Made by a program: the position numbers and the translations under genes
Shown here: positions 1 to 64,000 of the stretch, piece by piece
Layout: the number at the start of each line of letters is the position of its first letter
Position numbering within the stretch: position 1 is the first letter of the stretch
Notes under the pieces: model-generated
Seen by the model: the letters and a program-made list of their open reading frames with translations, nothing else
Told to the model about the DNA's origin: nothing
The model's database searches: none
Assembly (NCBI RefSeq): GCF_017876295.1
Contig: NZ_JAGINT010000001.1
Location: 4,278,001-4,342,000, forward strand
Length of the DNA stretch: 64,000 nucleotides
From: Kribbella aluminosa
GTDB lineage: Bacteria > Actinomycetota > Actinomycetes > Propionibacteriales > Kribbellaceae
Direction of reading: 5' to 3'

Positions 1-2
1 TG

Positions 3-338
3 CGGCCGCTGCTCGACGAGTTCGGGCTGACGATCGAGCAGTGGCGGATCATGGCCGCGCTGCTCGAGGAGCCCGGCCAGCCGATGTCGGTACTCGCGGA
101 ATCCGCCGTACTGCCCGCCGCCAGCCTGACGCGCCACGTGGACAAGCTGGTCGAGCGCGGCCTGGTCCTACGCCGCATCCACCCGAACGACAAGCGGCGG
201 ATCGTCGCGGCGCTCTCCCCCGTCGGCGGCACGGTCGCCGACCGCCTCGCGACCACCCAGCGGGGCCTGGAGGCGGGCCTCACGAAGTACTTCCAGATGG
301 AAATACGCGAACGTAGCAGCCCGGCAACACAGCGGTAA
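3..338 (+). CDS. MarR-family regulator, 3' part
   Basis: Only the C-terminal part of this gene is in the window; the reading frame is open from base 3 and ends at TAA 336-338. The visible protein contains the winged helix-turn-helix of MarR proteins: an LTIEQWRIMAALLEEPG helix pair, a recognition helix around SAVLPAASLTRHVDKLVERGLV, and the wing RRIHPNDKRRIVAALSPVG. MarR proteins are dimeric, ligand-responsive DNA-binding regulators. It lies 102 bases upstream of the NCS1 permease in the same direction and might control it, but no operator was identified, so that link is a guess from position. Confidence 0.85.
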   Translation, partial: RPLLDEFGLTIEQWRIMAALLEEPGQPMSVLAESAVLPAASLTRHVDKLVERGLVLRRIHPNDKRRIVAALSPVGGTVADRLATTQRGLEAGLTKYFQMEIRERSSPATQR

Positions 339-440
339 CACGGCGTTCCTAGGTTCCTTCCATTCGGGTGCATCCCCCGCCGGCAGCGTCGCCGGCCCGC
401 CGGAGCACCGCTCGCCCGAAGGTGCCGCAGGAGTTCCGCC

Positions 441-2075
441 ATGACTGTTGAACCCTCGCTCGACGACCGCACCACCGCCACACCGGCAACCTCCACCGCG
501 ACCCGCGAGACGCTGGAGGACTACACGCTCCGGTTCGCGCCGCGCAGCTACCGGAAATGGTCGACCGGCGTCGTCGCCGTCTCTGCGCTCGGCGGGATCG
601 CGTACCTCGCCGACTTCGCGATCGGCGCGAACATCGGGATCTCGTACGGGACCACGAACGCGCTCTGGGGGATCGCGATCTTCGCCGTGGTGATCTTCCT
701 GACCGGCCTGCCGCTGGCGTACTACGCCGCGCGGTACAACATCGACCTCGACCTGATCACCCGCGGCAGCGGCTTCGGGTACTACGGATCCGTAGTGACC
801 AACGTGATCTTCGCATCGTTCACGTTCATCTTCTTCGCGCTCGAAGGCTCGATCATGGCGCAGGGCCTGCACCTCGGGCTGCACGTCCCACTGTGGCTCG
901 GGTACGCCGTGTCGACGCTGGTGATCTTCCCGCTGGTGATCTACGGGATGCGAGTATTGTCAACATTGCAAGTGTGGACAACGCCGCTGTGGCTGATCCT
1001 GATGGTGCTGCCGTTCGGCTACCTGCTCGTCTCGCACCCGTCGTCGGTGTCCACGTTCTTCTCCTACGGCCCGCACGCCGACTTCGGCTCGATGCTGCTC
1101 GCGGCCGGGGTGTGCCTGTCGCTGATCGCTCAGATCGCCGAGCAGATCGACTACCTGCGGTTCATGCCGCCGAGGACCCCGTCGAACTCACGACGCTGGT
1201 GGACCGCTGTGCTGCTCGCCGGACCGGGCTGGGTGATCTTCGGCGCGCTGAAGCAGGTGATCGGGCTGTTCCTCGCGGTGTACATCATCGCCCAGGTCGA
1301 CGGCGGTTCGGCGATCGCGAACCAGCCGGTGCACCAGTTCCTGGAGATCTACCGCGGGTTCCTGCCCGGGTGGCTGGCGATGACGCTGGCCGTCGTACTC
1401 GTGGTGATCAGCCAGGTGAAGATCAACGTCACCAACGCGTACTCCGGTTCCCTGGCCTGGACGAACTCGTACACCCGGCTGACCCGGCACTACCCCGGCC
1501 GGCTGGTGTTCCTCGGGTTCAACCTGGTGATCGCGCTGGTACTGATGGAGGCGAACATGTTCGACTTCCTGAACACGATCCTCGGGTTCTACGCGAACTG
1601 CGGGATGGCGTGGATCGTCGTGGTCGCCTCGGACATCGTGTTCAACAAGTACCTGCTTCGGTTGTCGCCTCGTGAGCCCGAGTTCCGGCGCGGGATGCTG
1701 TACGCCGTGAACCCGGTCGGCTTCGTGTCGATGGCGCTGGCCGCGGGCGTGTCGATCGTGGTGTTCTTCGGCGGGCTCGGGTCCGGGATCAAGCCGTACT
1801 CACCACTCGTCGCGATCGGTCTGGCCGTCGTACTGCCGCCGGTGCTGGCCATCGTCACGCGCGGCAAGTACTACCTGCGCCGGGTCGACGACGGACTCGA
1901 CCTCCCGATGTACGACGAGCACGGAAACCCGTCCGGCGAGGTACTGACGTGCCACGTCTGCCGGCAGGAGTACGAACGCCCCGACATGACCGCCTGCGCC
2001 ACCCACGACGCAGCCGTCTGCTCCCTCTGCCTCAGCACAGACAAGATCGCCGACCACGTCCTACCCGCCCACTAG
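441..2075 (+). CDS. NCS1-family nucleobase/allantoin-type permease with C-terminal Cys-rich tail
   Basis: A 544-residue integral membrane protein with about 12 hydrophobic segments. The NCS1 (purine/cytosine/allantoin/hydantoin symporter) pattern is visible in the first third: FAPRSYRKWS before TM1, an AIGANIGISYGTTNALWG segment, then YAARYNIDLDLITRGSGFGYYGS. ATG at 441 has a good AGGAG at 429-433. After the last TM there is a 40-residue soluble tail with CHVC, a further Cys, a His and CSLC, the spacing of a small treble-clef or ribbon zinc site; this is not usual for NCS1 transporters. The gene precedes the urease operon, so the substrate may be a urea-yielding nitrogen compound such as allantoin, hydantoin or a purine (inference). 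Substrate cannot be read from sequence. Confidence 0.85.
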   Translation: MTVEPSLDDRTTATPATSTATRETLEDYTLRFAPRSYRKWSTGVVAVSALGGIAYLADFAIGANIGISYGTTNALWGIAIFAVVIFLTGLPLAYYAARYNIDLDLITRGSGFGYYGSVVTNVIFASFTFIFFALEGSIMAQGLHLGLHVPLWLGYAVSTLVIFPLVIYGMRVLSTLQVWTTPLWLILMVLPFGYLLVSHPSSVSTFFSYGPHADFGSMLLAAGVCLSLIAQIAEQIDYLRFMPPRTPSNSRRWWTAVLLAGPGWVIFGALKQVIGLFLAVYIIAQVDGGSAIANQPVHQFLEIYRGFLPGWLAMTLAVVLVVISQVKINVTNAYSGSLAWTNSYTRLTRHYPGRLVFLGFNLVIALVLMEANMFDFLNTILGFYANCGMAWIVVVASDIVFNKYLLRLSPREPEFRRGMLYAVNPVGFVSMALAAGVSIVVFFGGLGSGIKPYSPLVAIGLAVVLPPVLAIVTRGKYYLRRVDDGLDLPMYDEHGNPSGEVLTCHVCRQEYERPDMTACATHDAAVCSLCLSTDKIADHVLPAH

Positions 2076-2091
2076 CCCTCCCACCGGCGCG

Positions 2092-2160
2092 GGGTTCCGG
2101 CGCCGGGCTCCGGCGCCGGGCTCCGGTGCCGGGCTCCGGTGCCGGCTTCCGGTGCCGGCT
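2092..2160. repeat. 13-bp tandem repeat, about 5 copies
   Basis: Just after the permease stop, the unit GGGCTCCGGYGCC repeats about 5.3 times with small changes (first copy GGGTTCC..., fifth GGCTTCC...). The array runs straight into the 12-bp inverted repeat that follows. It is non-coding here and has no recognised function. Confidence 0.8.
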
Positions 2161-2202
2161 TGGGGAGGATTTCCTGCCCGAATCGGCACAAAATCCTCCC
2201 CA
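2161..2202. terminator. Perfect 12-bp inverted repeat, candidate terminator
   Basis: TGGGGAGGATTT at 2161-2172 is perfectly complementary to AAATCCTCCCCA at 2191-2202, with an 18-base loop. There is no T-run after it, as is common for actinobacterial hairpins. Its place 85 bases behind the permease stop fits a terminator or an mRNA 3'-end stabiliser separating the permease from the urease operon. Confidence 0.5.
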
Positions 2203-2248
2203 GGTCGAGTACATACGGCCCGCGACCCGGCGTCCGGGTGGGAAGCTG

Positions 2249-2347
2249 GCAATCTGGACAGGACGTATACGCCCACCGCCCGCGACCGTACGCCAGACAC
2301 CCGGCTGAATCACCGGACCCTGGACGCAGATGTCCTGTCCAGATTGC
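2249..2347. repeat. 16-bp perfect inverted repeat flanking 67 bases
   Basis: GCAATCTGGACAGGAC at 2249-2264 is exactly complementary to 2332-2347. The enclosed 67 bases show no ORF. The element ends 80 bases upstream of ureA, so it could be a leader structure for the urease operon, a regulator site with two distant half-sites, or a small palindromic mobile-type repeat. No ureA promoter could be placed with confidence. Confidence 0.6.
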
Positions 2348-2426
2348 ACAACATCCCCGAACTCCGAAGGGAGCCAGCGGTCGGTGCGCCTCCCCCTGAG
2401 TGAGGGGCGCCTCCGCGACGACACCG

Positions 2427-2729
2427 ATGAACTTCACTCCCGCCGACGTCGAGAAGCTGCTGCTGTCCGTGGCCGGTATGGTCGCTCGCGACCGGCTGGC
2501 CCGGGGAGTACTGCTCAACCACCCCGAGGCCGTGGCCCTGCTCAGCACCTGGGTCATCGAACGGGCGCGCGAAGGCGCGCGGGTGGCCGATCTGATGGAG
2601 TCGGGCCGCGCGGTCCTCACCCGCGACCAGGTGATGCCGGGCGTCGCCGAGCTCCTCCACGACGTGCAGGTCGAGGCAACCTTCCCGGACGGGCGGAAGC
2701 TCGTGACTATCCACAACCCGATTATTTGA
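2427..2729 (+). CDS. ureA: Urease subunit gamma
   Basis: A 100-residue protein matching the stand-alone UreA length. It begins [23 protein letters not shown] and carries the family signatures [22 protein letters not shown] and [20 protein letters not shown], ending TIHNP. ATG 2427 was chosen over the upstream in-frame start at 2400 because it matches the conserved N-terminus; the Shine-Dalgarno is weak. UreA, UreB and UreC assemble into the cytoplasmic nickel enzyme that hydrolyses urea to ammonia and carbamate. It is the first gene of ureABCFGD, 11 bases before ureB. Confidence 0.97.
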
Positions 2730-2740
2730 AGGCAGATGCG

Positions 2741-3151
2741 ATGGCCGACGACGTTACACTTAGCAAGGAAGAGCAGGGGGCGGACGCGTCAGCCGCCCCG
2801 CCGGGGGCAGTTCGGGTGCGGCCCGGCACCATCCAGCTCAACGCCGACCGTTCGGACGACGAGCGTCTGCGGCTGGTGGTTGTGAACGCCGGCGACCGGC
2901 CGATCCAGATCGGGTCGCACCTGCACCTGCCGGATGCGAACTCGGCGCTGGAGTTCGATCGGGAGGCTGCCCAGGGCTTTCGGCTGGATATCCCGTCGGG
3001 CACGTCTCAGCGGTTCGAGCCGGGAGCCTCGCGGGAGGTCGCGCTCGTCGCGCTGCGCGGGAACCGGCGGGTGCCGGGGCTCCAGATGAAGCCGGAGACC
3101 CAGGCGCAGCTGGACCAGTCGCCCGGCACGGGTGAGGTGAGTCGTGGTTGA
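2741..3151 (+). CDS. ureB: Urease subunit beta
   Basis: A 136-residue UreB. Residues 1-25 are a poorly conserved acidic extension; the core starts at [13 protein letters not shown] and includes [44 protein letters not shown] and [15 protein letters not shown]. The usual SHYHFFEVN segment is replaced by SHLHLPDAN, which is uncommon but keeps the SHxH and N. ATG 2741 lies 11 bases after ureA, and the TGA overlaps the ureC start by 8 bases, indicating translational coupling. Confidence 0.95.
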
Positions 3152-4841
3152 GATCTCGCGGGCCGCGTACGCCGCGCTCTACGGGCCCACCGTCGGGGAT
3201 CAGGTGCGGCTCGGGGACACCGATCTGTGGGTCGAGGTGGAGCGGGACCTCACCGTGGGTGGTGAGGAGGTGGTGTTCGGGGGCGGGAAGTCGATCCGGG
3301 AGTCGATGGCGCAAGGTACGGCGACCAGGGCGGACGGGGCGCCGGACACCGTGATCACCAACGTGCTCGTTGTCGACTGGTGGGGCGTCGTGCGCGCCGA
3401 CGTCGGGATCCGGGACGGGCGGATCGTCGCGCTCGGGCGGGCCGGGAACCCGGACATCGCGGACGGCGTACACCCGGACCTGCGGATCGGTCCGTCCACC
3501 GACGTGATCGCCGGTGAGGGCCGGATCCTGACCGCGGGCGCGATCGACTCGCACGTTCACCTGCTCTCCCCCTCGCAGCTGCACGAGGCCCTCGCCACCG
3601 GGATCACCACGATCGTCGGCGGCGGCACCGGGCCGAGCGAAGGTTCGAAGGCGACCACGGTCACCCCGGGCGCCTGGCACCTCGAGAAGATGCATCGCGC
3701 GCTGGACGCCGTACCGCTGAACGTCCTGCTGCTCGGCAAGGGCAACACCGTCAGCGCCGAGGCGCTCGCCGAGCAGGCGCTCGCGGGTGCCGCCGGGTAC
3801 AAGGTGCACGAGGACTGGGGTTCGACGCCTGCCGCGATCGACTCCGCGCTGCGCGCCGCGGACGAGTGGGGTCTCCAGGTCGCCCTGCACGCGGACAGCC
3901 TGAACGAGGCCGGGTACGTCGAGTCGACGCTGAACGCGATCGCGGGCCGCGGCATCCACGCGTTCCACGTCGAGGGCGCGGGCGGCGGGCACGCGCCGGA
4001 CATCCTGTCGATCGCGTCGTACCCGCATGTCATCCCGGGCTCGACCAACCCGACGCTGCCGCACACCGTCAACACGGTCGCCGAGCACCTCGACATGCTG
4101 ATGGTCTGTCACCACCTCAGCCCGGACGTCCCGGAGGATCTCGCGTTCGCCGAGTCCCGGATCCGCGCGACCACGATCGCCGCCGAGGACGTGCTGCACG
4201 ACCTCGGCGCGCTCTCGGTCACGTCGTCGGACGCGCAGGCGATGGGCCGGATCGGCGAGGTGATCACCCGTACCTGGCAGGTCGCGCACGTGATGAAGCA
4301 CCGGCGCGGACCGCTCGGCGCGGTCGCGGACAACGAGCGGGTACGGCGGTACGTCGCGAAGTACACGATCAACCCGGCGATCGCGCACGGCATCGACCAC
4401 GTCGTCGGGTCCGTCGAGGAGGGCAAGCTCGCGGACCTGACGCTCTGGGACCCGCGGTACTTCGGTGTCCGCCCGAACCTGGTGATCAAGGGCGGCGCGA
4501 TCGTCTGGGCGGCGCTCGGCGATCCGAACGCGTCGATCCCGACGCCGCAGCCGGTGCTGATGCGGCCCGCGTTCGGGGACGCGATCGGGGCGGATCTCTC
4601 GTACACGTTCGTGTCGCCGGCCGCGCTGGACGACGGGCTCGCGGACCGGCTCGGGTTGCGGCGGCAGCTGCTCGGCGTACGGCCGACCCGCGAGGTCACG
4701 AAGGCGGACCTGAAGAACAACGACGCGTTGCCGGCGATCGACATCGACCCGGAGACGTTCGCGATCAAGGTCGACGGCGAGCTGATCGAACCCGCGCCCG
4801 CCGACGTGCTGCCGCTCGCCCAGCTGTACGCGATGTTCTGA
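3144..4841 (+). CDS. ureC: Urease subunit alpha (catalytic)
   Basis: A 565-residue UreC, of normal length, starting at GTG 3144 inside the end of ureB. All active-site residues can be read: the two His of DSHVH (137, 139), the Lys carbamylated to bridge two nickels in GYKVHEDWG (K220, H222), H249 in [12 protein letters not shown]275 in [13 protein letters not shown], the mobile-flap CHH (322-324), and D363 in SSDAQAMGR. The enzyme should therefore be active once loaded with nickel by UreFGD. No ureE follows, as in many actinobacteria. Confidence 0.98.
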
Positions 4842-4851
4842 TGAGGCTCTG

Positions 4852-6075
4852 ATGGGTACGCCGGAGTTGGTCGCGCTGATGCTCGCGGACGGACGGTTGC
4901 CGACCGGCGGTCATACGCAGTCCGCCGGCCTCGAACCCGCCGTCCGAGCAGGCCTAGGTGCCAACGGCAACCACCTGGAGGACGTCGCCGAGTACGCCCG
5001 CGACCGCCTCCACACCGTCACCCGAGTCGAGGCCGCCGTCGCCGTCGTCACCCGCCACCTCATCCTCTCCCCGTCGACCAACGACCCACCCTCACCGAGT
5101 CGTGCGAATTGGCTCCACCGCGATTCGCCGAGTCGTGGATCGTGGTCGGGAAAACCTGCAAATCACGACCTGGATCCACGACTCGTCGAACGGGCGGGCC
5201 GGTTGTCCGCGACGGACTGGCGGGCGGACGGCGGGGGTCAACTGGGTGGGGCGGGACCCGGCGAGCGAGACACCAGGCCCGGACCGGACAAGCCGCCCGC
5301 CGGGATGGGACCCGACAGGCCGACCGCTGGGGTGGGACCCGACAGGCCGACCGCTGGGGTGGGAGCCGACGAGACCCCCGCTCGGGTTGGACCCGGCGAG
5401 CCAGACACCGGGCCGGGACCGGACAAGCCGGCCGCTGAGCGGGGACCCGACAAGCTGCCCGCTGGGGTGGGACCTGGCCAATCGGTGATTGGGGTGGGAC
5501 CTGGCGAGCCGGTCGGTGGGGTGGGACCTGGCCGATCGGTGGTTGGGGTGGGACCTGGCGAGCCGACCGGTGGGGTGGGATCGGGCCAGTCGGTGGTTGG
5601 GGCTGGGTTGGGCGGGTGGGGGGTTGGGTTGGGGTGGGTCGAGGGGGTTTGGGCTGCTCGGACGCCTAGTCAGGTACTGCGGGGGGTGTCGCGGCGGCAG
5701 GGGCGGTTGTTGTTGCGGCTGGCGGGGCGGGTTTGGCCGGAGGTGTTGGAGTATCTGCCGGATGACGGGGAGGTGCCGCGGCCGATTGTGCTCGGGGTGG
5801 TTGCCGCGGTCAACGGATTGTCGGCGGAGCAGCTTGCCCGGACCGTCGCGTACGAGGACGCGCAGACTGTCGTGTCCGCCTCGCTCAAGCTGCTCCCGGT
5901 GGACCCCGCGGACGCGGCGGCCTGGCTCGCCGGACTTCACGACGACATCGAGCGGCTCGTCAAGGACGTCGCGCCGCTCACGGATCCGGACACGATTCCC
6001 GCCGACGGCGCGCCGTTGATCGACGTGTTCGCCCACCAGCATTCGACCGAAAGAATGAGGCTGTTCAATGCCTGA
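4852..6075 (+). CDS. ureF: Urease accessory protein UreF with large repeat insertion
   Basis: UreF works with UreG and UreD to deliver nickel to apo-urease. The N-terminal 76 residues ([21 protein letters not shown]) and C-terminal 142 residues ([24 protein letters not shown] to TERMRLFNA) are good UreF. Together they give about 218 residues, the family norm, but the ORF is 407 residues. The middle (residues about 77-265) is foreign: first a palindromic element also found at two other places in this window, then about 13 copies of a nine-residue Gly/Pro-rich unit (GVGPDRPTA-like) encoded by a 27-bp tandem repeat. The frame stays open throughout. Whether the protein still folds, with the insert as a disordered loop, or UreF is disabled cannot be told from sequence. 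Confidence 0.85.
5095..5185. repeat. Palindromic repeat family 1, copy A (inside ureF)
   Basis: This 91-base element starts CCGAGTCGTG, repeats CGAGTCGTGGAT internally at 5129-5140, and ends with the complement ATCCACGACTCG at 5174-5185. Copy B at 7415-7497 aligns along almost its whole length, sharing the ATTGGCTCCA and GGGAAAAC blocks. Copy C at 26866-26917 has the inner palindrome only. This is the one copy that lies in coding sequence. Confidence 0.85.
5275..5640 (+). repeat. 27-bp coding tandem repeat in ureF
   Basis: About 13 degenerate copies of a 27-bp unit read GGN-GTN-GGN-CCN and encode the nonapeptide pattern GVGP(D/G)xPxA/V. Two neighbouring copies near 5310-5365 are almost identical, so expansion looks recent. 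The strand is strongly G-rich. The array follows directly after repeat copy A. Confidence 0.85.
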
Positions 6076-6769
6076 CACCCGCTCCTTCCGCCTCGGCGTC
6101 GCCGGCCCGGTCGGCACCGGTAAGAGCTCGCTGATCGCGACCGTCTGCCGTGAACTGTCCGCCGAGCTCCGGCTCGGCGTGATCACCAACGACATCTACA
6201 CCGACGAGGACGCCCGCCTGCTCAAGGCCGCCGGCGTCCTCGACCCCGAACGGATCCGCGCCGTCGAGACCGGCGCCTGCCCGCACACCGCGATCCGCGA
6301 CGACGTCACCCCGAACCTGATCGCGGTCGAGGACCTCGAGCGTGACTTCGCCCCGCTCGACGTGGTCCTGGTCGAGTCCGGCGGCGACAATCTCACCGCG
6401 ACCTTCTCCCCCGCGCTCGTCGACGCGCAGATCTTCGTGCTCGACGTGGCCGGCGGCGGCGACGTGGCCCGCAAGGGCGGACCCGGGATCGCGCGTGCAG
6501 ACCTTCTGATTGTCAACAAAACCGACCTCGCGCCGTACGTCGAGGTCGACGTCGAGCAGATGGTGCGCGACGCCGAAGCTGCCCGCGGCGGCAAACCGGT
6601 GATCGCCCTGTCGCGGAAGGACCCCGCCTCGGTCGCCCGCCTGACCGAATGGGTCCGTTCGATGCGGTCCGCCGTACGCACCGGCGATCACACGCCCGTC
6701 GATCCCGGCCCGATGGCGCCGCACTCACACGCCGGTGAGAACGGCGAGGTCATTGTCCACACGCATTGA
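6068..6769 (+). CDS. ureG: Urease accessory GTPase UreG
   Basis: A 233-residue SIMIBI-class GTPase that powers nickel insertion into urease. The P-loop GPVGTGKS is at residues 13-20, followed by [13 protein letters not shown], the [13 protein letters not shown] motif with the Cys-Pro-His nickel site, [14 protein letters not shown], and the NKTDL base-recognition motif. The C-terminus is His-rich ([16 protein letters not shown]), which may hold nickel and partly compensate for the absence of ureE. ATG 6068 overlaps the ureF stop by 8 bases. Confidence 0.97.
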
Positions 6770-7409
6770 GGTCGTCGCCGACCCCGTCCGCGACCGGTGC
6801 CTACTGACCACCGGCCACTTGTCACCACGCCTGCTCCCGGGCCGCCCCGGCGTCGTACGCGTCGCTCTGGTCGCGGCCGGAGCGCTGCTGCTCGCGGGTG
6901 ACGAGGTTCGGATCGAGGTCGACGTCGCGGGCGCCGTCCGACTGGAGATCGTCGAGACCGCCGGAACCGTTGCCTACGGCATGCGTGGCGGCTCGGCCCG
7001 CTGGGACGTCGACATCAGGCTGACCGACGGCGCGAGCCTCCAGTGGTACGCCGAACCGTTCGTCGTCGCCGCCGACGCCGACGTCACCCGTACGACGACC
7101 ACCCGCCTCACCGCCGGGTGCACCGCGCAGCTGCGGGAGTCCATCGTGCTGGGGCGCCACAACGAGACCGGCGGCCGCCTGCACACCAGCACCCGCGCGT
7201 GGCTCGACGACCAGCCGCTGCTCGCCGAGGACCTCGAGTTCCGCCACAGCTGGGCGATCCTGGGCACCGCCCGCTGCCTCGACACCGTCACCACGCTCGG
7301 CTTCCGGCTGCCCGACGACCCGGAGACCCTCCAACTCGAAGGCCCCGGCTCGATCGCCCGCCAGCTGGTCCACGAACAACACCAAAGCAGCCTCCAAACG
7401 CGACCCTAA
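6735..7409 (+). CDS. ureD: Urease accessory protein UreD
   Basis: A 224-residue UreD (UreH), at the short end of the family. Recognisable segments are [60 protein letters not shown] and [19 protein letters not shown]. It binds the urease apoprotein and passes nickel from UreFG. GTG 6735 lies inside the end of ureG; a TTG at 6753 is an alternative start. The stop is only 5 bases before palindromic repeat copy B, which probably marks the transcript end. Confidence 0.93.
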
Positions 7410-7414
7410 AACCG

Positions 7415-7497
7415 CCGAGTCGTGTGGATTGGCTCCAGGCCCGTTCGTCGAGTCGTGGATTGTGGCGGGAAAACGCGACCGAAATCCACGACTCGGC
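7415..7497. repeat. Palindromic repeat family 1, copy B; likely bidirectional terminator
   Basis: The element starts CCGAGTCGTG and contains CGAGTCGTGGAT at 7449-7460 paired with ATCCACGACTCG at 7484-7495. It sits exactly between the convergent ends of ureD (stop 7409) and the GntP permease (stop 7509), where a hairpin would serve both transcripts. It aligns with copy A over about 80 bases. Confidence 0.8.
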
Positions 7498-7508
7498 GGC
7501 TGGGGGCG

Positions 7509-9059
7509 CTACAGGAAGGTCGACAGCAGCAGGGTCATGCCGAGACCCATCACCGAGATGACGGTCTCCATCACGGACCAGGTCTTGATGGTTTCGCCGA
7601 CGGTCATCCCGAAGTACTCCTTGACCAGCCAGAACCCGGCGTCGTTCACGTGCGAGAAGAACAGCGAGCCGGCACCGATCGCGAGCACCACCAGCGCGAT
7701 GTGGGTGGTGCTCAGGCCGCCCGCCAGCGGCGCGACGATGCCCGCGGCCGTGACCGTCGCGACCGTCGCGGAGCCGGTGGCCAGGCGAATCAGTACGGCG
7801 ACGATCCAGCCGAGCAGCAACGCCGACAGGTTCGCGGCGATGGCGATCTTGGCGATCGCCGTACCGGTGCCGCCGTCCACCAGGACCTGCTTGAAGCCGC
7901 CGCCCGCGCCGACGATCAGCATCACAGCGGAGATCGGCAGCAGGCTCTCGCCGATCTTCTTGCTCAGCGCGGGGATGCCGAAGCCGACCGCGGTGCCGAA
8001 CGTGTACATCGCCAGCAGTACGGCGATCAGCAGCGCGACCACCGGATCGCCGATGAACTGCAGCACCGGGTAGATCGCGTTGTTCTTGCTCATCCAGATG
8101 TCGGACGCGGCCTTGATCAGCATCAGCGCGACCGGCAGCAGGACGGTGCTCAACGTCGCAGCGAAGCTCGGCGTCCGGGTCCGCGTCGTACCGTCAGCGG
8201 GCTGCGGCGAGGCGTGCTGCGCATCGTGCGGCGCCACCTCGGCCACGTCCTGGGGCGTGGCGGTCTGCGGCGCGGCGTGGGCCGCCACCTGAGTCCCGCC
8301 CTGGGGAGCGGTGTGCGGCGCCGGCTCGGAGTCGTGGTGGCCGGAGCCGACCTCGAGCGCGGCACCGGCCGCGCCGATCGGGACCCACTTCGCCGCCAGC
8401 CGGCCGAACAGCGGTCCGGCCACGATCACGGTCGGGATCGCCACCAGAAGACCGAGCGCGAGTGTGATGCCGACGTTCCCCTTCAGTACGCCGATCGCGG
8501 CCAGCGGACCGGGGTGCGGCGGCACGAAGCCGTGCAGCACCGACAGGCCGGCGAGCGCCGGGATACCGAGCAGCATCGCGCGGGCGCCGGTACGGCGTAC
8601 CGCCAGCACCACCACCGGGATCAGCAGCACCAGGCCGATCTCGAAGAACATCGGGATGCCGATGATGAACGCGATCAGCGCCATCTTCCACGGCAGGCCG
8701 CCGGGTTTGCCGCGCAGCAGCGTGTCGACGACCTGGTCCGCGCCGCCGGAGTCGGCGAGCAGCTTCCCGACCATCGCACCCAGCGCGATCAGGACGCCGA
8801 CGTACCCGAGGACGCTGCCGACGCCGTTCTCGTACGACTTCGTGACGTCGCCGGCCCCGATCCCGGACGCGACGCCGACGAACAGCGCGCCGATCGTCAG
8901 CGAGAGGAACGCGTGCACCTTGAGGGCGACGATCAGTACGACGATGATCGCGATGCCGAGCACCGCCATGATCAGCACCCGGGTGTCGTGCCCGTTCCAC
9001 GGCGCGTGCACGTCCGCCTCTGCCACCAGCGGAAGACCGACTTCGTAAGCGAGACTCAT
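7509..9059 (-). CDS. GntP-family gluconate/organic acid:H+ symporter
   Basis: A 516-residue permease with about 12-14 hydrophobic segments. GntP features include an early VGLIALGAMVG-type segment (read here as GVLIALGAMVGKLLADSGGADQVVDTLL), FIIGIPMFFEIGLVLLIPVVV, HGFVPPHPGPLAA, LATGSATVATVTAAGIV and FSHVNDAGFWLVKEYFGMTV. Between the two halves (about residues 235-290) is a hydrophilic His/Pro/Ala-rich linker much longer than usual. No kinase or GntR regulator is adjacent, so the exact sugar acid (gluconate, glycerate or other) is open. Confidence 0.9.
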   Translation of the reverse strand: MSLAYEVGLPLVAEADVHAPWNGHDTRVLIMAVLGIAIIVVLIVALKVHAFLSLTIGALFVGVASGIGAGDVTKSYENGVGSVLGYVGVLIALGAMVGKLLADSGGADQVVDTLLRGKPGGLPWKMALIAFIIGIPMFFEIGLVLLIPVVVLAVRRTGARAMLLGIPALAGLSVLHGFVPPHPGPLAAIGVLKGNVGITLALGLLVAIPTVIVAGPLFGRLAAKWVPIGAAGAALEVGSGHHDSEPAPHTAPQGGTQVAAHAAPQTATPQDVAEVAPHDAQHASPQPADGTTRTRTPSFAATLSTVLLPVALMLIKAASDIWMSKNNAIYPVLQFIGDPVVALLIAVLLAMYTFGTAVGFGIPALSKKIGESLLPISAVMLIVGAGGGFKQVLVDGGTGTAIAKIAIAANLSALLLGWIVAVLIRLATGSATVATVTAAGIVAPLAGGLSTTHIALVVLAIGAGSLFFSHVNDAGFWLVKEYFGMTVGETIKTWSVMETVISVMGLGMTLLLSTFL

Positions 9060-9117
9060 GGTTCTTCACCGCTCTCCGGTCGCGACTCCTGTTTTCGCAG
9101 TCTCCCACCAACATCCG

Positions 9118-9207
9118 GATTTCGCCGTGCGGCGCGGCGCGGACGGCGTACCGCTGCTGCTTGTGCACGGATTCCCTTGCACGAGCCGGATCTGGCTCGG
9201 CCCGCAC
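9118..9207 (+). pseudogene. Possible alpha/beta-hydrolase N-terminal remnant
   Basis: In the 307-base gap between gntP and the thioredoxin-like gene, a 30-residue stretch reads FAVRRGADGVPLLLVHGFPC followed by TSRIW. This matches the strand-loop around the oxyanion hole (HGFP) of alpha/beta hydrolases. The ORF then loses similarity and stops at 9315. No catalytic Ser, Asp or His follows. This is most simply a truncated relic, with modest support. Confidence 0.3.
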
Positions 9208-9366
9208 CCGGAGGTTCAGATCTGTCTGAGGTGCACCGCCGCGCTCCAGCAGCAGGCCCGCAAGCGCGCGGACCAACTCACGGGCGTACCTACCGGCGGA
9301 CGCGCGAGCTGGTGATGTCGCGCGGCTGGCACCGGCTGCCCGTCGTCAGCGCGGTCCTTCGGCGCC

Positions 9367-9660
9367 TCAACCGGCATCTTCCGTGACGGCTGCCCGGACC
9401 TGATCGACCGACGGGACCGGTGTCGGGCGGCCCGCCTCGTCGCGGTACAGGCGGCAGGAAAGGCTCGGCTGGCCGTCCGGGCCGAAGGGGTCTGTGCCGT
9501 CCACCAGCAACGTGGGTGAGCCCGACATGCCGTAGTGCTCGGCGTCCGCGGTGGTCTCGATCAGGCGGGTCGTGACCGGGTGGTCCGCGGCCTGCGCCAG
9601 CCGGTCCAGCAGCACGGACAGATGCGGGCAGTCCGCGACGTGCAGTACTTCCAGTCTCAT
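9367..9660 (-). CDS. Small thioredoxin-fold protein (alkylmercury lyase-like)
   Basis: A 97-residue protein beginning RLEVLHVADCPHLSVLLDRL and containing YGMSGSPTLLVDGTDPF and LSCRLYRDE. This layout, with a lone Cys-Pro near the first strand, a cis-Pro SPT loop and a final Cys-Arg-Tyr, is that of small thioredoxin-like proteins often annotated as alkylmercury lyase or thioredoxin family. No CxxC pair is present, so it is unlikely to be a classic dithiol reductase. Role unknown. Confidence 0.7.
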   Translation of the reverse strand: MRLEVLHVADCPHLSVLLDRLAQAADHPVTTRLIETTADAEHYGMSGSPTLLVDGTDPFGPDGQPSLSCRLYRDEAGRPTPVPSVDQVRAAVTEDAG

Positions 9661-9732
9661 GGCACCAGCGTGAAGGTTCGAGGTCTTGCGGTCGAATTAT
9701 CGATCACTTACTGTCTGACCCAGCGGCCGAAT

Positions 9733-9744
9733 GTTATCGATAAC
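9733..9744. promoter_or_regulatory. LacI-type operator upstream of GH43
   Basis: GTTATCGATAAC is a perfect 12-bp palindrome, 57 bases before the GH43 start; a partial site TTATCGATCA lies at 9698-9707. Centrally symmetric sequences of this type are typical LacI/GalR-family operators. The obvious candidate regulator is the LacI gene at 14949-15932 at the other end of the cluster. Confidence 0.6.
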
Positions 9745-9800
9745 TTTCTTCCGGACCTGCACGTTGCGAGACCTCCCCGCCCATGTGAGGACCCACCGTC

Positions 9801-12014
9801 ATGCCTAGAAATCGCTTCTTCCGACCCTTGCTCGCCGGCCTGGTGGCGGCGACCGTGACCGTCGCCGGGCTGCCGTCCGTCGGCGCCGCGCCCAGCAGAC
9901 CGACGTACACGAATCCACTGATGAGCGACGTCGCCCAGGCGTTCTCCGACGCCGGCCTGATCCGCGCCAAGGACGGTGCGTGGTACGCCTACGCCACCAA
10001 CACCAGCCTGACCCGCGAGAACGCCCAGAACGGCGGACCGGCGCACCTGATCCCGGTGGTTCGTTCCACCGATCTGGTGCACTGGACGTTCCTCGGCGAC
10101 GCGTTCAGCGAGGCCAACCACCCGCAATGGGCCGGCTGGCCGCAGAAGGGGTACTGGGCGCCGGACGTCCGGTACGTCGACGGCGAGTACTACATGTACT
10201 ACTCGGCCCCCGGCTCCACGTCGCTCGACGCCGCGATCGGTCTCGCCACCGCTCCGACGCCGGCCGGACCGTGGACCGACGTCGGTCATCCCGTCGTGAA
10301 CTTCGTGAAGGACAGCGAGGTGATGGAGATCGACCCCATGATGTTCATCGACTCCGACGGTACGAAGTACCTGTACTACGGCTCGTTCCGCAAGGGCGGC
10401 ATCCACGTCGTACGGCTGACCGCCGACGGCCGCAACACGGCCGGCGAGTCCACGCAGGTCGTCTCCGGCGAACGCGGTGAAGGCACCTGGGTCCAGAAGC
10501 GTGGGCCTTGGTACTACCTCTTCTACTCCGGCTACGGCTGCTGCATGGGCAGCGATGGAGGGGGCGGCTACCCCTTGCTCGCCGGGCGGTCCACCTCCCC
10601 CACCGGCCCGTTCGTGGACGAGAACGGCCGCTCGCTGACCTCCAACCAGCCGGGAGGTTCGATCGTGAACTCGTTCAACGGCAACTCGCTCGATGCCACC
10701 GGCCACAACGCGATCACCGTCGACCGCTCCGGCCAGGAGTGGAACCTGGTGAACTCCGACATCCGCGCCGACCACAGCTGGGGCGGCCGCCCGCAGTCGA
10801 TGGACCGCCTGGACTGGGTCGGCGGATGGCCGACGGTCCGCGCCGGGCAATGGACGTCCGACACGCCGCAACCCGCGGCCGACGCGGCGTGGACGGTCGG
10901 CAGCTCGTTCGACTCGTCCGATCTGGCCGGCTGGCGCGCGGTCGCGGGCGAGTGGACCGGCAACGACGGGTACGCCGCGTCGACGTCGCCGTCCGCGCTG
11001 CTCGTCAGCCAGAAGAGCGGAACGGCCGACTACCGCGTCGAGGCCGATCTGCGGACGTCGTCCGGTCCGGCCGGTCTCGTGTTCGGGTACCGCTCGGCCC
11101 GCAACTACGCGGTCGCCTGGCTCGACCCCCAGCGCGGCGTCCTCCGCGTCGATCAGCGCGTCGGCGGCAAGGTCGTCAGTACGACGGAACGCCCGCTCTA
11201 CCAGGGATTCCGGTACGACACCTGGCACTCGGTCACCGTCGAGGTCCGCAACGGCCGCGCCGCGGTGCAGGTCGCACCCTCGATCGGCGACAACCCGCTC
11301 GGCGAGATCGACGTACAGCTCGCTCCCGGACTCACGGGACCCGCGCAGCTTGGGCTGACCGGGACGGCGCAGGGCGACAACCTCGCGATGAACAAGCTGT
11401 ACCAGCCGGTGACGCACAAGATCGCCGATCCGCAGGTCGGGAAGCTGCTGCCCGGGTACAGCGACGAGTTCACCGGGCAGGACACCGGCTGGCAGTGGAC
11501 CGGCCCGAACCAGGGCCAGGTCGCGAACGGCCAGCTGAACTGGGACACCCAGGCAACGAACCTCAGCACCGACGCCACCGTGGCGCTGCGGGATGCTCCG
11601 GACGGCGACTTCACCGTCGAGACCAAGCTGACCCTTCCGTTCGCCAGTACGACGGGAAACGGCCGCGCTGGGCTGATCGCGTGGACCTCGCGGACCAACT
11701 CGTTGCAGCTGGCACCTACCCGGACCAACGCCGTACAGCAGGCGTTCCTGTGGCCGGGCGCCGATCCGAGCCCGTGGCCGGAGGCGATCCAGCTCGGCCC
11801 GAGCGCCGACACGATGTGGCTGCGGTTGCGGCACACCACGCGGGACGGTCAGCACCTGTTCCAGGCGGCGACGAGTCTGGACGGGAAGCACTGGCAGTGG
11901 GGTAGCTACTGGTACCTGCCTGCCGGGCCGCTGAAGTTCGGGCTGATCTCGATGGGTGGCGCCGGGTCCACCGCGCACTTCGACTACGTGCGTACGTACG
12001 GGGCGAGCTCGTGA
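9801..12014 (+). CDS. Secreted GH43 arabinanase/xylosidase-type glycosidase
   Basis: A 737-residue exported enzyme. Residues 1-29 are a Sec signal (MPRNRFF, hydrophobic core, GAAPS). Residues about 35-350 are a five-bladed GH43 domain: LIRAKDGAWYAYAT with the base Asp, KGYWAPDVRYVDGEYYMYYSA, VMEIDPMMFIDSDGTKYLYYGS, and GEGTWVQKRGPWYYLFYSG with the acid Glu. Two concanavalin-like beta-sandwich regions follow (about 365-540 and 545-735), probably for substrate binding. Family 43 members release arabinofuranose or xylose from arabinoxylan or arabinan. The stop overlaps the GH67 start by 4 bases, so both are made together, probably under the LacI operator at 9733. Confidence 0.88.
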   Translation: MPRNRFFRPLLAGLVAATVTVAGLPSVGAAPSRPTYTNPLMSDVAQAFSDAGLIRAKDGAWYAYATNTSLTRENAQNGGPAHLIPVVRSTDLVHWTFLGDAFSEANHPQWAGWPQKGYWAPDVRYVDGEYYMYYSAPGSTSLDAAIGLATAPTPAGPWTDVGHPVVNFVKDSEVMEIDPMMFIDSDGTKYLYYGSFRKGGIHVVRLTADGRNTAGESTQVVSGERGEGTWVQKRGPWYYLFYSGYGCCMGSDGGGGYPLLAGRSTSPTGPFVDENGRSLTSNQPGGSIVNSFNGNSLDATGHNAITVDRSGQEWNLVNSDIRADHSWGGRPQSMDRLDWVGGWPTVRAGQWTSDTPQPAADAAWTVGSSFDSSDLAGWRAVAGEWTGNDGYAASTSPSALLVSQKSGTADYRVEADLRTSSGPAGLVFGYRSARNYAVAWLDPQRGVLRVDQRVGGKVVSTTERPLYQGFRYDTWHSVTVEVRNGRAAVQVAPSIGDNPLGEIDVQLAPGLTGPAQLGLTGTAQGDNLAMNKLYQPVTHKIADPQVGKLLPGYSDEFTGQDTGWQWTGPNQGQVANGQLNWDTQATNLSTDATVALRDAPDGDFTVETKLTLPFASTTGNGRAGLIAWTSRTNSLQLAPTRTNAVQQAFLWPGADPSPWPEAIQLGPSADTMWLRLRHTTRDGQHLFQAATSLDGKHWQWGSYWYLPAGPLKFGLISMGGAGSTAHFDYVRTYGASS

Positions 12015-14797
12015 CGATCACGCGCCGCACTTTGCTTGCCGGTGGCGCGGCCGGGGCGCTCGCCGCGGGGTTGTTGCCGAACCTGCCGGCATTCGGGGCG
12101 CCGGCCGACGAGGACGGGTACGACCTCTGGCTCCGGTACCGGCTCGTCGCGAACCCGGATGACCTGGCCCGGTACCGGACCGCCTTCACCCACATCGTTG
12201 TCTCCGGCAACCACGCCGTACTGCGGTCCGCGGGTGCCGAGCTGTCCCGCGGGCTGTCGGCGCTGCTCGGCCGGTCGGTGCCGGTCACGAACCAGCTCGG
12301 CAAGGGCGCGGTCGTCGTCGGCGTCGGAGATCTGGCCGCGGAGAGCTTCACGATCAAGCGCCGGGCAGATCGGGTGGAGATCACCGGCGGCGACGAACGG
12401 GGCGCGCTGTACGGCGCGTTCCGGTTCCTCCAGCATCTGCAACGTCACCGTCCGCTGTCGGGCCTCGACATCGCCGACCGGCCCGCCTCGCCGCTGCGGA
12501 TGCTCAATCACTGGGACAACCTGAACGGCAGCATCGAGCGCGGCTACGCCGGCAAGTCGATCTTCGCCTGGGACGAGCTCCCGGGGCTCCGGGAGCGCTA
12601 CGTCGACTACGCGCGGACCATCGCGTCGGTCGGTGTCAACAATACGGTTGTCAACAATGTGAACGCCAGCGCGGACTTCCTGCGCAGCGAGCGGCTGACC
12701 GGGCTCGCGGCGCTGGCCGGCGTACTGCGGCAGTGGGGCCTGCGGCTGTGGTTGTCGGCGAACTACGCCGCGCCGATCACGCTCACGGCCGACCGGCCGT
12801 CGCCGGTCACCGTGGCCGACCCGTTCGATCCGGGCGTGCAGAAGTGGTGGCAGGACAAGATCGACGAGATCTACCGGCTGATCCCGGACTTCGGCGGGTT
12901 CCTGGTCAAGGCCAACTCCGAAGGGCAGCCGGGCCCGCTCGACTACGGGCGCACGCATGCCGACGGCGCGAACATGCTCGCCGACCGGTTGGCGCCGTAC
13001 GGCGGGAGGCTGGTCTGGAGGTCGTTCGTCCACGGAGGCTTCTCCGACTGGGCGCAGTACGAGTACAACGTGTTCCATCCGCTCGACGGGCAGTTCCACG
13101 AGAACGCCGTCGTCCAGACGAAGAACGGCCCGATCGATTTCCAGGTCCGGGAGCCGGTGAATCCGCTGTTCGGCGGGCTGCCGCGGACGAACCAGCTGGT
13201 CGAGCTGGAGATCACGCAGGAGTACACGGGGCATTCGACGCAGCTGTGCTATCTGGTGCCGGAGTGGAAGACAATTCTCGGATTCCCGACGTACCAAGGT
13301 CCCGGCACCGGGCCGACGGTGGCGGACATCGTCACCGGAACCGCGTACCAGCAGCACAACGTCGGGATGGCGGGCGTCGTCAACCTCGGCGACGACCGGA
13401 ACTGGACCGGGTATCAGCTCGGCGCGGCGAACACGCACGGGTTCGCACGGCTGGCCTGGAACCCGCGGCTGTCCGCGGACGAGATCGTGACCGAGTGGAT
13501 CGAGCTCACGTTCGGGCTCGACCAGCAGGTCGGATCGGTGCTGAAGGCAATCATGTTGCAGTCGTGGGAGACGTACGAGAGTTACACGTCGCCGCTCGGC
13601 ATGGGATACCTGACGTATCCGCTCGGCGCGCATTTCCGGCCGGATCCGAATTCGACGCACAACCTTTCGCATTACACGACCAGCGAAGGGACCGGGTTCG
13701 ACCGGACGGCGGTGTTCCCGCAGTTGTACGCCGATCATTGGCGCGACGTCTACGCTTCGCCGGACAATTGCCCGGACGAGTTGTTGCTGTTCATGCACTG
13801 GGTTCCGTACACGCATCGGCTGAAGTCCGGGAAGACGGTCATCCAGCACATCTACGACAGCCATTTCGCCGGGTACGAGCGGGTGCTGGAGTTCCGGCGG
13901 GCGTGGGGACGGCTGGCGGGGCGGGTGGACCAGGCGCGGTACGCCGACATCGCGGCGACGTTCGACGCGCACGTCGTCGAGGCCGAGCGGTGGCGGGACA
14001 CGATCGTCTCGTACTTCTACGGGTTCTCGCGGATCCTGTCGACGGGGGCGGAGTGGTTACAGGTTGAATACCCGAACCGCGGGCTGCTGATCGGTGGGAG
14101 GGCCAACGATCTGCCGCTGGACATCACGAACGCGTTCCGGACCTCGCAAACCGTCGCGACGTCGGTACGGCCGGTGGACTCGTCGTGGAAGGTCGGGACG
14201 ACGTCGGTGGCGATCGGGTCGGGAGCGTCGGCGAGCATCACCGTGCCGGTCACTCCCCCGTTGGTCACGGAGCTGGTGGATCTGGCGATCGACACTGGGC
14301 AGACCGCGTTGGGTGCGGCGCATCAGACGTTCGTGGTCACGCCCGACGCCGCGCAGTGTCATCTGGCGTTGGACATCGGGACGGCGGACAGTCCGCTGGT
14401 GCCGGGGTATTCGCGGGTGTCTCCGAGTACGACGTGGGACGCGACGCGCGGGTACGGCTGGGTCGGTACGGCGCCGCAGCCTCGTGATCGCGGGAGCAGC
14501 TGGGACGCGCTCCGGCGGGACTTCGTCGGCGACTATCCCGCGCGGACGTTCCGGATCACGCTGCCGCCGGGCACGGTGCGGCTGTCCGCGCTGGTCGGCG
14601 ACGGCGGCCCCGACTGCCCGCCGACGATCATCGCCGAGGCCGGCAAGATCCTTGCCACGTCGTCCGATCTCCCCGGCGGCGTCTTTACCTGGATCCACGC
14701 CGACCTCGACGGCGGCCCCACCGGCCGCACCGCCGACCTCGTCCTCGACAGCGAACCCGACCGCTTCTGGCACCTGGGCGCACTCGTCCTCACCTAA
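12011..14797 (+). CDS. Secreted GH67-like alpha-glucuronidase with C-terminal beta-sandwich
   Basis: A 928-residue protein with a Tat signal (TRRTLLAGGAAGALAAGLLP). Residues about 35-720 resemble GH67: an N-terminal alpha/beta domain ending ITGGDERGALYGAFRFLQ, then PLRMLNHWDNLNGSIERGYAG, GFLVKANSEGQPGP, ELEITQEYTGHSTQLCYL and FAEWIEL-like segments. GH67 enzymes cut 4-O-methyl-glucuronate from xylan side chains. Residues about 770-928 form an added domain (LALDIGTADSPLVPGYSRV, RDRGSSWDALRRDFV, FRITLPPGTVRLSALVGD) like the beta-sandwich seen on rhamnogalacturonan acetylesterases, which is not usual on GH67. Start is GTG 12011, coupled to GH43. Confidence 0.85.
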   Translation: MTITRRTLLAGGAAGALAAGLLPNLPAFGAPADEDGYDLWLRYRLVANPDDLARYRTAFTHIVVSGNHAVLRSAGAELSRGLSALLGRSVPVTNQLGKGAVVVGVGDLAAESFTIKRRADRVEITGGDERGALYGAFRFLQHLQRHRPLSGLDIADRPASPLRMLNHWDNLNGSIERGYAGKSIFAWDELPGLRERYVDYARTIASVGVNNTVVNNVNASADFLRSERLTGLAALAGVLRQWGLRLWLSANYAAPITLTADRPSPVTVADPFDPGVQKWWQDKIDEIYRLIPDFGGFLVKANSEGQPGPLDYGRTHADGANMLADRLAPYGGRLVWRSFVHGGFSDWAQYEYNVFHPLDGQFHENAVVQTKNGPIDFQVREPVNPLFGGLPRTNQLVELEITQEYTGHSTQLCYLVPEWKTILGFPTYQGPGTGPTVADIVTGTAYQQHNVGMAGVVNLGDDRNWTGYQLGAANTHGFARLAWNPRLSADEIVTEWIELTFGLDQQVGSVLKAIMLQSWETYESYTSPLGMGYLTYPLGAHFRPDPNSTHNLSHYTTSEGTGFDRTAVFPQLYADHWRDVYASPDNCPDELLLFMHWVPYTHRLKSGKTVIQHIYDSHFAGYERVLEFRRAWGRLAGRVDQARYADIAATFDAHVVEAERWRDTIVSYFYGFSRILSTGAEWLQVEYPNRGLLIGGRANDLPLDITNAFRTSQTVATSVRPVDSSWKVGTTSVAIGSGASASITVPVTPPLVTELVDLAIDTGQTALGAAHQTFVVTPDAAQCHLALDIGTADSPLVPGYSRVSPSTTWDATRGYGWVGTAPQPRDRGSSWDALRRDFVGDYPARTFRITLPPGTVRLSALVGDGGPDCPPTIIAEAGKILATSSDLPGGVFTWIHADLDGGPTGRTADLVLDSEPDRFWHLGALVLT

Positions 14798-14844
14798 ACC
14801 CGCCGGACCGGGCGCCGCACCTCACCCACCTGCTCGGCGCGGAT

Positions 14845-14906
14845 GGCGCGGCGCGTCTGCCCGGAGGCGGCGCGGAGGGCGCGGCGCGTCTGCCCGGAGG
14901 CGGCGC
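14845..14906. repeat. 33-bp tandem duplication
   Basis: A 33-bp unit beginning GGCGCGGCGCGTCTGCCCGG is repeated almost exactly once, between the convergent ends of the GH67 gene and lacI. It may contribute to termination. Nothing else is visible in this 151-base gap. Confidence 0.7.
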
Positions 14907-14948
14907 CGCCCGCGCGCCTGGAGCTGGAGGTGCCCGGTGTGCAGCCGG

Positions 14949-15932
14949 TCAGGTGGGTGGTGCGGTGGTTTCGCGGAAGAGGATCTGGGTGGGGGCTGCG
15001 GGCAACGGGTCTGGTTCGGGTTGGTTGCGGATTGCGGCGATCAGGCGGCGCATGCCGTGGCGCCCGGAGGATTCGCGGTCGACGCGGACGGTGGAGAGGG
15101 CCGGCGTACCGTAGCGGACCAGCGTGAGGTCGTCCCAGCCTGTGACGCTGAGGTCCTGCGGGACTCGCCAGCCGCGTTCGAACGCGCCCCGCAGCACCCC
15201 GGTCGCGATGTGGTCGCTCGCCGCGACGACCGCCGTCACGGGTGTGTCGGCCGGCAACGACTGCACCGCCTCCATCCCGGTCTCCGGATGCCACGGCCCG
15301 TCGTACACACCGTGCGACCGCAACCCCAACCGCTCACACGCCTTCAAGTACCCCGCCCGCCGAAGCTGCGCCGACTTCCAGTCCTGCGGACCCGCCACGT
15401 GGAAGAACTCCCGATGCCCCAGCGCAGCAAGCCTCCCGACCAGCTCCTCCATCGTCGACTCATCCGTCGCCACCGCCTCAACAGCCCGCAACCGATCGTC
15501 GAACTCGTCGGTCTGTACGACGACCCCGCCGGTCTTCACCGTCAACGGCGTCACCGACAGCACCCCGTCCACCTGCCCGCGCCCGAGGATGTCGTCCGCC
15601 AGCCGGCTGAGCGCGGCCGGGTCCTCGTTCACCCCGATCACGATCTCCACCTGGTACCCGAGCCGCTGCGCCTCCTCGCACGCCGCCTCGACGGTCCGCT
15701 CCGGCCCCGTCCACCCCGGCAGGATGATCGCCACCACCCCGGTACTGCGCGTCCGCATCGCCCGCGCCGTCAGGTTCGGCCGGTACCCGAGCTCGTCGAC
15801 CGCCGCCTGGATCCGCGTCGACGACTCCGCCCCGACGGTAGGATCCGCCCGCAGGTACCGCGAAACGGTCTGATGCGAAACCCCCGCCAGCGCGGCCACG
15901 TCGTACATCGTCGGCCGCCGCTGCACACTCAT
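14949..15932 (-). CDS. LacI-family transcriptional regulator
   Basis: A 327-residue regulator. The LacI helix-turn-helix is at the start (TMYDVAALAGVSHQTVSRYL, with the hinge ELGYRPNLTARAMRT), followed by a periplasmic-binding-protein-like effector domain (STGVVAIILPG, VDGVLSVTP, VVAASDHIATGVLRGAFERG, DLSVTGWDD). ATG 15932 was preferred to the upstream in-frame ATG at 16007 because it places the HTH at residue 8. It converges on the GH43-GH67 operon and very likely represses it through the palindrome at 9733, with an arabino- or xylo-oligosaccharide as inducer (inference). Confidence 0.92.
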   Translation of the reverse strand: MSVQRRPTMYDVAALAGVSHQTVSRYLRADPTVGAESSTRIQAAVDELGYRPNLTARAMRTRSTGVVAIILPGWTGPERTVEAACEEAQRLGYQVEIVIGVNEDPAALSRLADDILGRGQVDGVLSVTPLTVKTGGVVVQTDEFDDRLRAVEAVATDESTMEELVGRLAALGHREFFHVAGPQDWKSAQLRRAGYLKACERLGLRSHGVYDGPWHPETGMEAVQSLPADTPVTAVVAASDHIATGVLRGAFERGWRVPQDLSVTGWDDLTLVRYGTPALSTVRVDRESSGRHGMRRLIAAIRNQPEPDPLPAAPTQILFRETTAPPT

Positions 15933-15945
15933 ACGGCAACGATAC

Positions 15946-16215
15946 TCAGCCGCCGCTGCCACCCAGCAGCCGATCGAGGACCTCGGAAGCCTCGTCGTAG
16001 CCGGCATCAGCTATCCGTTGCAGCTCGCGCAGATCACGAGCGGCCGCGGCGCGCCGAGTCAGCAGTTCTCCGGCATGCAGGCACCCCTCGTCGAGGAGGT
16101 CGCTCAGCTCCTGTACGTCGGCACGCGCCTCGGCCAGGTCCGCGAGCCGGTCCAGAGCACGCTCGTTACCCTCGTCGGCCAGAGCGCGCAGAGTTTCACG
16201 GTCGAAGGTCGTCAT
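15946..16215 (-). CDS. Small acidic hypothetical protein, 89 aa
   Basis: An 89-residue acidic, all-helical protein (MTTFDRETLRALADEGNERALDRLADLAE, then LHAGELLTRRAAAARDLRELQRIADAG). The Ala/Leu/Gly spacing resembles Sel1/TPR-like helical repeats. The start is only about 15 bases downstream of a MerR-type promoter and the gene is divergent from merR, so it is the best candidate for the MerR target. Function unknown. Confidence 0.65.
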   Translation of the reverse strand: MTTFDRETLRALADEGNERALDRLADLAEARADVQELSDLLDEGCLHAGELLTRRAAAARDLRELQRIADAGYDEASEVLDRLLGGSGG

Positions 16216-16230
16216 ACGGCGAGTCTGTGG

Positions 16231-16254
16231 CCTTGCCCCAAGGGAAAGGTCAAG
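16231..16254 (-). promoter_or_regulatory. MerR-type operator-promoter
   Basis: Read on the minus strand: a TTGACC -35, a dyad (CTTGACC ... GGGGCAAG) filling the spacer, and an ACAGACT-like -10 about 19 bases after the -35. An overlong 19-bp spacer containing the dyad is the hallmark of promoters activated by MerR proteins. It fires towards the 89-residue ORF, whose ATG is about 8 bases past the -10. It also overlaps the upstream region of merR itself. Confidence 0.55.
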
Positions 16255-16262
16255 CTGGTCTC

Positions 16263-17051
16263 GTGATCACCATCGGCCAGCTGGCGCAGTACGTCGGTGT
16301 CTCGACCAAGACGATCCGGGTCTACCACGAGAAGGGCCTGCTCCCGGAGCCGCCGCGGGACGCGTCCGGGTACCGCCGCTACACCGCCCAGGACCTCGTC
16401 GAGCTGATCAAGATCCGCACTCTCGCCGAGGCCGGCCTGCCACTCGCCGGCATCGCGAAGCTCTCCGCCGGATCCGCCGCCGAACTACAGGCCGCGGCCG
16501 AAGCTGCCGAATCCGACCTCACAGCCCGGATCGCCACGCTGGTCAGAACGCGCAGCCGCCTGCGCGACCTTGCCGCCGGCAACAACCCGTTCCTGCCCGG
16601 CGACGTCGAGCAACACCTGCGGCGGCTGCACGGCCTCGGCTTCTCCGACCGCTGGATCGCGATGGAGCGCGATCTCTGGATCCTCACCTTCGCGACGGAC
16701 CCGGCGACCGCCCACCGATACTTCACCGATCAGGCCGAGGCTCAGGCCGATCCCGTACTCGGCCGACTGTACCTCGACTGCGACCGTGCCCACGACCTGT
16801 CGCCGGACGACCCCGCACTCGACGAGCTCGCGGAGCGGATCGTCGACGCGTCCCTCGCCCGCTACCCTGCCGACGAGCTCCGCGAACAGCTCGCCGACGC
16901 CGCACTCCCCCAGCTCGTCCAGTCCTCGGTCAACTCGTCCGCACCGGCCTGGGAACGCCTCGACGCGCTGATCCGCACCGGGCTCAGCCGACGTGTACCC
17001 AGGGGCGGTTCGGGCGGGTCGGCTCGGCGCGGCGCAGGACCTCGCGGGTGA
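16263..17051 (+). CDS. MerR-family regulator (effector-binding type)
   Basis: A 262-residue regulator starting at GTG 16263. The N-terminal MerR HTH is clear: [60 protein letters not shown] coiled-coil dimer helix follows (residues about 70-105), then a helical C-terminal domain of the kind that binds organic ligands rather than metals, with no Cys cluster. The 3' end overlaps the opposite-strand APC permease by 68 bases, so the last residues may not be conserved. Confidence 0.88.
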
Positions 17052-18942
17052 CCGGCGGTACGTCGCCCTCGCCGGAGATCAGGTAGCGGTACAGGAAGTG
17101 GAACGGGTTCCCCTCGGCCCACGCGAAGTAGATGTGCGGCATCACGTGCCAGTCGTCGCGGATCTTCAGCAGCAGCGCGGCGATCGCGTTCGGGACGCTC
17201 GGGCTCTCGACCCGCAGGATCTGGTAGCCGAACCGCTCCTCGCCGCGCACGTCCAGCTCGGTCTCGAACTGCGACGCGTCGGTCAGCGTCACCTCGAGGA
17301 ACAGGATCGGCAGGCCCTCCGGCAGGTTCCGCACCTCGCGCTGCTCGGCCTCCTTCTCCTGGTACTCCGCCTCGTCGCGAGCGTCCGGCTCGTTCGCGAT
17401 GATCCGGAGGTCGCCGTGCACGGCGGCCGCGGAGATCAGCCGGACGGCCTCTTCGTCGAAACGGACCTCGGTCGCGCGCAGCTCCAGCGACCGGGTGGCG
17501 CGCGAGATCAGCGAGGTCAGGATGATCGCGACGATGAAGAACGACGCGATCTGGACACCGTCCGGCCGCTCGATGATGTTCGCGATCGTGGTGTACAGCA
17601 GCACCAGGCTGATCACGCCGAAGCCGACGGTCTTGAACCGCTCCCGCTTCCGCCGCGCCGACAGCGTGACCGCGATCGACGCGGACATGATCAGCACCAG
17701 TACGCCGGTCGCGTACGCGCCGCCCTGTGCGTCGACGTTCGCCTTGAACAGCACCGTGATGACGAACCCGATCATGGCGAACACGAGTACCAGCGGCCGG
17801 GTCGCCCGGGCCCAGTCCGGGACCATGCCGTACCGCGGCAGGTACCGCGGCACGATGTTCAGCAGCCCGGCCATCGCGGACGCTCCGGCGAACCACAGGA
17901 TCAGGATCGTGCTGACGTCGTACACGGTCCCGAAGACGTTGCCGAGGTGCTCGTGCGCGAGGTACGCCAACGCCCGCCCGGACGCGGAGCCGCCGTCCTT
18001 GAACTCGTCCGCCGGGATCAGCACGATCGTCGTGAAGCTGCTGGTGATCAGGAAGCCGCTCATGATCAACGCGGCGGTGGTGAGCAGCTTGCGGGTGTTC
18101 CGGATCCGGGTCGCCGGGTGCGCCGGGTCGTCGTCCGGCGCGCCGTCGACCTGCGGCATCACCGCGACCCCGGTCTCGAACCCGGACAGGCCGAGGGCGA
18201 GCTTCGGGAACACGACCAGCGAGATGCCGATCATCACCCAGATGTTCGAGTGCTCGGTGGTCAGCATGCCCCGCCAGTTCGTGACCAGTTCGGGTGCGGT
18301 GATCACGTGCCACAGCGCGTTCCCGACCACGATCAGGTTCAGCCCCAGGTAGGTCCCGACCAGCGCGACCGCGATGCCGATCGCCTCGCCGAACCCACGC
18401 AGGAACACGCCGGCGAGCAGGGCCAGCAACAGCAGGGTGATGATCACCTCCTTGCCGTGCAGCCACTGCGGGACGTACGGGTTCTCGACCAGGTGTGCGG
18501 TGGCGTCCGCCGCCGACAGCGTCATCGTGATGATGAAGTCGGTCGCCATGAAGCCGAGCAGGACCAGGATCGTGAACTTGCCCTTCCAGCGGCCGAGCAA
18601 CCGATCCAGCATCGCGATCGAGCCCTCGCCGTGCGGGCTCTCCGCCGCCACCCGCCGGTACACCGGCAAGGCGCCGAACAGGGTCAGCAGGACGAGGATC
18701 AACGTTGCCACCGGCGACAACAGACCGACCGCGGCCGCGGCGATCGCCGGCTGGTAACCGAGCGTCGAGAAGTAGTCGACACCGGTCAGGCACATCACCT
18801 TCCACCACCGGTGCGTCGGATGCGGCGCCGGCCGATGCGGCCCCGCGTGCCCGACCGGGCGGTCGTGCAGCAACCAGCTGAGCACCTTGCCGTGGGTAGG
18901 CGGCGGCACACCGACCGTCTCGTTCTCACGCGCTTCTATCAC
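16984..18942 (-). CDS. APC-superfamily permease with soluble C-terminal domain
   Basis: A 652-residue transporter. About 12 TM segments ([28 protein letters not shown] onwards, with a [19 protein letters not shown] segment) are followed by a 180-residue cytoplasmic tail after [22 protein letters not shown] 18942 ([11 protein letters not shown]) fits better than the more upstream GTG 18972. Such proteins are usually annotated amino-acid permeases, but the kdpE-kdpD-kimA-like genes directly upstream on the same strand suggest potassium or osmotic control. The substrate is not readable. Two TCTAAC copies 11 bases apart (18984, 18995) lie just upstream, perhaps a response-regulator site. Confidence 0.8.
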
Positions 18943-19029
18943 TGCCGGGAGCCTAACCAGCGGTTCAGGCACGCTCCGCGGTTTCTAACGCCTCTCTAAC
19001 ACCGATGTCGGCAGGACCACGTCACCCCG

Positions 19030-19704
19030 CTAAGGCTCGAAGCGGTATCCCATGCCGGGCTCGGTGATCAGGTGGTCCGGGCGTGCGGGGTCGAGCTCGA
19101 GCTTCCGGCGCAGCTGGGCCATGTACACCCGCAGGTAGTTGGTCTCGGCCTCGTAGCCGGGACCCCACACGTCCTGCAGCAGCTGCTTCTGGCCGATCAG
19201 CTTGCCCGGGTTCCGGACCAGGATCTCGAGCAGGCTCCATTCGGTCGGAGTGAGCCGGACGTCGCCGTCAGCGGTCGTGACACGCCTTGCGGCGAGGTCG
19301 ATCGTGAAGGCCTCCGTCCGGATGGTGGCGGCGCCGGTGTCGGCCGTCGTACGGCGAAGTGCCGCGCGAATCCGGGCCAGGAGCTCGTCCATCCCGAAGG
19401 GTTTGGTCACGTAGTCGTCGGCGCCCGCGTCGAGCGCCGCCACCTTGTCGGCCTGGGCGTCGCGGGCCGACAGCACGATGATCGATGCCGTGCACCAGCC
19501 CCGCAGTCCGTGGACGACCTCGACACCGTCGAGATCCGGCAGTCCGAGGTCGAGGATGACGAGGTCGGGTGGACGTTTGCCGGCGGTCGCCAGGGCGGAG
19601 GCTCCGTCGGCCGCGGTGTCGACCTCGTAGTGGCGGGCGCGCAGGTTGATGGCCAGGGCGCGGAGCAGCCGGCGGTCGTCGTCGACGATCAGTACGCGGG
19701 TCAT
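19030..19704 (-). CDS. kdpE: KdpE-like response regulator
   Basis: A 224-residue OmpR-family regulator. The receiver has the acidic pair DDD, phosphoacceptor D52 (VILDLGLPDLDG), the S/T of LSARD, and Lys in YVTKPF. The winged-helix output domain ends with the block TNYLRVYMAQLRRKLELDPA then RPDHLITEPGMGYRF, which is diagnostic of KdpE. No kdpFABC pump genes are present; instead the pair lies between two APC-type permeases. ATG overlaps the kdpD stop by 4 bases. Confidence 0.93.
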   Translation of the reverse strand: MTRVLIVDDDRRLLRALAINLRARHYEVDTAADGASALATAGKRPPDLVILDLGLPDLDGVEVVHGLRGWCTASIIVLSARDAQADKVAALDAGADDYVTKPFGMDELLARIRAALRRTTADTGAATIRTEAFTIDLAARRVTTADGDVRLTPTEWSLLEILVRNPGKLIGQKQLLQDVWGPGYEAETNYLRVYMAQLRRKLELDPARPDHLITEPGMGYRFEP

Positions 19705-21071
19705 GACGCCACCGGTAACGTCACTGTCATGGTCAGGCCTCCGCCGGACGTCGGTGACGGCGTGAGCGCCCCGGACATGGCTTCGGTGAATCCGCGGGCG
19801 ATCGCCAGTCCGAGGCCGACGCCGCCGTCCGCGGGATTGTCGCCGAGCCGCTGGAACGGGGTGAACATCCGGGCGAAGTCCTCAGCAGGTACGCCGGGAC
19901 CGGTGTCCACCACCGTGACGCGTACGGCGTCGCCGTCGTTCGACGCGCCGACGCGCACGGCATCCGTACTGTAGCGGCGGGCGTTGTCGACCAGGTTGGC
20001 GATCACCCGTTCGAGCAGACCGGCGTCGGCGAGGACGAGCGGCAGATCGTCGGGTACGTCGACCACGACGGCGTCCCGCGGCATACCGACCAGTGCCTTG
20101 CCGACGATCTCGTCGAGCACGAGCGGGCGGCGATCGACGCTCAGGGCGCCGGCCTGCAGACGGCTCATCGCGAGCAGGTTCGCGATCAGGTCGTCCAGCC
20201 GGTCCGCGGACTCCTCGATCGTCTCCAGCAGCTCGCGCTGCTCCTCGGGGCTCCAGTCGACGTCGCTCTGCCGGAGGCTCGAGACGGCAGCCTTGATCCC
20301 GGACAACGGGGTACGGAGGTCGTGCCCGACGGCGGCGAGGAGCGCGGAGCGGAGTTTGTCGACCTCGGCGAGTTGACGCGCCTGGGCAGCCTGGCCGGCC
20401 AGTTGCCGGTCTTCCCAGGCCCGCGCCGCAGCACCGGCCAGCCGGGACAGCAGCTTGCGGTCCTCCGCGAAGAGCTCCGGGCCTTCGGCAACCAGTCGCA
20501 GGCCGTCCCGGGCCGGAACCGAGATGACCGGGCTGCCGCGCAACGGCGGGCCCGCGAGGGCGAGGACCTGGTCCGTCTCGCCCCGCCGGCCGAGCAGCGC
20601 GACGGAGACCATCCCGAACGTGTCGCGGACCTCGTCGAGCACCGCGCCCAGCGCGTCGCCGGTCATGGGTTCGGAGGTGATCCGGGACAGCACCTCCGCT
20701 TCGCTGCGACTGCGCGCGGCCGCGATCCGCCGGCTCGTCGCGAGATCGACCGTGACGCTGACCGTCACCGCGACGATCACGAACACGACCAGCGCGATGA
20801 TGCTGTCGCGTTGCTCGACGGCGAACGTGTGGTACGGCGCGGTGAAGAAGAAGTTTGCCAGCAGCACCGACCCCAGGGCGGCCACGACGCCGGGGAGGAT
20901 GCCACCGGTCACCGCGATCAGTACGACGAGCAGCAGGTACAGCAGCAGGATGCTCTCCAGCGCGAGACTGTCCCGGACCGGTACCAGCACGAGCGTCAGC
21001 GCCGGCAGGCAACCGACGACCAGGCCGAGTCCCGTCCACAGCCGGGCTCGGCGGCCGTGCCTCGACGACAT
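19701..21071 (-). CDS. kdpD: KdpD-like sensor kinase lacking the N-terminal KdpD domain
   Basis: A 456-residue histidine kinase. It starts directly with the four-TM DUF4118 region of KdpD (LESILLLYLLLVVLIAVTGG, ANFFFTAPYHTFAVEQRDS), then a GAF-like region, the H box GHDLRTPLSGIKAAVSSL, and the ATPase boxes (NLVDNARRY, DTGPGVP, GVGLGLAI). The long N-terminal KdpD and universal-stress domains of full KdpD are absent, so sensing must use the membrane or GAF region. ATG 21071 was chosen; an in-frame start at 21179 would overlap the upstream permease by 32 bases. Confidence 0.88.
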   Translation of the reverse strand: MSSRHGRRARLWTGLGLVVGCLPALTLVLVPVRDSLALESILLLYLLLVVLIAVTGGILPGVVAALGSVLLANFFFTAPYHTFAVEQRDSIIALVVFVIVAVTVSVTVDLATSRRIAAARSRSEAEVLSRITSEPMTGDALGAVLDEVRDTFGMVSVALLGRRGETDQVLALAGPPLRGSPVISVPARDGLRLVAEGPELFAEDRKLLSRLAGAAARAWEDRQLAGQAAQARQLAEVDKLRSALLAAVGHDLRTPLSGIKAAVSSLRQSDVDWSPEEQRELLETIEESADRLDDLIANLLAMSRLQAGALSVDRRPLVLDEIVGKALVGMPRDAVVVDVPDDLPLVLADAGLLERVIANLVDNARRYSTDAVRVGASNDGDAVRVTVVDTGPGVPAEDFARMFTPFQRLGDNPADGGVGLGLAIARGFTEAMSGALTPSPTSGGGLTMTVTLPVAS

Positions 21072-21147
21072 GATCGTGCCGAGTGGGCGTCCGGCAGCAT
21101 CCGGCCTGCGGTTCTGCTCCACGAAGCCACTGTGGCACGTCGTCCCG

Positions 21148-23148
21148 TCACACGGGAGACCCCGGCCGCACGCGCTCACCGGCTTTCCGCACCGGGAGCG
21201 CCGCGGGTGGCTCGATGCGCCGGGCCTCGAGGACCTCCGCCGAGCCGAGCTGCCACGGCACGTTGATCACCATCACGCCAGGCTGGAACAGCAGCCGGGC
21301 CTTCAGCCGCAGTGCGCTCTGGTTGTGCAGCAAGGCCTCCCACCAGTGCCCCACGACGTACTCCGGAATGAACACCGCGACGAGGTCACGCGGACCGGTC
21401 CGGCGCAGATCCTTCACGTACTCGAGCACCGGTCCGGTGACGTCGCGGTACGGCGAGTGCAGGACCTTCAAAGGCACCGGGATCTCCCGCTCGGTCCACT
21501 CCAGCAGAAGCGCGTCGGACGCCTCCTGGTCGGTGGCGACTGTCACCGCGGTCAGCGACGTCGGCCGGGTCGCCCGCGCGTAGGCGAGCGCCCTCAGGGT
21601 CGGGGTGTGCACCTTGGAGACCAGGACGATCGCGAACACCCGTGGCGGCAACGTGACGCCACCCGGGCCGGGTGTCAGCTCGACCTCGACACGGTCGTAG
21701 TACCGCCGGATGCCCTTCATCAGCGCGAAGACCGCGGGCATCGCGATGACGACGAGCCACGCTCCGTGCGTGAACTTGGTGATCAGCACGACGACCAGCA
21801 CGACCGCGGTGAAGACCGCTCCGAAGCCGTTGATCGCCCGGGAGCGGTGCATCGACGGCTTCGACTGTGTCGACGCCGGTTCGCGCAACTGCCGGGTCCA
21901 GTGCACGACCATGCCGGCCTGGCTGAGCGTGAACGACACGAAGACGCCGATGATGTACAGCTGGATCAGCCGCGTCGTACTGGCGTGGAAGACCCAGATC
22001 AGCAGGCCGGCCAGCGCCGACAGGATCACGATGCCGTTGCTGTAGACCAGCCGGTCCCCGCGCCGGGAGAACTGCCGCGGCAGGAAGCCGTCGTGTCCCA
22101 GCAGCGATGCCAGGATCGGGAACCCGTTGAACGCGGTGTTCGCGGCCAGGACCAGGATCGCCGCCGTGAACGCCTGGACCGCGAAGAACCCGACCGTGTG
22201 GTACCCGCCGAACACCGCACCGGCGACCTGGGCGATCACCGTCCGCTGCTCGTAACCCGCCGGCGCGCCGATCAGCCGCGACGGAGTATCGCTGACATGA
22301 ACGTGCGACGTCAGCGCCAGCACAGTGATGCCGGCGAACATCGCGACCGTCACCCCACCCATGATCGCCAGCGTCGCCGCCGCGTTGTGACTCTTCGGCG
22401 GCTTGAAGTTGGGTACACCGTTGCTGACGGCCTCGACCCCGGTCAGCGCCGTGCACCCCGAGGCGAAGGCGCGCATCGCGAGCAGCAGAACGGCCAGACC
22501 GGTCACATGGCTCGCCGGAACGATCCCGTACGACGCGGACTCCGCCTGCGGCGCGTTGCCCGCGAGCATCCGGACGAAGCCGGTCACGATCATCACGAGC
22601 ACCACCGCGATGAACCCGTACGTCGGAACGGCGAACGCCGTACCCGACTCCTTGACGCCTCGCAGGTTCATCAGGGCCAGCACCACGATCATCCCGATCG
22701 ACACCGCGACCGCGTGCGGCGCCAGCGCGGGAAAGGCCGAGACGATGTTCTGCACGCCGGCGGCGACCGACACCGCGACCGTCAGCACGTAGTCGACGAG
22801 CAGGGCACTGGCGGCGACGAGGGACGCGTTCCGGCCGAGGTTCGCCCGGCTCACGGCGTACGCGCCGCCTCCGCTCGGGTAGGCGTGGCAGGTCTGCCGG
22901 TACGACGCGACGACCACGAGCAGCAACGCGATCACCACGGCCGCCACCCACGGTGCGAGGTGCAGCAACGCCAGGCCGCCCAGGCTGAGCATGAGCAGGA
23001 TCTCCTCGGTCGCATAAGCGTTCGAGGACAACGGGTCGCTGCAGAACACCGGCAACGCGAGCTTCTTCGGCAGCAGCGTGTCGCCCAGCCACTCACTCCG
23101 GAGCGGCCTCCCGACCAGCAGCCGCTTCGGCAACTCCAGCACCTTCAC
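21148..23148 (-). CDS. KimA-like APC potassium transporter
   Basis: A 666-residue APC-superfamily protein. The segment LPVFCSDPLSSNAYATEEILLMLSLGG is very close to the KimA/YdaO signature, and YPSGGGAYAVSRANLGR follows. About 12 TM segments end near residue 445; the soluble C-terminal region (RVFAIVLVSKVHTPTLRALAYARATRPT) is the USP-like dimer domain of KimA-type proteins. KimA imports K+ with protons. Being upstream of kdpD-kdpE on one strand supports potassium uptake. GTG 23148 is the likely start; another GTG at 23142 has a better ribosome-binding site. Confidence 0.8.
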   Translation of the reverse strand: MKVLELPKRLLVGRPLRSEWLGDTLLPKKLALPVFCSDPLSSNAYATEEILLMLSLGGLALLHLAPWVAAVVIALLLVVVASYRQTCHAYPSGGGAYAVSRANLGRNASLVAASALLVDYVLTVAVSVAAGVQNIVSAFPALAPHAVAVSIGMIVVLALMNLRGVKESGTAFAVPTYGFIAVVLVMIVTGFVRMLAGNAPQAESASYGIVPASHVTGLAVLLLAMRAFASGCTALTGVEAVSNGVPNFKPPKSHNAAATLAIMGGVTVAMFAGITVLALTSHVHVSDTPSRLIGAPAGYEQRTVIAQVAGAVFGGYHTVGFFAVQAFTAAILVLAANTAFNGFPILASLLGHDGFLPRQFSRRGDRLVYSNGIVILSALAGLLIWVFHASTTRLIQLYIIGVFVSFTLSQAGMVVHWTRQLREPASTQSKPSMHRSRAINGFGAVFTAVVLVVVLITKFTHGAWLVVIAMPAVFALMKGIRRYYDRVEVELTPGPGGVTLPPRVFAIVLVSKVHTPTLRALAYARATRPTSLTAVTVATDQEASDALLLEWTEREIPVPLKVLHSPYRDVTGPVLEYVKDLRRTGPRDLVAVFIPEYVVGHWWEALLHNQSALRLKARLLFQPGVMVINVPWQLGSAEVLEARRIEPPAALPVRKAGERVRPGSPV

Positions 23149-23188
23149 ACCACCAGCCAACCGCGGGCGGACCGTCAGGAACCCTGAT

Positions 23189-23239
23189 CTTGACGCGCCC
23201 TTGACGCCCACCCCGAAGATCTTGACGCCGCCTTGACGC
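23189..23239 (-). promoter_or_regulatory. Four phased direct repeats upstream of kimA-like gene
   Basis: The octamer CTTGACGC (GCGTCAAG towards the gene) occurs at 23189, 23200, 23221 and 23232, spacings 11, 21 and 11, i.e. one, two and one helical turns. Such phased direct repeats are how OmpR/PhoB-family regulators bind. They end 41 bases upstream of the kimA-like start and are probably the binding site of the KdpE encoded in the same operon. Confidence 0.6.
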
Positions 23240-23251
23240 CCAACCTTCCTG

Positions 23252-23585
23252 CTACTGGAGGTGGTGAACCTCCTGCAACGCGTAGACAGGGGTCGGCAGG
23301 TTCTCGTAGCGGGCCTTGAGATGGAGGGAGAGGTAAAGGGAGTAGTGGCGGGACTGGTGGAGGTTGCCGCCGTGGAACCAGTGGGACTCCTGCTGGGTCG
23401 GTTTCCACATGTTGCGTTGCTCGCCTTCCCACGGGCCGGGGGTCCTTGGTCGTGTCGGTGCCGACGCCCCGGCACTTGCCGACGGCATCGGCTGCCTCCT
23501 GGGAGATGAGGTCCGCGGCCCAGCCGTTCATCGAGCCGTAACCGGTCGCGTACACGACGAGGTCGGCGGGCAGCCACCGCGCTGT
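23252..23585 (-). pseudogene. Flavin-containing monooxygenase remnant, 5'-truncated and frameshifted
   Basis: Two adjacent frames together give the FMO C-terminus: DLVVYATGYGSMNGWAADLI then GKC...KDP in one frame (about 23564-23440), and GPWEGEQRNMWKPTQQ, WFHGGNLHQSRHYSLYLSL and TPVYALQEVHHLQ in the next (23437-23255). A single extra C in a run of five at about 23438 breaks the frame. Nothing upstream of DLVVYATG is recognisable: the FAD and NADPH folds are gone and repeats begin instead. It was probably a Baeyer-Villiger-type FMO. Confidence 0.8.
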
Positions 23586-23766
23586 CGAAGAACCTCGCCT
23601 ACGCGGTGGCGTCTGCCGTCGTGCCGTCGTGCCGTCGTGCCGTCGTCGCGTACGACGGTGTCCTCGGTCAGGTGTGAGACCTGGCCGTGGGCGAGCCTCA
23701 CGTCGCCGGTTCGGGCTCGGGCAGGGGTTGACGGCCGCCGCCGGTGAGCGCGGCCACGGAGCGGCT

Positions 23767-23844
23767 GGATCTCCATGCACACAGAACCGCCTCGAACGGT
23801 CTGATTGTGGCCCGTGCGGGGAGGTTGTGCATGCATGCAGGTCC
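23767..23844. repeat. Dispersed palindromic repeat family 2, copy 1
   Basis: A 78-base element starting GGATCTCCATGCACA and ending with the near-complement TGCATGCATGCAGGTCC. Inside, AACCGCCTCG and CGGGGAGGTT pair imperfectly around a CTGATTGTGG loop. A second copy lies in the opposite orientation at 34335-34412, sharing most positions over the whole length. No coding role is visible. Confidence 0.8.
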
Positions 23845-23905
23845 ACTCACCGCCACCCACGCCCCCTCCACCGCTCCGCCGCTCCGCCTGGCCGCCTGGC
23901 CGCCT

Positions 23906-23973
23906 GTTCCACCGGTCCGCCTGTTCCACCGGTCCGCCTGTTCCACCGGTCCGCCGGTTCCACCGGTCCGCCG
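23906..23973. repeat. 17-bp tandem repeat, four copies
   Basis: GTTCCACCGGTCCGCCK is repeated four times in a row (23906, 23923, 23940, 23957). The surrounding 23590-24040 has no supported gene; a shorter CCGTCGTG array is at about 23620-23645. Confidence 0.85.
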
Positions 23974-24049
23974 GTCGGCCGGGGCCGACGTCATCCTCGG
24001 CCGATCGGGTCGCCCGCCGAACGGCACGCCGGCCTCGAGCCACCATCTC

Positions 24050-24125
24050 AGGGGTTGACCGCTGACATGGTGGGTTGTCTTCCCGCAGGCCAGGGGCCAA
24101 CCCGCAAGCTGAGGGGTCAACCCCT
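24050..24125. repeat. 76-bp element with AGGGGTTSACC ends, copy 1
   Basis: AGGGGTTGACC at 24050-24060 is perfectly complementary to GGTCAACCCCT at 24115-24125. Inner arms GGGTTG and CAACCC pair as well. A second element with the same ends and exactly the same length is at 42414-42489, although the interiors differ. Confidence 0.6.
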
Positions 24126-24209
24126 CCCGTTCCTGCCGCCCGCGTCTCGTTCGACGTCGCGGGCTGATCCCGCCGCGGCCCGACCTTCGGCCAGGTGTCG
24201 ACGCGTGGC

Positions 24210-24704
24210 TCAGCGCAGTGCCCTGAAGTACCGCCATCGGTAGAACTGCTGCGCGACAAGTGCGAGCGGATAGACCAGCGACCTCAGCCCGGGCGCGGGG
24301 CGCGTTCGCGAGCGAAGGGTCAGCCAGACCGAGCCGTCTGTACGACGCTCCACCAGGAACGTCTCCTCCCCGCGGACGGGATGGCCGGCGAGCGTGCCGT
24401 AGGCGAACCCGACGCGGGTCGGCTCGTCGACGACGGCGACCACCTGGACCGGTTCGTGGATCCGGAACGGGCCGAGGCGGGCGATCAGCCAGTAGCGCCG
24501 GCCGGGCAGCACCGTGGGATCGCCTTGGATCGAGAAACCGCTGCGGGTCTTCACACCCCACCGGAGGAGTTCGGTGGTGACGTCGGCCCAGTGGGGTCCG
24601 CGTGAGCCGATGCGCACCGTGTGGTGGTAGCACCGCACGCCGCCGGTCAGCGTCGCGCCGGCTGTGTCGTCGGTCGGCGCGCGCATCGACAGGTTGGCTC
24701 GCAT
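24210..24704 (-). CDS. DUF1990 family protein
   Basis: A 164-residue protein with the DUF1990 (UPF0548) pattern: HHTVRIGSRGPHWADVTTELLRWGVKTRSGF, PVQVVAVVDEPTRVGFAYGTLAGHPVRGEETFLVER, and the closing ARPAPGLRSLVYPLALVAQQFYRWRY-like tail. The fold is related to START/SRPBCC proteins and the function is unknown. ATG 24704 is 69 bases from the divergent glycosidase-like gene, with which it may share a control region. Confidence 0.85.
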   Translation of the reverse strand: MRANLSMRAPTDDTAGATLTGGVRCYHHTVRIGSRGPHWADVTTELLRWGVKTRSGFSIQGDPTVLPGRRYWLIARLGPFRIHEPVQVVAVVDEPTRVGFAYGTLAGHPVRGEETFLVERRTDGSVWLTLRSRTRPAPGLRSLVYPLALVAQQFYRWRYFRALR

Positions 24705-24773
24705 GGAGGCAATTGTCCAGTTGCTGACGTCGCGCTGGTGTTGGGGTGGTGGAGCAGGGAAGGGTTGGTGGGT

Positions 24774-26862
24774 ATGACGGACAAGGCGCGTGAGGCGACC
24801 GGGTTTCAGGAGCAGGCGGCATACGACGAGTCCATCGATCTGCGGACGGACTTCGTCATGGTGTACGGGCTGAACGACACGACGGCGGAGCGGATCGGGC
24901 GGTGGCGGGAGGCCGGGTATCGGGTGCACCTGATGACCGGGATCTCGTGGGGGACGTACCAGGACTATCTGGACGGCCGGTGGGACGGCGCCGAGCACTG
25001 GGACGATGCGCAGACCGCCGCCGACGGGAAGCCGATTCTGCACGGTGAGAGCACCGACATTCCGTACATGGTGCCGACGTTCGGCTTTACCGAATACCTC
25101 GTGCAGAAGCTGCGGCCGATCATCGGGCTCGGGGTGGAGGGGATTCATCTCGAGGAGCCGGAGTTCTGGGCGCGAGCGGGGTATTCGGAGTCGTTCAAGC
25201 GAGAGTGGCAGGCATTCTTCAAGGAACCGTGGCAGCCGCCCCACAGTACGCCGGAGGCGCATTACCGGTCGGGTCAGCTCAAGCAGCACCTGCTGTCCCG
25301 CAGCCTCGACCGGGTGACGTCGGTACTGCGTGACGAGGCGCTCGGACTGGGCCGCGAAGTGCACTTCTACGTGCCGACGCACAGCCTGCTGAACTACACC
25401 CAATGGCAGATCATCAGCCCGGAATCACGCCTCCGCACCCTCCCCTCGATCGACGGCGCGATCGCGCAGGTGTGGACCGGCACGTCGCGGACGCCGAACG
25501 TGTACGACGGCAAGGTCGCCGAGCGGACGTTCGAGACGGCGTACCTCGAGTACGGCATCGCGCAGGACCTCACCCGCGGGACCGACCGGCGGATGTGGTT
25601 CCTGCACGACCCGATCGAGGACCACCCGGACCGGACCTGGGAGGACTACCTCGCCAACTACCAGCGGACCCTGGTCGCGTCGCTCCTGCACCCGGGCGTC
25701 TCGCGGTACGAGGTCGCGCCGTGGCCGCACCGGATCTTCAACCGCCCGTACCTGCGCGAAGGCAGCACCGAACGCGAGCTGATCCCGCCGGACACCGCGA
25801 CGAGTTACCTGATCGCGATGAACAGCCTCCGCGACCTGGACCAGCCCGACGTACGGTGGGCGCACGAGGGACCGCGGATCGGCATCGCGCTGTCCGACAC
25901 CGCGATGTTCCAGCGCTGGTCCCCCGGCGGCGACGGTGCACATTCGAACGGGGGACATTACGACGGCCTGCAGGACGCCCTCGCACTTGAGGGCCGTGAG
26001 CAACTACATTTCTCCGACTTCTACGGCCTCGCCCTTCCCCCGCTGTACGAGGGCCAACGCGTCGCCCCGGTGCAGCTGGAGAACGTCATCGACACCCCCG
26101 ACGCGCTCGACGACACCGACGTACTCGTCCTCAGCTACGAGTTCCAGAAGCCGCTCGCGCCGGGCATCCACTACGCGCTGGCGGGCTGGGTGAACCGCGG
26201 CGGCAGCCTGCTGTACGTCGGCAACGGCGCGGACCCGTACCACGAGATCCGTTCCTGGTGGACCGGCCGCTACGACACCTGCGCCGACCACCTGGCCGAG
26301 GCGCTCGGCGCCGACCCGACCCGCGACGGCATCCAGCCGATCGGCCAGGGGCCGCGTCCGCTTCCTCGCGTCCCGACCGGCCGACTTCACCGAGAAACCG
26401 GCCGAACTCGTCACCGCGCTCCGCGAACTCGCCGAAGCCGGCGGCCACACCTGGCAGCCCACGAACTGGCTCGCCGTCCGGCGCGGCCCGTACCTGATCG
26501 GCGCCGTACTCGACGGCACACATGTTGTCGAAGGCACCTATCTCGACCTGCTCGACCCGCGCCTCGGGATCGTCCACCGCCGCGAGCTCGGCCCCGGTGA
26601 GCTGACCTGGCTCCGCGACCTCACGTACGACGACGCACCGCTGCTCGCGTCCGCCGGCCGGATCGTCGACTGGCACCGGGACGGATCCACCATCACCTTC
26701 GCCTGCGAGGCCCCGCGCGGTGTGTCAGTCACCACGGCGCTCCGCCTCCCCACCGCCCCCGCAGCCGTCAACGTCGACTCCCACTACGACCCTCAAACCC
26801 AAGTCCTCCACCTCCACCACCCCGGCCTCCCCACCGGCACGCCCATCACCGTCACGATCTGA
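24774..26862 (+). CDS. Uncharacterised glycosidase-like protein, frameshifted near the 3' end
   Basis: No named family is recognised with certainty. Residues 1-380 look like a TIM barrel: repeated strand motifs DFVMVYGLND, YRVHLMTGISWGTYQDY, GVEGIHLEEPEFWARAGYS with adjacent Glu residues, REVHFYVPTHSLLNY, and RRMWFLHDPIED. Residues about 390-520 resemble a GATase-like Rossmann domain (TDVLVLSYEFQKPL, LAGWVNRGGSLLYVGNGAD), as in GH42-type enzymes; the C-terminus looks like a small beta domain. At about 26350 one extra G in GGGG shifts the frame: the continuation RVRFLASRPADFTEKPAELV runs to TGA 26860-26862. No signal peptide is seen. Real mutation or sequencing error cannot be separated here. 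Confidence 0.6.
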
Positions 26863-26865
26863 TCA

Positions 26866-26917
26866 CCGAGTCGTGGATATCGGCGCCAAATCACCGCCGA
26901 TCTCCACGACTCGGCGG
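26866..26917. repeat. Palindromic repeat family 1, copy C; likely bidirectional terminator
   Basis: CCGAGTCGTGGAT at 26866-26878 pairs with a near-exact complement ending CCACGACTCGG at 26904-26914. It starts 4 bases after the stop of the glycosidase-like gene and lies before the convergent end of vanS, the same situation as copy B. The left third found in copies A and B is missing. Confidence 0.75.
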
Positions 26918-26961
26918 CGGGGTTCGGCGCCAATTGCCTCGACTCGGCGGCCCGGGCTTGG

Positions 26962-28035
26962 TCAGGACGGGAGTTCTACCGTGACGCGCAGGCCGCCTTC
27001 GGGGCGGGGGGTGACGGTGAGGGTGCCGTCGTGGGCGCGGGTGATGCTCTTGACGATCGCCAGGCCGAGGCCGACGCCGGAGTGCTGGTCGGTGCGGATC
27101 CGCTCGCTGCCGCGCTGGAACGGCTCGACGAGGGTGGCGATCAGGTGCGGCGCCAACTGCACGCCGGTGTTTTCGACGATCAGCACGACCGTCGGCGTGT
27201 CGACCCGGGTGGTGACCCACACCGAGCCGTTGTCCGGCAGATTGTGGACAATCGCATTGTGGACAAGGTTCGTCGTCAGCTGCAGCAGCAGCGCGGGCGA
27301 GCCGACCGTCGGCGCCTGGTCACCGCCGGTCTCGATCGTGATCCCGTTCTTCTCCGCCAGCGGCAGCAGTGTCTCGGTGGCCTCTTCGGCGATCAGCGAC
27401 AGGTCGACCCGCTCGCGGCTGAAGGACCGCTGGTTCGCGCGGCTGAGTACGAGCAGCGCCTCGGTCAGGTCGATCGCCCGCGCGTTGACCGCATGCAGCC
27501 GATCGACGAGTACGCCGTTGTCGTACGTCAGGTCGTTGCGCGCCACGTCGAGCAGCGTCTGGGTGATCGCCAGCGGCGTCCGGAGTTCGTGCGAGGCGTT
27601 CGCGGCGAACCGCTGCTGCTCGGCGATGTGTGCCTCGAGCTGGGCGAGCATCGTGTCGAACGCGTCGGCCAGCTCCCGGAACTCGTCGCGCGCCCCCGGC
27701 AGCCGGATCCGGTGCGACAGCGACCCGGTCGCCGCGATCCGTGTGGCCTCGGTGATCCGGGTCAGCGGGTCGAGCATCTTCCCGGCCAGGATCCACCCGC
27801 CGAGGAGTCCGAAGACCAGCAGGAACGCCATCACCACGGCCGCTACCGGAGCGAACGAACGCCACAGCAGATGCGGGAAGGTGTACGTCGTGGTCATGAT
27901 CACGACGCCGCCGGACTTGAACTGCATCAGCCCGAACCAGCCCGCGATCAGCAACAGCACCCCCGCGACCATGACGAAGCCCGCGTAGCTGATCGCGAGC
28001 TTGAGCCGGACGCTCAGCCCGGGCTCCCTATCCAC
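26962..28035 (-). CDS. vanS: VanS sensor histidine kinase
   Basis: A 357-residue kinase. TM1 (LAISYAGFVMVAGVLLLIAGWF), a short extracytoplasmic loop of about 25 residues, TM2 (FAPVAAVVMAFLLVFGLLGGWI), a HAMP (KMLDPLTRITEATRIAATGSL), the H box NASHELRTPLAITQTLLDVAR, the N box NLVHNAIVHN, and GVGLGLAIVKSITRAH. The N-terminus REPGLSVRLKLAISYAGF resembles Streptomyces VanS, which responds to glycopeptide antibiotics. GTG 28035 overlaps vanR by 8 bases; ATG 28053 is an alternative. Confidence 0.9.
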   Translation of the reverse strand: MDREPGLSVRLKLAISYAGFVMVAGVLLLIAGWFGLMQFKSGGVVIMTTTYTFPHLLWRSFAPVAAVVMAFLLVFGLLGGWILAGKMLDPLTRITEATRIAATGSLSHRIRLPGARDEFRELADAFDTMLAQLEAHIAEQQRFAANASHELRTPLAITQTLLDVARNDLTYDNGVLVDRLHAVNARAIDLTEALLVLSRANQRSFSRERVDLSLIAEEATETLLPLAEKNGITIETGGDQAPTVGSPALLLQLTTNLVHNAIVHNLPDNGSVWVTTRVDTPTVVLIVENTGVQLAPHLIATLVEPFQRGSERIRTDQHSGVGLGLAIVKSITRAHDGTLTVTPRPEGGLRVTVELPS

Positions 28036-28705
28036 GCTCCGCGTCCCCGGCATCGATCCGGTACCCGGCCCCGGCCACGGTCGCGATCACCCACGGTTCG
28101 CCGAGCCGTTTCCGCAGCGCCGACACCGTGATCCGTACGGCGTTCGTGAACGGGTCGGCGTTCTCGTCCCAGGCCCGCGCGAGCAGGTCCTCCGCACTCA
28201 CGATCCCGCCCTCGGCCGCGACCAGTACCTCGAGTACGGCGAACTGCTTCCGCGTCAGCGCGACGTACCGCCCGTCCCGGTACACCTCGCGGCGGAACGG
28301 GTCGAGCCGCAGGCCCGCGAGCTCCCGCACCGGCGGCCGGCTGTACGCGCGCCGCCGGTCCAGCGCGCGCAACCGCAGCACCAGCTCCTGGAACTCGAAC
28401 GGCTTGGTCAGGTAGTCGTCGGCGCCGAGCTCGAACCCGGAGGCCTTGTCGTCCAGCCGGGACGCCGCGGTCAGCATCAGGATCGGCGTACCGCTGCCGG
28501 AGGCAACGATCCGCTTGGCGATCTCGTCGCCGGACGGGCCGGGGATGTCCCGGTCCAGGACCGCGATGTCGTAGGTGTTGATGCCGAGCAGTTCGAGTGC
28601 CGTGTGGCCGTCGCCGGCGATGTCGGCGGCGATCGCCTCCAGGCGCAGGCCGTCCCGGATGGCGCCCGCCATCTCCGGCTCGTCCTCCACGATCAGCACC
28701 CGCAC
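28028..28705 (-). CDS. vanR: VanR response regulator
   Basis: A 225-residue OmpR-family regulator nearly colinear with actinomycete VanR: VRVLIVEDEPEMAGAIRDGL, phosphoacceptor D51 in IAVLDRDIPGPSGDEIAKRI, GADDYLTKPFEFQEL, and output domain VYRDGRYVALTRKQFAVLEV with WDENADPFTNAVRITVSALR. Phosphorylated VanR switches on the resistance genes. GTG 28705 was chosen over the longer frame from 28999 because it matches the family start. A TAGCAT -10 lies five bases before the GTG, so the message is probably leaderless and, through the box at 28730, autoregulated. Confidence 0.95.
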   Translation of the reverse strand: MRVLIVEDEPEMAGAIRDGLRLEAIAADIAGDGHTALELLGINTYDIAVLDRDIPGPSGDEIAKRIVASGSGTPILMLTAASRLDDKASGFELGADDYLTKPFEFQELVLRLRALDRRRAYSRPPVRELAGLRLDPFRREVYRDGRYVALTRKQFAVLEVLVAAEGGIVSAEDLLARAWDENADPFTNAVRITVSALRKRLGEPWVIATVAGAGYRIDAGDAERG

Positions 28706-28729
28706 ACTGCCGATGCTACGGGTCGGCCC

Positions 28730-28790
28730 ATATCGTCCGCGTATCCAAAACCCGATACCGGCTGACAACACGGTCCCGCCTTCACTGGAT
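28730..28790 (+). promoter_or_regulatory. VanR-box promoter 1 (vanY, and divergent vanR)
   Basis: The first of three matching promoters. A 29-base box (28730-28758) starts ATATCGTCCGCGTATC and ends CCCGATAC. Eight bases later comes AAC, 14 bases later ACT at 28784, and the vanY ATG is 10 bases after that. The same box, 8-base and 14-base spacings recur before vanZ and vanH. Confidence 0.75.
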
Positions 28791-28793
28791 GCT

Positions 28794-29384
28794 ATGACCG
28801 TCAGCCAACCGACCCGGCGTGCCAGATCGACCCTCCGGGCGGCCTTCCTGCTCGCCAACGTGGCGATCGTCAGCGTCTTCGTCCACCAGTCGCTCGCGAC
28901 CTCGCTGCCGACCGTCGGCCGCGGCGGGCTCGGCGAGGCGGACGGCGCCGTACCGGACGGCGTCACGGTGTTCGACGACAAGGTCCCCGGCGTCGCCAAC
29001 CTCGACCCCGAACTGCTCGGCGCACTCCGCCGGGCCGCGAGCGCCGCCGCCCAGGACGGGGTCGTCTTCTACGTCAACAGCGGGTGGCGTTCCCCGGCGT
29101 ACCAGGACAAGCTGCTCCAGGACGCGATCGACCGGTACGGCTCGAAGGAGGAGGCGGCCCGCTGGGTGGCGACGCCGCAGAACTCGCCGCACGTGAAGGG
29201 CCAGGCGATCGACATCGGGCGCTCGGACGCGACGGCGTGGCTGGCCGAGCACGGGGCCGTGTACGGGTTGTGCCAGATCTACGACAACGAGCCGTGGCAC
29301 TACGAGCTGCGCCCGGAGGCGATGCAGCATGGTTGCCCGCCCCGGTACGCCGATCCGACGCACGACCCGAGGATGCAGGGGTGA
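28794..29384 (+). CDS. vanY: VanY-type D,D-carboxypeptidase
   Basis: A 196-residue membrane-anchored M15-family peptidase. One N-terminal TM (LRAAFLLANVAIVSVFVHQSL) then the catalytic domain: VFYVNSGWRSPAYQDKLL, the zinc motif HVKGQAIDIG (His and Asp), WLAEHGAVYGLCQIY and NEPWHYEL (catalytic Glu and third zinc His). It would remove terminal D-Ala from leftover D-Ala-D-Ala stems outside the membrane, lowering vancomycin targets. The start is 36 bases after VanR box 1; the stop TGA shares its A with the vanK ATG. Confidence 0.88.
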   Translation: MTVSQPTRRARSTLRAAFLLANVAIVSVFVHQSLATSLPTVGRGGLGEADGAVPDGVTVFDDKVPGVANLDPELLGALRRAASAAAQDGVVFYVNSGWRSPAYQDKLLQDAIDRYGSKEEAARWVATPQNSPHVKGQAIDIGRSDATAWLAEHGAVYGLCQIYDNEPWHYELRPEAMQHGCPPRYADPTHDPRMQG

Positions 29385-30484
29385 TGCTCTCCGTCGCGCC
29401 GATCAGCTCCGCCGAGCACCTCGCGTTCGTCCGGGCGCAGCACTCCGTCAGCTTCCTGCAGACACCGGCCTGGGCTCACGTGAAGACCGAGTGGCGCAGC
29501 GAGTCTCTCGGCTGGTACGACGGCGAGCGGCTGGTCGGCGCCGGGCTCGTCCTGCACCGCCCGGTCCCCCGGCTGGAGCGGTACACGCTCGCGTACCTCG
29601 CCGAAGGACCCGTCATCGACTGGACGGACGCGCTCGACCAGTGGCTCCGCCCGCTGGCGACGTACCTCAAGGCGAACGGCGCGTTCGCCGTCCGGCTCGG
29701 CCCGCCGGTACGCACCGGCACCTGGACCGCCGCGCAGGTCAAGGAAGGCATCGCGGACCCCGCGATCCGGCGGCTCACCGATCTGCCGAGCGTCGAGGCA
29801 CCCGGCAGCCGGGTGACCAAGCAACTCGAAGCGGCCGGCTGGCTCCCGCAGAATCCGGTCGACGGGTTCGGGACCGGGCACCCGCAGTACAACTTCGAGC
29901 TCCCGCTCGGCGGTTCCGAGGACGACGTACTGCGGGGCATGAACCAGCTGTGGCGGCGCAACATCAAGAAGGCGGCCAAGGCCGGCGTCGAGGTCACGGT
30001 CGGCGATGATCTGAAGGCGTTCCACGAGCTGTACGTGCACACCGCCGAGCGTGACCACTTCACGCCGCGGCCGCTGCGGTACTTCGAGACGATGTTCGCC
30101 GCGCTCCGCGCCGAGGACCCGGACCGGATCCGGCTGTACCTCGCGCACCACGAGGGCGAGCTGGTCGCCGCCGCGATCATGGTCCGGGTCGGCGCCCAGG
30201 CCTGGTACTCGTACGGCGCCTCGGCCACCGAAAAGCGCGAGGTTCGCGGGTCGAACGCCTGTCAGTGGGCGATGATCCGCGACGCCATCGCGGCCGGGTG
30301 CGACGTCTACAGCCTGCGCGGCATCACCCCGACGCTCGACGCCGACGACCCGCACGTCGGGCTGATCCAGTTCAAGGTGGGCACCGGCGGGCAGGCCGTG
30401 CGGTACGTCGGCGAGTGGGACCTGCCGCTGCGGCCGCTGATCTACCGGGCGTTCGACGTGTACCTGCGCCGGCGCCGCAAATGA
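29384..30484 (+). CDS. vanK: VanK, FemABX-family aminoacyl transferase
   Basis: A 366-residue Fem-type peptidyltransferase with paired GNAT-like domains (LQTPAWAHVKTEWRSESLGWY, LERYTLAYLAEGPVIDW, GMNQLWRRNIKKAAKAGVEV, FHELYVHTAERDHFTPR, AWYSYGASATEKREVRGSNACQWAMI). In Streptomyces, VanK adds the cross-bridge glycine to D-Lac-ending precursors that the normal FemX cannot use. Placement with vanYZHAX supports the same role here. ATG 29384 shares one base with the vanY stop; GTG 29381 is also in frame. Confidence 0.9.
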   Translation: MLSVAPISSAEHLAFVRAQHSVSFLQTPAWAHVKTEWRSESLGWYDGERLVGAGLVLHRPVPRLERYTLAYLAEGPVIDWTDALDQWLRPLATYLKANGAFAVRLGPPVRTGTWTAAQVKEGIADPAIRRLTDLPSVEAPGSRVTKQLEAAGWLPQNPVDGFGTGHPQYNFELPLGGSEDDVLRGMNQLWRRNIKKAAKAGVEVTVGDDLKAFHELYVHTAERDHFTPRPLRYFETMFAALRAEDPDRIRLYLAHHEGELVAAAIMVRVGAQAWYSYGASATEKREVRGSNACQWAMIRDAIAAGCDVYSLRGITPTLDADDPHVGLIQFKVGTGGQAVRYVGEWDLPLRPLIYRAFDVYLRRRRK

Positions 30485-30490
30485 CCTGAC

Positions 30491-30550
30491 ATATCGTCGG
30501 CATATCGAAAATCCGATACACCGCGGCAACCTCGCACCTGGTTCACTGAC
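30491..30550 (+). promoter_or_regulatory. VanR-box promoter 2 (vanZ)
   Basis: Box at 30491-30519 (ATATCGTCGGCATATC, then AAAA, then TCCGATAC), AAC at 30528 and ACT at 30545, the same 8- and 14-base spacings as promoter 1. It lies 6 bases past the vanK stop, so vanZ and downstream genes can be started independently of vanY-vanK. Confidence 0.75.
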
Positions 30551-30553
30551 CGG

Positions 30554-30583
30554 ATGCACCTAAGCCCCCGCGATCCGGCGTGA
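30554..30583 (+). CDS. Candidate 9-residue leader peptide before vanZ
   Basis: An ATG 9 bases after the -10 of VanR promoter 2, where the other two van promoters have their leaderless start codons, opens a frame encoding MHLSPRDPA. Its TGA (30581-30583) overlaps the vanZ GTG as GTGA. It may be translated and coupled to vanZ, or may simply be the leaderless start position that vanZ has lost. No similarity is expected at this length. Confidence 0.35.
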   Translation: MHLSPRDPA

Positions 30584-31122
30584 ATCTGAGCGGCACGCGC
30601 TTCTGGTTGGGTACGTTCACCGGGGTCGCCCTGCTGGCCATGCTGCTGTTCCCCGTCGCCGCGGCCGCGGTGTGGGTGCTGGCGCGCCGGCGGGGACTGC
30701 GCGACGCGCTCGCCGAGGTGGCGATTGTCTACTGGACGCTGCCGCTGGTCTGGATGACGATGCTCCCGGGCAGTCACGCCGGCGTCGCGCCCGGCCGGGT
30801 CAGCCTGATCCCGTTCCGCGACCTGCTCAGCGACTCCGCGCCGCAGATTGTCGGCAATCTACTGCTCTTCGCGGTTCTCGGCTTCTTCGTCCCGATCCGC
30901 TTCGCCGTCGGTCTCCGGCGGGTGCTGGCGATCGCGGCCTGCTGCTCCGTGGCGATCGAGGTGTCCCAGTACGTGTTCCGGCTGGACCGTGTGTCGTCGG
31001 TGGACGACGTACTGCTGAACACCGTCGGCGCCGGCCTCGCCGCGCTGGCGTCGTACCGCTGGTGGACATGTCGTCCGCGTATGAAAAACCGGATACGCGC
31101 TCGCAACGCCGTCCGCTCTTGA
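30580..31122 (+). CDS. vanZ: VanZ-family membrane protein
   Basis: A 180-residue protein with four or five TM segments and the VanZ core: RVSLIPFRDLL, QIVGNLLLFAVLGFFVPIRF, VAIEVSQYVFRLDRVSSVDDVLLNTVGAGLAAL. VanZ proteins lower binding of lipoglycopeptides such as teicoplanin by an unclear mechanism. GTG 30580 is the only start that keeps TM1. Its last 55 coding bases contain the third VanR promoter. Confidence 0.88.
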   Translation: MNLSGTRFWLGTFTGVALLAMLLFPVAAAAVWVLARRRGLRDALAEVAIVYWTLPLVWMTMLPGSHAGVAPGRVSLIPFRDLLSDSAPQIVGNLLLFAVLGFFVPIRFAVGLRRVLAIAACCSVAIEVSQYVFRLDRVSSVDDVLLNTVGAGLAALASYRWWTCRPRMKNRIRARNAVRS

Positions 31123-31128
31123 CTAGGA
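31068..31128 (+). promoter_or_regulatory. VanR-box promoter 3 (vanHAX), inside the end of vanZ
   Basis: Box at 31068-31096 (ATGTCGTCCGCGTATG, AAAA, CCGGATAC), AAC at 31105 and ACTAGGAC at 31122, same spacings as promoters 1 and 2. The vanH ATG is 10 bases after the ACT, implying a leaderless vanHAX message. Confidence 0.75.
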
Positions 31129-31131
31129 CGC

Positions 31132-32139
31132 ATGAAACCAGCGCGTACTGCGGAACTGTCCACCTCCGCGCCCGTGCGGACGGGAATCACCGTCTTCGGC
31201 TGCGAACCGGACGAGGCGATCCTGTTCCGCGAACTCGCACCCCGGCTCGGCGTACTGCCGACCATCACCGCGGCCGCGGTCGCTGAGGAAACCGCGGAAC
31301 TCGCCTTCGGGAATCGCTGCGTCAGCATCGGCCACAAGACCCGGGTGACGAACGAGGCATTGCGCGCGCTCAGCCGCACCGGCGTCGAATACGTGTCCAC
31401 CCGGAGCATCGGCTACAACCACCTCGACCTGCAGTACGCCGAGAGCGTCGGAATCACCGTGGGAAACGTCTCCTACTCCCCCGACAGCGTCGCCGACTAC
31501 ACGTTGATGCTGATGCTGATGGCGATCCGCAACGCCAAGTCCGTCGTCCGGCGCGCGGACATCCACGACTACCGCCTGCACGACGTCCGCGGGCGGGAAC
31601 TGCGGGACCTGACCGTCGGCGTCGTCGGCACCGGCCGGATCGGCGCCGCGGTCCTGAACCGGCTGCGCGGCTTCGGCTGCCGGGTGCTGGCCTTCGACAA
31701 CCGCCCGAAGACCTCCGCGGACTACGTGCTCCTGGACGAACTGCTCGCGCAGAGCGACATCCTCACGTTGCACACTCCGCTGACCCCGGAAACGCACCAT
31801 CTCCTGGACAAGCAACGCATTGCGCAATTGCTCCCCGGCGCTGTCGTGGTGAACACCGGACGCGGCGCGCTGATCGACACCGAGGCCCTTGCCGTTGCGC
31901 TGGAAGAAGGCCGGCTCGGCGGCGCCGCACTGGACGTTCTCGAAGGCGAGGAAGGAATCTTCTACGCCGACCACAGCAATCGCCCGATCAAAAGCTCGCT
32001 GCTCCTGCGATTGCAGGCCCTGCCAACGGTCCTGATCAGTCCGCACACCGCCTATTACACCGACCGCGCCCTCCAGGACATGGTCGAGAACTCCCTTGTC
32101 AATTGCCTGAACTTCGAAAGCAGGAAGCACCATGGGTAA
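31132..32139 (+). CDS. vanH: D-lactate dehydrogenase VanH
   Basis: A 335-residue D-2-hydroxyacid dehydrogenase that makes D-lactate from pyruvate with NADH for the VanA ligase. The NAD site is VGVVGTGRIG (162-171); catalytic residues are the Arg of TRSIGYNHLDL-like and NTGRGALID, the Glu of LDVLEGEEG and the His of SPHTAYYTD. ATG 31132 is 10 bases past the promoter -10. The stop overlaps vanA by 8 bases. Confidence 0.96.
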   Translation: MKPARTAELSTSAPVRTGITVFGCEPDEAILFRELAPRLGVLPTITAAAVAEETAELAFGNRCVSIGHKTRVTNEALRALSRTGVEYVSTRSIGYNHLDLQYAESVGITVGNVSYSPDSVADYTLMLMLMAIRNAKSVVRRADIHDYRLHDVRGRELRDLTVGVVGTGRIGAAVLNRLRGFGCRVLAFDNRPKTSADYVLLDELLAQSDILTLHTPLTPETHHLLDKQRIAQLLPGAVVVNTGRGALIDTEALAVALEEGRLGGAALDVLEGEEGIFYADHSNRPIKSSLLLRLQALPTVLISPHTAYYTDRALQDMVENSLVNCLNFESRKHHG

Positions 32140-33199
32140 GTTGAAGGTCGGAATCCTGTTCGGCGGCGTGTCCGAGGAACACGGCGTCTCGGTCAAGTCC
32201 GCAGGCCAGGTCGCGCAGCACCTCGACACCGACAAGTACGAGCCGTACTACATCGGCATCTCGCAGAGCGGCGCGTGGAAACTGTGCGACGGCCCGGACA
32301 CCGACTGGGAGAACGGCGACTCCAGCCCCGTCGTCCTGTCGCCGGACAGCAGCGTGCGCGGCCTGCTGGTCCTGGAGTCCGACCGGCTCGGCTCGCGGAT
32401 CCGCCAGGGCACGTACCGGACCGTCAACCTCGACGTGATCCTGCCCGTACTGCACGGCAAGCGCGGCGAGGACGGCGCGATCCAGGGCCTGCTCGAACTC
32501 ACCGGCATCCCGTACGCCGGTTGCGACATCCAGAGCTCGGTCCTGTGCATGGACAAGACGCTGACGTACCTCGTCGTGCAGAGCGCGGGCATCCCGACGC
32601 CGAACTTCTGGATCGTCGGCGCCAAGGAGACCGTCGACCCGGACCAGTTCAGCTACCCGGTCTTCGTCAAGCCGGCCCGCTCGGGGTCGTCGTTCGGCGT
32701 CAGCAAGGTGACGAGCAAGGACGAGCTGGCCGGCGCGATCGAGACGGCAGCGCAGTACGACGCGAAGATCCTGATCGAGGAGGCGGTCGTCGCCAGCGAG
32801 GTCGGCTGCGCGATCCTCGGGAACGAGCCGGAGCTGACCGTCGGCGAGGTCGACCACATCGCGCTGTCGCACGGGTTCTTCAAGATCCACCAGGAGAGCA
32901 CGCCGGAGAGCGGTTCGGAGAACTCGACCCCGATCGTCCCGGCCGACATTCCGGCGGAGACGCGGTCGCTGGTCCAGGAGACCGCGAAGGCCATCTACCG
33001 CGCGCTGGGCTGCACCGGGCTGGCCCGCGTGGACCTGTTCCTCAAGGAGGACGGTTCCGTGGTCCTGAACGAGGTCAACACGTTCCCGGGTCTCACGTCG
33101 TACAGCCGGTATCCGCGGATGATGACGGCCGCCGGGCTGCCGCTCGGCGAGGTGATCGACCGGCTGGTGTCGGCGACGCTCTCGGGGAGTCCACGGTGA
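32132..33199 (+). CDS. vanA: D-Ala-D-Lac ligase VanA-type
   Basis: A 355-residue ATP-grasp ligase. The N-terminal FGGVSEEHGVSVKSA, central VKPARSGSSFGVSKV and C-terminal LNEVNTFPGLTSYSRYPRM are shared with all Ddl enzymes. The omega loop reads FFKIHQESTPESGSENSTPI with His at 253 where D-Ala-D-Ala ligases have Tyr. That His marks D-lactate selectivity, so the product is the depsipeptide that vancomycin binds poorly. Start and stop both overlap neighbours (8 and 4 bases), indicating tight coupling. Confidence 0.97.
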   Translation: MGKLKVGILFGGVSEEHGVSVKSAGQVAQHLDTDKYEPYYIGISQSGAWKLCDGPDTDWENGDSSPVVLSPDSSVRGLLVLESDRLGSRIRQGTYRTVNLDVILPVLHGKRGEDGAIQGLLELTGIPYAGCDIQSSVLCMDKTLTYLVVQSAGIPTPNFWIVGAKETVDPDQFSYPVFVKPARSGSSFGVSKVTSKDELAGAIETAAQYDAKILIEEAVVASEVGCAILGNEPELTVGEVDHIALSHGFFKIHQESTPESGSENSTPIVPADIPAETRSLVQETAKAIYRALGCTGLARVDLFLKEDGSVVLNEVNTFPGLTSYSRYPRMMTAAGLPLGEVIDRLVSATLSGSPR

Positions 33200-33804
33200 A
33201 GTCTGACCTGGTCTACGTGGACGAGTTCGCCGCCGGGATCCGGTGGGACGCGAAGTACGCGACCTGGGACAACTTCACCGGCAAGCCGGTGGACGGCTAC
33301 CGGGCCAACCGGATCGTCGGCACCCGCGCGCTGTGTGCGGCGCTCGAACGCGCGCAGCGGAAGGCCGAGCCGCTCGGGTTCGGTCTGCTGCTCTGGGACG
33401 GGTACCGCCCGCAACGGGCCGTCGACAACTTCCTGCGCTGGTCCGAGCTGCCCGAGGACGGCCGCACGAAACCACGGCACTACCCGAACCTGGAGCGTGC
33501 CGAGATGTTCGCCCAGGGGTACGTCGCGACCCGGTCGGGACACAGCCGCGGCAGCGCCGTCGACCTCACGCTCTACCACCTTGACACCGGCGAGCTGGCC
33601 CCGATGGGCGGCGACCACGACCTGATGGACTCGATCTCGCACCACGGCGCGAGCGGCGTCACCGAGATCGAGGCGCGGAATCGCGAAACGCTCGCGTCCG
33701 TGATGGAGGCCGCCGGGTTCGGGCGCTACGCCAGCGAGTGGTGGCACTACACGCTCCGCGACGAGCCGTACCCGGACACCTACTTCGATTTCCCGATCGC
33801 ATGA
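33196..33804 (+). CDS. vanX: D-Ala-D-Ala dipeptidase VanX
   Basis: A 202-residue zinc dipeptidase matching VanX residue for residue in numbering: R71 (WDGYRP), zinc ligands H116 and D123 (SGHSRGSAVDL), general base E181 and H184 (EWWHY). It destroys D-Ala-D-Ala so that only D-Ala-D-Lac enters the wall. GTG 33196 overlaps the vanA stop as GTGA, and its own TGA overlaps the next ATG. Confidence 0.97.
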   Translation: MKSDLVYVDEFAAGIRWDAKYATWDNFTGKPVDGYRANRIVGTRALCAALERAQRKAEPLGFGLLLWDGYRPQRAVDNFLRWSELPEDGRTKPRHYPNLERAEMFAQGYVATRSGHSRGSAVDLTLYHLDTGELAPMGGDHDLMDSISHHGASGVTEIEARNRETLASVMEAAGFGRYASEWWHYTLRDEPYPDTYFDFPIA

Positions 33805-34235
33805 TCCGGCCGGCCCGCCCCGCCGACAGCGCAGCCGTCAACGACCTGCTGGAGCAGCTCGGCTATCCCCAGGACGACCTCGCCGCGACCGCCGCCCGGA
33901 TCCGGTTCTGGGCCGATGACCCGGCCAGTGCCGTCTACGTGGCCGATGCCAACGGCAACCTTCTCGGCCTGGTCGCTGTGCACGTCGAGCCGTTCATCCA
34001 GTTGCCCGGCTTCTCCGGCCGCATCGTCGCCCTCGTCGTCTCCGAATCCGCCCGCCGCCAGGGCGTCGCGGGCGAACTGATGACGGCCGCGGAGTCGTTC
34101 GCCGTTCGGCACGGGTGCGTACGGTTCGAGGTCACCAGCGCCGACCACCGCGCCGACGCCCACGAGTTCTACCAGCACCGCGGCTACGCCAACCAGGCCG
34201 GCCGGTCCTCGCGGTTCATCCTCTCGGCGAGCTGA
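33801..34235 (+). CDS. GNAT-family N-acetyltransferase, last gene of the van operon
   Basis: A 144-residue GNAT: IRPARPADSAAVNDLLEQLGYP, a VYVADANGNLLGLVAVH strand pair, the acetyl-CoA loop ESARRQGVAGELMTAAE and ADAHEFYQHRGYANQAGRSSRF at the end. ATG 33801 overlaps the vanX TGA (ATGA), so it is translated with vanX. GNATs are not a standard part of van clusters. The substrate is unknown; an aminoglycoside or a cell-wall precursor amine are guesses. Confidence 0.85.
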   Translation: MIRPARPADSAAVNDLLEQLGYPQDDLAATAARIRFWADDPASAVYVADANGNLLGLVAVHVEPFIQLPGFSGRIVALVVSESARRQGVAGELMTAAESFAVRHGCVRFEVTSADHRADAHEFYQHRGYANQAGRSSRFILSAS

Positions 34236-34334
34236 CGTTGAACCACGTCCGCAGCCCCGCGACCCGCCGGAGTACGAGCTGGTCGAGCAACAGCACCGCG
34301 AGCCCCGGTTGCGCCGGAGCGTGTGCCGGTGAGT

Positions 34335-34412
34335 GGATCTGCATGCACGCATAACCTCCCCGCACGGACCACAATCAGCCCTTTCGAGGCGGTTCTGTAT
34401 GCATGGAGGACC
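34335..34412. repeat. Dispersed palindromic repeat family 2, copy 2
   Basis: The reverse-orientation copy of the element at 23767-23844: GGATCTGCATGCACGCATAA, then CCTCCCCGCACGG, ACAATCAG, TCGAGGCGGTTCTGTATGCA and TGGAGGACC. It lies between the convergent ends of the van operon (GNAT stop 34235) and the nickel permease (34463), so a terminator role is plausible. Apart from this element nothing is seen in the 227-base gap. Confidence 0.8.
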
Positions 34413-34462
34413 AGCCGCCCTCGGACCGCGCCCCGCCCGCCCCGGGAACGGACCCCGCGAAC

Positions 34463-35534
34463 CTACTGAGTACCGCCTGACCACTTCTCCTCGATGTGGG
34501 CGTACTTCCAGATGGCGTGCGCCCCCAGCCAGGTGAGCACGAACAGTGCGACGATCGCGTAGCCGACGTTGTTCAGGTCCACGGCGGCGATCGCCGCCAG
34601 GGGGGCCGTCGTCGATGTGCAGCTTCTCGGTCAGGATCGAGATCAGCTCGATGCTGCCGATCACCAGCGCGACGGCGACCGACAGGCCGGTGATCGTGAT
34701 GTTGTAGTAGACCTTGCGCACCGGCTTCGCGAACGCCCACCCGTAGGCGAAGTTCATCAGGCAGCCGTCGATGGTGTCGAGCAGGCTCATCCCCGCCGCG
34801 AACAGGATCGGCAGGGTGAGAACGGCGTACCAGGGAAGACTGAACGCCGCGGCACCACCGGCGAGCACCAGCAGGCTGACCTCGGTCGCGGTGTCGAAGC
34901 CGAGGCCGAACAGGAAGCCGATCGGGTACATCTGCCACGGCCGGGTCACCGCCTTGGTGACGCCGGACAGGATCCGGTTCATGAAGCCGCGGTTGTTCAG
35001 GTGCTGCTCGAGCGTCGCCTCGTCGTACGCGCCGGTGCGCATCCGCCGGAAGACCTTGATCACCCCGACGAGTACGGCGAGGTTCAGCGCGGCGATCAGG
35101 TACAGGAAGACGCCGGACACCGCGGTACCGATCACGCCGGTGACCTGCTGCAGGCGGGACGAGTCGTCCGCGACCTGACCGGCCAGCGCGCGGACCCCGA
35201 TGCCGAGCAGGAAGCACAGCGTGAACACCACGGTCGAGTGGCCGAGCGAGAACCAGAACCCGACCGACAACGGCCGCCGCCCGTCCGCCATCAGCTTCCG
35301 GGTGGTGTTGTCGATCGCGGCGATGTGATCGGCATCGAACGCGTGCCGCATGCCGAGCGTGTACGCCGTGACGCCGAGCCCGACCCCGAACACGCCGGCC
35401 GACCCGAGCAGGTAGTGCCGCGGCGCCACGATCAGCGCCAGCACCCCCCAGCCGACCAGGTGCAGGAGCAGTACGAACGCCGCCATGCCGCCGACCGACG
35501 TCCACTCGCGACCGGTCACATCCATTCGCTTCAC
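34463..35534 (-). CDS. NiCoT-family nickel/cobalt permease, frameshifted near C-terminus
   Basis: The signature GMRHAFDADHIAAIDN (HX4DH, H64-D69-H70) in TM2 defines the NiCoT/HoxN-NixA family; FWFSLGHSTVVF and FGLGFDTATEV-type motifs in later TMs agree. About eight TM segments. At 34610-34615 a run of six G (one too many) breaks the frame after LHIDDGP. The correct continuation LAAIAAVDLNNVGYAIVALF and LTWLGAHAIWKYAHIEEKW runs to TAG 34463-34465, restoring the usual family ending. Taken as annotated, the frame runs on into unrelated sequence. It probably supplies nickel for the urease encoded 28 kb away. GTG 35534 or ATG 35525 starts it. Confidence 0.8.
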
Positions 35535-35594
35535 GAGCCGCCAGTTAACGCCTTTCCCGGCCCAGATGCAACCAAGTCGCAGGAAGCTCCCGAA

Positions 35595-36176
35595 CTACAG
35601 CGCCGGAGTCATCAGGGCGAGCATGGCTGCCATGCCGCCGGTCGCCAGGCCGTGGCAGCAGCACAGCATGCGGTGACCGCACTCCCGGACCATCCGGCCG
35701 AACCACCACGCCGCCGAGAGCACCAGCAGACCGACCACCGACCAGCTCAGCAACCCTGTCCAGGTCTGCCCTCCTCCGTGGTCCATCCCGGCCATGTCCG
35801 ACATCCCCACCATCCCCGTCATGCCGACGGCGAGCATCCACACCATCCCCAGGTTCATGCCGCCGTGCAGCAGGGCGCCGGTGCGCGCGGTGACGCCGTG
35901 CGAGCTGGAGAGGTGCCGGAAGAACACCAGCGCCAGCCCCGAGAACACCGCGATCTGTACCCAGGTGACGCTCGGTGCCGACGGCAGCCACAGCATCAGC
36001 AGCATCGCCGGGCTCATCAGGACGTGGTTCACGTCCACGACCGTCTCGATCCCCCGGCCGCGCCCGGACGCGACCCGCCACAGGCCGTACAGCCCGGAGA
36101 CCGCGAAAACCCCCGTCAACGCTGTCAACGCCGTCAATGCGATCGACGAGTCTGCCGGAAACATTCCGTGCGACAT
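35595..36176 (-). CDS. DUF5134 membrane protein, Met/His-rich
   Basis: A 193-residue protein with about five TM segments (VFAVSGLYGLWRVASG, LMSPAMLLMLWL, IAVFSGLALVFF, GGMNLGMVWMLAVGMTGMVG and a C-terminal GLLSWSVVGLLVLSAAWWF). A GMVGMSDMAGMDHGGG stretch and CGHRMLCCCHG near the end are Met/His/Cys-rich and could bind copper. ATG 36176 follows GGAAGG. It lies between the nickel permease and the copper genes; function unknown. Confidence 0.75.
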   Translation of the reverse strand: MSHGMFPADSSIALTALTALTGVFAVSGLYGLWRVASGRGRGIETVVDVNHVLMSPAMLLMLWLPSAPSVTWVQIAVFSGLALVFFRHLSSSHGVTARTGALLHGGMNLGMVWMLAVGMTGMVGMSDMAGMDHGGGQTWTGLLSWSVVGLLVLSAAWWFGRMVRECGHRMLCCCHGLATGGMAAMLALMTPAL

Positions 36177-36237
36177 CCAGGCGGGACCTTCCTCGCGAGC
36201 GGGCGACCGTACTCTCCAACTCCGGACAGTGCAGTGA

Positions 36238-36250
36238 AGTTCCGGGAACT
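36238..36250. promoter_or_regulatory. Palindrome in the DUF5134/copD-ctaG intergenic region
   Basis: AGTTCC-G-GGAACT is a perfect 13-base palindrome midway between the divergent DUF5134 and CopD-CtaG genes. A candidate operator for copper control, but no regulator gene (e.g. csoR) is in the window, so this is speculative. Confidence 0.35.
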
Positions 36251-36316
36251 GTTCGGCCCGGTCCTTCGTACTCATGTGTTGGGGGCTCAAGGCAATTGCA
36301 GCAGATCAGGAGAGAC

Positions 36317-38311
36317 GTGGCACCGACACGCCACCGGCCGTGGCTGATCCGGTACGTCGTTCTGCTCGGCGTGCTGGCGGTCGCCGTACCGCTCGTCACC
36401 ACCGGCGTGATGGGTCCGGACAGCTATCTGCCGATCGCCCGCGACGACCCCGGCCGGGCGACCGGACTGATCACGACATTCGTCCGGGCTGTGGCGGATC
36501 TCTCGTCGCTGGTCACGGTCGGTGCGCTGGCGTCGGCGCTGTTCGCGGGCAAGGTCCGGCCGGTCCAGGACAAGGCCTCGCGGCGGCAGCTCGAGGTGGC
36601 GGAGTGGTTCGAGCCGGTCGTCGTACGGCGGGCCGCGACCGCCTGGGTGATCAGCTCGGGACTGCTCATCGCCCTCGACTCGGCGGATTCGAACGGGTAT
36701 TCGCTCGGCAAGCTCGCCGACCCTCAGGCGCTGTGGTTCGCGCTGTTCTCGGGTGACGCCGGGCGGTCGTGGATGGTGACGTTCGCCACCGCGGTCGTGG
36801 TGCTCGTCACCTGTGTGCTGAGCGTGCGCTGGATCGGGTACGCCGTCGCCCTCGGGGCCGCGCTGGCGGGTTCGCTGGCGCCGGTCGTCGTCGGGCAGAT
36901 CCTGGTCGGTCCGCGGCACGACTTCGGCAGCGACGCCGGTATCTTGCAGACGGTCGCCGGTCAGGTACTGCTCGGGATGATCGTCGTCCAGGCGCTGCGG
37001 GTCGTGACCGGGCGCCGGGTTCGTGCGCTGGACCGGGTGCACTGGCGCAGTACGGCCGCGGTGCTGTTCGGCGTACTCGTGGTGACCGAAGGCATCCTGC
37101 TCTGGTTCAAGCTCGCCGGCTCGTCGCCGTTCGCGAGTGCTACCGGGTGGTTGAGCCTGGGGCAGTTCGTGGCACTCGGTGTGGTCGGGGCCGGACTCGC
37201 CGCGGTGCACCGGGGCCGGATCACGGGTGCCGCCGTACTGCTGGCCAGTGGTACGGCGGGCTTCGTCGCGGCCGGTCTCGCGATGACGCGGATCCCGCCG
37301 CCGCAGTTCTTCGTGCCGACGTCGATCAGTCAGATCTTCTTCGGGTTCGACGTCAAGGTCCCGCCGGGGCTCGGCGCGCTGGCCGGGCAGTGGCGGCCGA
37401 ACCTGCTGTTCGTCACGGCTGCGGTCGTCGCCGTCGCCGGCTATCTCGTGGGCGTCCGGCGGCTCGCGCGGCGGGGCGAGCGCTGGCCGGTCGCGCGGAC
37501 GATCGCCTGGACGCTCGGCTGGGTGGTCATCGTCGTGGTGACCAGCTCCGGCCTCGGGAAGTACTCCGGCGCCGACTTCGCCGTACACATGGCCGTGCAC
37601 ATGGCGTTGAGCATGCTGGCGCCGATCCCGCTGGTGCTCGGCGGGCCGATCACGCTCGCGCTGCGGGCGCTACCGGCCGCGACCAAGGACGCCGATAAGG
37701 ACGCACAGCCGGGGCCGCACGAGTGGGTGCTCGCGTTCCTGCACTCGCGGCCGTTGCAGGCGTTGTACCACCCGTTGTTCGTGTTCACCGTGTACATCGG
37801 TTCGTACTACGCCTTGTACCTGACCAACGCCTTCGGGACCCTGATGAAGTTCCATTGGGCCCACCAACTGATGAACCTGCACTTCCTGGTCGTCGGCTGC
37901 CTGTACTTCGGTCTCGTGATCGGCGTCGACCGCACGCCGCACCAAATGCCGTCGCTGGCGAAGCTCGCCGTACTGCTCGGCGCGATGCCGTTCCACGCAT
38001 TCTTCGGCGTCATCCTGATGTCCGACGGCGCGATCATCGGCAAGTCCTTCTACGACCACCTCGAACTGCCCTGGACGCGCGACCTCGCCGCGACGCAGCA
38101 CGTCGCCGGCGGGATCGCCTGGGCGGGCAGCGAGATCCCGTTGCTGATCGTGGTCGTCGTACTGGCACTGCAGTGGGCGGTCCAGGACGGCCGGGCCGCG
38201 CGCCGGATCGACCGGCACCTGGACAGCGGCCTCGACCACTCGTACGACGCCTACAACGCGATGCTCCAGCGGCTCGCCCGGCGTACCGAATCCACCCAGG
38301 AGCGCCGGTGA
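36317..38311 (+). CDS. CopD-CtaG fusion membrane protein
   Basis: A 664-residue protein with about 15 TM segments. Residues 1-350 carry the CopD copper-transport pattern (TTFVRAVADLSSLVTVGALASALF, LFSGDAGRSWMVTFATAVVV, DRVHWRSTAAVLFGVLVVTEG). Residues about 390-640 are the CtaG/caa3 assembly domain (FAVHMAVHMALSMLAPIPLVLGGPITLALRALP, LFVFTVYIGSYYALYLTNAFG, FHWAHQLMNLHFLVVGCLYF), rich in membrane His. The fusion is common in actinobacteria and moves copper across the membrane or into cytochrome oxidase. GTG 36317 follows CAGGAGAG; the stop overlaps copA by 4 bases. Confidence 0.9.
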   Translation: MAPTRHRPWLIRYVVLLGVLAVAVPLVTTGVMGPDSYLPIARDDPGRATGLITTFVRAVADLSSLVTVGALASALFAGKVRPVQDKASRRQLEVAEWFEPVVVRRAATAWVISSGLLIALDSADSNGYSLGKLADPQALWFALFSGDAGRSWMVTFATAVVVLVTCVLSVRWIGYAVALGAALAGSLAPVVVGQILVGPRHDFGSDAGILQTVAGQVLLGMIVVQALRVVTGRRVRALDRVHWRSTAAVLFGVLVVTEGILLWFKLAGSSPFASATGWLSLGQFVALGVVGAGLAAVHRGRITGAAVLLASGTAGFVAAGLAMTRIPPPQFFVPTSISQIFFGFDVKVPPGLGALAGQWRPNLLFVTAAVVAVAGYLVGVRRLARRGERWPVARTIAWTLGWVVIVVVTSSGLGKYSGADFAVHMAVHMALSMLAPIPLVLGGPITLALRALPAATKDADKDAQPGPHEWVLAFLHSRPLQALYHPLFVFTVYIGSYYALYLTNAFGTLMKFHWAHQLMNLHFLVVGCLYFGLVIGVDRTPHQMPSLAKLAVLLGAMPFHAFFGVILMSDGAIIGKSFYDHLELPWTRDLAATQHVAGGIAWAGSEIPLLIVVVVLALQWAVQDGRAARRIDRHLDSGLDHSYDAYNAMLQRLARRTESTQERR

Positions 38312-40626
38312 CGCTGACCCAGCAGGAACCGCGGACCGCGACCGTCGAACTGCTCGTCGGCGGGATGACGTGCGCAGCGTGCGCCAACCGGGTCGAGCGG
38401 GCGCTCAACAAGCTCGACGGCGTGACGGCCACGGTCAACTACGCGACCGAGCGGGCGATCGTCACCGGGTCCGGAGACGATCTCACTGACCGCGCGACGA
38501 CCGCCGTCGACCGCGCCGGCTACCAGGCGACACTTCGGGATCCGGAGTCCGGCGACGAGCTCGCGGAGCAGTTGACGGCGCGCCGGATCAGCTCGCTGCG
38601 GCGGCGGCTCGTGCTCGCGACGCTGCTGGCGATCCCGTTGATGGACGCGACGATCGTGCTGGCCGCTCTGCCGTCGCTGCGTTTTCCTGGGTGGGATCTC
38701 GCGTGCCTCCTGGTGGCGCTGCCGATCGTGACGTGGGCGGCGTACCCGTTCCATCGCGCGACCGTGCGGAACTTGCGGCACCGGGCGGTGAGTATGGACA
38801 CGCTGGTGTCGCTCGGGATCACGGTCTCGTTCGGGTGGGCGGGGGTGTCCGTCCTGTGGCCCGGAGCGTCGAGTGGGTCGGGATGGCTTTCGCTCGACAC
38901 CGGGAGCCTTTACCTCGACGTCGCCGCAGGGGTGACGGTGTTCCAGCTCGCGGGGCGGTACTTCGAGACGCGGTCCCGGCGGCGTGCCGCTGACGTGTTC
39001 GGGGCGATCGGACGGCTGGCTACGCCGGTCGCCCGGGTACTGCGGGACGGCGCCGAGGTCGACGTACCGACCGGTGAGGTGGTGAAGGGCGACACGGTGG
39101 TGGTCCGGGCCGGCGAGATCATCCCGGTGGACGGGACGGTCGTCGACGGAGTGGCTGCGGTCGATACCAGCGTGGTCACCGGGGAGCCGGTGCCGCGGGC
39201 CGTCGGCGTCGGAGGACAGGTTGTTGGTGGAACCATCAGTACGGACGGGCGGTTGGTGCTGACGGCGACCGCGGTCGGGGTGCATACGCAGCTCGCGCAG
39301 ATGGCGGCGATCGCGGAGCAGGCCCAGGAGCGGAAGGCGCGCATCCAGCACACGGTCGACCGGATCATCGTGTGGTTCGTCCCGTCGGTGATCGTGCTCG
39401 CCGTCGCGGTCGCGGTCGGCTGGATGCTGTCCGGTGCGTCGGTCGCGCAGGCGGTCGGCACCGGGATCGCCGTACTCGTCATCGCCTGCCCGTGCGCGCT
39501 CGGTCTCGCCACTCCGACGGCTCTGATGGTCGGTATCGGGCGCGGCGCGACACTCGGGATCCTCATCAAGGGCCAGGACGCCCTGGAAACCAGCGGGGTG
39601 ATCGACACCATCGTTCTCGACAAGACCGGCACCCTCACCACCGGCGACCTCACCATCACGAACGTCGAACTCACGGGCGACCTCACCCGCGAAGAGGTCC
39701 TCGGCTACGCCGCTTCGGTAGAACAAGGCTCCGAACATCCCATCGCCCGAGCCGTAGAACACCTGGCGATCGCCGAAGGCGTCGTCGCCCAGCCCACCAC
39801 CAACTACACCACCCATCCCGGCCAAGGCGCCACCGCGACCGTCGGGGGCAAACAAGTAGCCGTAGGCAACCACACGCTCCTGCGGACGATCGGCGCCGGA
39901 ACCCCAGCCGGCGGCGGACTGCGTGGTGGACTGCTCCCAGACGCCGACGGCGCACCGGGTGGTGGACTGCAGCCACACGCCGACGGCGCACCGGGTGGTG
40001 GTGCCGGCCGCGATGAGCCTGGTACGGGTTCGGTTGTTTGGGTGGTTGTGGACGGGCGGATTGTTGGGCAGTTGGAGGTTGCTGATCGGCTGCGGAGTAT
40101 TGCGGGGGCCGCGGTGCGGGAGTTGCACCGGGCCGGGCTTCGGACGGTTTTGCTGACCGGGGATTCCGAGGCGGCTGCGCGTGAGGTTGCTGAGGAGCTG
40201 GGAATTGACGACGTGCGGGCCGGGGTGCTGCCGGCGGACAAGGCGGGGGTGATTGCGGAGCTGCAGGCCGATGGGCATCGGGTTGCGATGGTTGGGGACG
40301 GGATCAACGACGCGACCGCGTTGGCGACCGCCGATCTCGGGCTGGCTGTCGTCTCGGGGACGGACATCGCGCTGAAGTCCGCGGACATCGTGCTGGTTCG
40401 GGAGGACCTCGGGGTGATCCCGGACGCGATCGGGCTCGCGCGGCGGACCCGGCGTACCATCCACCGCAATTTGGTCTGGGCCTTCGCCTACAACCTGGCC
40501 GCGGTCCCGATCGCCGCCGCCGGACTGCTCAACCCGCTTGTTGCCTCCGCAGCTATGTCGCTGTCCTCGTTGTTCGTCACCTACAACAGCCTGCGCCTGC
40601 GGAACTTCGGCGATCCAGACGCGTGA
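38308..40626 (+). CDS. copA: Copper-exporting P1B-type ATPase
   Basis: A 772-residue ATPase. One N-terminal heavy-metal domain (GGMTCAACANRVE, C22 and C25), eight TM segments with the CPC metal site (C394-P-C396, IACPCALGLATP), the actuator TGEPVP, the phosphorylation motif DKTGTLT (D438), EHPIARA and VGDGINDATAL. These define a Cu(I) exporter. The nucleotide-binding domain carries an unusual low-complexity insert after HTLLRTIGAG: two 36-bp units encoding GGLLPDADGAPG-like repeats. GTG 38308 is coupled to the upstream gene; the stop overlaps the next start. Confidence 0.95.
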   Translation: MTLTQQEPRTATVELLVGGMTCAACANRVERALNKLDGVTATVNYATERAIVTGSGDDLTDRATTAVDRAGYQATLRDPESGDELAEQLTARRISSLRRRLVLATLLAIPLMDATIVLAALPSLRFPGWDLACLLVALPIVTWAAYPFHRATVRNLRHRAVSMDTLVSLGITVSFGWAGVSVLWPGASSGSGWLSLDTGSLYLDVAAGVTVFQLAGRYFETRSRRRAADVFGAIGRLATPVARVLRDGAEVDVPTGEVVKGDTVVVRAGEIIPVDGTVVDGVAAVDTSVVTGEPVPRAVGVGGQVVGGTISTDGRLVLTATAVGVHTQLAQMAAIAEQAQERKARIQHTVDRIIVWFVPSVIVLAVAVAVGWMLSGASVAQAVGTGIAVLVIACPCALGLATPTALMVGIGRGATLGILIKGQDALETSGVIDTIVLDKTGTLTTGDLTITNVELTGDLTREEVLGYAASVEQGSEHPIARAVEHLAIAEGVVAQPTTNYTTHPGQGATATVGGKQVAVGNHTLLRTIGAGTPAGGGLRGGLLPDADGAPGGGLQPHADGAPGGGAGRDEPGTGSVVWVVVDGRIVGQLEVADRLRSIAGAAVRELHRAGLRTVLLTGDSEAAAREVAEELGIDDVRAGVLPADKAGVIAELQADGHRVAMVGDGINDATALATADLGLAVVSGTDIALKSADIVLVREDLGVIPDAIGLARRTRRTIHRNLVWAFAYNLAAVPIAAAGLLNPLVASAAMSLSSLFVTYNSLRLRNFGDPDA
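39913..39991 (+). repeat. 36-bp tandem repeat in copA
   Basis: Two adjacent copies of a 36-bp unit starting GTGGTGGACTG and ending CGACGGCGCACCGG, plus a partial third, add about 35 Gly/Ala/Asp/Pro residues to the ATP-binding domain. The following bases switch to T-rich third positions. It resembles the Gly/Pro array in ureF in style, not in sequence. Confidence 0.7.
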
Positions 40627-40736
40627 TGCCGTCGGACACGCGGCTCCGGCCGCGCCGTCGCCCGATTCCGGGAACAATTGCTGGTGCCGGTGTGGCGCGG
40701 CCTCGGAGTTGTACTCGTGCGAGCTGGAGGTACGGC

Positions 40737-42257
40737 GTGGGTCAACCGGACGGCGGGTACGACCGCCTCGCGGCAGCACAGGTACTCGCCCGAGTCGCCG
40801 GCCAACTGCCGGCGGTCGAGCACCTCCCGCCACCCTTCGAACTCGCCGTCGAACTCACCCCCCTCACCCCCTCCCCCGGCAGCCACCTCACCTCCGCACA
40901 ACTGCGCTACCTCCACTCCGCCCTACACCCCTGCGAACCCCACCAGATCACCACCGCCACCCACCGCCTCCACTGGCAAGACAGCACCACCACCCCAAAC
41001 CTCGCCCACTGCACCCCGGGCGCCCCGGGCGCCGCGGGTGGCGCGGGTGGCGCGGGTGGCGCGGGTGGCGCGGGCGCCGCGGATGGCGCGGATGGCGCGG
41101 ATGGCGCGGATGGCGCGGATGGTGTGGGTAGCCCGCACAGCGCGGGTGGTGCGCGCAGTGCGGGTGGTGTGGTTGTGGCGGTTGTGGCTCGGGAGACCGT
41201 GCTGTTGTTGCGGCGTGCGCTGGGTGCCGACGGCGGGGTGCGTGGTCGCGCTGCTGGGATGTCGGCGCGTGAGCGGGCTGTGCTGGATGCGACGACGACC
41301 GATCGGGAGGCGGTCGAGATTCTGGGTGTCGGGTTCGAGACCACTGCGCGGGCGCTTGTGCAGCACGCGTGGCTTGTCGGGCAGACGCCGTACCGGACGG
41401 CCGGCGAGCTTGCGCGTGGGCTGCATGAGTCGGGCATCTTCGGAGTCGTCGCGAACACCTGGTACTGGGGGTTGCAGTCCGAGACGTACCGGCGCGGCAT
41501 GATCCCGGTCACCCTCGAGCCCCGGCCGGACGGCGGCGTCGCGTACACGACCGCGTCGCGAACGCTGCTACGCACGATGAAAGACGCCCGGATCGCCCGA
41601 TCCACCCGCAACAACTCCAGCCAGTCCCGGCCCAACCGCGACGGCTCCGGCCCGACCAGCCAGTCCCGACCCGACTACGAAAGCCCCGGCCCGGCCGGGC
41701 AGTCCCTGCCCGACGGCGAGGGCTCCAGCTCGGCCAGGCCGTCCCTGCCCGACGGCGAGGGCTCCAGCTTGGTCAGGCAGTCCCGGCCCGACTACGAAAG
41801 CCCCGGCCTGGCCGGGCGGTCCTGGACCGGTTATGACGACGCCGGGCTCGTGCGGCAGTACGGGCCGCTTGCGTATGCCGAGGTGCCGCGGTGTCTTGCG
41901 AACATGCCGGTCACCGTCGCCGGCGAGCGCCACGCCCTGCTCCCCGCGGCCGTCGAACTCTTCATCGACACGTTCGTCCGGATGCTCGACGTCGTACGTA
42001 TCACCGGAAGTCCCGATCCTCAGGAGGAATCCAGCATGTCCGAGGTGTTCGAAGTACCCGACATGACCTGTTCGCACTGCACGAACACCATCACCGGCGT
42101 GCTCGAGTCGCACGGCGCTACCGTGGACGAGATCAGCCTCGACTCGAAGCAGGTCGTGGCCGCGTTCCCGTCCGCCGAGGCGCGCGAGCAGGCGTTCGAG
42201 GCGATCCGCGACCAGGGCTACACAGTGGTCGACACGGCGGTGCCGCCGGCCGGCTGA
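40737..42257 (+). CDS. Hypothetical protein with low-complexity blocks, open in frame through copZ
   Basis: Not recognised. From GTG 40737 (GGAGG six bases upstream) the protein begins MGQPDGGYDRLAAAQVLARV; GTG 40623 overlapping the copA stop is the alternative start. A helical core (ARERAVLDATTTDREAVEIL, FETTARALVQHAWLVGQTPY, GIFGVVANTWYWGLQSETYRRG) is interrupted by two low-complexity blocks: Gly-Ala then Ala-Asp-Gly triplets at about 41030-41125, and a repeated SRPDYESPG/SLPDGEGSS region at about 41640-41830. The end (ERHALLPAAVELFIDTFVRMLDVVR) has no stop of its own; the frame continues into copZ. Its place between copA and copZ suggests a copper-related role. Confidence 0.5.
   Translation: MGQPDGGYDRLAAAQVLARVAGQLPAVEHLPPPFELAVELTPLTPSPGSHLTSAQLRYLHSALHPCEPHQITTATHRLHWQDSTTTPNLAHCTPGAPGAAGGAGGAGGAGGAGAADGADGADGADGADGVGSPHSAGGARSAGGVVVAVVARETVLLLRRALGADGGVRGRAAGMSARERAVLDATTTDREAVEILGVGFETTARALVQHAWLVGQTPYRTAGELARGLHESGIFGVVANTWYWGLQSETYRRGMIPVTLEPRPDGGVAYTTASRTLLRTMKDARIARSTRNNSSQSRPNRDGSGPTSQSRPDYESPGPAGQSLPDGEGSSSARPSLPDGEGSSLVRQSRPDYESPGLAGRSWTGYDDAGLVRQYGPLAYAEVPRCLANMPVTVAGERHALLPAAVELFIDTFVRMLDVVRITGSPDPQEESSMSEVFEVPDMTCSHCTNTITGVLESHGATVDEISLDSKQVVAAFPSAEAREQAFEAIRDQGYTVVDTAVPPAG
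42036..42257 (+). CDS. copZ: CopZ-like copper chaperone
   Basis: A 73-residue heavy-metal-associated protein: SEVFEVPDMTCSHCTNTITG (C12, C15), then LDSKQVVAAFPSAEAREQAFEAIRDQGYTV, the ferredoxin-like fold of Atx1/CopZ. It would carry Cu(I) to CopA. AGGAGG six to seven bases before ATG 42036 strongly supports an independent start, although the upstream ORF reads into it in the same frame with no stop. Confidence 0.88.
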   Translation: MSEVFEVPDMTCSHCTNTITGVLESHGATVDEISLDSKQVVAAFPSAEAREQAFEAIRDQGYTVVDTAVPPAG

Positions 42258-42413
42258 GCCGGTCGAGTCCTGCGCGCCGGCGATGAGACGCGGCACCTCA
42301 CGGACACGACCTGCGGTCAATCCCGGCGGGCGATCCCGGCGGGCAACGACGCCCTTCCCCGGTGCAAACTTGTTACCCCACCGGCCGAGGTGAGCCAAAC
42401 CGCCCGCAACCTC

Positions 42414-42489
42414 AGGGGTTCACCTCGCATATTGCCCGTTCACCTGCCGCACACCGTTGGTGAAGGGGCCACGTGATGGGTGAACCTCT
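42414..42489. repeat. 76-bp element with AGGGGTTSACC ends, copy 2
   Basis: AGGGGTTCACC at 42414-42424 pairs with GGTGAACCTCT at 42479-42489 (10 of 11). A second, inner pair CCCGTTCACC / GGTGAAGGGG follows. Length and ends equal those of 24050-24125. It lies between convergent copZ and the RNHCP gene. Confidence 0.55.
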
Positions 42490-42582
42490 CAGATCGTGTC
42501 TGCCGCACGGCGGGCGAGCCGTTCCGGTTCAGCGACGACCCTGCCGTCCACGGATTCAGGCTTGGTGGTCCGCGCCGTAAGT

Positions 42583-42653
42583 TCGTCGGGGGTTCGGGAC
42601 AGGAACCGGGGGCCCGCGACACAGCTACCCCCCACACGACCAACCCCCGACGA
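42583..42653. repeat. 12-bp perfect inverted repeat with 47-base loop
   Basis: TCGTCGGGGGTT (42583-42594) is the exact complement of AACCCCCGACGA (42642-42653). A 14-bp duplication (CGAGCATCCGGCGT) follows at 42652-42681. With the 76-bp element this fills the 445-base gap between copZ and the RNHCP gene; no further gene is seen there. Confidence 0.6.
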
Positions 42654-42702
42654 GCATCCGGCGTCGAGCATCCGGCGTCGAGCACTTGACTGGACGGTTG
42701 GC

Positions 42703-43158
42703 TCAGGTGTTCGCCTTGCGCGCTCTGGGTTTCCGGACCGGCGGGTCGCCGGCGGGATCCGGGGCGAACGGGATGAACGGCATGCTCAACGGGAGCGCGG
42801 CGAGGCGCATCAAGAGGAGGGCGTTGTCGTCGCCGGCGGTCTTGTTCAGGCGGAGCCGGCCGCAGTTGGTGCAGCGGTGGATAAGGACCCAGCGGCCCTC
42901 GCCGCGGACGGTGACGGCGATCGGCTCCATGCCGCCGGAGCAGTCCGCCTTGCGGTCACCTGGGACGTTCCGGTCGAGATGCCGTGACCAGAGGCAGCTC
43001 GGGCAGTGGTTGCGATGGGTGGTACCGGGCGCGTCGAGGGAGACCTCTACGCCGCAGTGCTCACAACTGAACGAACGTGCGAATGCCAAACCGATGAACC
43101 TTTCAGAGCGAAGCTGCAGGACAGGACAGACATCGGCTTCCCTGCTTTCGGTCCGCAC
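42703..43158 (-). CDS. RNHCP domain protein
   Basis: A 151-residue zinc-binding protein named after its RNHCP motif, seen here as THRNHCPSCLWSRHLDRN. Other Cys pairs are FSCEHCG and HRCTNCG, and the family's GDRKADCSGGMEPIAV, GEGRWVLIHRC and AGDDN follow in order. Biological role unknown. ATG 43158 gives the whole domain; it is divergent from the flavohaemoglobin operon. Confidence 0.88.
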   Translation of the reverse strand: MRTESREADVCPVLQLRSERFIGLAFARSFSCEHCGVEVSLDAPGTTHRNHCPSCLWSRHLDRNVPGDRKADCSGGMEPIAVTVRGEGRWVLIHRCTNCGRLRLNKTAGDDNALLLMRLAALPLSMPFIPFAPDPAGDPPVRKPRARKANT

Positions 43159-43207
43159 CGGCTCGTCCGGCGCACGCGCCCACAGCAGATCAGCACGCCT
43201 CGACGGG

Positions 43208-43227
43208 TGTCAATCGATTAACTGACA
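43208..43227. promoter_or_regulatory. Imperfect palindrome upstream of the RNHCP gene
   Basis: TGTCA-N10-TGACA with an AT-rich centre (ATCGATTAA) in an otherwise GC-rich divergent region, 50 bases upstream of the RNHCP start and about 300 bases upstream of the flavohaemoglobin. Candidate operator only. The rest of 43159-43524 shows no convincing gene. Confidence 0.3.
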
Positions 43228-43524
43228 GCAGCCGCCATCTACTTGCTTCAGGCAACCACAGTCGGCCGGAAAAGCCTTGTAGGTCAAGCGATTGACTCTC
43301 GACCTCGCCTGGAGATATTCGAGACGATTCAGTCCGATCCGCCGTTTCAAGCTGTTGGGCCGGGGGTAGATCGGGTATGCATGGTGCACTGGACAGCCTC
43401 GGGGATCGAACGTGGGAGGGCAACCTTGTCAAGGCAGTACCCGTCGGCTCGAGGTGCCGACAACCGAGACCACCTGTCCGTTTCGTCCGAGGAGCTGCCG
43501 TTCCGAGCTGGATAGCCGAGCACC

Positions 43525-44829
43525 ATGGACGCAGATGCCCTACAACGCAGCTGGGACCGGGTGACGACGTACGGAGACCAGGTAGCCCTGTACTTCTACT
43601 CGCACATCTTCGTGTCTCATCCCGAAGTACGCTCGATGTTCCCGCTGTCGATGGCGAACCAGCGGGACAAGTTCGTGAGCGCGCTCGGCCGGATCGTCAG
43701 CCACGCCGACCAGCTCGACAAGGACGCGGCCTTCCTGCAACACCTCGGCCGTGATCACCGCAAGTACGCCGTCGTCGCCGCGCACTACAACGCGGTCGGC
43801 GCCTCGCTGTGCGCAACCCTGAAGCACTTCCTCGGCTCCGAGTGGGACGAGGACCTCGCCGCGCACTGGACCGCGGCGTACCAGGTGGTAGCGCGGATCA
43901 TGGTCGAGGCGGCCGAGATGTCCTCGGAGTCCAGCCCTGACTGGTGGGACGCCGACGTGCTCTCCGCCGAGCGGCGCACGATGGACCTCACGCTGCTCAG
44001 GGTCCGGCCGCGGCGCGCGTTCCAGTTCCTTCCCGGCCAGTCGGTGTCGATGGAGATACCGCAACGCCCCCGGCAGTGGCGCTACTTCAGCCCGGCGAAC
44101 GCTCCGCGCGCCGACGGCTCGATCGATCTGCACGTTCAGCAGATCGACGGCGGTCAGGTGAGCCCGGCGGTGGTGCGGTCGCTGAAGGCCGGCGACACCG
44201 TCAGGCTGGGAGCGCCGATCGGTGAACGGCTGACCCGGCGGGTCGGCGACACGACCGACCTGCTGATGGTCGCCGGCGGAACCGGCCTGGCTCCGCTGCT
44301 CGCCGTACTCGAGCAGATCGATCACGAGTGGCAACGGTCAGGTACCGGGCCGCTGGTCAACCTGCTCCACGGAGTCCGGATGCCGTGGCATCTCTACGAC
44401 CGCCCGCGGCTGCGGGAGCTGGCCCAGAACCGGTCGTGGTTCGACTACATCGAGGTCGTGTCCGACGACTCGTCCTACCCGGGCACCCGCGGAAAGGTCG
44501 GCAGGGTCGCGGCCCGCCAGTTGCTGCACGGGCGTACGGCGATGGTGTGCGGCGGTCCGCAGATGGTCGCACACACGCTCGAGCAACTGGCCACCGCCGG
44601 TCTGCGGCCCGATCAGATCAAGTACGAGCACTTCTACTACGCGGCCGCCGGCGAGCACACCGCCGGGCCGGCATCACCAGGTCAGGAGACAACAAGTGAC
44701 GAACACCAACCACCGGCGCGTCTCTCGGCACTATCAGACGCCGGATTCGATCCGGGGCGAGACGTTCCGGCGCCGGATGCGGGGCCTGGACGCGGGCACG
44801 GTCTATGGGTACCTCGATCGGCTGGCTGA
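43525..44829 (+). CDS. Flavohaemoglobin (NO dioxygenase type)
   Basis: A 434-residue protein with a globin (1-135), FAD-binding (145-235) and NAD-binding (240-385) domain. Globin: Y25 (FYSHIF, B10), Q46 (MANQRDKF, E7) and proximal H78 (GRDHRKY) are those of Hmp. FAD motif RYFS (186-189) is a variant of RxYS. NAD motif AGGTGLAP (250-257) and MVCGGPQMV are clear. Such proteins turn NO plus O2 into nitrate using NADH. It precedes a DivIVA-like gene and NO synthase, so it may detoxify or meter their NO, or lend electrons to the synthase. The C-terminal 45 residues beyond the domain overlap the next gene by 134 bases. Confidence 0.9.
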   Translation: MDADALQRSWDRVTTYGDQVALYFYSHIFVSHPEVRSMFPLSMANQRDKFVSALGRIVSHADQLDKDAAFLQHLGRDHRKYAVVAAHYNAVGASLCATLKHFLGSEWDEDLAAHWTAAYQVVARIMVEAAEMSSESSPDWWDADVLSAERRTMDLTLLRVRPRRAFQFLPGQSVSMEIPQRPRQWRYFSPANAPRADGSIDLHVQQIDGGQVSPAVVRSLKAGDTVRLGAPIGERLTRRVGDTTDLLMVAGGTGLAPLLAVLEQIDHEWQRSGTGPLVNLLHGVRMPWHLYDRPRLRELAQNRSWFDYIEVVSDDSSYPGTRGKVGRVAARQLLHGRTAMVCGGPQMVAHTLEQLATAGLRPDQIKYEHFYYAAAGEHTAGPASPGQETTSDEHQPPARLSALSDAGFDPGRDVPAPDAGPGRGHGLWVPRSAG

Positions 44830-45244
44830 CCAGGTGGAGACGACCGGCAAGGAGCTCAAGGAGAGCCGGGTCAAGCTCGAACGTCTCCAGGCCGAGCTCC
44901 AGCGCGGGCGCGCGGAACTGCAGCGCGTGCAGGCGGAGCTGGACCAGTACGAGCAGGCCGGCGACCGGGTGAACGAACAGGTCGTGCAGATGTTCAGCCA
45001 GGCCCAGCTCGTGGTCGAGGAGATGGTCCAGGACGTCACCCGGGACACCCGCGAGCGGATCGGCCAGGCCCGCGCCCACGAGCGCAGGATCGTCGCCGAG
45101 GCGATGGACACGGCCGGGCAGCAGGTCCGTTCGTACGCGCAGTCGGCCCAGGCACAGATGCAGTCGATCGTGGACTCGTTCGCCACCGAGGTCGACCGGA
45201 TCGGCGACGGGCCACGGCCCGGCGAACGCCCGGGCACCATATGA
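44696..45244 (+). CDS. DivIVA-like coiled-coil protein
   Basis: A 182-residue protein starting at GTG 44696 with AGGAG at 44684-44688. The N-terminus (TPDSIRGETFRRRMRGLDAGTVYGYLDRL) follows the DivIVA domain pattern (the F-R-G-Y/L layout), and about residues 40-165 are a long coiled coil (ERLQAELQRGRAELQRVQAELDQYEQ). DivIVA proteins mark curved or polar membrane in actinobacteria. The unusual 134-base overlap with the flavohaemoglobin and the 4-base overlap with NO synthase make it the middle of one operon; it may position the NO enzymes (inference). Confidence 0.8.
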   Translation: MTNTNHRRVSRHYQTPDSIRGETFRRRMRGLDAGTVYGYLDRLADQVETTGKELKESRVKLERLQAELQRGRAELQRVQAELDQYEQAGDRVNEQVVQMFSQAQLVVEEMVQDVTRDTRERIGQARAHERRIVAEAMDTAGQQVRSYAQSAQAQMQSIVDSFATEVDRIGDGPRPGERPGTI

Positions 45245-46479
45245 GCAGGGCCCCGCGCATGGGGCGGCGGCCGTCCCCGGGCCCCGGGAGGACCCGGACA
45301 CGGTTCAGCCATCCGGTGGGCCGGCCCGATCCCGAGCGGAGCCTGAGTGACCTCGACACCGAGACGCTTCGGGCCGAGGCGACCGCGTTCCTAGGGCTCT
45401 TTCACGCCGAGAACCCGCAGGCCGGATCGATCGGGCCGCGGCTCGCCGCTGTGATGCGCGAGATCGACCTGACCGGGACGTACTGGCACACGCCGGAGGA
45501 GCTGGCGTTCGGCGCCCGCGTCGCCTGGCGCAACAACGAACGCTGCATCGGCCGACTGTACTGGCGCAGCCTGCAGGTGCGGGACCTCCGGACGGTCTCC
45601 GACGCCGGCAGCGTCGCCACCCACTGCTTCGACCACCTCCGCGCGGCGCACAACGGCGGGAAGATCCGGCCGATGATCAGCGTGTTCGCACCCGAGACGC
45701 CGTACCGGCCGGCGCCCAGGATCTGGAACGAGCAGCTCATCCGGTACGCCGGGTACGAGCAGCCCGACGGGACTGTCCTCGGGGACCCCCGCTACCGCTC
45801 CTTCACCAGCGAACTCGTCCGGCGCGGGTGGCAACCACCCGAGCGTCCCGGGGCGTTCGACGTACTCCCCCTCGTCGTGGAGACCGTCGAGGACGGACCG
45901 CAGCTGTTCCGGCTTCCCGAGGAGGCGGTGCACGAGGTCGCGCTCGAACACCCCGAGCTCGCCTGGTTCGCGGGGCTGGGCATCCGGTGGCACGCGGTCC
46001 CGGTGATCAGCAACAGCCGACTGGTGATCGGCGGCGTCTCCTACCCGGCGGCACCCTTCAACGGCTGGTACATGGGTACCGAGATCGGCGCCCGCAACCT
46101 GGGCGACGCCGACCGCTACGCGCTGGTCCCGGACATCGCCGCGCGGATGGGGCTGGACACCTCCGACGAGACGACCCTCTGGCGGGACCGGGCACTGGTC
46201 GAGCTCAACCGCGCTGTGCTGCACTCCTTCCAGGCGAAGGGCGTCACGATCACCGATCACCACACCGAGTCCCAGAGGTTCATGATCCACCTGGAACGCG
46301 AGGAACGCGCCGGCCGGCACTGCCCCGCCGACTGGACCTGGATCGTCCCGCCGATGTCCGGCTCCCAGACCCCCGTCTTCCACCGCTACTACAACACCGA
46401 ACCCCAGGTCCCCAACTTCTTCACCGACGCCGCTGCCACCCACCGAGCCCTCCAGGGAGGCCCTCCGGCGTTCCGCTGA
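45241..46479 (+). CDS. nos: Bacterial nitric-oxide synthase oxygenase
   Basis: A 412-residue haem-thiolate NOS oxygenase domain without a reductase, like other bacterial NOS but with about 35 extra N-terminal residues. Visible: haem ligand C102 in AWRNNERCIGRLYW, the W-x4-E arginine site W276/E281 in FNGWYMGTEIGARNL, and the pterin-side WIVPPMSGSQTPVFH. It oxidises L-arginine to citrulline and NO and needs an external electron donor; the flavohaemoglobin two genes upstream is a possible one. ATG 45241 overlaps the DivIVA-like stop by 4 bases. Confidence 0.95.
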   Translation: MSRAPRMGRRPSPGPGRTRTRFSHPVGRPDPERSLSDLDTETLRAEATAFLGLFHAENPQAGSIGPRLAAVMREIDLTGTYWHTPEELAFGARVAWRNNERCIGRLYWRSLQVRDLRTVSDAGSVATHCFDHLRAAHNGGKIRPMISVFAPETPYRPAPRIWNEQLIRYAGYEQPDGTVLGDPRYRSFTSELVRRGWQPPERPGAFDVLPLVVETVEDGPQLFRLPEEAVHEVALEHPELAWFAGLGIRWHAVPVISNSRLVIGGVSYPAAPFNGWYMGTEIGARNLGDADRYALVPDIAARMGLDTSDETTLWRDRALVELNRAVLHSFQAKGVTITDHHTESQRFMIHLEREERAGRHCPADWTWIVPPMSGSQTPVFHRYYNTEPQVPNFFTDAAATHRALQGGPPAFR

Positions 46480-46484
46480 CAGCT

Positions 46485-47912
46485 CTACGAGACCTTCGCA
46501 TCCGCGTGCAGGGCCAGGCCGTCGGTGGCGGCGACGTCGGCGCGGAACCAGCCCGACGAATCCACGGTGTACGTCGAGCCGCTGCAGTGGCCAGGGGTGT
46601 AGTCGCCGTGGAAGACGTCGCAGTACGTGCCGGCCGGCAGGTCGGTGTGGTAGCTGCGACCGGTCAGGGCGGTGCTCTCGTCGTTCAGGATCAGGTAGCC
46701 CTTGTCGCCGCGGCCGAACGCGATCGCGTCGTTGCCGTTGTCCCACCATTCGGTGACGGCGGTGCCCCGGACGGCGTTGTGGAAGCCGACCATGTTGGCG
46801 ATCACCCGCCACTCGTGCTCGCACCGCCAGCGGTTCGTGAAGCACGTCGTGTCGACGGTCTGCCCGGTGCTCGTCGACGGCGGGCCTTCGTCGTTCGAGC
46901 TGTACTCGTAGCTCGACATCACCTTCGGCGTACCGTAGGTCCACGCGAGCATGAACGCGTTCGCCATCGCGTACCGCCCGTTGTCGCGGAACGTCAGTAC
47001 GCCGGTCCCGCGCTGGGTGTCGTGGTTGTCGGTGAACACCACCGCGTGGTCCGACGGCAACGGCTCCGCGAACGTCCGCAGGTACGCGAGCCGCTCGGTG
47101 TTGAAGATCTTCGCCAGGTCCTTCCCGTACCGGAACTCCAGCACGTCACCGTTCCCGACGTACTCGTCCGGGGTGATCGGCTCACCCGCGCCGTAGATCA
47201 CCTCCTGGTACACGTACGCCGGCCGCGACAGCCGGGACGTGATCGCGGCGATGTCCGTCGCCGGGATGTGCTTCGCCGCGTCGATCCGGAACCCGTCGAC
47301 GCCGATCGACAGCAGGTCGTTCAGGTACGCCGCGATCCGCCCGCGCACGTAGTCGGACTCGGTCGCCAGATCGGCCAGGTCGACCAGCTCGCAGTTCTGC
47401 ACCTCGTACCGGTCGTTGTAGTTGACGATGTCGTCGTTGCCGTTCCGCCCGCAGTGGTGGAAGTCCTGCGTCTGGTAGGTCCCCGGGTAGTCGTAGTGGC
47501 TGTACGCCGACCCGGCGCTGCCGGTGCCGCCCGACGAGCCGCCGGTCATGTGGTTGATCACGGCATCGGCGTACACCTTGACGCCGGCCGCGTGGCAACT
47601 GTTGACCATGGCAACGAACTGGCCGCGGGTCCCGCGCCGGGTGTTGTCCAGCTTGTAGCTGACCGGCTGGTAGTCCTGCCACCAGGGGTACCCGGACCCG
47701 GGCAGTACGACGTGCTCCTGCGGCGGCGAGACCTGCACCGCGCCGTACCCCTTCGGGCCGAGCACCTGACCGCACTCGCGGGCGACCGAGTTCCAGTTCC
47801 ACTCGAAGAGCTGGACGATCACGTCCCGGTCCCCACTGGGCGCCGCCTGCGCCACCGGACCGCTCAGACCGGCCAGGGACAGACTCAGCAACACGATCAG
47901 CAAACGGCGCAT
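46485..47912 (-). CDS. Secreted GH13 alpha-amylase
   Basis: A 475-residue exported alpha-amylase. Sec signal (RRLLIVLLSLSLAGLSGPVAQA). The (beta/alpha)8 catalytic residues are D211 (VDGFRIDAAKH), E237 (YVYQEVIYG) and D298 (FTDNHDTQR); DAVINHMTG is the calcium/conserved region I. A C-terminal all-beta domain ends in YTVDSSGWF. It matches actinobacterial/animal-type amylases (GH13_32). ATG 47912 begins the signal; the frame could start at 47945. Its stop is 5 bases from the convergent nos stop. Confidence 0.95.
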   Translation of the reverse strand: MRRLLIVLLSLSLAGLSGPVAQAAPSGDRDVIVQLFEWNWNSVARECGQVLGPKGYGAVQVSPPQEHVVLPGSGYPWWQDYQPVSYKLDNTRRGTRGQFVAMVNSCHAAGVKVYADAVINHMTGGSSGGTGSAGSAYSHYDYPGTYQTQDFHHCGRNGNDDIVNYNDRYEVQNCELVDLADLATESDYVRGRIAAYLNDLLSIGVDGFRIDAAKHIPATDIAAITSRLSRPAYVYQEVIYGAGEPITPDEYVGNGDVLEFRYGKDLAKIFNTERLAYLRTFAEPLPSDHAVVFTDNHDTQRGTGVLTFRDNGRYAMANAFMLAWTYGTPKVMSSYEYSSNDEGPPSTSTGQTVDTTCFTNRWRCEHEWRVIANMVGFHNAVRGTAVTEWWDNGNDAIAFGRGDKGYLILNDESTALTGRSYHTDLPAGTYCDVFHGDYTPGHCSGSTYTVDSSGWFRADVAATDGLALHADAKVS

Positions 47913-47952
47913 CGGCAAACTCCCTCGGGGCGGTGGGTACTCCATGAAACCA

Positions 47953-48057
47953 TCCGGCGGCGAACGCGCGTCGTACCGGATCCATCACCTCGCCCGCCAT
48001 CCACGGGTACGTGTACCGCGCGGGGTCCCAGAAGTGCTGGTGGGCGTCAACGCGCAT
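47953..48057 (-). pseudogene. Amidohydrolase (fuconolactonase-type) N-terminal remnant
   Basis: The first 32 residues, RVDAHQHFWDPARYTYPWMA then GEVMDPVRRAF, are the start of an amidohydrolase-2 lactonase (HQHFWDP). After that, similarity stops and the alpha-amylase begins. The ATG overlaps the end of the aldo/keto reductase fragment, so the two once formed an operon. Confidence 0.75.
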
Positions 48058-48590
48058 GAGTCAGCCCTGCCTCCTGCAGGTCGGTCCACAGCGCGGGCGG
48101 GATCTCCACGTCCAGCAGTGCCAGATCGTCGTCGAGTTCGTCGACGGACCGTGCACCGATGAGCACGGTGCAGACCCGCGGATGCGCGAGCGGGAACTGC
48201 AGGGCAGCCGCAGCCAGCGGTACGTCGTACTTCCGGCACACGTCTCGGATCGCGACCGCCTTCGCGACGACCTCGTCCTGCGCCGGGACGTAGTCGAACG
48301 ATGCCCCGGGCGCCGGATCGACGAGTACGCCGCTGTTGAACACGCCTCCGATCACCACCGACACCTCGCGCTCCTCACACACCGGGAGCAGCTCGGCCAG
48401 CGACGACTGGTCGAGCAGCGTGTACCGGCCGGCCAGCAGAACGACGTCCAGGTCGCACTCCTCGACCAGCGCCGTCAGCGGCGCCGAGTGGTTCATCCCC
48501 GCCCCGATCGCGCGGACCAGACCGGCCGCTCGCAGATCGCGCAGCGCGGCGTACGCGGTGGTCGCCGCCCCGGTCGCCTGGACGAACGGC
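48047..48590 (-). pseudogene. Aldo/keto reductase C-terminal half, 5' truncated
   Basis: The visible 179 residues (AAGLVRAIGAGMNHSAPLTAL, DLDVVLLAGRYTLLDQSSLAE, VVIGGVFNSGVLVDP, AAALQFPLAHPRV) are the second half of a fucose/D-threo-aldose dehydrogenase-type aldo/keto reductase. The first 150 or so residues with the catalytic Tyr and Lys are missing; upstream is unrelated sequence. With the lactonase fragment this was a sugar-oxidation pair (L-fucose to L-fuconate is the typical route). Confidence 0.75.
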
Positions 48591-48741
48591 CAGCTGGCCC
48601 ACGCCACGCTGCACCCGTCCCGGTCCGGCACCCGTCGCATCCGGTACGGCGACGACGTCACCGACGCTGTCCTGACGGCGGCTCGGGTGATGACTGTCGA
48701 CATCGGGCATATCACGCAGGGCTTACGCGTTGAACCTCGAC

Positions 48742-49161
48742 ATGAGTGACTGGAATCAGCAGACCATCGACGAGTTCCGCGCGAACGAAGGCCGTGTCGG
48801 CGGGCCGTTCGAGGGAGCGCCACTGGTGCTTGTGCACCACCACGGACGCAAGAGCGGCAAGGACTACGTCGCCCCGATGATGTATCTGGCCGACGAGACC
48901 GACCCGAAGACGGTCTACGTCTTCGCCAGCAAGGGCGGCGCGCCGACGAACCCTGACTGGTACACCAACCTGACGGCCTCCGGCACCGCGACCGTCGAGG
49001 TCGGCACCGAGACATACCCGGTCGCCGTCCAGGAGATCAAGGGCGCCGACCGCGACCGCATCTACACCGAACAGGCCAAGCGCTACCCGGGCTTCGCGGA
49101 GTACGAGGTGAAGACCGCCGGCATCCGCACGATCCCGGTCCTCGCCCTCACCCGCAGCTGA
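48742..49161 (+). CDS. Ddn-type deazaflavin-dependent nitroreductase/quinone reductase
   Basis: A 139-residue split beta-barrel protein: IDEFRANEGRVGGPFEGAPL, VLVHHHGRKSGKDYVAPMMYL, VFASKGGAPTNPDWYTNLTA and EVGTETYPVAV. This is the Ddn / DUF385 family, which uses F420 (or in some members flavin). Starts may be ATG 48742 or TTG 48730. No operon partner. Confidence 0.88.
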   Translation: MSDWNQQTIDEFRANEGRVGGPFEGAPLVLVHHHGRKSGKDYVAPMMYLADETDPKTVYVFASKGGAPTNPDWYTNLTASGTATVEVGTETYPVAVQEIKGADRDRIYTEQAKRYPGFAEYEVKTAGIRTIPVLALTRS

Positions 49162-49210
49162 CCTGGCTCGCAGGCAGCTGATTCCCGAGCATCCCGTACG
49201 CTCGATCCGT

Positions 49211-49855
49211 GTGAACCTGAGAAGCAGTCGGCTCGTGATCTGGCTCGGCGTGTTCGTGTTCGTCGCGACGCTGCTGGATCTGGTCACGATCGGCGTACTG
49301 CGTTCCTGGGATCACGACGTCATCCCGGTGGCCCGCCCTGCCGGAGAGCCGTCGTCGACGTGGTGGCAGGCGCTCGCGGACATCGGCGGGTTCGCCGTAC
49401 TGACGGTCGTTCTCGTCGGCACCGCGCTGGTCCACCTCTATCGGCGCCGCCCGGTCCGGCAGCTGGTTCGGGCGGCCGTCTGGATCGCGATCGTCGAGGC
49501 GGCCATCTGGCTCACCAAGCTCGCCGTCGGACGTACGCCACCGCGCTCGCACGTCGACCGCCTCTGGGACGGCGGCATGTCCTGGCCCTCGGGCCACACC
49601 GCCGACAGCCTCGCCCTGCTCCTGATCGCGGTCACCGTGCTCACCACCGCCGGCAGCCGTCTCGACCAGCTCACCGTCTGGGCCGTGCCCGTCATCTCCG
49701 CCGGTGTCGCCGTCGCGACGGTCCACCTTCACTACCACTGGCCGACCGACACCCTCGGTGGCTGGTCCCTCGGCCTCGTACTCGGGATGCTGGCCCGCCG
49801 GTCCCTGCGAGCACCCCGGGTCCAGGCCGACTTGTGCGTACCGCAACACTCATAG
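49211..49855 (+). CDS. PAP2-superfamily membrane phosphatase
   Basis: A 214-residue protein with about five TM segments and the PAP2 catalytic motifs: KLAVGRTPPRSH (KxxxxxxRP), SWPSGHTAD (SGH), and VHLHYHWPTDTLGG (H-x3-D). Members dephosphorylate undecaprenyl-PP or phosphatidic acid in the membrane. GTG 49211 start. It is one base before the GtrA gene, so the two are probably an operon for envelope lipid or glycan metabolism. Confidence 0.88.
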   Translation: MNLRSSRLVIWLGVFVFVATLLDLVTIGVLRSWDHDVIPVARPAGEPSSTWWQALADIGGFAVLTVVLVGTALVHLYRRRPVRQLVRAAVWIAIVEAAIWLTKLAVGRTPPRSHVDRLWDGGMSWPSGHTADSLALLLIAVTVLTTAGSRLDQLTVWAVPVISAGVAVATVHLHYHWPTDTLGGWSLGLVLGMLARRSLRAPRVQADLCVPQHS

Positions 49856-49856
49856 C

Positions 49857-50336
49857 GTGGCATCGACGACCCACACGCAACCCAAGCCCGCCGGCGAGCG
49901 CTTCACCGCAGCCATGACCGCGGTCACCCGCAGGCTCCCCGGAAAGCTCTCGACGATCGTCCCACCGAGCCTGCTCGGGTTCGCCCTGATCAACGGCTTC
50001 ACCTTCGGCGTCGACCTGGCGCTGCTCACCGCGCTCCGCTCCTGGGCGCGGCTCCCGCTGTGGGTCGCGATCACGATCGCCTACTGCTCGGCGTTCGCCT
50101 TGAGCTACGTTCTTAACCGCGCGTTCAACTTCCGCTCACACGCACCGGTCGGCCCACAGCTCACGAAGTACGCGATCGTTGTCGCAGTCAACTACTTCGC
50201 CCTGATCCTCGGCCTCACGACGGCCCTGTCCGCCGGCGGCCTCGAATACCACCTCTCCCGCATCACCGCCGGCCTCTGCGAAGGCATCTTCATGTACTGC
50301 GCACTCCGCTGGCTCGTGTTTCGCCAGTCGACCTAG
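49857..50336 (+). CDS. GtrA-family membrane protein
   Basis: A 159-residue protein with four TM segments (LLGFALINGFTFGVDLALLTAL, VAITIAYCSAFALSYVLNRAFNF, YAIVVAVNYFALILGLTTAL, GLCEGIFMYCALRWLVF). The LNRAFNFRS segment after TM2 is the GtrA hallmark. GtrA proteins take part in flipping or transfer of polyprenyl-linked sugars. GTG 49857. Confidence 0.87.
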   Translation: MASTTHTQPKPAGERFTAAMTAVTRRLPGKLSTIVPPSLLGFALINGFTFGVDLALLTALRSWARLPLWVAITIAYCSAFALSYVLNRAFNFRSHAPVGPQLTKYAIVVAVNYFALILGLTTALSAGGLEYHLSRITAGLCEGIFMYCALRWLVFRQST

Positions 50337-50346
50337 GAGGCGATAA

Positions 50347-50364
50347 CATCGCCGTATGGCGATG
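50347..50364. promoter_or_regulatory. Inverted repeat over the arsR start
   Basis: CATCGCC-GTAT-GGCGATG is a perfect 7-bp inverted repeat that covers the arsR-like ATG (50356). ArsR proteins commonly autorepress at such sites, so this is a reasonable operator candidate; binding here would block a leaderless start. Confidence 0.5.
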
Positions 50365-50727
50365 CGTTTGGGGGAGCTGGCCGACGAGGGCGCGGCGTTG
50401 TCGGTGGCGGCTTGTCTGTTCCATGGGTTCAGTGATGCGTCGCGGCTTGCGATCGTTCGGCATCTGGCGCTGGGCGAGCATCGGGTGGTGGAGCTGACCG
50501 AGCATCTCGGGCTGGCGCAGTCGACGGTGTCGAAACATCTGGCGTGTCTGCGCGACTGCGGGTTGGTGGAGTCCAGGCCGCAGGGCCGGGCCTCGCTGTT
50601 CCGGCTGACGCATCCGGACGCGACGCTCGAGCTGTTGTCGGCGGCGGAACGGCTGCTCGGACTTACCGGTGATGCTGTCGCACTCTGCCCCGTCTACGGA
50701 ACGGCGGCAACTCGTGAGCGAGCCTGA
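50356..50727 (+). CDS. ArsR-family metal-responsive repressor
   Basis: A 123-residue winged-helix regulator (LFHGFSDASRLAIVRHLALGEHRVVELTEHLGLAQSTVSKHLACLRDCGLVESRPQGRASLFRLT, cited in its two halves by position 24-90). Cys residues at 19 (AACLF), in the HTH (ACLRDC) and near the end (ALCPVYG) fit a CmtR/cadmium-lead sensor layout. It precedes a CDF transporter with overlapping ends, so it likely represses the efflux operon until metal binds. Confidence 0.88.
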   Translation: MAMRLGELADEGAALSVAACLFHGFSDASRLAIVRHLALGEHRVVELTEHLGLAQSTVSKHLACLRDCGLVESRPQGRASLFRLTHPDATLELLSAAERLLGLTGDAVALCPVYGTAATRERA

Positions 50728-51427
50728 GAGCCGGCCGTTGCAGCTCACTCCCCCGCCGAGCACCTGGACCACCGACCCGGACCAACGCCGGAAGCTGAGC
50801 CGCCGCGCACAACTCCTGGCGGGAGCATCCGTCACCTACAACGTCGTCGAGGCCGTCGTCGCAGTCTCCGCCGGCGCCGCCGCGGGATCGGTCGCACTGG
50901 TCGGGTTCGGGCTCGACTCGGTCGTCGAAGTGTCCAGCGGGTTGGTTATTCTCTGGCAGTTCCGTCACCGCGTTCCCGAGACACGGGAACGCCGGGCGCT
51001 GCGGCTGCTCGCGTTGTCCTTCTTCGGCCTGGCCGCCTACGTGACAGTCGAGTCGCTGCGCTCACTCGTCGGCGGCAGTCACCCCGACACCTCGCCGGTC
51101 GGCATCGGCATCGCGGCCGCGTCGCTGATCGTGATGCCGTTCCTCTCCTGGGCCCAGCGCCGTACCGGCAAGGCCCTCGGCTCCGGCGCGGTCGTTGCCG
51201 ACGGCACCCAAACGCTGCTCTGCACGTATTTGTCCGCGGTCCTGCTCGCGGGCCTGCTGCTGAACGCGACCCTCGGCTGGGCCTGGGCCGACCCGATCGC
51301 CGGCCTCGTGATCGCCGCCGTCGCCGTCCGCGAAGGCCTCGAAGCCTGGCGGGGCAAAGGCTGCTGCGCCCCGGCAACAGCCGCCGGATGCGGGTGCACC
51401 GACGGCACCTGCACCGACGGTCGCTGA
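50714..51427 (+). CDS. Cation diffusion facilitator-type metal transporter
   Basis: A 237-residue CDF-like protein with about six TM segments; the TM2 metal site GFGLDSVVEV (Asp) and TM5 VADGTQTLLCTY (Asp) are present, plus a Cys-rich C-terminal tail (GCCAPATAAGCGC, TDGTC) that may bind metal. The usual cytoplasmic C-domain is missing, typical of the short CDF type found with ArsR. GTG 50714 overlaps the arsR end by 14 bases. Likely exports Zn, Cd or Co. Confidence 0.88.
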   Translation: MSEPESRPLQLTPPPSTWTTDPDQRRKLSRRAQLLAGASVTYNVVEAVVAVSAGAAAGSVALVGFGLDSVVEVSSGLVILWQFRHRVPETRERRALRLLALSFFGLAAYVTVESLRSLVGGSHPDTSPVGIGIAAASLIVMPFLSWAQRRTGKALGSGAVVADGTQTLLCTYLSAVLLAGLLLNATLGWAWADPIAGLVIAAVAVREGLEAWRGKGCCAPATAAGCGCTDGTCTDGR

Positions 51428-51432
51428 CCGAG

Positions 51433-52623
51433 GTGCCGCCACCGCAGCGTCTCTCCGCCTGGCGCTTCATCATGGCGTTCGGCGCGGTCAGCCTGTTGAT
51501 GGACTTCGTGTACGAGGGTGCGCGGTCGATCACGGGCCCGCTACTGGCCGGGCTGGGCGCATCAGGGGCGGTGGTCGGGATCGTCACCGGCATCGGCGAG
51601 GCGGCCGCGCTGGGACTCCGGCTGGTGTCGGGGCCGCTCGCGGACCGGACGCAGCGGTTCTGGGCCTGGACGCTGGCCGGGTACGCGCTGACCGCGGTCA
51701 CGGTCCCGTTCCTCGGCCTGGCCGGAGCGTTGTGGGTGGCGTCGTTCCTCGTGGTCGCCGAACGGGTCGGCAAGGCCGTGCGGTCCCCGGCCAAGGACAC
51801 CCTCGTCTCGCATGCCACCGCCGTGACGGGCCGCGGGAAGGGATTCGCAGTACACGAGGCAATGGACCAGATCGGCGCCGTCATCGGTCCGCTGACGGTT
51901 GCGGGTGTACTCGCCCTCACTGGCGACGACTACGCCCCGGCGCTCGGTGTGCTGGCCGTGCCAGGCGCTGCGGCCATCGTCTTGCTGCTGTGGCTGCGGG
52001 CCCGCGTACCGAATCCCGCCTCCTACGAGATCGTCCCGGTCAGCTCCGTTCCCCGCAGCACGGCGTCCGAGCGCCTGCCGCGCGCGTTCTGGGTGTACGC
52101 CGCCTTCACCGCGTCGTCCATGGCGGGATTCGCGACGTTCGGCGTGCTGTCGTTCCATCTGGTCCAGGAGCGCCTCGTACCGACCGCCGCCGTGCCGGTG
52201 ATCTACGCCGCCGCGATGGCCGTCGACGCGATCGCCGCACTGGCCACCGGTTGGCTCTACGACAGAGTCGGCGCCCGAGTCCTCGCCGTACTGCCGTTCC
52301 TGGCGGCTGCCACCACGGTACTGGCGTTCACCCGGAACGCCTGGCTCACCGTCGCCGGTGCGCTGCTGTGGGGTGCCGCGGTCGGCATCCAGGAATCCAC
52401 GCTCCGCGCCACGGTGGCCGACCTGGTGCCGGTCGGCCGGCGAGCGACTGCGTACGGCGTCTTCGCAGGGATCACCGGCGCTGCGACCTTCGTCGGCGGC
52501 GCGCTCACCGGCGCCTTGTACGACGTCTCCGTCCCAGCGCTCGTCGTAACGGTCGTGGTGATCCAGGCCCTGGCTCTTGTGTTGCTGCTGATCACACGGC
52601 CACCTCGGTCGTCGAACGCGTGA
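51433..52623 (+). CDS. MFS transporter in the arsR-CDF operon
   Basis: A 396-residue major facilitator with 12 TM segments; loop 2-3 carries GPLADRTQRFW and loop 8-9 GWLYDRVGARVL, the MFS signature G-x-L-x-D-R. VRSPAKDTLVSHAT is a further conserved loop seen in MFS members next to metal systems. GTG 51433 is 5 bases from the CDF stop. It may export a metal or metal complex, but substrate is not readable. Confidence 0.87.
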   Translation: MPPPQRLSAWRFIMAFGAVSLLMDFVYEGARSITGPLLAGLGASGAVVGIVTGIGEAAALGLRLVSGPLADRTQRFWAWTLAGYALTAVTVPFLGLAGALWVASFLVVAERVGKAVRSPAKDTLVSHATAVTGRGKGFAVHEAMDQIGAVIGPLTVAGVLALTGDDYAPALGVLAVPGAAAIVLLLWLRARVPNPASYEIVPVSSVPRSTASERLPRAFWVYAAFTASSMAGFATFGVLSFHLVQERLVPTAAVPVIYAAAMAVDAIAALATGWLYDRVGARVLAVLPFLAAATTVLAFTRNAWLTVAGALLWGAAVGIQESTLRATVADLVPVGRRATAYGVFAGITGAATFVGGALTGALYDVSVPALVVTVVVIQALALVLLLITRPPRSSNA

Positions 52624-52666
52624 TGATCGCGCGGAATGTGTCGGAGGTGCCGCCTACAGTGCGGGC

Positions 52667-53587
52667 ATGACTTTCACCAGGCTGGACGGCGACTCGTGGG
52701 ATCTTGCCTCCGGCGTCGGCACCACCGCGACGATGTCGGCCGCCGCGCGTGCGGTCGCGAGCCGAACGGAGCCGCGGCTGATCGACGACCCGTTCGCCGC
52801 TCCGCTCGTCCAGGCCGTCGGCGTCGACTTCATCATCCAGCTGGCGAGCGGCGACGTACCGATCGAGCAGACCTGGATCGACATCGCGAAGATCCGGACC
52901 AGGTTCTACGACGAGTACTTCGTCGCGGCGACGAGCTCAGGCATCACGCAGGTGGTGATCCTCGCCGCCGGCCTGGACTCCCGCGCGTACCGCCTCCCCT
53001 GGCCAACGGGCACGGTCGTGTACGAGCTCGACCAGCCGGAGGTCATCGACTTCAAGACCCGCACCCTCGCGGCCCTGGGCGCTGGTCCCACCGCCGACCG
53101 CAGACCGGTAGCGGCCGACCTCCGCGAAGACTGGCCCGCTGCCCTCCGCAGCGCCGGCTTCGACCCCACACAACCAACCGCCTGGAGCGCCGAGGGCCTT
53201 CTCGGCTACCTACCCCCCGACGCCCAGGACCGCCTCCTCGACACCATCACCGACCTCAGCGCCCCTGCCAGTCGAGTAGCCACCGAAAGCAAACCCACCC
53301 CGACCCCCACCGAAGAAGCCAACACCAAACAAGGCCTACAGACCCTCGCTGACACCTGGCGCACCGAAACCGACATGCCCTCCCTCCGGTACTTCGGCCC
53401 GCGCAACGAAGCAGCCCCCTACCTGACCGCAGCCGGCTGGACCCTGACCACAACCACCGTCCAATCCCTGCTGACCACGAACAACCTCACGGCGCTGGAC
53501 CCCGACCCGATGAACATGGGCGCCATGCAGTACGTCACCGGCATCCGCGCGGAGAAATCGAGGGACAGGACAGGATCGCGGGTGTAG
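52667..53587 (+). CDS. TIGR00027-family SAM-dependent methyltransferase
   Basis: A 306-residue class I methyltransferase: SGVGTTATMSAAARAVASR, LIDDPFAAPLV, KIRTRFYDEYF, the SAM site VVILAAGLDSRAYRLPW, VYELDQPEVIDFK and SAEGLLGYLPPDAQDRLL. These are the signatures of the leucine carboxyl methyltransferase-like family abundant in mycobacteria. Substrate unknown. Stand-alone gene. Confidence 0.92.
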   Translation: MTFTRLDGDSWDLASGVGTTATMSAAARAVASRTEPRLIDDPFAAPLVQAVGVDFIIQLASGDVPIEQTWIDIAKIRTRFYDEYFVAATSSGITQVVILAAGLDSRAYRLPWPTGTVVYELDQPEVIDFKTRTLAALGAGPTADRRPVAADLREDWPAALRSAGFDPTQPTAWSAEGLLGYLPPDAQDRLLDTITDLSAPASRVATESKPTPTPTEEANTKQGLQTLADTWRTETDMPSLRYFGPRNEAAPYLTAAGWTLTTTTVQSLLTTNNLTALDPDPMNMGAMQYVTGIRAEKSRDRTGSRV

Positions 53588-53599
53588 CGTCACCGAACC

Positions 53600-54460
53600 A
53601 TGGACCTGCCCGACGTTACGCGTGCGATCGCCGCCGCGACCTCGATCGCCGCATCGCTCGACCTCCAGGCCGACGATGCAACCGTGCTCCACAACTCGAA
53701 CAAACTCGCAGTGCGGCTGACGCCGTGCGACGTGTTTGCCCGGATCGCGCCCGTCGGGCAAGAGGTTGCACGGTTCGAGGTCGAGCTCGCTCAACGTCTC
53801 GCCGACGTCGGATCTCCGGTCGCCGGCTTGGAGTCCCGGGTGGAGCCGCTGGTGTACACCCGCGACGGCTTCGCGGTGACCTTGTGGACGTACTACGAGC
53901 CCACGACGCCTGGCCTCTCACCGCCCGACTACGCCGACGCGCTGGCGCGGCTGCACGACGGCATGCGCAAGGTTGATCTGCCGAGCCCACGGTTCACCGA
54001 TCGAATCGCTGCAGCGCAGGAAATCGTCGGCAACCCACACCTCTCGCCGGGACTCGCCGACACCGACCGAGGCTTCCTCAGCAGCAGACTCGAAAGCCTG
54101 CGCCGGACGATCGACGATCGCGCTCCCGAGGAGCAACTACTGCACGGCGAGCCACACCCAGGCAACCTGCTCAGCACGAAGAACGGCCCGCTGTTCATCG
54201 ACTTCGAGACCTGCTGCCGCGGACCCGTCGAGCTCGACCTCGCGCACGTCCCCGAGGCGGTCTGCGACCACTACCCGAACATCGACCAGGACCTGCTCGC
54301 CGTCTGCCGGGAACTCGTTCTCGCGATGGTCGCCGCCTGGCGCTGGGACATCGGCGACCAGTTCCCGAACGGAGGTCGATTCGGCGTCGAATTCATCAAC
54401 GCCCTCCGCGAAGGCCCGCCCTGGCCGACGCTCGACGCCATGGCCAAGCGCGTCCCGTAA
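53600..54460 (+). CDS. APH-like phosphotransferase
   Basis: A 286-residue aminoglycoside-phosphotransferase-fold protein: NSNKLAVRLTPCDVFARIAPVG (nucleotide loop), LLHGEPHPGNLLST (catalytic HGD replaced by HGE...HPGN), and LFIDFETCCRGPVELDLAHVP (metal D). The catalytic Asp of HGD is Glu here, seen in some APH-like choline/homoserine kinases too. Antibiotic resistance cannot be assumed. Its stop is immediately before the convergent GntR gene. Confidence 0.85.
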   Translation: MDLPDVTRAIAAATSIAASLDLQADDATVLHNSNKLAVRLTPCDVFARIAPVGQEVARFEVELAQRLADVGSPVAGLESRVEPLVYTRDGFAVTLWTYYEPTTPGLSPPDYADALARLHDGMRKVDLPSPRFTDRIAAAQEIVGNPHLSPGLADTDRGFLSSRLESLRRTIDDRAPEEQLLHGEPHPGNLLSTKNGPLFIDFETCCRGPVELDLAHVPEAVCDHYPNIDQDLLAVCRELVLAMVAAWRWDIGDQFPNGGRFGVEFINALREGPPWPTLDAMAKRVP

Positions 54461-55159
54461 TCAGTCGGGCAGGATCTCGCCGAGGAAACAGTCGGTGGCC
54501 TGCATCGCGGCGTCGACATCCTCCGCCCGGAGTGCCTCCAGCAGCCGGCTGTGATCCACGTAGTTGTCGTCCCGCAGTTCCGGCCCGATCACCGCGGCCA
54601 CGCTGTCGCGCGTCAGGTCGGCGAACGCGACGTACAGCTCGCTGAGCAACGGATTCTTGGCCGCCTCCACCACGGTCAGATGGAATGCGACGTCGGCGTC
54701 GACGAACCCCTGCACGTCCCCCGCACGCCAGGCCGTGTCGCGTGCCGCACATGTGCGCTCGAGCGCCTTCATGTCCTTGGCGGTACGCCGGGACGCCGCG
54801 AGCCGGGCCGCCTCCGTCTCGTAGGCACGACGTACCTCGATCACCGAACGCAACTCGGCCATCGCCAGCCGGCGCCGCATCATCGCGGGCAGCTCGCTCG
54901 GCGCCCGGACGTAGGTCCCGTCCCCCTGGCGTGCCTCCAGTACGCCGGAGTGCGCGAGCGCGCGGACCGCTTCGCGCACCGTGTTCCGGCCGACGCCGAG
55001 GGCGGCGACCAGCTCCGGCTCGGTCGGGATCCGCGCACCGATCGGCCACTCGTGCGTACTGATCATCTGCTGCATCGAAGCGATCACCTGATCGACGAGC
55101 CCGGTCCGGCTCGGTGACGCAAGCGGCACGGTCCACACACCTCCCAAACGCCTGGTCAT
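54461..55159 (-). CDS. GntR/FadR-family (FCD) regulator
   Basis: A 232-residue regulator: winged helix (PIGARIPTEPELVAALGVGRNTVREAVRALAHSGVLEARQGDGTYV, cited as residues 39-83) and an all-helical FCD effector domain with the metal-binding pattern D...H (VDADVAFHLTVVEAAKNPLL). ATG 55159 is 91 bases upstream-divergent from the Rv1733c-like gene. Target and ligand unknown. Confidence 0.9.
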   Translation of the reverse strand: MTRRLGGVWTVPLASPSRTGLVDQVIASMQQMISTHEWPIGARIPTEPELVAALGVGRNTVREAVRALAHSGVLEARQGDGTYVRAPSELPAMMRRRLAMAELRSVIEVRRAYETEAARLAASRRTAKDMKALERTCAARDTAWRAGDVQGFVDADVAFHLTVVEAAKNPLLSELYVAFADLTRDSVAAVIGPELRDDNYVDHSRLLEALRAEDVDAAMQATDCFLGEILPD

Positions 55160-55250
55160 CCAATCATCCCACGAATGCTAGACTGATTCCACCGACTCGC
55201 CCAGACAGGCGCCCGGCCCGCGACGGCCGCCACGGAAGGAGCATCGCCGC

Positions 55251-55850
55251 ATGAACGGCTCGTCCTCGACCCTCCACCGACCCGTTCCCGGGCGACTCCG
55301 CTGGACCTGGCTCTTCCGCCCCAACCCCCTGCGCCGCCGGACCGACAAGCTCCAGGCCGCCACCCTCGCACTCTGCACACTCGTGGCCGCGGCGACCGTC
55401 CCGCTGATCACCCTCCTGGCGCTCCACGTCCACCGCTCGGCGGTAGCGGATCTCCACCTCGCCGAACACAGCACCACGCAAACCGCCGCAACCACCACCG
55501 GCACAGGCCAGTCCCCGCTCGGCTCCTCAGGCCCGATCTCCTCCACCCTCGCGGCCCCCGCCCGCTGGATCACCCCCACAGGCGACCTCCGCACCGGCTG
55601 GATCCAGGTCCCTGCAGACACCCCGCCAGGCACCGAACGACAAATCACCATCACCGCCGACGGCCGCTACCTCCCCTCCACCCACAACAGCACCGTCCTG
55701 ATCCCCACCATCTTCGGCCTGGCAATGCTCGCTGTCGCAGTACTGCTCTGCACGCTGACCTACCGCGGCATCCTCACCATCCTCGAACGCCGCCGCGCCG
55801 TGGCCTGGGACGCCGCCTGGGCAGACCTGTCCCGCACGTCAGCGAGCTAA
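55251..55850 (+). CDS. Rv1733c-like two-TM protein
   Basis: A 199-residue protein with an Arg/Pro-rich cytoplasmic start (WTWLFRPNPLRRRTDKLQA), TM1 (TLALCTLVAAATVPLITLLAL), an outer loop of about 90 residues, TM2 (IFGLAMLAVAVLLCTLTYRG) and ERRRAVAWDAAWADL at the end. The same layout is known from mycobacterial Rv1733c; function unknown. Confidence 0.82.
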   Translation: MNGSSSTLHRPVPGRLRWTWLFRPNPLRRRTDKLQAATLALCTLVAAATVPLITLLALHVHRSAVADLHLAEHSTTQTAATTTGTGQSPLGSSGPISSTLAAPARWITPTGDLRTGWIQVPADTPPGTERQITITADGRYLPSTHNSTVLIPTIFGLAMLAVAVLLCTLTYRGILTILERRRAVAWDAAWADLSRTSAS

Positions 55851-56011
55851 GTCCGGCGGTTGCTCGGTTGGACGACGTCCCCACGCCGAGATGAGTGGTG
55901 CGAGGGTCAGGTCGAGTCTGCCCGCGTGGATGGCGGCCAGGTGCGCGTCGAACTCGGCGTCGTCGGCGGCCGGCCGCGAGCAGTTCGCCGCGGACGGTCG
56001 GGTACGTAGAT
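55839..56011 (-). pseudogene. Short DUF6247-like ORF, probably broken
   Basis: Two overlapping frames together (SSTYPTVRGELLAAGR, then ADDAEFDAHLAAIHAGRLDL and TLAPLISAW) look like a small helical DUF6247-type protein split by a frame change near 55960. It follows the alpha/beta hydrolase by about 20 bases on the same strand. Low confidence; it could be non-coding. Confidence 0.3.
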
Positions 56012-56033
56012 GACATCTCACACCATCTGTGGG

Positions 56034-56894
56034 CTACTTCACGAAGCGTTGGAGGAAGTCGAGAGTTGTCTGCGCGACCACCTCCCATCCGCTGTCGATG
56101 GTGAGCGAGTGGCCGCGTCCCGGCATCTCGACGATCTCGGTGACGTTGTGCGCGTTCTTCGCCTGCCGCTTGTACGTCGCGTTCGCGATCGCCCACGGGA
56201 CCTGGTGATCGTGTTCGCCGGAGATGACGAGCATCGGGCCGCGCTCGGGGTTCTCGTTGTCGGCCTGCAGTTCGGTCCGCGGGTTGAAGTTCGCGAACGC
56301 GGCCTGGAACACGGGTACGCCGGACCCGGCGACGTGGAACTCGTCGTACAGCGACCGCGCCTCCTCCTCGCTCAGCGCGTTCGCGAAGCCGTACCGGAAC
56401 TGCTCGAAGGTCAGCGCCACGGCCCGGCGCCGGTTCGCCGGGTTGAGCAACACCGCCGACGACGCCTTCAACGCGGACAGCGGCAACGGCAGCACGCCGC
56501 GTGACGGCGCCGGATCGATCGCGACGGTCGCGGCGGCCAGCCCGCGCCCGGCGAGGATCTCCACCAGCAGCCCGCCGAACGAGTGCCCGACGATCGCGGG
56601 CTTCCGGTCCAGCCGCTCGATGATCGACTGCTGGTACGCCGCCACGTCGCCGATGCTCTTCCCGGCGAACACGCCGGGTTCCTCCCGCGCCTCCGTGACC
56701 GTCGCCGGGTCGTCCGGCCAGCCCGGCGTGACCGCGGCGTACCCGTGCTGCTCGAAGAACCCGGCCCACCGGTCCCAGCTGGTGTCGAGCAGCCACAATC
56801 CGTGGACGAACACGACCGGCGTCTTCCCGGAGCGGTTGGCGCGCTCGACCTCGTCGGCATCCTGCGCGGCACGTACGTCGTTGTTCTTGGACAT
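56034..56894 (-). CDS. Alpha/beta hydrolase
   Basis: A 286-residue alpha/beta hydrolase: oxyanion region VFVHGLWLLDTSWDRWAGFF, nucleophile elbow VGHSFGG, Asp near VISGEHDHQVPW and final His in PGRGHSL. It resembles non-haem haloperoxidase-like/lactone hydrolases. ATG 56894 is 10 bases from the SDR gene start of its shared strand, so they form an operon, with the LuxR/GAF gene divergent upstream. Confidence 0.88.
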   Translation of the reverse strand: MSKNNDVRAAQDADEVERANRSGKTPVVFVHGLWLLDTSWDRWAGFFEQHGYAAVTPGWPDDPATVTEAREEPGVFAGKSIGDVAAYQQSIIERLDRKPAIVGHSFGGLLVEILAGRGLAAATVAIDPAPSRGVLPLPLSALKASSAVLLNPANRRRAVALTFEQFRYGFANALSEEEARSLYDEFHVAGSGVPVFQAAFANFNPRTELQADNENPERGPMLVISGEHDHQVPWAIANATYKRQAKNAHNVTEIVEMPGRGHSLTIDSGWEVVAQTTLDFLQRFVK

Positions 56895-56904
56895 CGAAAC
56901 CCCC

Positions 56905-57572
56905 TCAAATGGTGCTGATCAGTCCCCCGTCGATGACAAAATCGCTCCCCGTGACGTTGCCGGCCCGGTCGCTCGCCAGCAGCAGCGCCAGGTCGGCGAC
57001 CTCCTGCGGCGTCGTGAACCGTCCGGTCGGGCTGTCGGCGGCCGCGCCGGCCGACACGTCCTCCGGCCGGACCCCTTGTGCCTTCGCGATCGTCTGCGCG
57101 ACACCGTCGGACCCGAGCCACAGGTCGGTCTGCACCGGACCTGGGCTGATCGTGTTGATCCGGACCCCACGCGGGCCGAACTCCTTGGACAACGACTTGC
57201 ACACGTTGCTCAAGGCACCTTTCGCGGCGCAGTAGTCGATCACCGCCGGGTCGGGCAGCTTCGCGTTCACCGAGCTGATCGTCACGATGCTCGCGCCGGG
57301 CCGGCCGAGCAGGTGCGGGAGCGCGGCGCGCATCGCCCGTACGGCAGCCAGGAAGTTGATCGTCAGCGTCGCCGACCGTCCGGATCGGTCAGATCCACCT
57401 TCACGGCGGTCACCCGGAACCGGTCGGCGAGCAGTTCGAGCTCGTCACTTCCGTGCAACGCTCCGGCCACGACCGTGGCGCCCTCCTCGGCCAACGACCT
57501 GGTGATGGCCAGGCCGATGCCCTTGCTGGCTCCGGCGACGACGACGACCTTGCCGGACAGGTTCAGGTCCAT
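56905..57572 (-). pseudogene. Short-chain dehydrogenase with internal deletion and frame break
   Basis: The first 60 residues (LSGKVVVVAGASKGIGLAIT, GATVVAGALHG) give the Rossmann TGxxxGIG motif, and the last 140 (GASIVTISSVNAKLP, DYCAAKGALSNVCKSLSKEF, RINTISPGPVQTDLW, VTGSDFVIDGGL) hold the Ser-Tyr-Lys site. Between them, at about 57362-57375, roughly 45-55 residues including NNAG are missing and the frame changes. The coenzyme-binding core is damaged, so the enzyme is very likely dead. Confidence 0.8.
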
Positions 57573-57638
57573 GCGCGTTCTCCGGGTTCGCTCGGCGTTC
57601 GGTTCATCACGTTAGGCCGCTGCGGACCGCCGCGCACC

Positions 57639-57650
57639 ACGTGATCACGT
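57639..57650. promoter_or_regulatory. Perfect palindrome in the SDR/LuxR divergent region
   Basis: ACGTGATCACGT is a 12-bp perfect palindrome, 67 bases from the SDR start and 92 from the LuxR/GAF start. A possible operator for the divergent pair. Confidence 0.4.
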
Positions 57651-57741
57651 AGTCCGCCACCAGAGTGCTTGCCCACCGGCCGGGGCAGCGCGACGATGTA
57701 CGGGACGCGGCCGCCGGAATGCGCCCGAGGGCGGAGGCGGT

Positions 57742-58875
57742 GTGGACAGAGCGAGCCACGGGGACGACGTACAGCGGGTTCTCGATCGTCTGGAGTACGG
57801 CGGTCAGCGCGTGACCGTCCCCGATGCGATCCAGCTGTCCTGGCAGCGTTCCGCGGCGGCAGGGCTGCCCTCCGAGCATGTCGCCGTACCGTTCGATGCC
57901 GATGTGGACAACGAGAGCCGGCTGAGCTGGGCCGCGGCACCGGCGCTCGCCGCGGTCAGTGCCGACCTGGCCGACGTACCGGTGGCGCTGCTGCTGAGTG
58001 ATCACGCAGGGCATCTCGTCGATCGCTGGACCGGATCAGGTACGACGCCGGACGCGATGGACCGGCTCGGCGCGGCGCCAGGGTACGTGTGCCGTGAGGA
58101 CCTGGTCGGCACGAACTCGATCGGTCTGGCGCTGCTGACCTCCACGCCGACCGTCGTCCGCGGCCCCGAGCACTACGCCGACAACCTCACCACGGTCTCG
58201 TGCGCATCGAATCCAGTCATACACCCCGCCACCGGCCGGCTGCTCGGCGTCGTCAACGCCACCTGCCCTGCTGGCGCGTACAACCCGATCCTGCCCGCGT
58301 TGCTCGGCCGTGTGGTCGCCGAGACCCGCCATCGGCTCATCGAAGACGGGCCAGTACCGTCGCCGGCACTCCGCGAGGCGTTCCTGCAGGCCCGCCGCCG
58401 GACCCGTGCGCCGCTCGCCGCAGTCAGCGCCAACACCATGTTCTTCAACACCACGGCCGGACCCATCCTCTCCGCGCCCACGGACCGCGCGTTGCTGTGG
58501 CAGTGGGCCGAGCGTGCAATCCACCAGCACAACGGGAACCACACTGCCGTCGTACCGCTGACGTCCGGACCGCGGGCGGCGCGCTGCGAACCCGTGTACG
58601 ACGGGACGGCCGTAGCTGGCGCCCTTGTGTGGCTAGGCTCCCGAACCCACGACGCCCCGGCCGCCGACCCCGCAACCGACTCCCGCTGGTCAAGCCTGAC
58701 CGACGCCGAACACGCCATCGCCGAACAAGTAGCCCGCGGCCTCACCAACCGCGAGACCGCCGCCCTCCTGTTCATCTCCCCGCACACCGTCGACTACCAC
58801 CTCCGCCAGATCTTCCGAACCCTCGGAGTCCAGTCCCGAGTCGAACTCGCCCGCCTCGTCGAACGCAACCGCTGA
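57742..58875 (+). CDS. GAF-LuxR transcriptional regulator
   Basis: A 377-residue regulator. The N-terminal half has AcoR/GAF features (AIQLSWQRSAAAGLPSEHV, GAAPGYVCREDLVGTNSIGLAL, NPVIHPATGRLLGVVNATC). A short middle region resembles a second sensor. The C-terminus is a LuxR HTH: LTDAEHAIAEQVARGLTNRETAALLFISPHTVDYHLRQIF, given as about residues 310-350. GTG 57742. Divergent from the hydrolase/SDR pair and probably its regulator. Confidence 0.88.
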   Translation: MDRASHGDDVQRVLDRLEYGGQRVTVPDAIQLSWQRSAAAGLPSEHVAVPFDADVDNESRLSWAAAPALAAVSADLADVPVALLLSDHAGHLVDRWTGSGTTPDAMDRLGAAPGYVCREDLVGTNSIGLALLTSTPTVVRGPEHYADNLTTVSCASNPVIHPATGRLLGVVNATCPAGAYNPILPALLGRVVAETRHRLIEDGPVPSPALREAFLQARRRTRAPLAAVSANTMFFNTTAGPILSAPTDRALLWQWAERAIHQHNGNHTAVVPLTSGPRAARCEPVYDGTAVAGALVWLGSRTHDAPAADPATDSRWSSLTDAEHAIAEQVARGLTNRETAALLFISPHTVDYHLRQIFRTLGVQSRVELARLVERNR

Positions 58876-58887
58876 GGTCGCCTCGGC

Positions 58888-59403
58888 CTAGGCCCGTGGC
58901 CAGCGGTAGCGGGTTTGGGAGGAGGTTTGGCCGGAGGTGAAGGCGAAGGCTTGGGTCGGGACGACCTTGTAGAGGAGAGCGGAGCCGGTGCGGATGGCGT
59001 CGCCCAGAGCGTTGAAAGTGCCGTCTGCCCGAGTGAAGTGCCAGCCGTAGGCCTCTTCGAACGCGGTGGCCACGGACTGCCTGGTGGCCTGGTCGGCGAC
59101 GGGGGCGGCGGTGCCTTCGACCACGTAGTCGGTGCCGGCCAGCGTGCCGGTTCCGGTGGTCAGGGTGCAGTACTGGTTGGCCTTGAGGTTGACCACCTTC
59201 TGCTCCTGCGCGCCGGTGGTGAACCACAGCGCGTCGTACGCCCAGATCGCCAGCAGCGGCGTGACGTGCGGACGGCCGTCGAGGCGGACCGTGCACAGCT
59301 GGAACTTCTGAATCCGGCGCAACGCCCCTTCGGTCTCCTCCCAAGGTTGCGCGCCGGCGCCCGGCGTGGAGAACGAGCCGATGGTGGTTTCCGGTGCGGA
59401 CAT
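58888..59403 (-). CDS. Pyridoxamine-phosphate-oxidase-fold (FMN/F420) protein
   Basis: A 171-residue split beta-barrel protein: RIQKFQLCTVRLDGRPHVTPLLAIWAYDALWFTTGAQEQK (residues about 29-70, given in part), VVEGTAAPVADQATR and AFEEAYGWHFTRADGTFNAL. Matches the PNPOx/F420 oxidoreductase family. Ten bases after the beta-lactamase-like gene on the same strand; role unknown. Confidence 0.85.
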   Translation of the reverse strand: MSAPETTIGSFSTPGAGAQPWEETEGALRRIQKFQLCTVRLDGRPHVTPLLAIWAYDALWFTTGAQEQKVVNLKANQYCTLTTGTGTLAGTDYVVEGTAAPVADQATRQSVATAFEEAYGWHFTRADGTFNALGDAIRTGSALLYKVVPTQAFAFTSGQTSSQTRYRWPRA

Positions 59404-59413
59404 AACCTTCTCC

Positions 59414-60451
59414 TTAGTGAGAATCGGCGACGATGCCGGCGACCGAGAGCGCGGTCTCGAAGTTCGGAGCCAGGTGCGTCTTCGTCAGCGCGAAGGCGAT
59501 CCCGCGGTCCGGGTCGGCGTACGCATAGCTTCCGCCACCGCCCAGCCAGCCGATGGCTGCGGACTTCTCCTCGGCCGGTGCGCCGATCCGGCCGATCGGG
59601 TAGCCGAGCGCCATCCGCGCCGGATTGCCGAACCCCTGGTCCACGCCCTCGAACGCGGGCGCGGTCAGCTCGGCCAACTGCGCGGAGTCCGCGAGCTTGC
59701 CGGTCAGCAGCGCGCTGTACATCGTCGCCAGCCCGTGCGCGGTGGCGACACACACGGACGGTACGTCGGCCTTCAGCAGCTCGGGATCGTTGCCGAGCTC
59801 GGCACTCGGCCCGCTCTCCCACGGAGCCAGGATCCCGCCTGGTGCAGCAGGCTGTTCCAGCTGATCGAGGCGCGCCAGCACGGGCAGCACAGCCTCCGGT
59901 ACGGCGAAGTACAACTGGCCCTCGATCCCCAGCGGCACCGTGATCCACTCCCGCAGCAACTCGCTCATGCTCCGGCCGGTCGCCCGCCGGGCGACCTCAC
60001 CGACGAGGTACCCGAAGGTGTACGAGTGGTACCCCATCGCCGTACCCGGCCGCCAGCGCGGCTCGGCAGCGGCCAGTGCCGCACAAACTCGCGACCAATC
60101 AGGTAGCTCGGCCGGCGTGATCTCGCGCGGCATCGCCGGAAGACCGACCGTATGGGTCAGCACATGCCGCAGCGTCGCCGTCGCCTTGCCACGCGCGCCG
60201 AACTCAGGCCACACGTCGACGACCGGACTGTCGTACGTGAGGTACCCACGCGCGACCAGCAGATTTGCAAGCGTTGCGGTGACGTTCTTCCCGGTAGAGA
60301 AACTGAAGATCGGCGTACCACTACCCACCCCTGCCACCGCGTCGACAATCAGCCCACCGTCCCGATACACGGCAACCTGCACCCCCGTCTCCGCGCCGGC
60401 CTCGACCAACGCGTCGATCTCCCGCTGAACACGTCCCTGCACGCCACTCAC
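59414..60451 (-). CDS. Class C beta-lactamase-like serine hydrolase
   Basis: A 345-residue cytoplasmic-looking (no signal) serine esterase/peptidase. SxxK motif STGK (FSFSTGKNVTA), second motif Y-x-S (GYHSYTFG), and GxGGS-like AIGWLGGGGSYAY. Family members are esterases or D-aminopeptidases more often than lactamases. GTG 60451 (VSGVQGRVQREID) is preferred; the frame is open to 60568. Confidence 0.87.
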   Translation of the reverse strand: MSGVQGRVQREIDALVEAGAETGVQVAVYRDGGLIVDAVAGVGSGTPIFSFSTGKNVTATLANLLVARGYLTYDSPVVDVWPEFGARGKATATLRHVLTHTVGLPAMPREITPAELPDWSRVCAALAAAEPRWRPGTAMGYHSYTFGYLVGEVARRATGRSMSELLREWITVPLGIEGQLYFAVPEAVLPVLARLDQLEQPAAPGGILAPWESGPSAELGNDPELLKADVPSVCVATAHGLATMYSALLTGKLADSAQLAELTAPAFEGVDQGFGNPARMALGYPIGRIGAPAEEKSAAIGWLGGGGSYAYADPDRGIAFALTKTHLAPNFETALSVAGIVADSH

Positions 60452-60535
60452 CCCTCGCCACTCGCCTACCTGTCGCACGCTACGTCGGAACGCCCCAAGT
60501 GATCTCGACATCCCTACCGGTAGGGCTCGGAACTC

Positions 60536-61149
60536 TTGGACAACCCGGCGCCACCTGCTTATTTTCACTACGCGCGGGCCTTCGGCGCCCTGCTCCGCTC
60601 GGCCGGCAAGGCCCCGGTCACCTTCTCCCGGACGCGGAGCTGTATCTGCGGGCCACCGCCGCGTCGGCCTTCCTGCCGATCATGCAGTACCACTCCGAGT
60701 TCAACCACCACCAGCGGCCGCTCCGTGACCGGACCCCGTGGCACGTCGCCGAGACCACGGGCGACGACCGCGTCGTCCCGATCTTCCGCGCGTACGCCGC
60801 ACTTCGCGAGCAGCTCGTCCCGTACCTGGCGGCCCAGGCCCGGCATACGATCAGCACCGACCGTCCCCTGCTCCGCCCGCTCTTCTTCGACCACACCGAC
60901 GACCCGGAGATCTGGAATCACCCGTACCAGTACCTCCTCGGCGACGACCTGCTCGTCAACCCCGTCCTCGAACCGGGCGCAACCACCTGGACGACGTACC
61001 TCCCCGCCGGCACCTGGTACGACGCGTGGACCGGCAAACTCGCCCACCCCGGCCTCATCACCCGCGAAGTCCCACTCGACGTGATCCCCGTCTACACACG
61101 CCCCCCAGCCCTGAACCTCTCCGACGGCAGGACTGACCTGCACAAATGA
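60536..61149 (+). pseudogene. GH31 alpha-xylosidase/glucosidase remnant
   Basis: Similar to the C-terminal part of a GH31 enzyme in two frames: PAPPAYFHYARAFGALLRSA up to PVTFSR (60536-60630), then AELYLRATAASAFLPIMQYH, DRTPWHVAETTGDDRVVPIF, LLGDDLLVNPVLEPGA and TYLPAGTWYDAWTG (60640-61149). The catalytic acid stretch of about 55 residues between the two parts is deleted and the first half of the gene is absent. It cannot be functional. Nothing is recognised in the 207 bases after it. Confidence 0.8.
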
Positions 61150-61356
61150 GAGCGAACGCAAGCAAGACCGGCACCAGCATGATCGGCGTCACCGCACGCA
61201 CTTCTCTCGGGCCGCACGGGCCGGCTCTCATCGAGTGGCCGGGCCGTGCTGTCCTTCCGTCAGAGGGTGATCGCGGCAGCGACCTTTGCGGGGTCTTATC
61301 GGTCGGAGACGCCGACGGCCGCGCCGCCTTCGGAGCAATCGCTGTCCCGGATGGGG

Positions 61357-62931
61357 TCACTCGACCATGAAGACGGTGTTGTGCAGTCCGCTCGACCCGT
61401 TCGGGCGCGGCGGAGCCTGGTCGGCCGTCTGCAGCCGGCCCGTCCCGTCCGTCGCCCGCACGGTCAGCCTGTGCGTGCCGGGGGTGGCGTTCCAGCGGAA
61501 GGTCCACTGGCGCCAGGTGTCGACGGTGTCCTGCGCAGCCAACTGCGCCTGCTGCCACGGACCGTCGTCCAGCTGAACCTCAACCTTCCGGACACCGCGC
61601 CGCTGAGCCCACGCGACCCCGGCCGCGACGGCCGGACCGGCCTTCAGTGTCGCGAAGCCCTTCGGCACGTCGATCCGCGAAGCAGTCTTGATCGGGGCTT
61701 CCACGGCCCACCCGCGCTCGGTCCAGTACGCCGTGAAGTCCTGGAACCTGGTGACCTCGAAGTCGACGATCCATTTGGTCGCTGACACGTATCCGTACAG
61801 CCCAGGAACCACCATCCGGACCGGGAACCCGTGTACGAAGGGCAACGGCTCACCGTTCATCGCCACCGCGAGCATGGCGTCCCGCCCATCGGTGAGTGCG
61901 CTCAACGGCGTACCGATCGTCAGGCCGTCGACGCTCGTGGACCGCACGGCGTCTGCTCCGCTCCGGACACCAGCTTCCTTGAGCAGGTCGGCGATCGGTA
62001 CGCCGATCCAGCGCGCGTTCCCGACGTACGGGCCGCCGACCTCGTTCGAGACGCAGGTCAAGGTGATATCCCGCTCGACCAGCCGCCGGTTCACCAGGTC
62101 GCCGAGCGACAGCCGCAACTCCTTGTCCACCATCCCGTGCACCCGCAACACCCACTGATCGGGGTCGATCCGTGGGACCTCCAGCAGCGTGTCAACACGG
62201 TAGAAGTTCGGGTTCGGCGTCACGAAACGGGCGACACCTGGCACATCCGCCTGCGCTCCTGCTGGAATCGCTGGAGCCGGATCGGTGGGGCGCGGAACGC
62301 GGAACTTCGCCCTGGCCGCCTCGCCCGTCCCGGTCGAGACCAGGGCCGACACGCCCACACCGCCGCCTGCGGCCGCTGCCAGCGCCGACACCGTGAGTAG
62401 AAAGCGGCGCCGGTCGAATCCTGCCGGTGCCTCCCGTTCGTCACCAGCATGCAGCGCCGCAACGTTCTCCGACGGGTGCCCCAGGGTACGAACGACCAGA
62501 TACATGCCGATGACGGCGACAGCGAAGCTCACCGATGCCGGAACGAGCCGCAGGACCACGCTGGCGGTCGCCGAGCGACTCGTCACCGCGAAAACGATGC
62601 CGACGGCACCTAATAGTGCGGCGATCCCGACCGCCGCACGTCGTAGCTGGGGACGCGCACTGCTGCCGAGTACGCCGGCGACCGTTGCGACGAGGACGAG
62701 CGTGGCACAGATCCCGATCCGCAACAGTGTCCGATCAGCTGTCCCGAGCTCACGCACCGCCCAGTCCTTCACCGGGCCTGGGGACCAGTCGATGACCTGT
62801 ACGCCGACCGCGTCGACAGGCCACGGCCCGCCCGACAGGTCAGCGGCGAGATAGCCGAGGCCGAGGGCGGCTCCCGCCGCGATCAGCCCACCCGAACCGC
62901 CGGCAGCACGTCGTATCGCCTTCTCGCTCAT
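61357..62931 (-). CDS. Sulfite-oxidase-like molybdopterin oxidoreductase, membrane-anchored
   Basis: A 524-residue protein: N-terminal half with four TM segments (LIAAGAALGLGYLAADLSGG, RIGICATLVLVATVAGVLGS, AAVGIAALLGAVGIVFAVTS, ASVSFAVAVIGMYLVVRTL), a Tat-like RRRFLLTVSALAAAAGG at residue about 174, then the molybdopterin domain with the Mo-ligand Cys at 293 (ITLTCVSNEVGG) and the C-terminal dimer domain (RRGVRKVEVQLDDGPWQQA). It is the YedY/SuoX family. ATG 62931 chosen; the frame is open far upstream. Probably reduces or oxidises a sulfoxide or sulfite outside the membrane. Confidence 0.88.
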   Translation of the reverse strand: MSEKAIRRAAGGSGGLIAAGAALGLGYLAADLSGGPWPVDAVGVQVIDWSPGPVKDWAVRELGTADRTLLRIGICATLVLVATVAGVLGSSARPQLRRAAVGIAALLGAVGIVFAVTSRSATASVVLRLVPASVSFAVAVIGMYLVVRTLGHPSENVAALHAGDEREAPAGFDRRRFLLTVSALAAAAGGGVGVSALVSTGTGEAARAKFRVPRPTDPAPAIPAGAQADVPGVARFVTPNPNFYRVDTLLEVPRIDPDQWVLRVHGMVDKELRLSLGDLVNRRLVERDITLTCVSNEVGGPYVGNARWIGVPIADLLKEAGVRSGADAVRSTSVDGLTIGTPLSALTDGRDAMLAVAMNGEPLPFVHGFPVRMVVPGLYGYVSATKWIVDFEVTRFQDFTAYWTERGWAVEAPIKTASRIDVPKGFATLKAGPAVAAGVAWAQRRGVRKVEVQLDDGPWQQAQLAAQDTVDTWRQWTFRWNATPGTHRLTVRATDGTGRLQTADQAPPRPNGSSGLHNTVFMVE

Positions 62932-63285
62932 GTCAGGTATTCGAGGCCCGGTACGTCGCGGATCGGTCAGGCCCGCGATGACCTGAGGAACCTTGCCGAC
63001 AGCACCCATCCGGATCGACGCCGGCGCCGAATCATCGCTGTCAGGTGTGAGCGAAGCCGCCCGCGTCCCGCGCTCACAGGGCAGGTGATGGCAGCGATAG
63101 CTCAGGCGCGCCCGGCTCCCCCCGCGGCTCCGCGTCGGGGCGCCCACCGGTCGACGGGTCGCCCGCCGTCGTCCTGCACGGCCTGCCATGATCCAGCTGA
63201 CCTGACCTGACCTGACGATCAATGTCTGCAGGTAGTGATCGGCCGCAGGGAAGGGCGGGTGCCAGACGGCACGCCGCTTGCGGGG

Positions 63286-63459
63286 GTGCGCGATCCGGGT
63301 CAGTGCTTCACCGAGCTCCGTGCGGATCGAAGCGGGATCGGAGCCCCGGCGCTTGGCGATCTCCCGACAGGTGAGGCCGCCGAGGTATGCGTCGATCAGG
63401 TCGTGGCGGCGACCGGACGCGACCTCCCCGCCAAGCTCCAGCTCGAGCCTCCCGGCCGC
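63286..63459 (-). pseudogene. Sigma region 4-like helix-turn-helix, possible remnant
   Basis: GRLELELGGEVASGRRHDLI, DAYLGGLTCREIAKRRGSDPA and SIRTELGEALTRIA form a helix-turn-helix like sigma-70 region 4. It lies in an ORF that reads on (in the same frame) into the oxidoreductase. No start, region 2 or clear upstream gene is visible in 62932-63821, which otherwise shows nothing convincing. Confidence 0.3.
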
Positions 63460-63821
63460 ACGCCCCTCGGACTCCGGCAGATCGGAGCGCGCCCGGGTCG
63501 CACCAAGACTGCACCGCAGGCGTACCCGTACGACGATCTTGGGCCAGGTACGGTCGGACGGCCGCACCTGCGAAGAGGCTTCCCCGGGCCAGGAGCACCA
63601 TCGGACCGGACGACGCATCACCCGTCAGCGAACGATGGTCCCGGCATCGGACGCCGACGTACGCGCTCGGGCCGCGGGCCCGGGGAAGCATTCGTTGCCA
63701 CGTCGTCACACCCGCGAACGCACTCAGGAACGCCGAGGCGCGCCGGCGGGACAACGCGACCGGCCGGACGGGCAACCACCGCTATCCCGCCGGTGGAACA
63801 ACAGCTCGCCCAGCCGGCCGA

Positions 63822-63932
63822 TCAGTTGAACAGGCCGAGCAGGCTGTGACCCCAGTGGCCGCCGCCGCTCCAGCGGGAGCTGATCTCGACGTACAGCCCG
63901 ATGACGAGGTTGAGACCCGAGTGGTAATCCAT
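63822..63932 (-). CDS. 36-residue peptide gene with strong ribosome-binding site
   Basis: ATG 63932 to TGA 63822 encodes 36 residues, starting MDYHSGLNLVIGLYVEISSR and ending GHWGHSLLGLFN. AAGGAGAA ends about six bases before the ATG, one of the best ribosome-binding sites in the window, in an AT-rich leader. It is a hydrophobic stretch followed by a Gly/His-rich middle (WSGGGHWGH) with no Cys. Not a transposase or attenuator-type Trp/His leader. It could be a small regulatory peptide or a ribosomally made peptide precursor; the edge of the window hides its neighbours. Confidence 0.6.
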   Translation of the reverse strand: MDYHSGLNLVIGLYVEISSRWSGGGHWGHSLLGLFN

Positions 63933-64000
63933 AACAGTTCTCCTTGTTGTTGTGGGTTGGGGGACGAGTCGCCGGCCCGGGTTCGATCTGGCGGAATCCG

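Follow-up and report, generated by a model that had tools for sequence, protein, structure and literature searches.

How a nitric oxide synthase (NOS) that consists of an oxygenase domain only comes by its electrons, and what a flavohaemoglobin (FHb) and a DivIVA-like coiled-coil protein contribute beside it, are the questions raised by a locus in Kribbella aluminosa. The locus lies in the window, as the whole 64,000-nucleotide stretch of DNA analysed here is called. A sequence-only reading had described the three genes as an overlapping operon and had proposed that the FHb either consumes the NO produced or feeds electrons to the synthase, that the coiled-coil protein localises the pair, and that the group serves NO signalling or nitration. 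Its gene calls were borne out: all three genes lie on the forward strand (Table 1), each family was confirmed by Pfam, and both overlaps have exactly the lengths that had been claimed. The flanking genes, an RNHCP-domain protein upstream and an alpha-amylase downstream (Pfam), are both antiparallel to the trio, and the operon therefore comprises the FHb, DivIVA-like, and NOS genes alone. Rfam gave no match within the operon or upstream of it.

Table 1. Coordinates of the operon and of its junctions and upstream repeat within the window.
Feature	Position	Strand	Description and basis
Flavohaemoglobin (FHb)	43525..44829	+	434 codons; Pfam Globin 55 bits, FAD_binding_6, NAD_binding_1
DivIVA-like coiled-coil protein	44696..45244	+	182 aa; Pfam DivIVA 40.9 bits
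NO synthase (NOS), oxygenase domain only	45241..46479	+	412 aa; PF02898 496 bits
FHb/DivIVA overlap, 134 bases	44696..44829	+	Junction alignment; derived via a 1-nt deletion upstream of the overlap
GTGA, DivIVA-like start and what is left of the ancestral FHb stop, outside the present FHb frame	44696..44699	+	Sequence, junction alignment
ATGA, NOS start/DivIVA-like stop, 4-base overlap	45241..45244	+	Sequence
Inverted repeat GTCGGC-N7-GCCGAC upstream of the FHb start	43443..43461	+	Upstream alignment

The synthase, which is the sole NOS of the genome, matches PF02898 with an E value of 6e-149 over residues 41-398 and aligns with the eNOS haem domain across 344 residues, that is, across the entire core. 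It carries the oxygenase domain without a reductase domain, as is characteristic of the bacterial oxygenase-only enzymes, and the three proteins are encoded by separate reading frames, which sets the locus apart from a SyNOS-type single chain. Its haem pocket bears the bacterial Ile where mammalian NOS (eNOS) has Val, a change discussed as favouring NO oxidation over NO release (PMC6104048). The NOS relatives that share 78-82% identity with it come from genomes named Kribbella.

The FHb is a flavohaemoglobin by domain content, with Globin, FAD_binding_6, and NAD_binding_1 all above the Pfam cut-off. Alignment to E. coli Hmp (1gvh) assigned its haem-pocket residues Y25, Q46, H78, and Y88 to TyrB10, GlnE7, HisF8, and TyrG5, and these four are invariant in all 19 FHbs aligned, while Glu H23 (position 131) is Glu in 14 of the 19; the complete type I haem-pocket set is thus present in the window protein. 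R186 is likewise invariant, and an R-x-(Y/F)-S flavin motif (RxYS-type) is found in most of the aligned members. The protein nevertheless appears to fit neither flavohaemoglobin class cleanly, since it stays far under the NCBIfam cut-off for NO-inducible flavohemoproteins (110.6 bits vs 432) and shows the D(x)8GxxP sequence described in PMC8883573 as the FAD motif of type II flavohaemoglobins. This motif occurs in 17 of the 19 FHbs, yet Tyr G5 is retained, whereas the mycobacterial type II proteins are also characterised by an altered proximal site in the globin; the comparison with type II was made by description. The earlier proposal that the FHb can consume NO agrees with the retained NO-dioxygenase residues, from which such a capacity is predicted, and a reductase-less haem partner could receive electrons from its FAD/NAD(P)H module.

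The second protein has the two parts that define the DivIVA family, an N-terminal domain and a long coiled coil, and its gene starts with a GTG preceded by AGGAG. Its Pfam score (Table 1) compares with a cut-off of 28, and the profile of its own family matches the N-terminal domains of Wag31 (6lfa, E 3e-14) and of B. subtilis DivIVA (2wuk). An AF2 model (mean pLDDT 85) predicts a short N-terminal helix followed by one continuous helix of 138 residues (33-170); a Foldseek search with this model gave no match, which is unsurprising for a structure that is one long helix. When 395 genomes were searched with the family profile, the top 21 hits were FHb-linked genes at 155-255 bits, high scores that arise by construction since most of these 21 trained the profile; the next hit reached 108 bits, and no unlinked gene close to the subfamily by profile score was present in the 395 genomes.

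The recurrence of the grouping was examined in 392 genomes of the order, of which 31 carry a NOS (28 Kribbella and three of a second genus, family f3). FHb and DivIVA-like genes stand directly upstream of NOS in all 31; with the same order recurring in every NOS-bearing genome, the grouping is not a matter of chance but real and strictly conserved. The trio is also found in two named Nocardioides, N. gansuensis (L027) and N. speluncae (L029), whose proteins are about 80% identical to those of Kribbella and interleaved with them in the FHb tree. The proposal that the trio would recur in actinobacterial genomes thus holds past close relatives, but the complete set occurs in Kribbella and certain Nocardioides only. 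In the 71 NOS loci compared from actinobacteria outside the order, no DivIVA-like gene adjoins NOS, and a globin-like neighbour was detected by BLAST in only three, namely a different FHb (L046) and two short globin-domain matches (L078, L098). The former, in a Pseudonocardiales MAG (L046:5703-8101), has 31% identity and lies directly upstream of NOS without DivIVA, possibly as an independent FHb-NOS pairing, while the latter two, from Pseudosporangium (L078:8139-8474) and Symbioplanes (L098:8355-8654), are FHb-type globin stretches just behind NOS on the opposite strand, in convergent orientation. Two records call for separate comment. One is Kribbella sp. VKM Ac-2527 (L023:5004-6301; L119 is from the same genome), where decay or a sequencing error has interrupted the FHb reading frame near codon 225, with DivIVA and NOS intact. 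The record Streptomyces sp. SID13031 (L024) is probably misnamed, since its trio shows Kribbella-like identity and matches a Kribbella genome (L006).

The FHb and DivIVA-like genes also occur together away from NOS. Such loci were found in nine Kribbella and in eight genomes of another family (f4), and 20 more without an adjoining NOS were recovered across the class, in addition to four named genomes in which NOS lies elsewhere. In a class-wide sample, FHbs scoring at least 312 bits adjoin a DivIVA-like gene, whereas those lower-scoring ones that were read do not; extending the FHb search to the phylum (E 1e-85) added one FHb outside the class, whose DivIVA side is cut by a contig end and beside which trHbN was undetected. 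Judged from this distribution, the FHb-DivIVA pair is far older than the trio. Directly upstream of FHb, 39 of the 41 NOS-less loci encode a truncated haemoglobin of group I (trHbN). Its gene, some 129 codons long, usually ends 0-16 bp before FHb and is absent at every trio locus, the window included. These proteins carry the Bac_globin domain (PF01152, 61-73 bits); Tyr B10 and the proximal His, as expected of group I, are present in all 15 sequences compared, and the nearest structures are Chlamydomonas THB1 (4xdi) and M. tuberculosis HbN (1idr); a PF01152 profile search recovers the same positions in relatives.

The FHb tree gives this alternation of partners a direction. In it, the 14 FHbs from trio loci group as a single clade (support 0.64) nested inside trHbN-linked FHbs, which points to trHbN as the ancestral partner. 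Family f4 supplies their nearest relatives, which are trHbN-linked (joint/parent support 1.0), the two together sit within a larger trHbN-linked group, and the native trHbN-type FHbs of Kribbella occupy a separate branch. NOS thus appears to have replaced trHbN once, in a partner swap, and this topology suggests a single origin of the NOS version, either outside Kribbella or at its edge, with later displacement of the native operon. Among 38 Kribbella genomes, 28 have the NOS version, nine the trHbN version, one neither, and none both. An rpoB tree of 23 Kribbella, a limited guide on its own, requires at least three switches between versions, and the distribution is therefore not one old split. 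The component families are known; what looks new is the trHbN-FHb-DivIVA operon together with its NOS form, of which no account was found in the open-access literature, to which the search was confined.

Nearly all homologous loci, down to an FHb identity of about 45%, join the FHb and DivIVA-like genes by a 4-base ATGA/GTGA junction, and the persistence of this junction across very divergent loci suggests coupled translation. In the window and its near relatives, the junction alignment revealed one base missing about 25 nt before the junction. Owing to this 1-nt deletion, FHb misses its former stop and its frame runs on for 134 bases within the DivIVA gene, out of phase with the latter, so that a tail of about 50 residues is gained. 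On the alignment, the long overlap is the derived state and the 4-base junction the ancestral one, and an ancient dual-coding feature was rejected as an explanation, given the origin by a single deletion. The conserved part of the window FHb stops near codon 380, and in an AF2 model of all 434 residues, of too low a quality for interpretation (shallow alignment, mean pLDDT 55), the tail 370-434 lies below 50. The DivIVA/NOS junctions of relatives are tight, yet not identical.

Upstream of FHb, the inverted repeat listed in Table 1 is kept in most trio loci, as shown by an upstream alignment, and is a possible operator or leader hairpin. A block, TTTCGAGACGATTGAGTCC, is conserved at the same side of FHb in most trio loci as well, and TTGTCAAC(G) recurs upstream of the trHbN-type Kribbella operons; the conserved elements of the two operon types may represent a shared promoter or operator. 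Elsewhere in the window, ORF appearance suggests a urease operon (2400-7406), comprising structural as well as accessory genes, close to the left end. The region 36296-42257, upstream of the operon, encodes a CtaG-type oxidase assembly protein, a heavy-metal P-type ATPase, and a protein that, judged by eye, has a copper-chaperone-like C-terminus.

A mechanism can be built on what was observed, namely the gene linkage, the close or overlapping junctions, the strict FHb-DivIVA pairing, the trHbN/NOS alternation with its direction, and the conserved active sites. The reading that we prefer, with a confidence just short of evenly balanced, is that of an old actinobacterial operon with a swapped partner, in which a scaffolded FHb removes NO and reduces the haem partner. 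The ancestral operon had trHbN first, followed by the FHb and DivIVA-like core; in one lineage trHbN appears to have been lost and an oxygenase-only NOS added downstream, and this form seems later to have ousted the native operon from many Kribbella and certain Nocardioides. Briefly, the DivIVA-like protein would oligomerise via its long coiled coil, bind the membrane, and gather FHb there, a step whose chances we put as even; some DivIVA-domain proteins are neither polar nor membrane-bound. NOS would then make NO from arginine beside FHb, and the FHb globin would turn NO and O2 into nitrate, so that little NO escapes, a conversion that we regard as probable. Finally, the NAD(P)H/FAD module of FHb would reduce not only its own haem but, in trans, also the haem partner (trHbN or NOS), which has no reductase, a step that we advance tentatively and rate as somewhat more doubtful than sound.

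In the NOS form, this scheme would convert arginine to citrulline and nitrate with little free NO, as in SyNOS and the S. aureus NOS/Hmp couple, while in the trHbN form FHb would supply the missing reductase, as in known pairings of flavin reductases with truncated globins (PMC3820574). The natural replacement of trHbN by NOS lends the electron-donor idea more plausibility than the trio could by itself. Known NOS reductases pass electrons via FMN or Fe-S centres, whereas FHb has FAD and no FMN or Fe-S relay, which is the main objection to direct transfer from FHb to NOS. Other points against the preferred reading are that bacterial NOS can function without a dedicated partner, that just three of the 71 NOS loci outside the order have a globin-like neighbour, and that FHb falls far short of the NCBIfam cut-off. 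The most specific version, in which the DivIVA scaffold keeps FHb membrane-bound, as a reductase on which exchangeable haem partners, be it trHbN or NOS, can dock, is rather unlikely as we judge it.

A simpler reading makes FHb a local NO sink or safety valve only, with NOS and trHbN reduced by general flavodoxin/ferredoxin reductases and the DivIVA-like protein joining source and sink. The full conservation of the NO-dioxygenase residues speaks for it, as do the production of nitrate by S. aureus NOS with a flavohaemoprotein (PMC6104048) and the function of bacterial NOS without a dedicated partner, for which PMC9500659 cites Gusarov 2008. What this reading leaves unexplained is the presence of trHbN as the partner before NOS, since FHb already performs the NO-dioxygenase job, and we hold it to be a serious but minority possibility. 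The movement of the trio between genera, visible in the Nocardioides and Kribbella proteins described above, together with the commonness of short stress-gene operons, could also be explained by a horizontally moving cassette, co-regulated under nitrosative or oxidative stress, whose proteins make no contact and whose DivIVA-like member has an unrelated envelope task. Two findings argue against this cassette, which we consider improbable: in 395 genomes nothing near the DivIVA subfamily was found away from FHb, and the 4-base junction is kept over such divergent loci, with its hint of coupled translation.

The two roles that the sequence-only reading had suggested for the group fared less well. 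Actinobacterial NOS elsewhere do provide NO for the nitration of natural products, as in the thaxtomin and rufomycin clusters (PMC9500659), but the 10 neighbours scanned here include no P450 or biosynthetic family, the neighbours vary among trio loci with no further gene common to all of them, and an NO-consuming FHb within the operon works against NO donation. A nitration cluster was rejected on the absence of partner genes among those 10 neighbours, and the role as such is judged extremely improbable; a signalling role found no support either.

Should FHb reduce its exchangeable partners as in the preferred reading, the same core would drive NOS in Kribbella and, in most of the Actinomycetes that possess this core, a trHbN NO dioxygenase. 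This would join two questions, the reductant of oxygenase-only bacterial NOS and that of trHbN-type NO dioxygenases, as the natural exchange beside the same FHb and DivIVA-like gene offers one testable candidate reductase for both, with Kribbella strains of either type as ready controls. The arrangement further suggests that Actinomycetes place NO chemistry with the fold of a cell-pole/membrane marker, a use of which no description was found in open-access papers.

Each component has known counterparts from which it departs. Like type I and type II flavohaemoglobins, the FHb combines a globin with a FAD/NAD(P)H module, and its active-site residues are those of type I, but it carries the type II motif D(x)8GxxP and belongs to a group with 44-63% identity to the window protein, far from E. 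coli Hmp. The DivIVA-like protein shares with DivIVA, Wag31, and GpsB an N-terminal DivIVA domain and, after it, a long coiled coil, whereas the FHb-linked proteins form a separate subfamily that has C-terminal coiled-coil motifs of its own and occurs next to this FHb only; its profile gives other DivIVA-type proteins no more than 108 bits. NOS and Hmp of S. aureus are linked by function only and are not known to share an operon or to have a DivIVA-type partner. They resemble the trio in that an oxygenase-only NOS makes NO that a flavohaemoglobin turns into nitrate, as cited in PMC6104048. The ancestral trHbN-FHb pair recalls the combination of a truncated haemoglobin with an FNR-type flavin reductase in the Legionella GlbN (glbN)/ferredoxin-reductase operon, in the algal trHb/nitrate-reductase pairs, and in a trHb-nitrate reductase fusion (PMC3820574), systems that have no FHb globin, DivIVA-like protein, or NOS version. 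A close parallel in composition is SyNOS of Synechococcus PCC 7335, a globin-NOS-reductase fusion that yields nitrate and in which a NOS, an NO-to-nitrate globin, and a flavin reductase work as a single unit (PMC6104048). SyNOS is one polypeptide with a NOS-type reductase, whereas the trio consists of separate, overlapping genes, in which the globin sits in an FHb with a FAD-type reductase and a DivIVA-like protein has been added.
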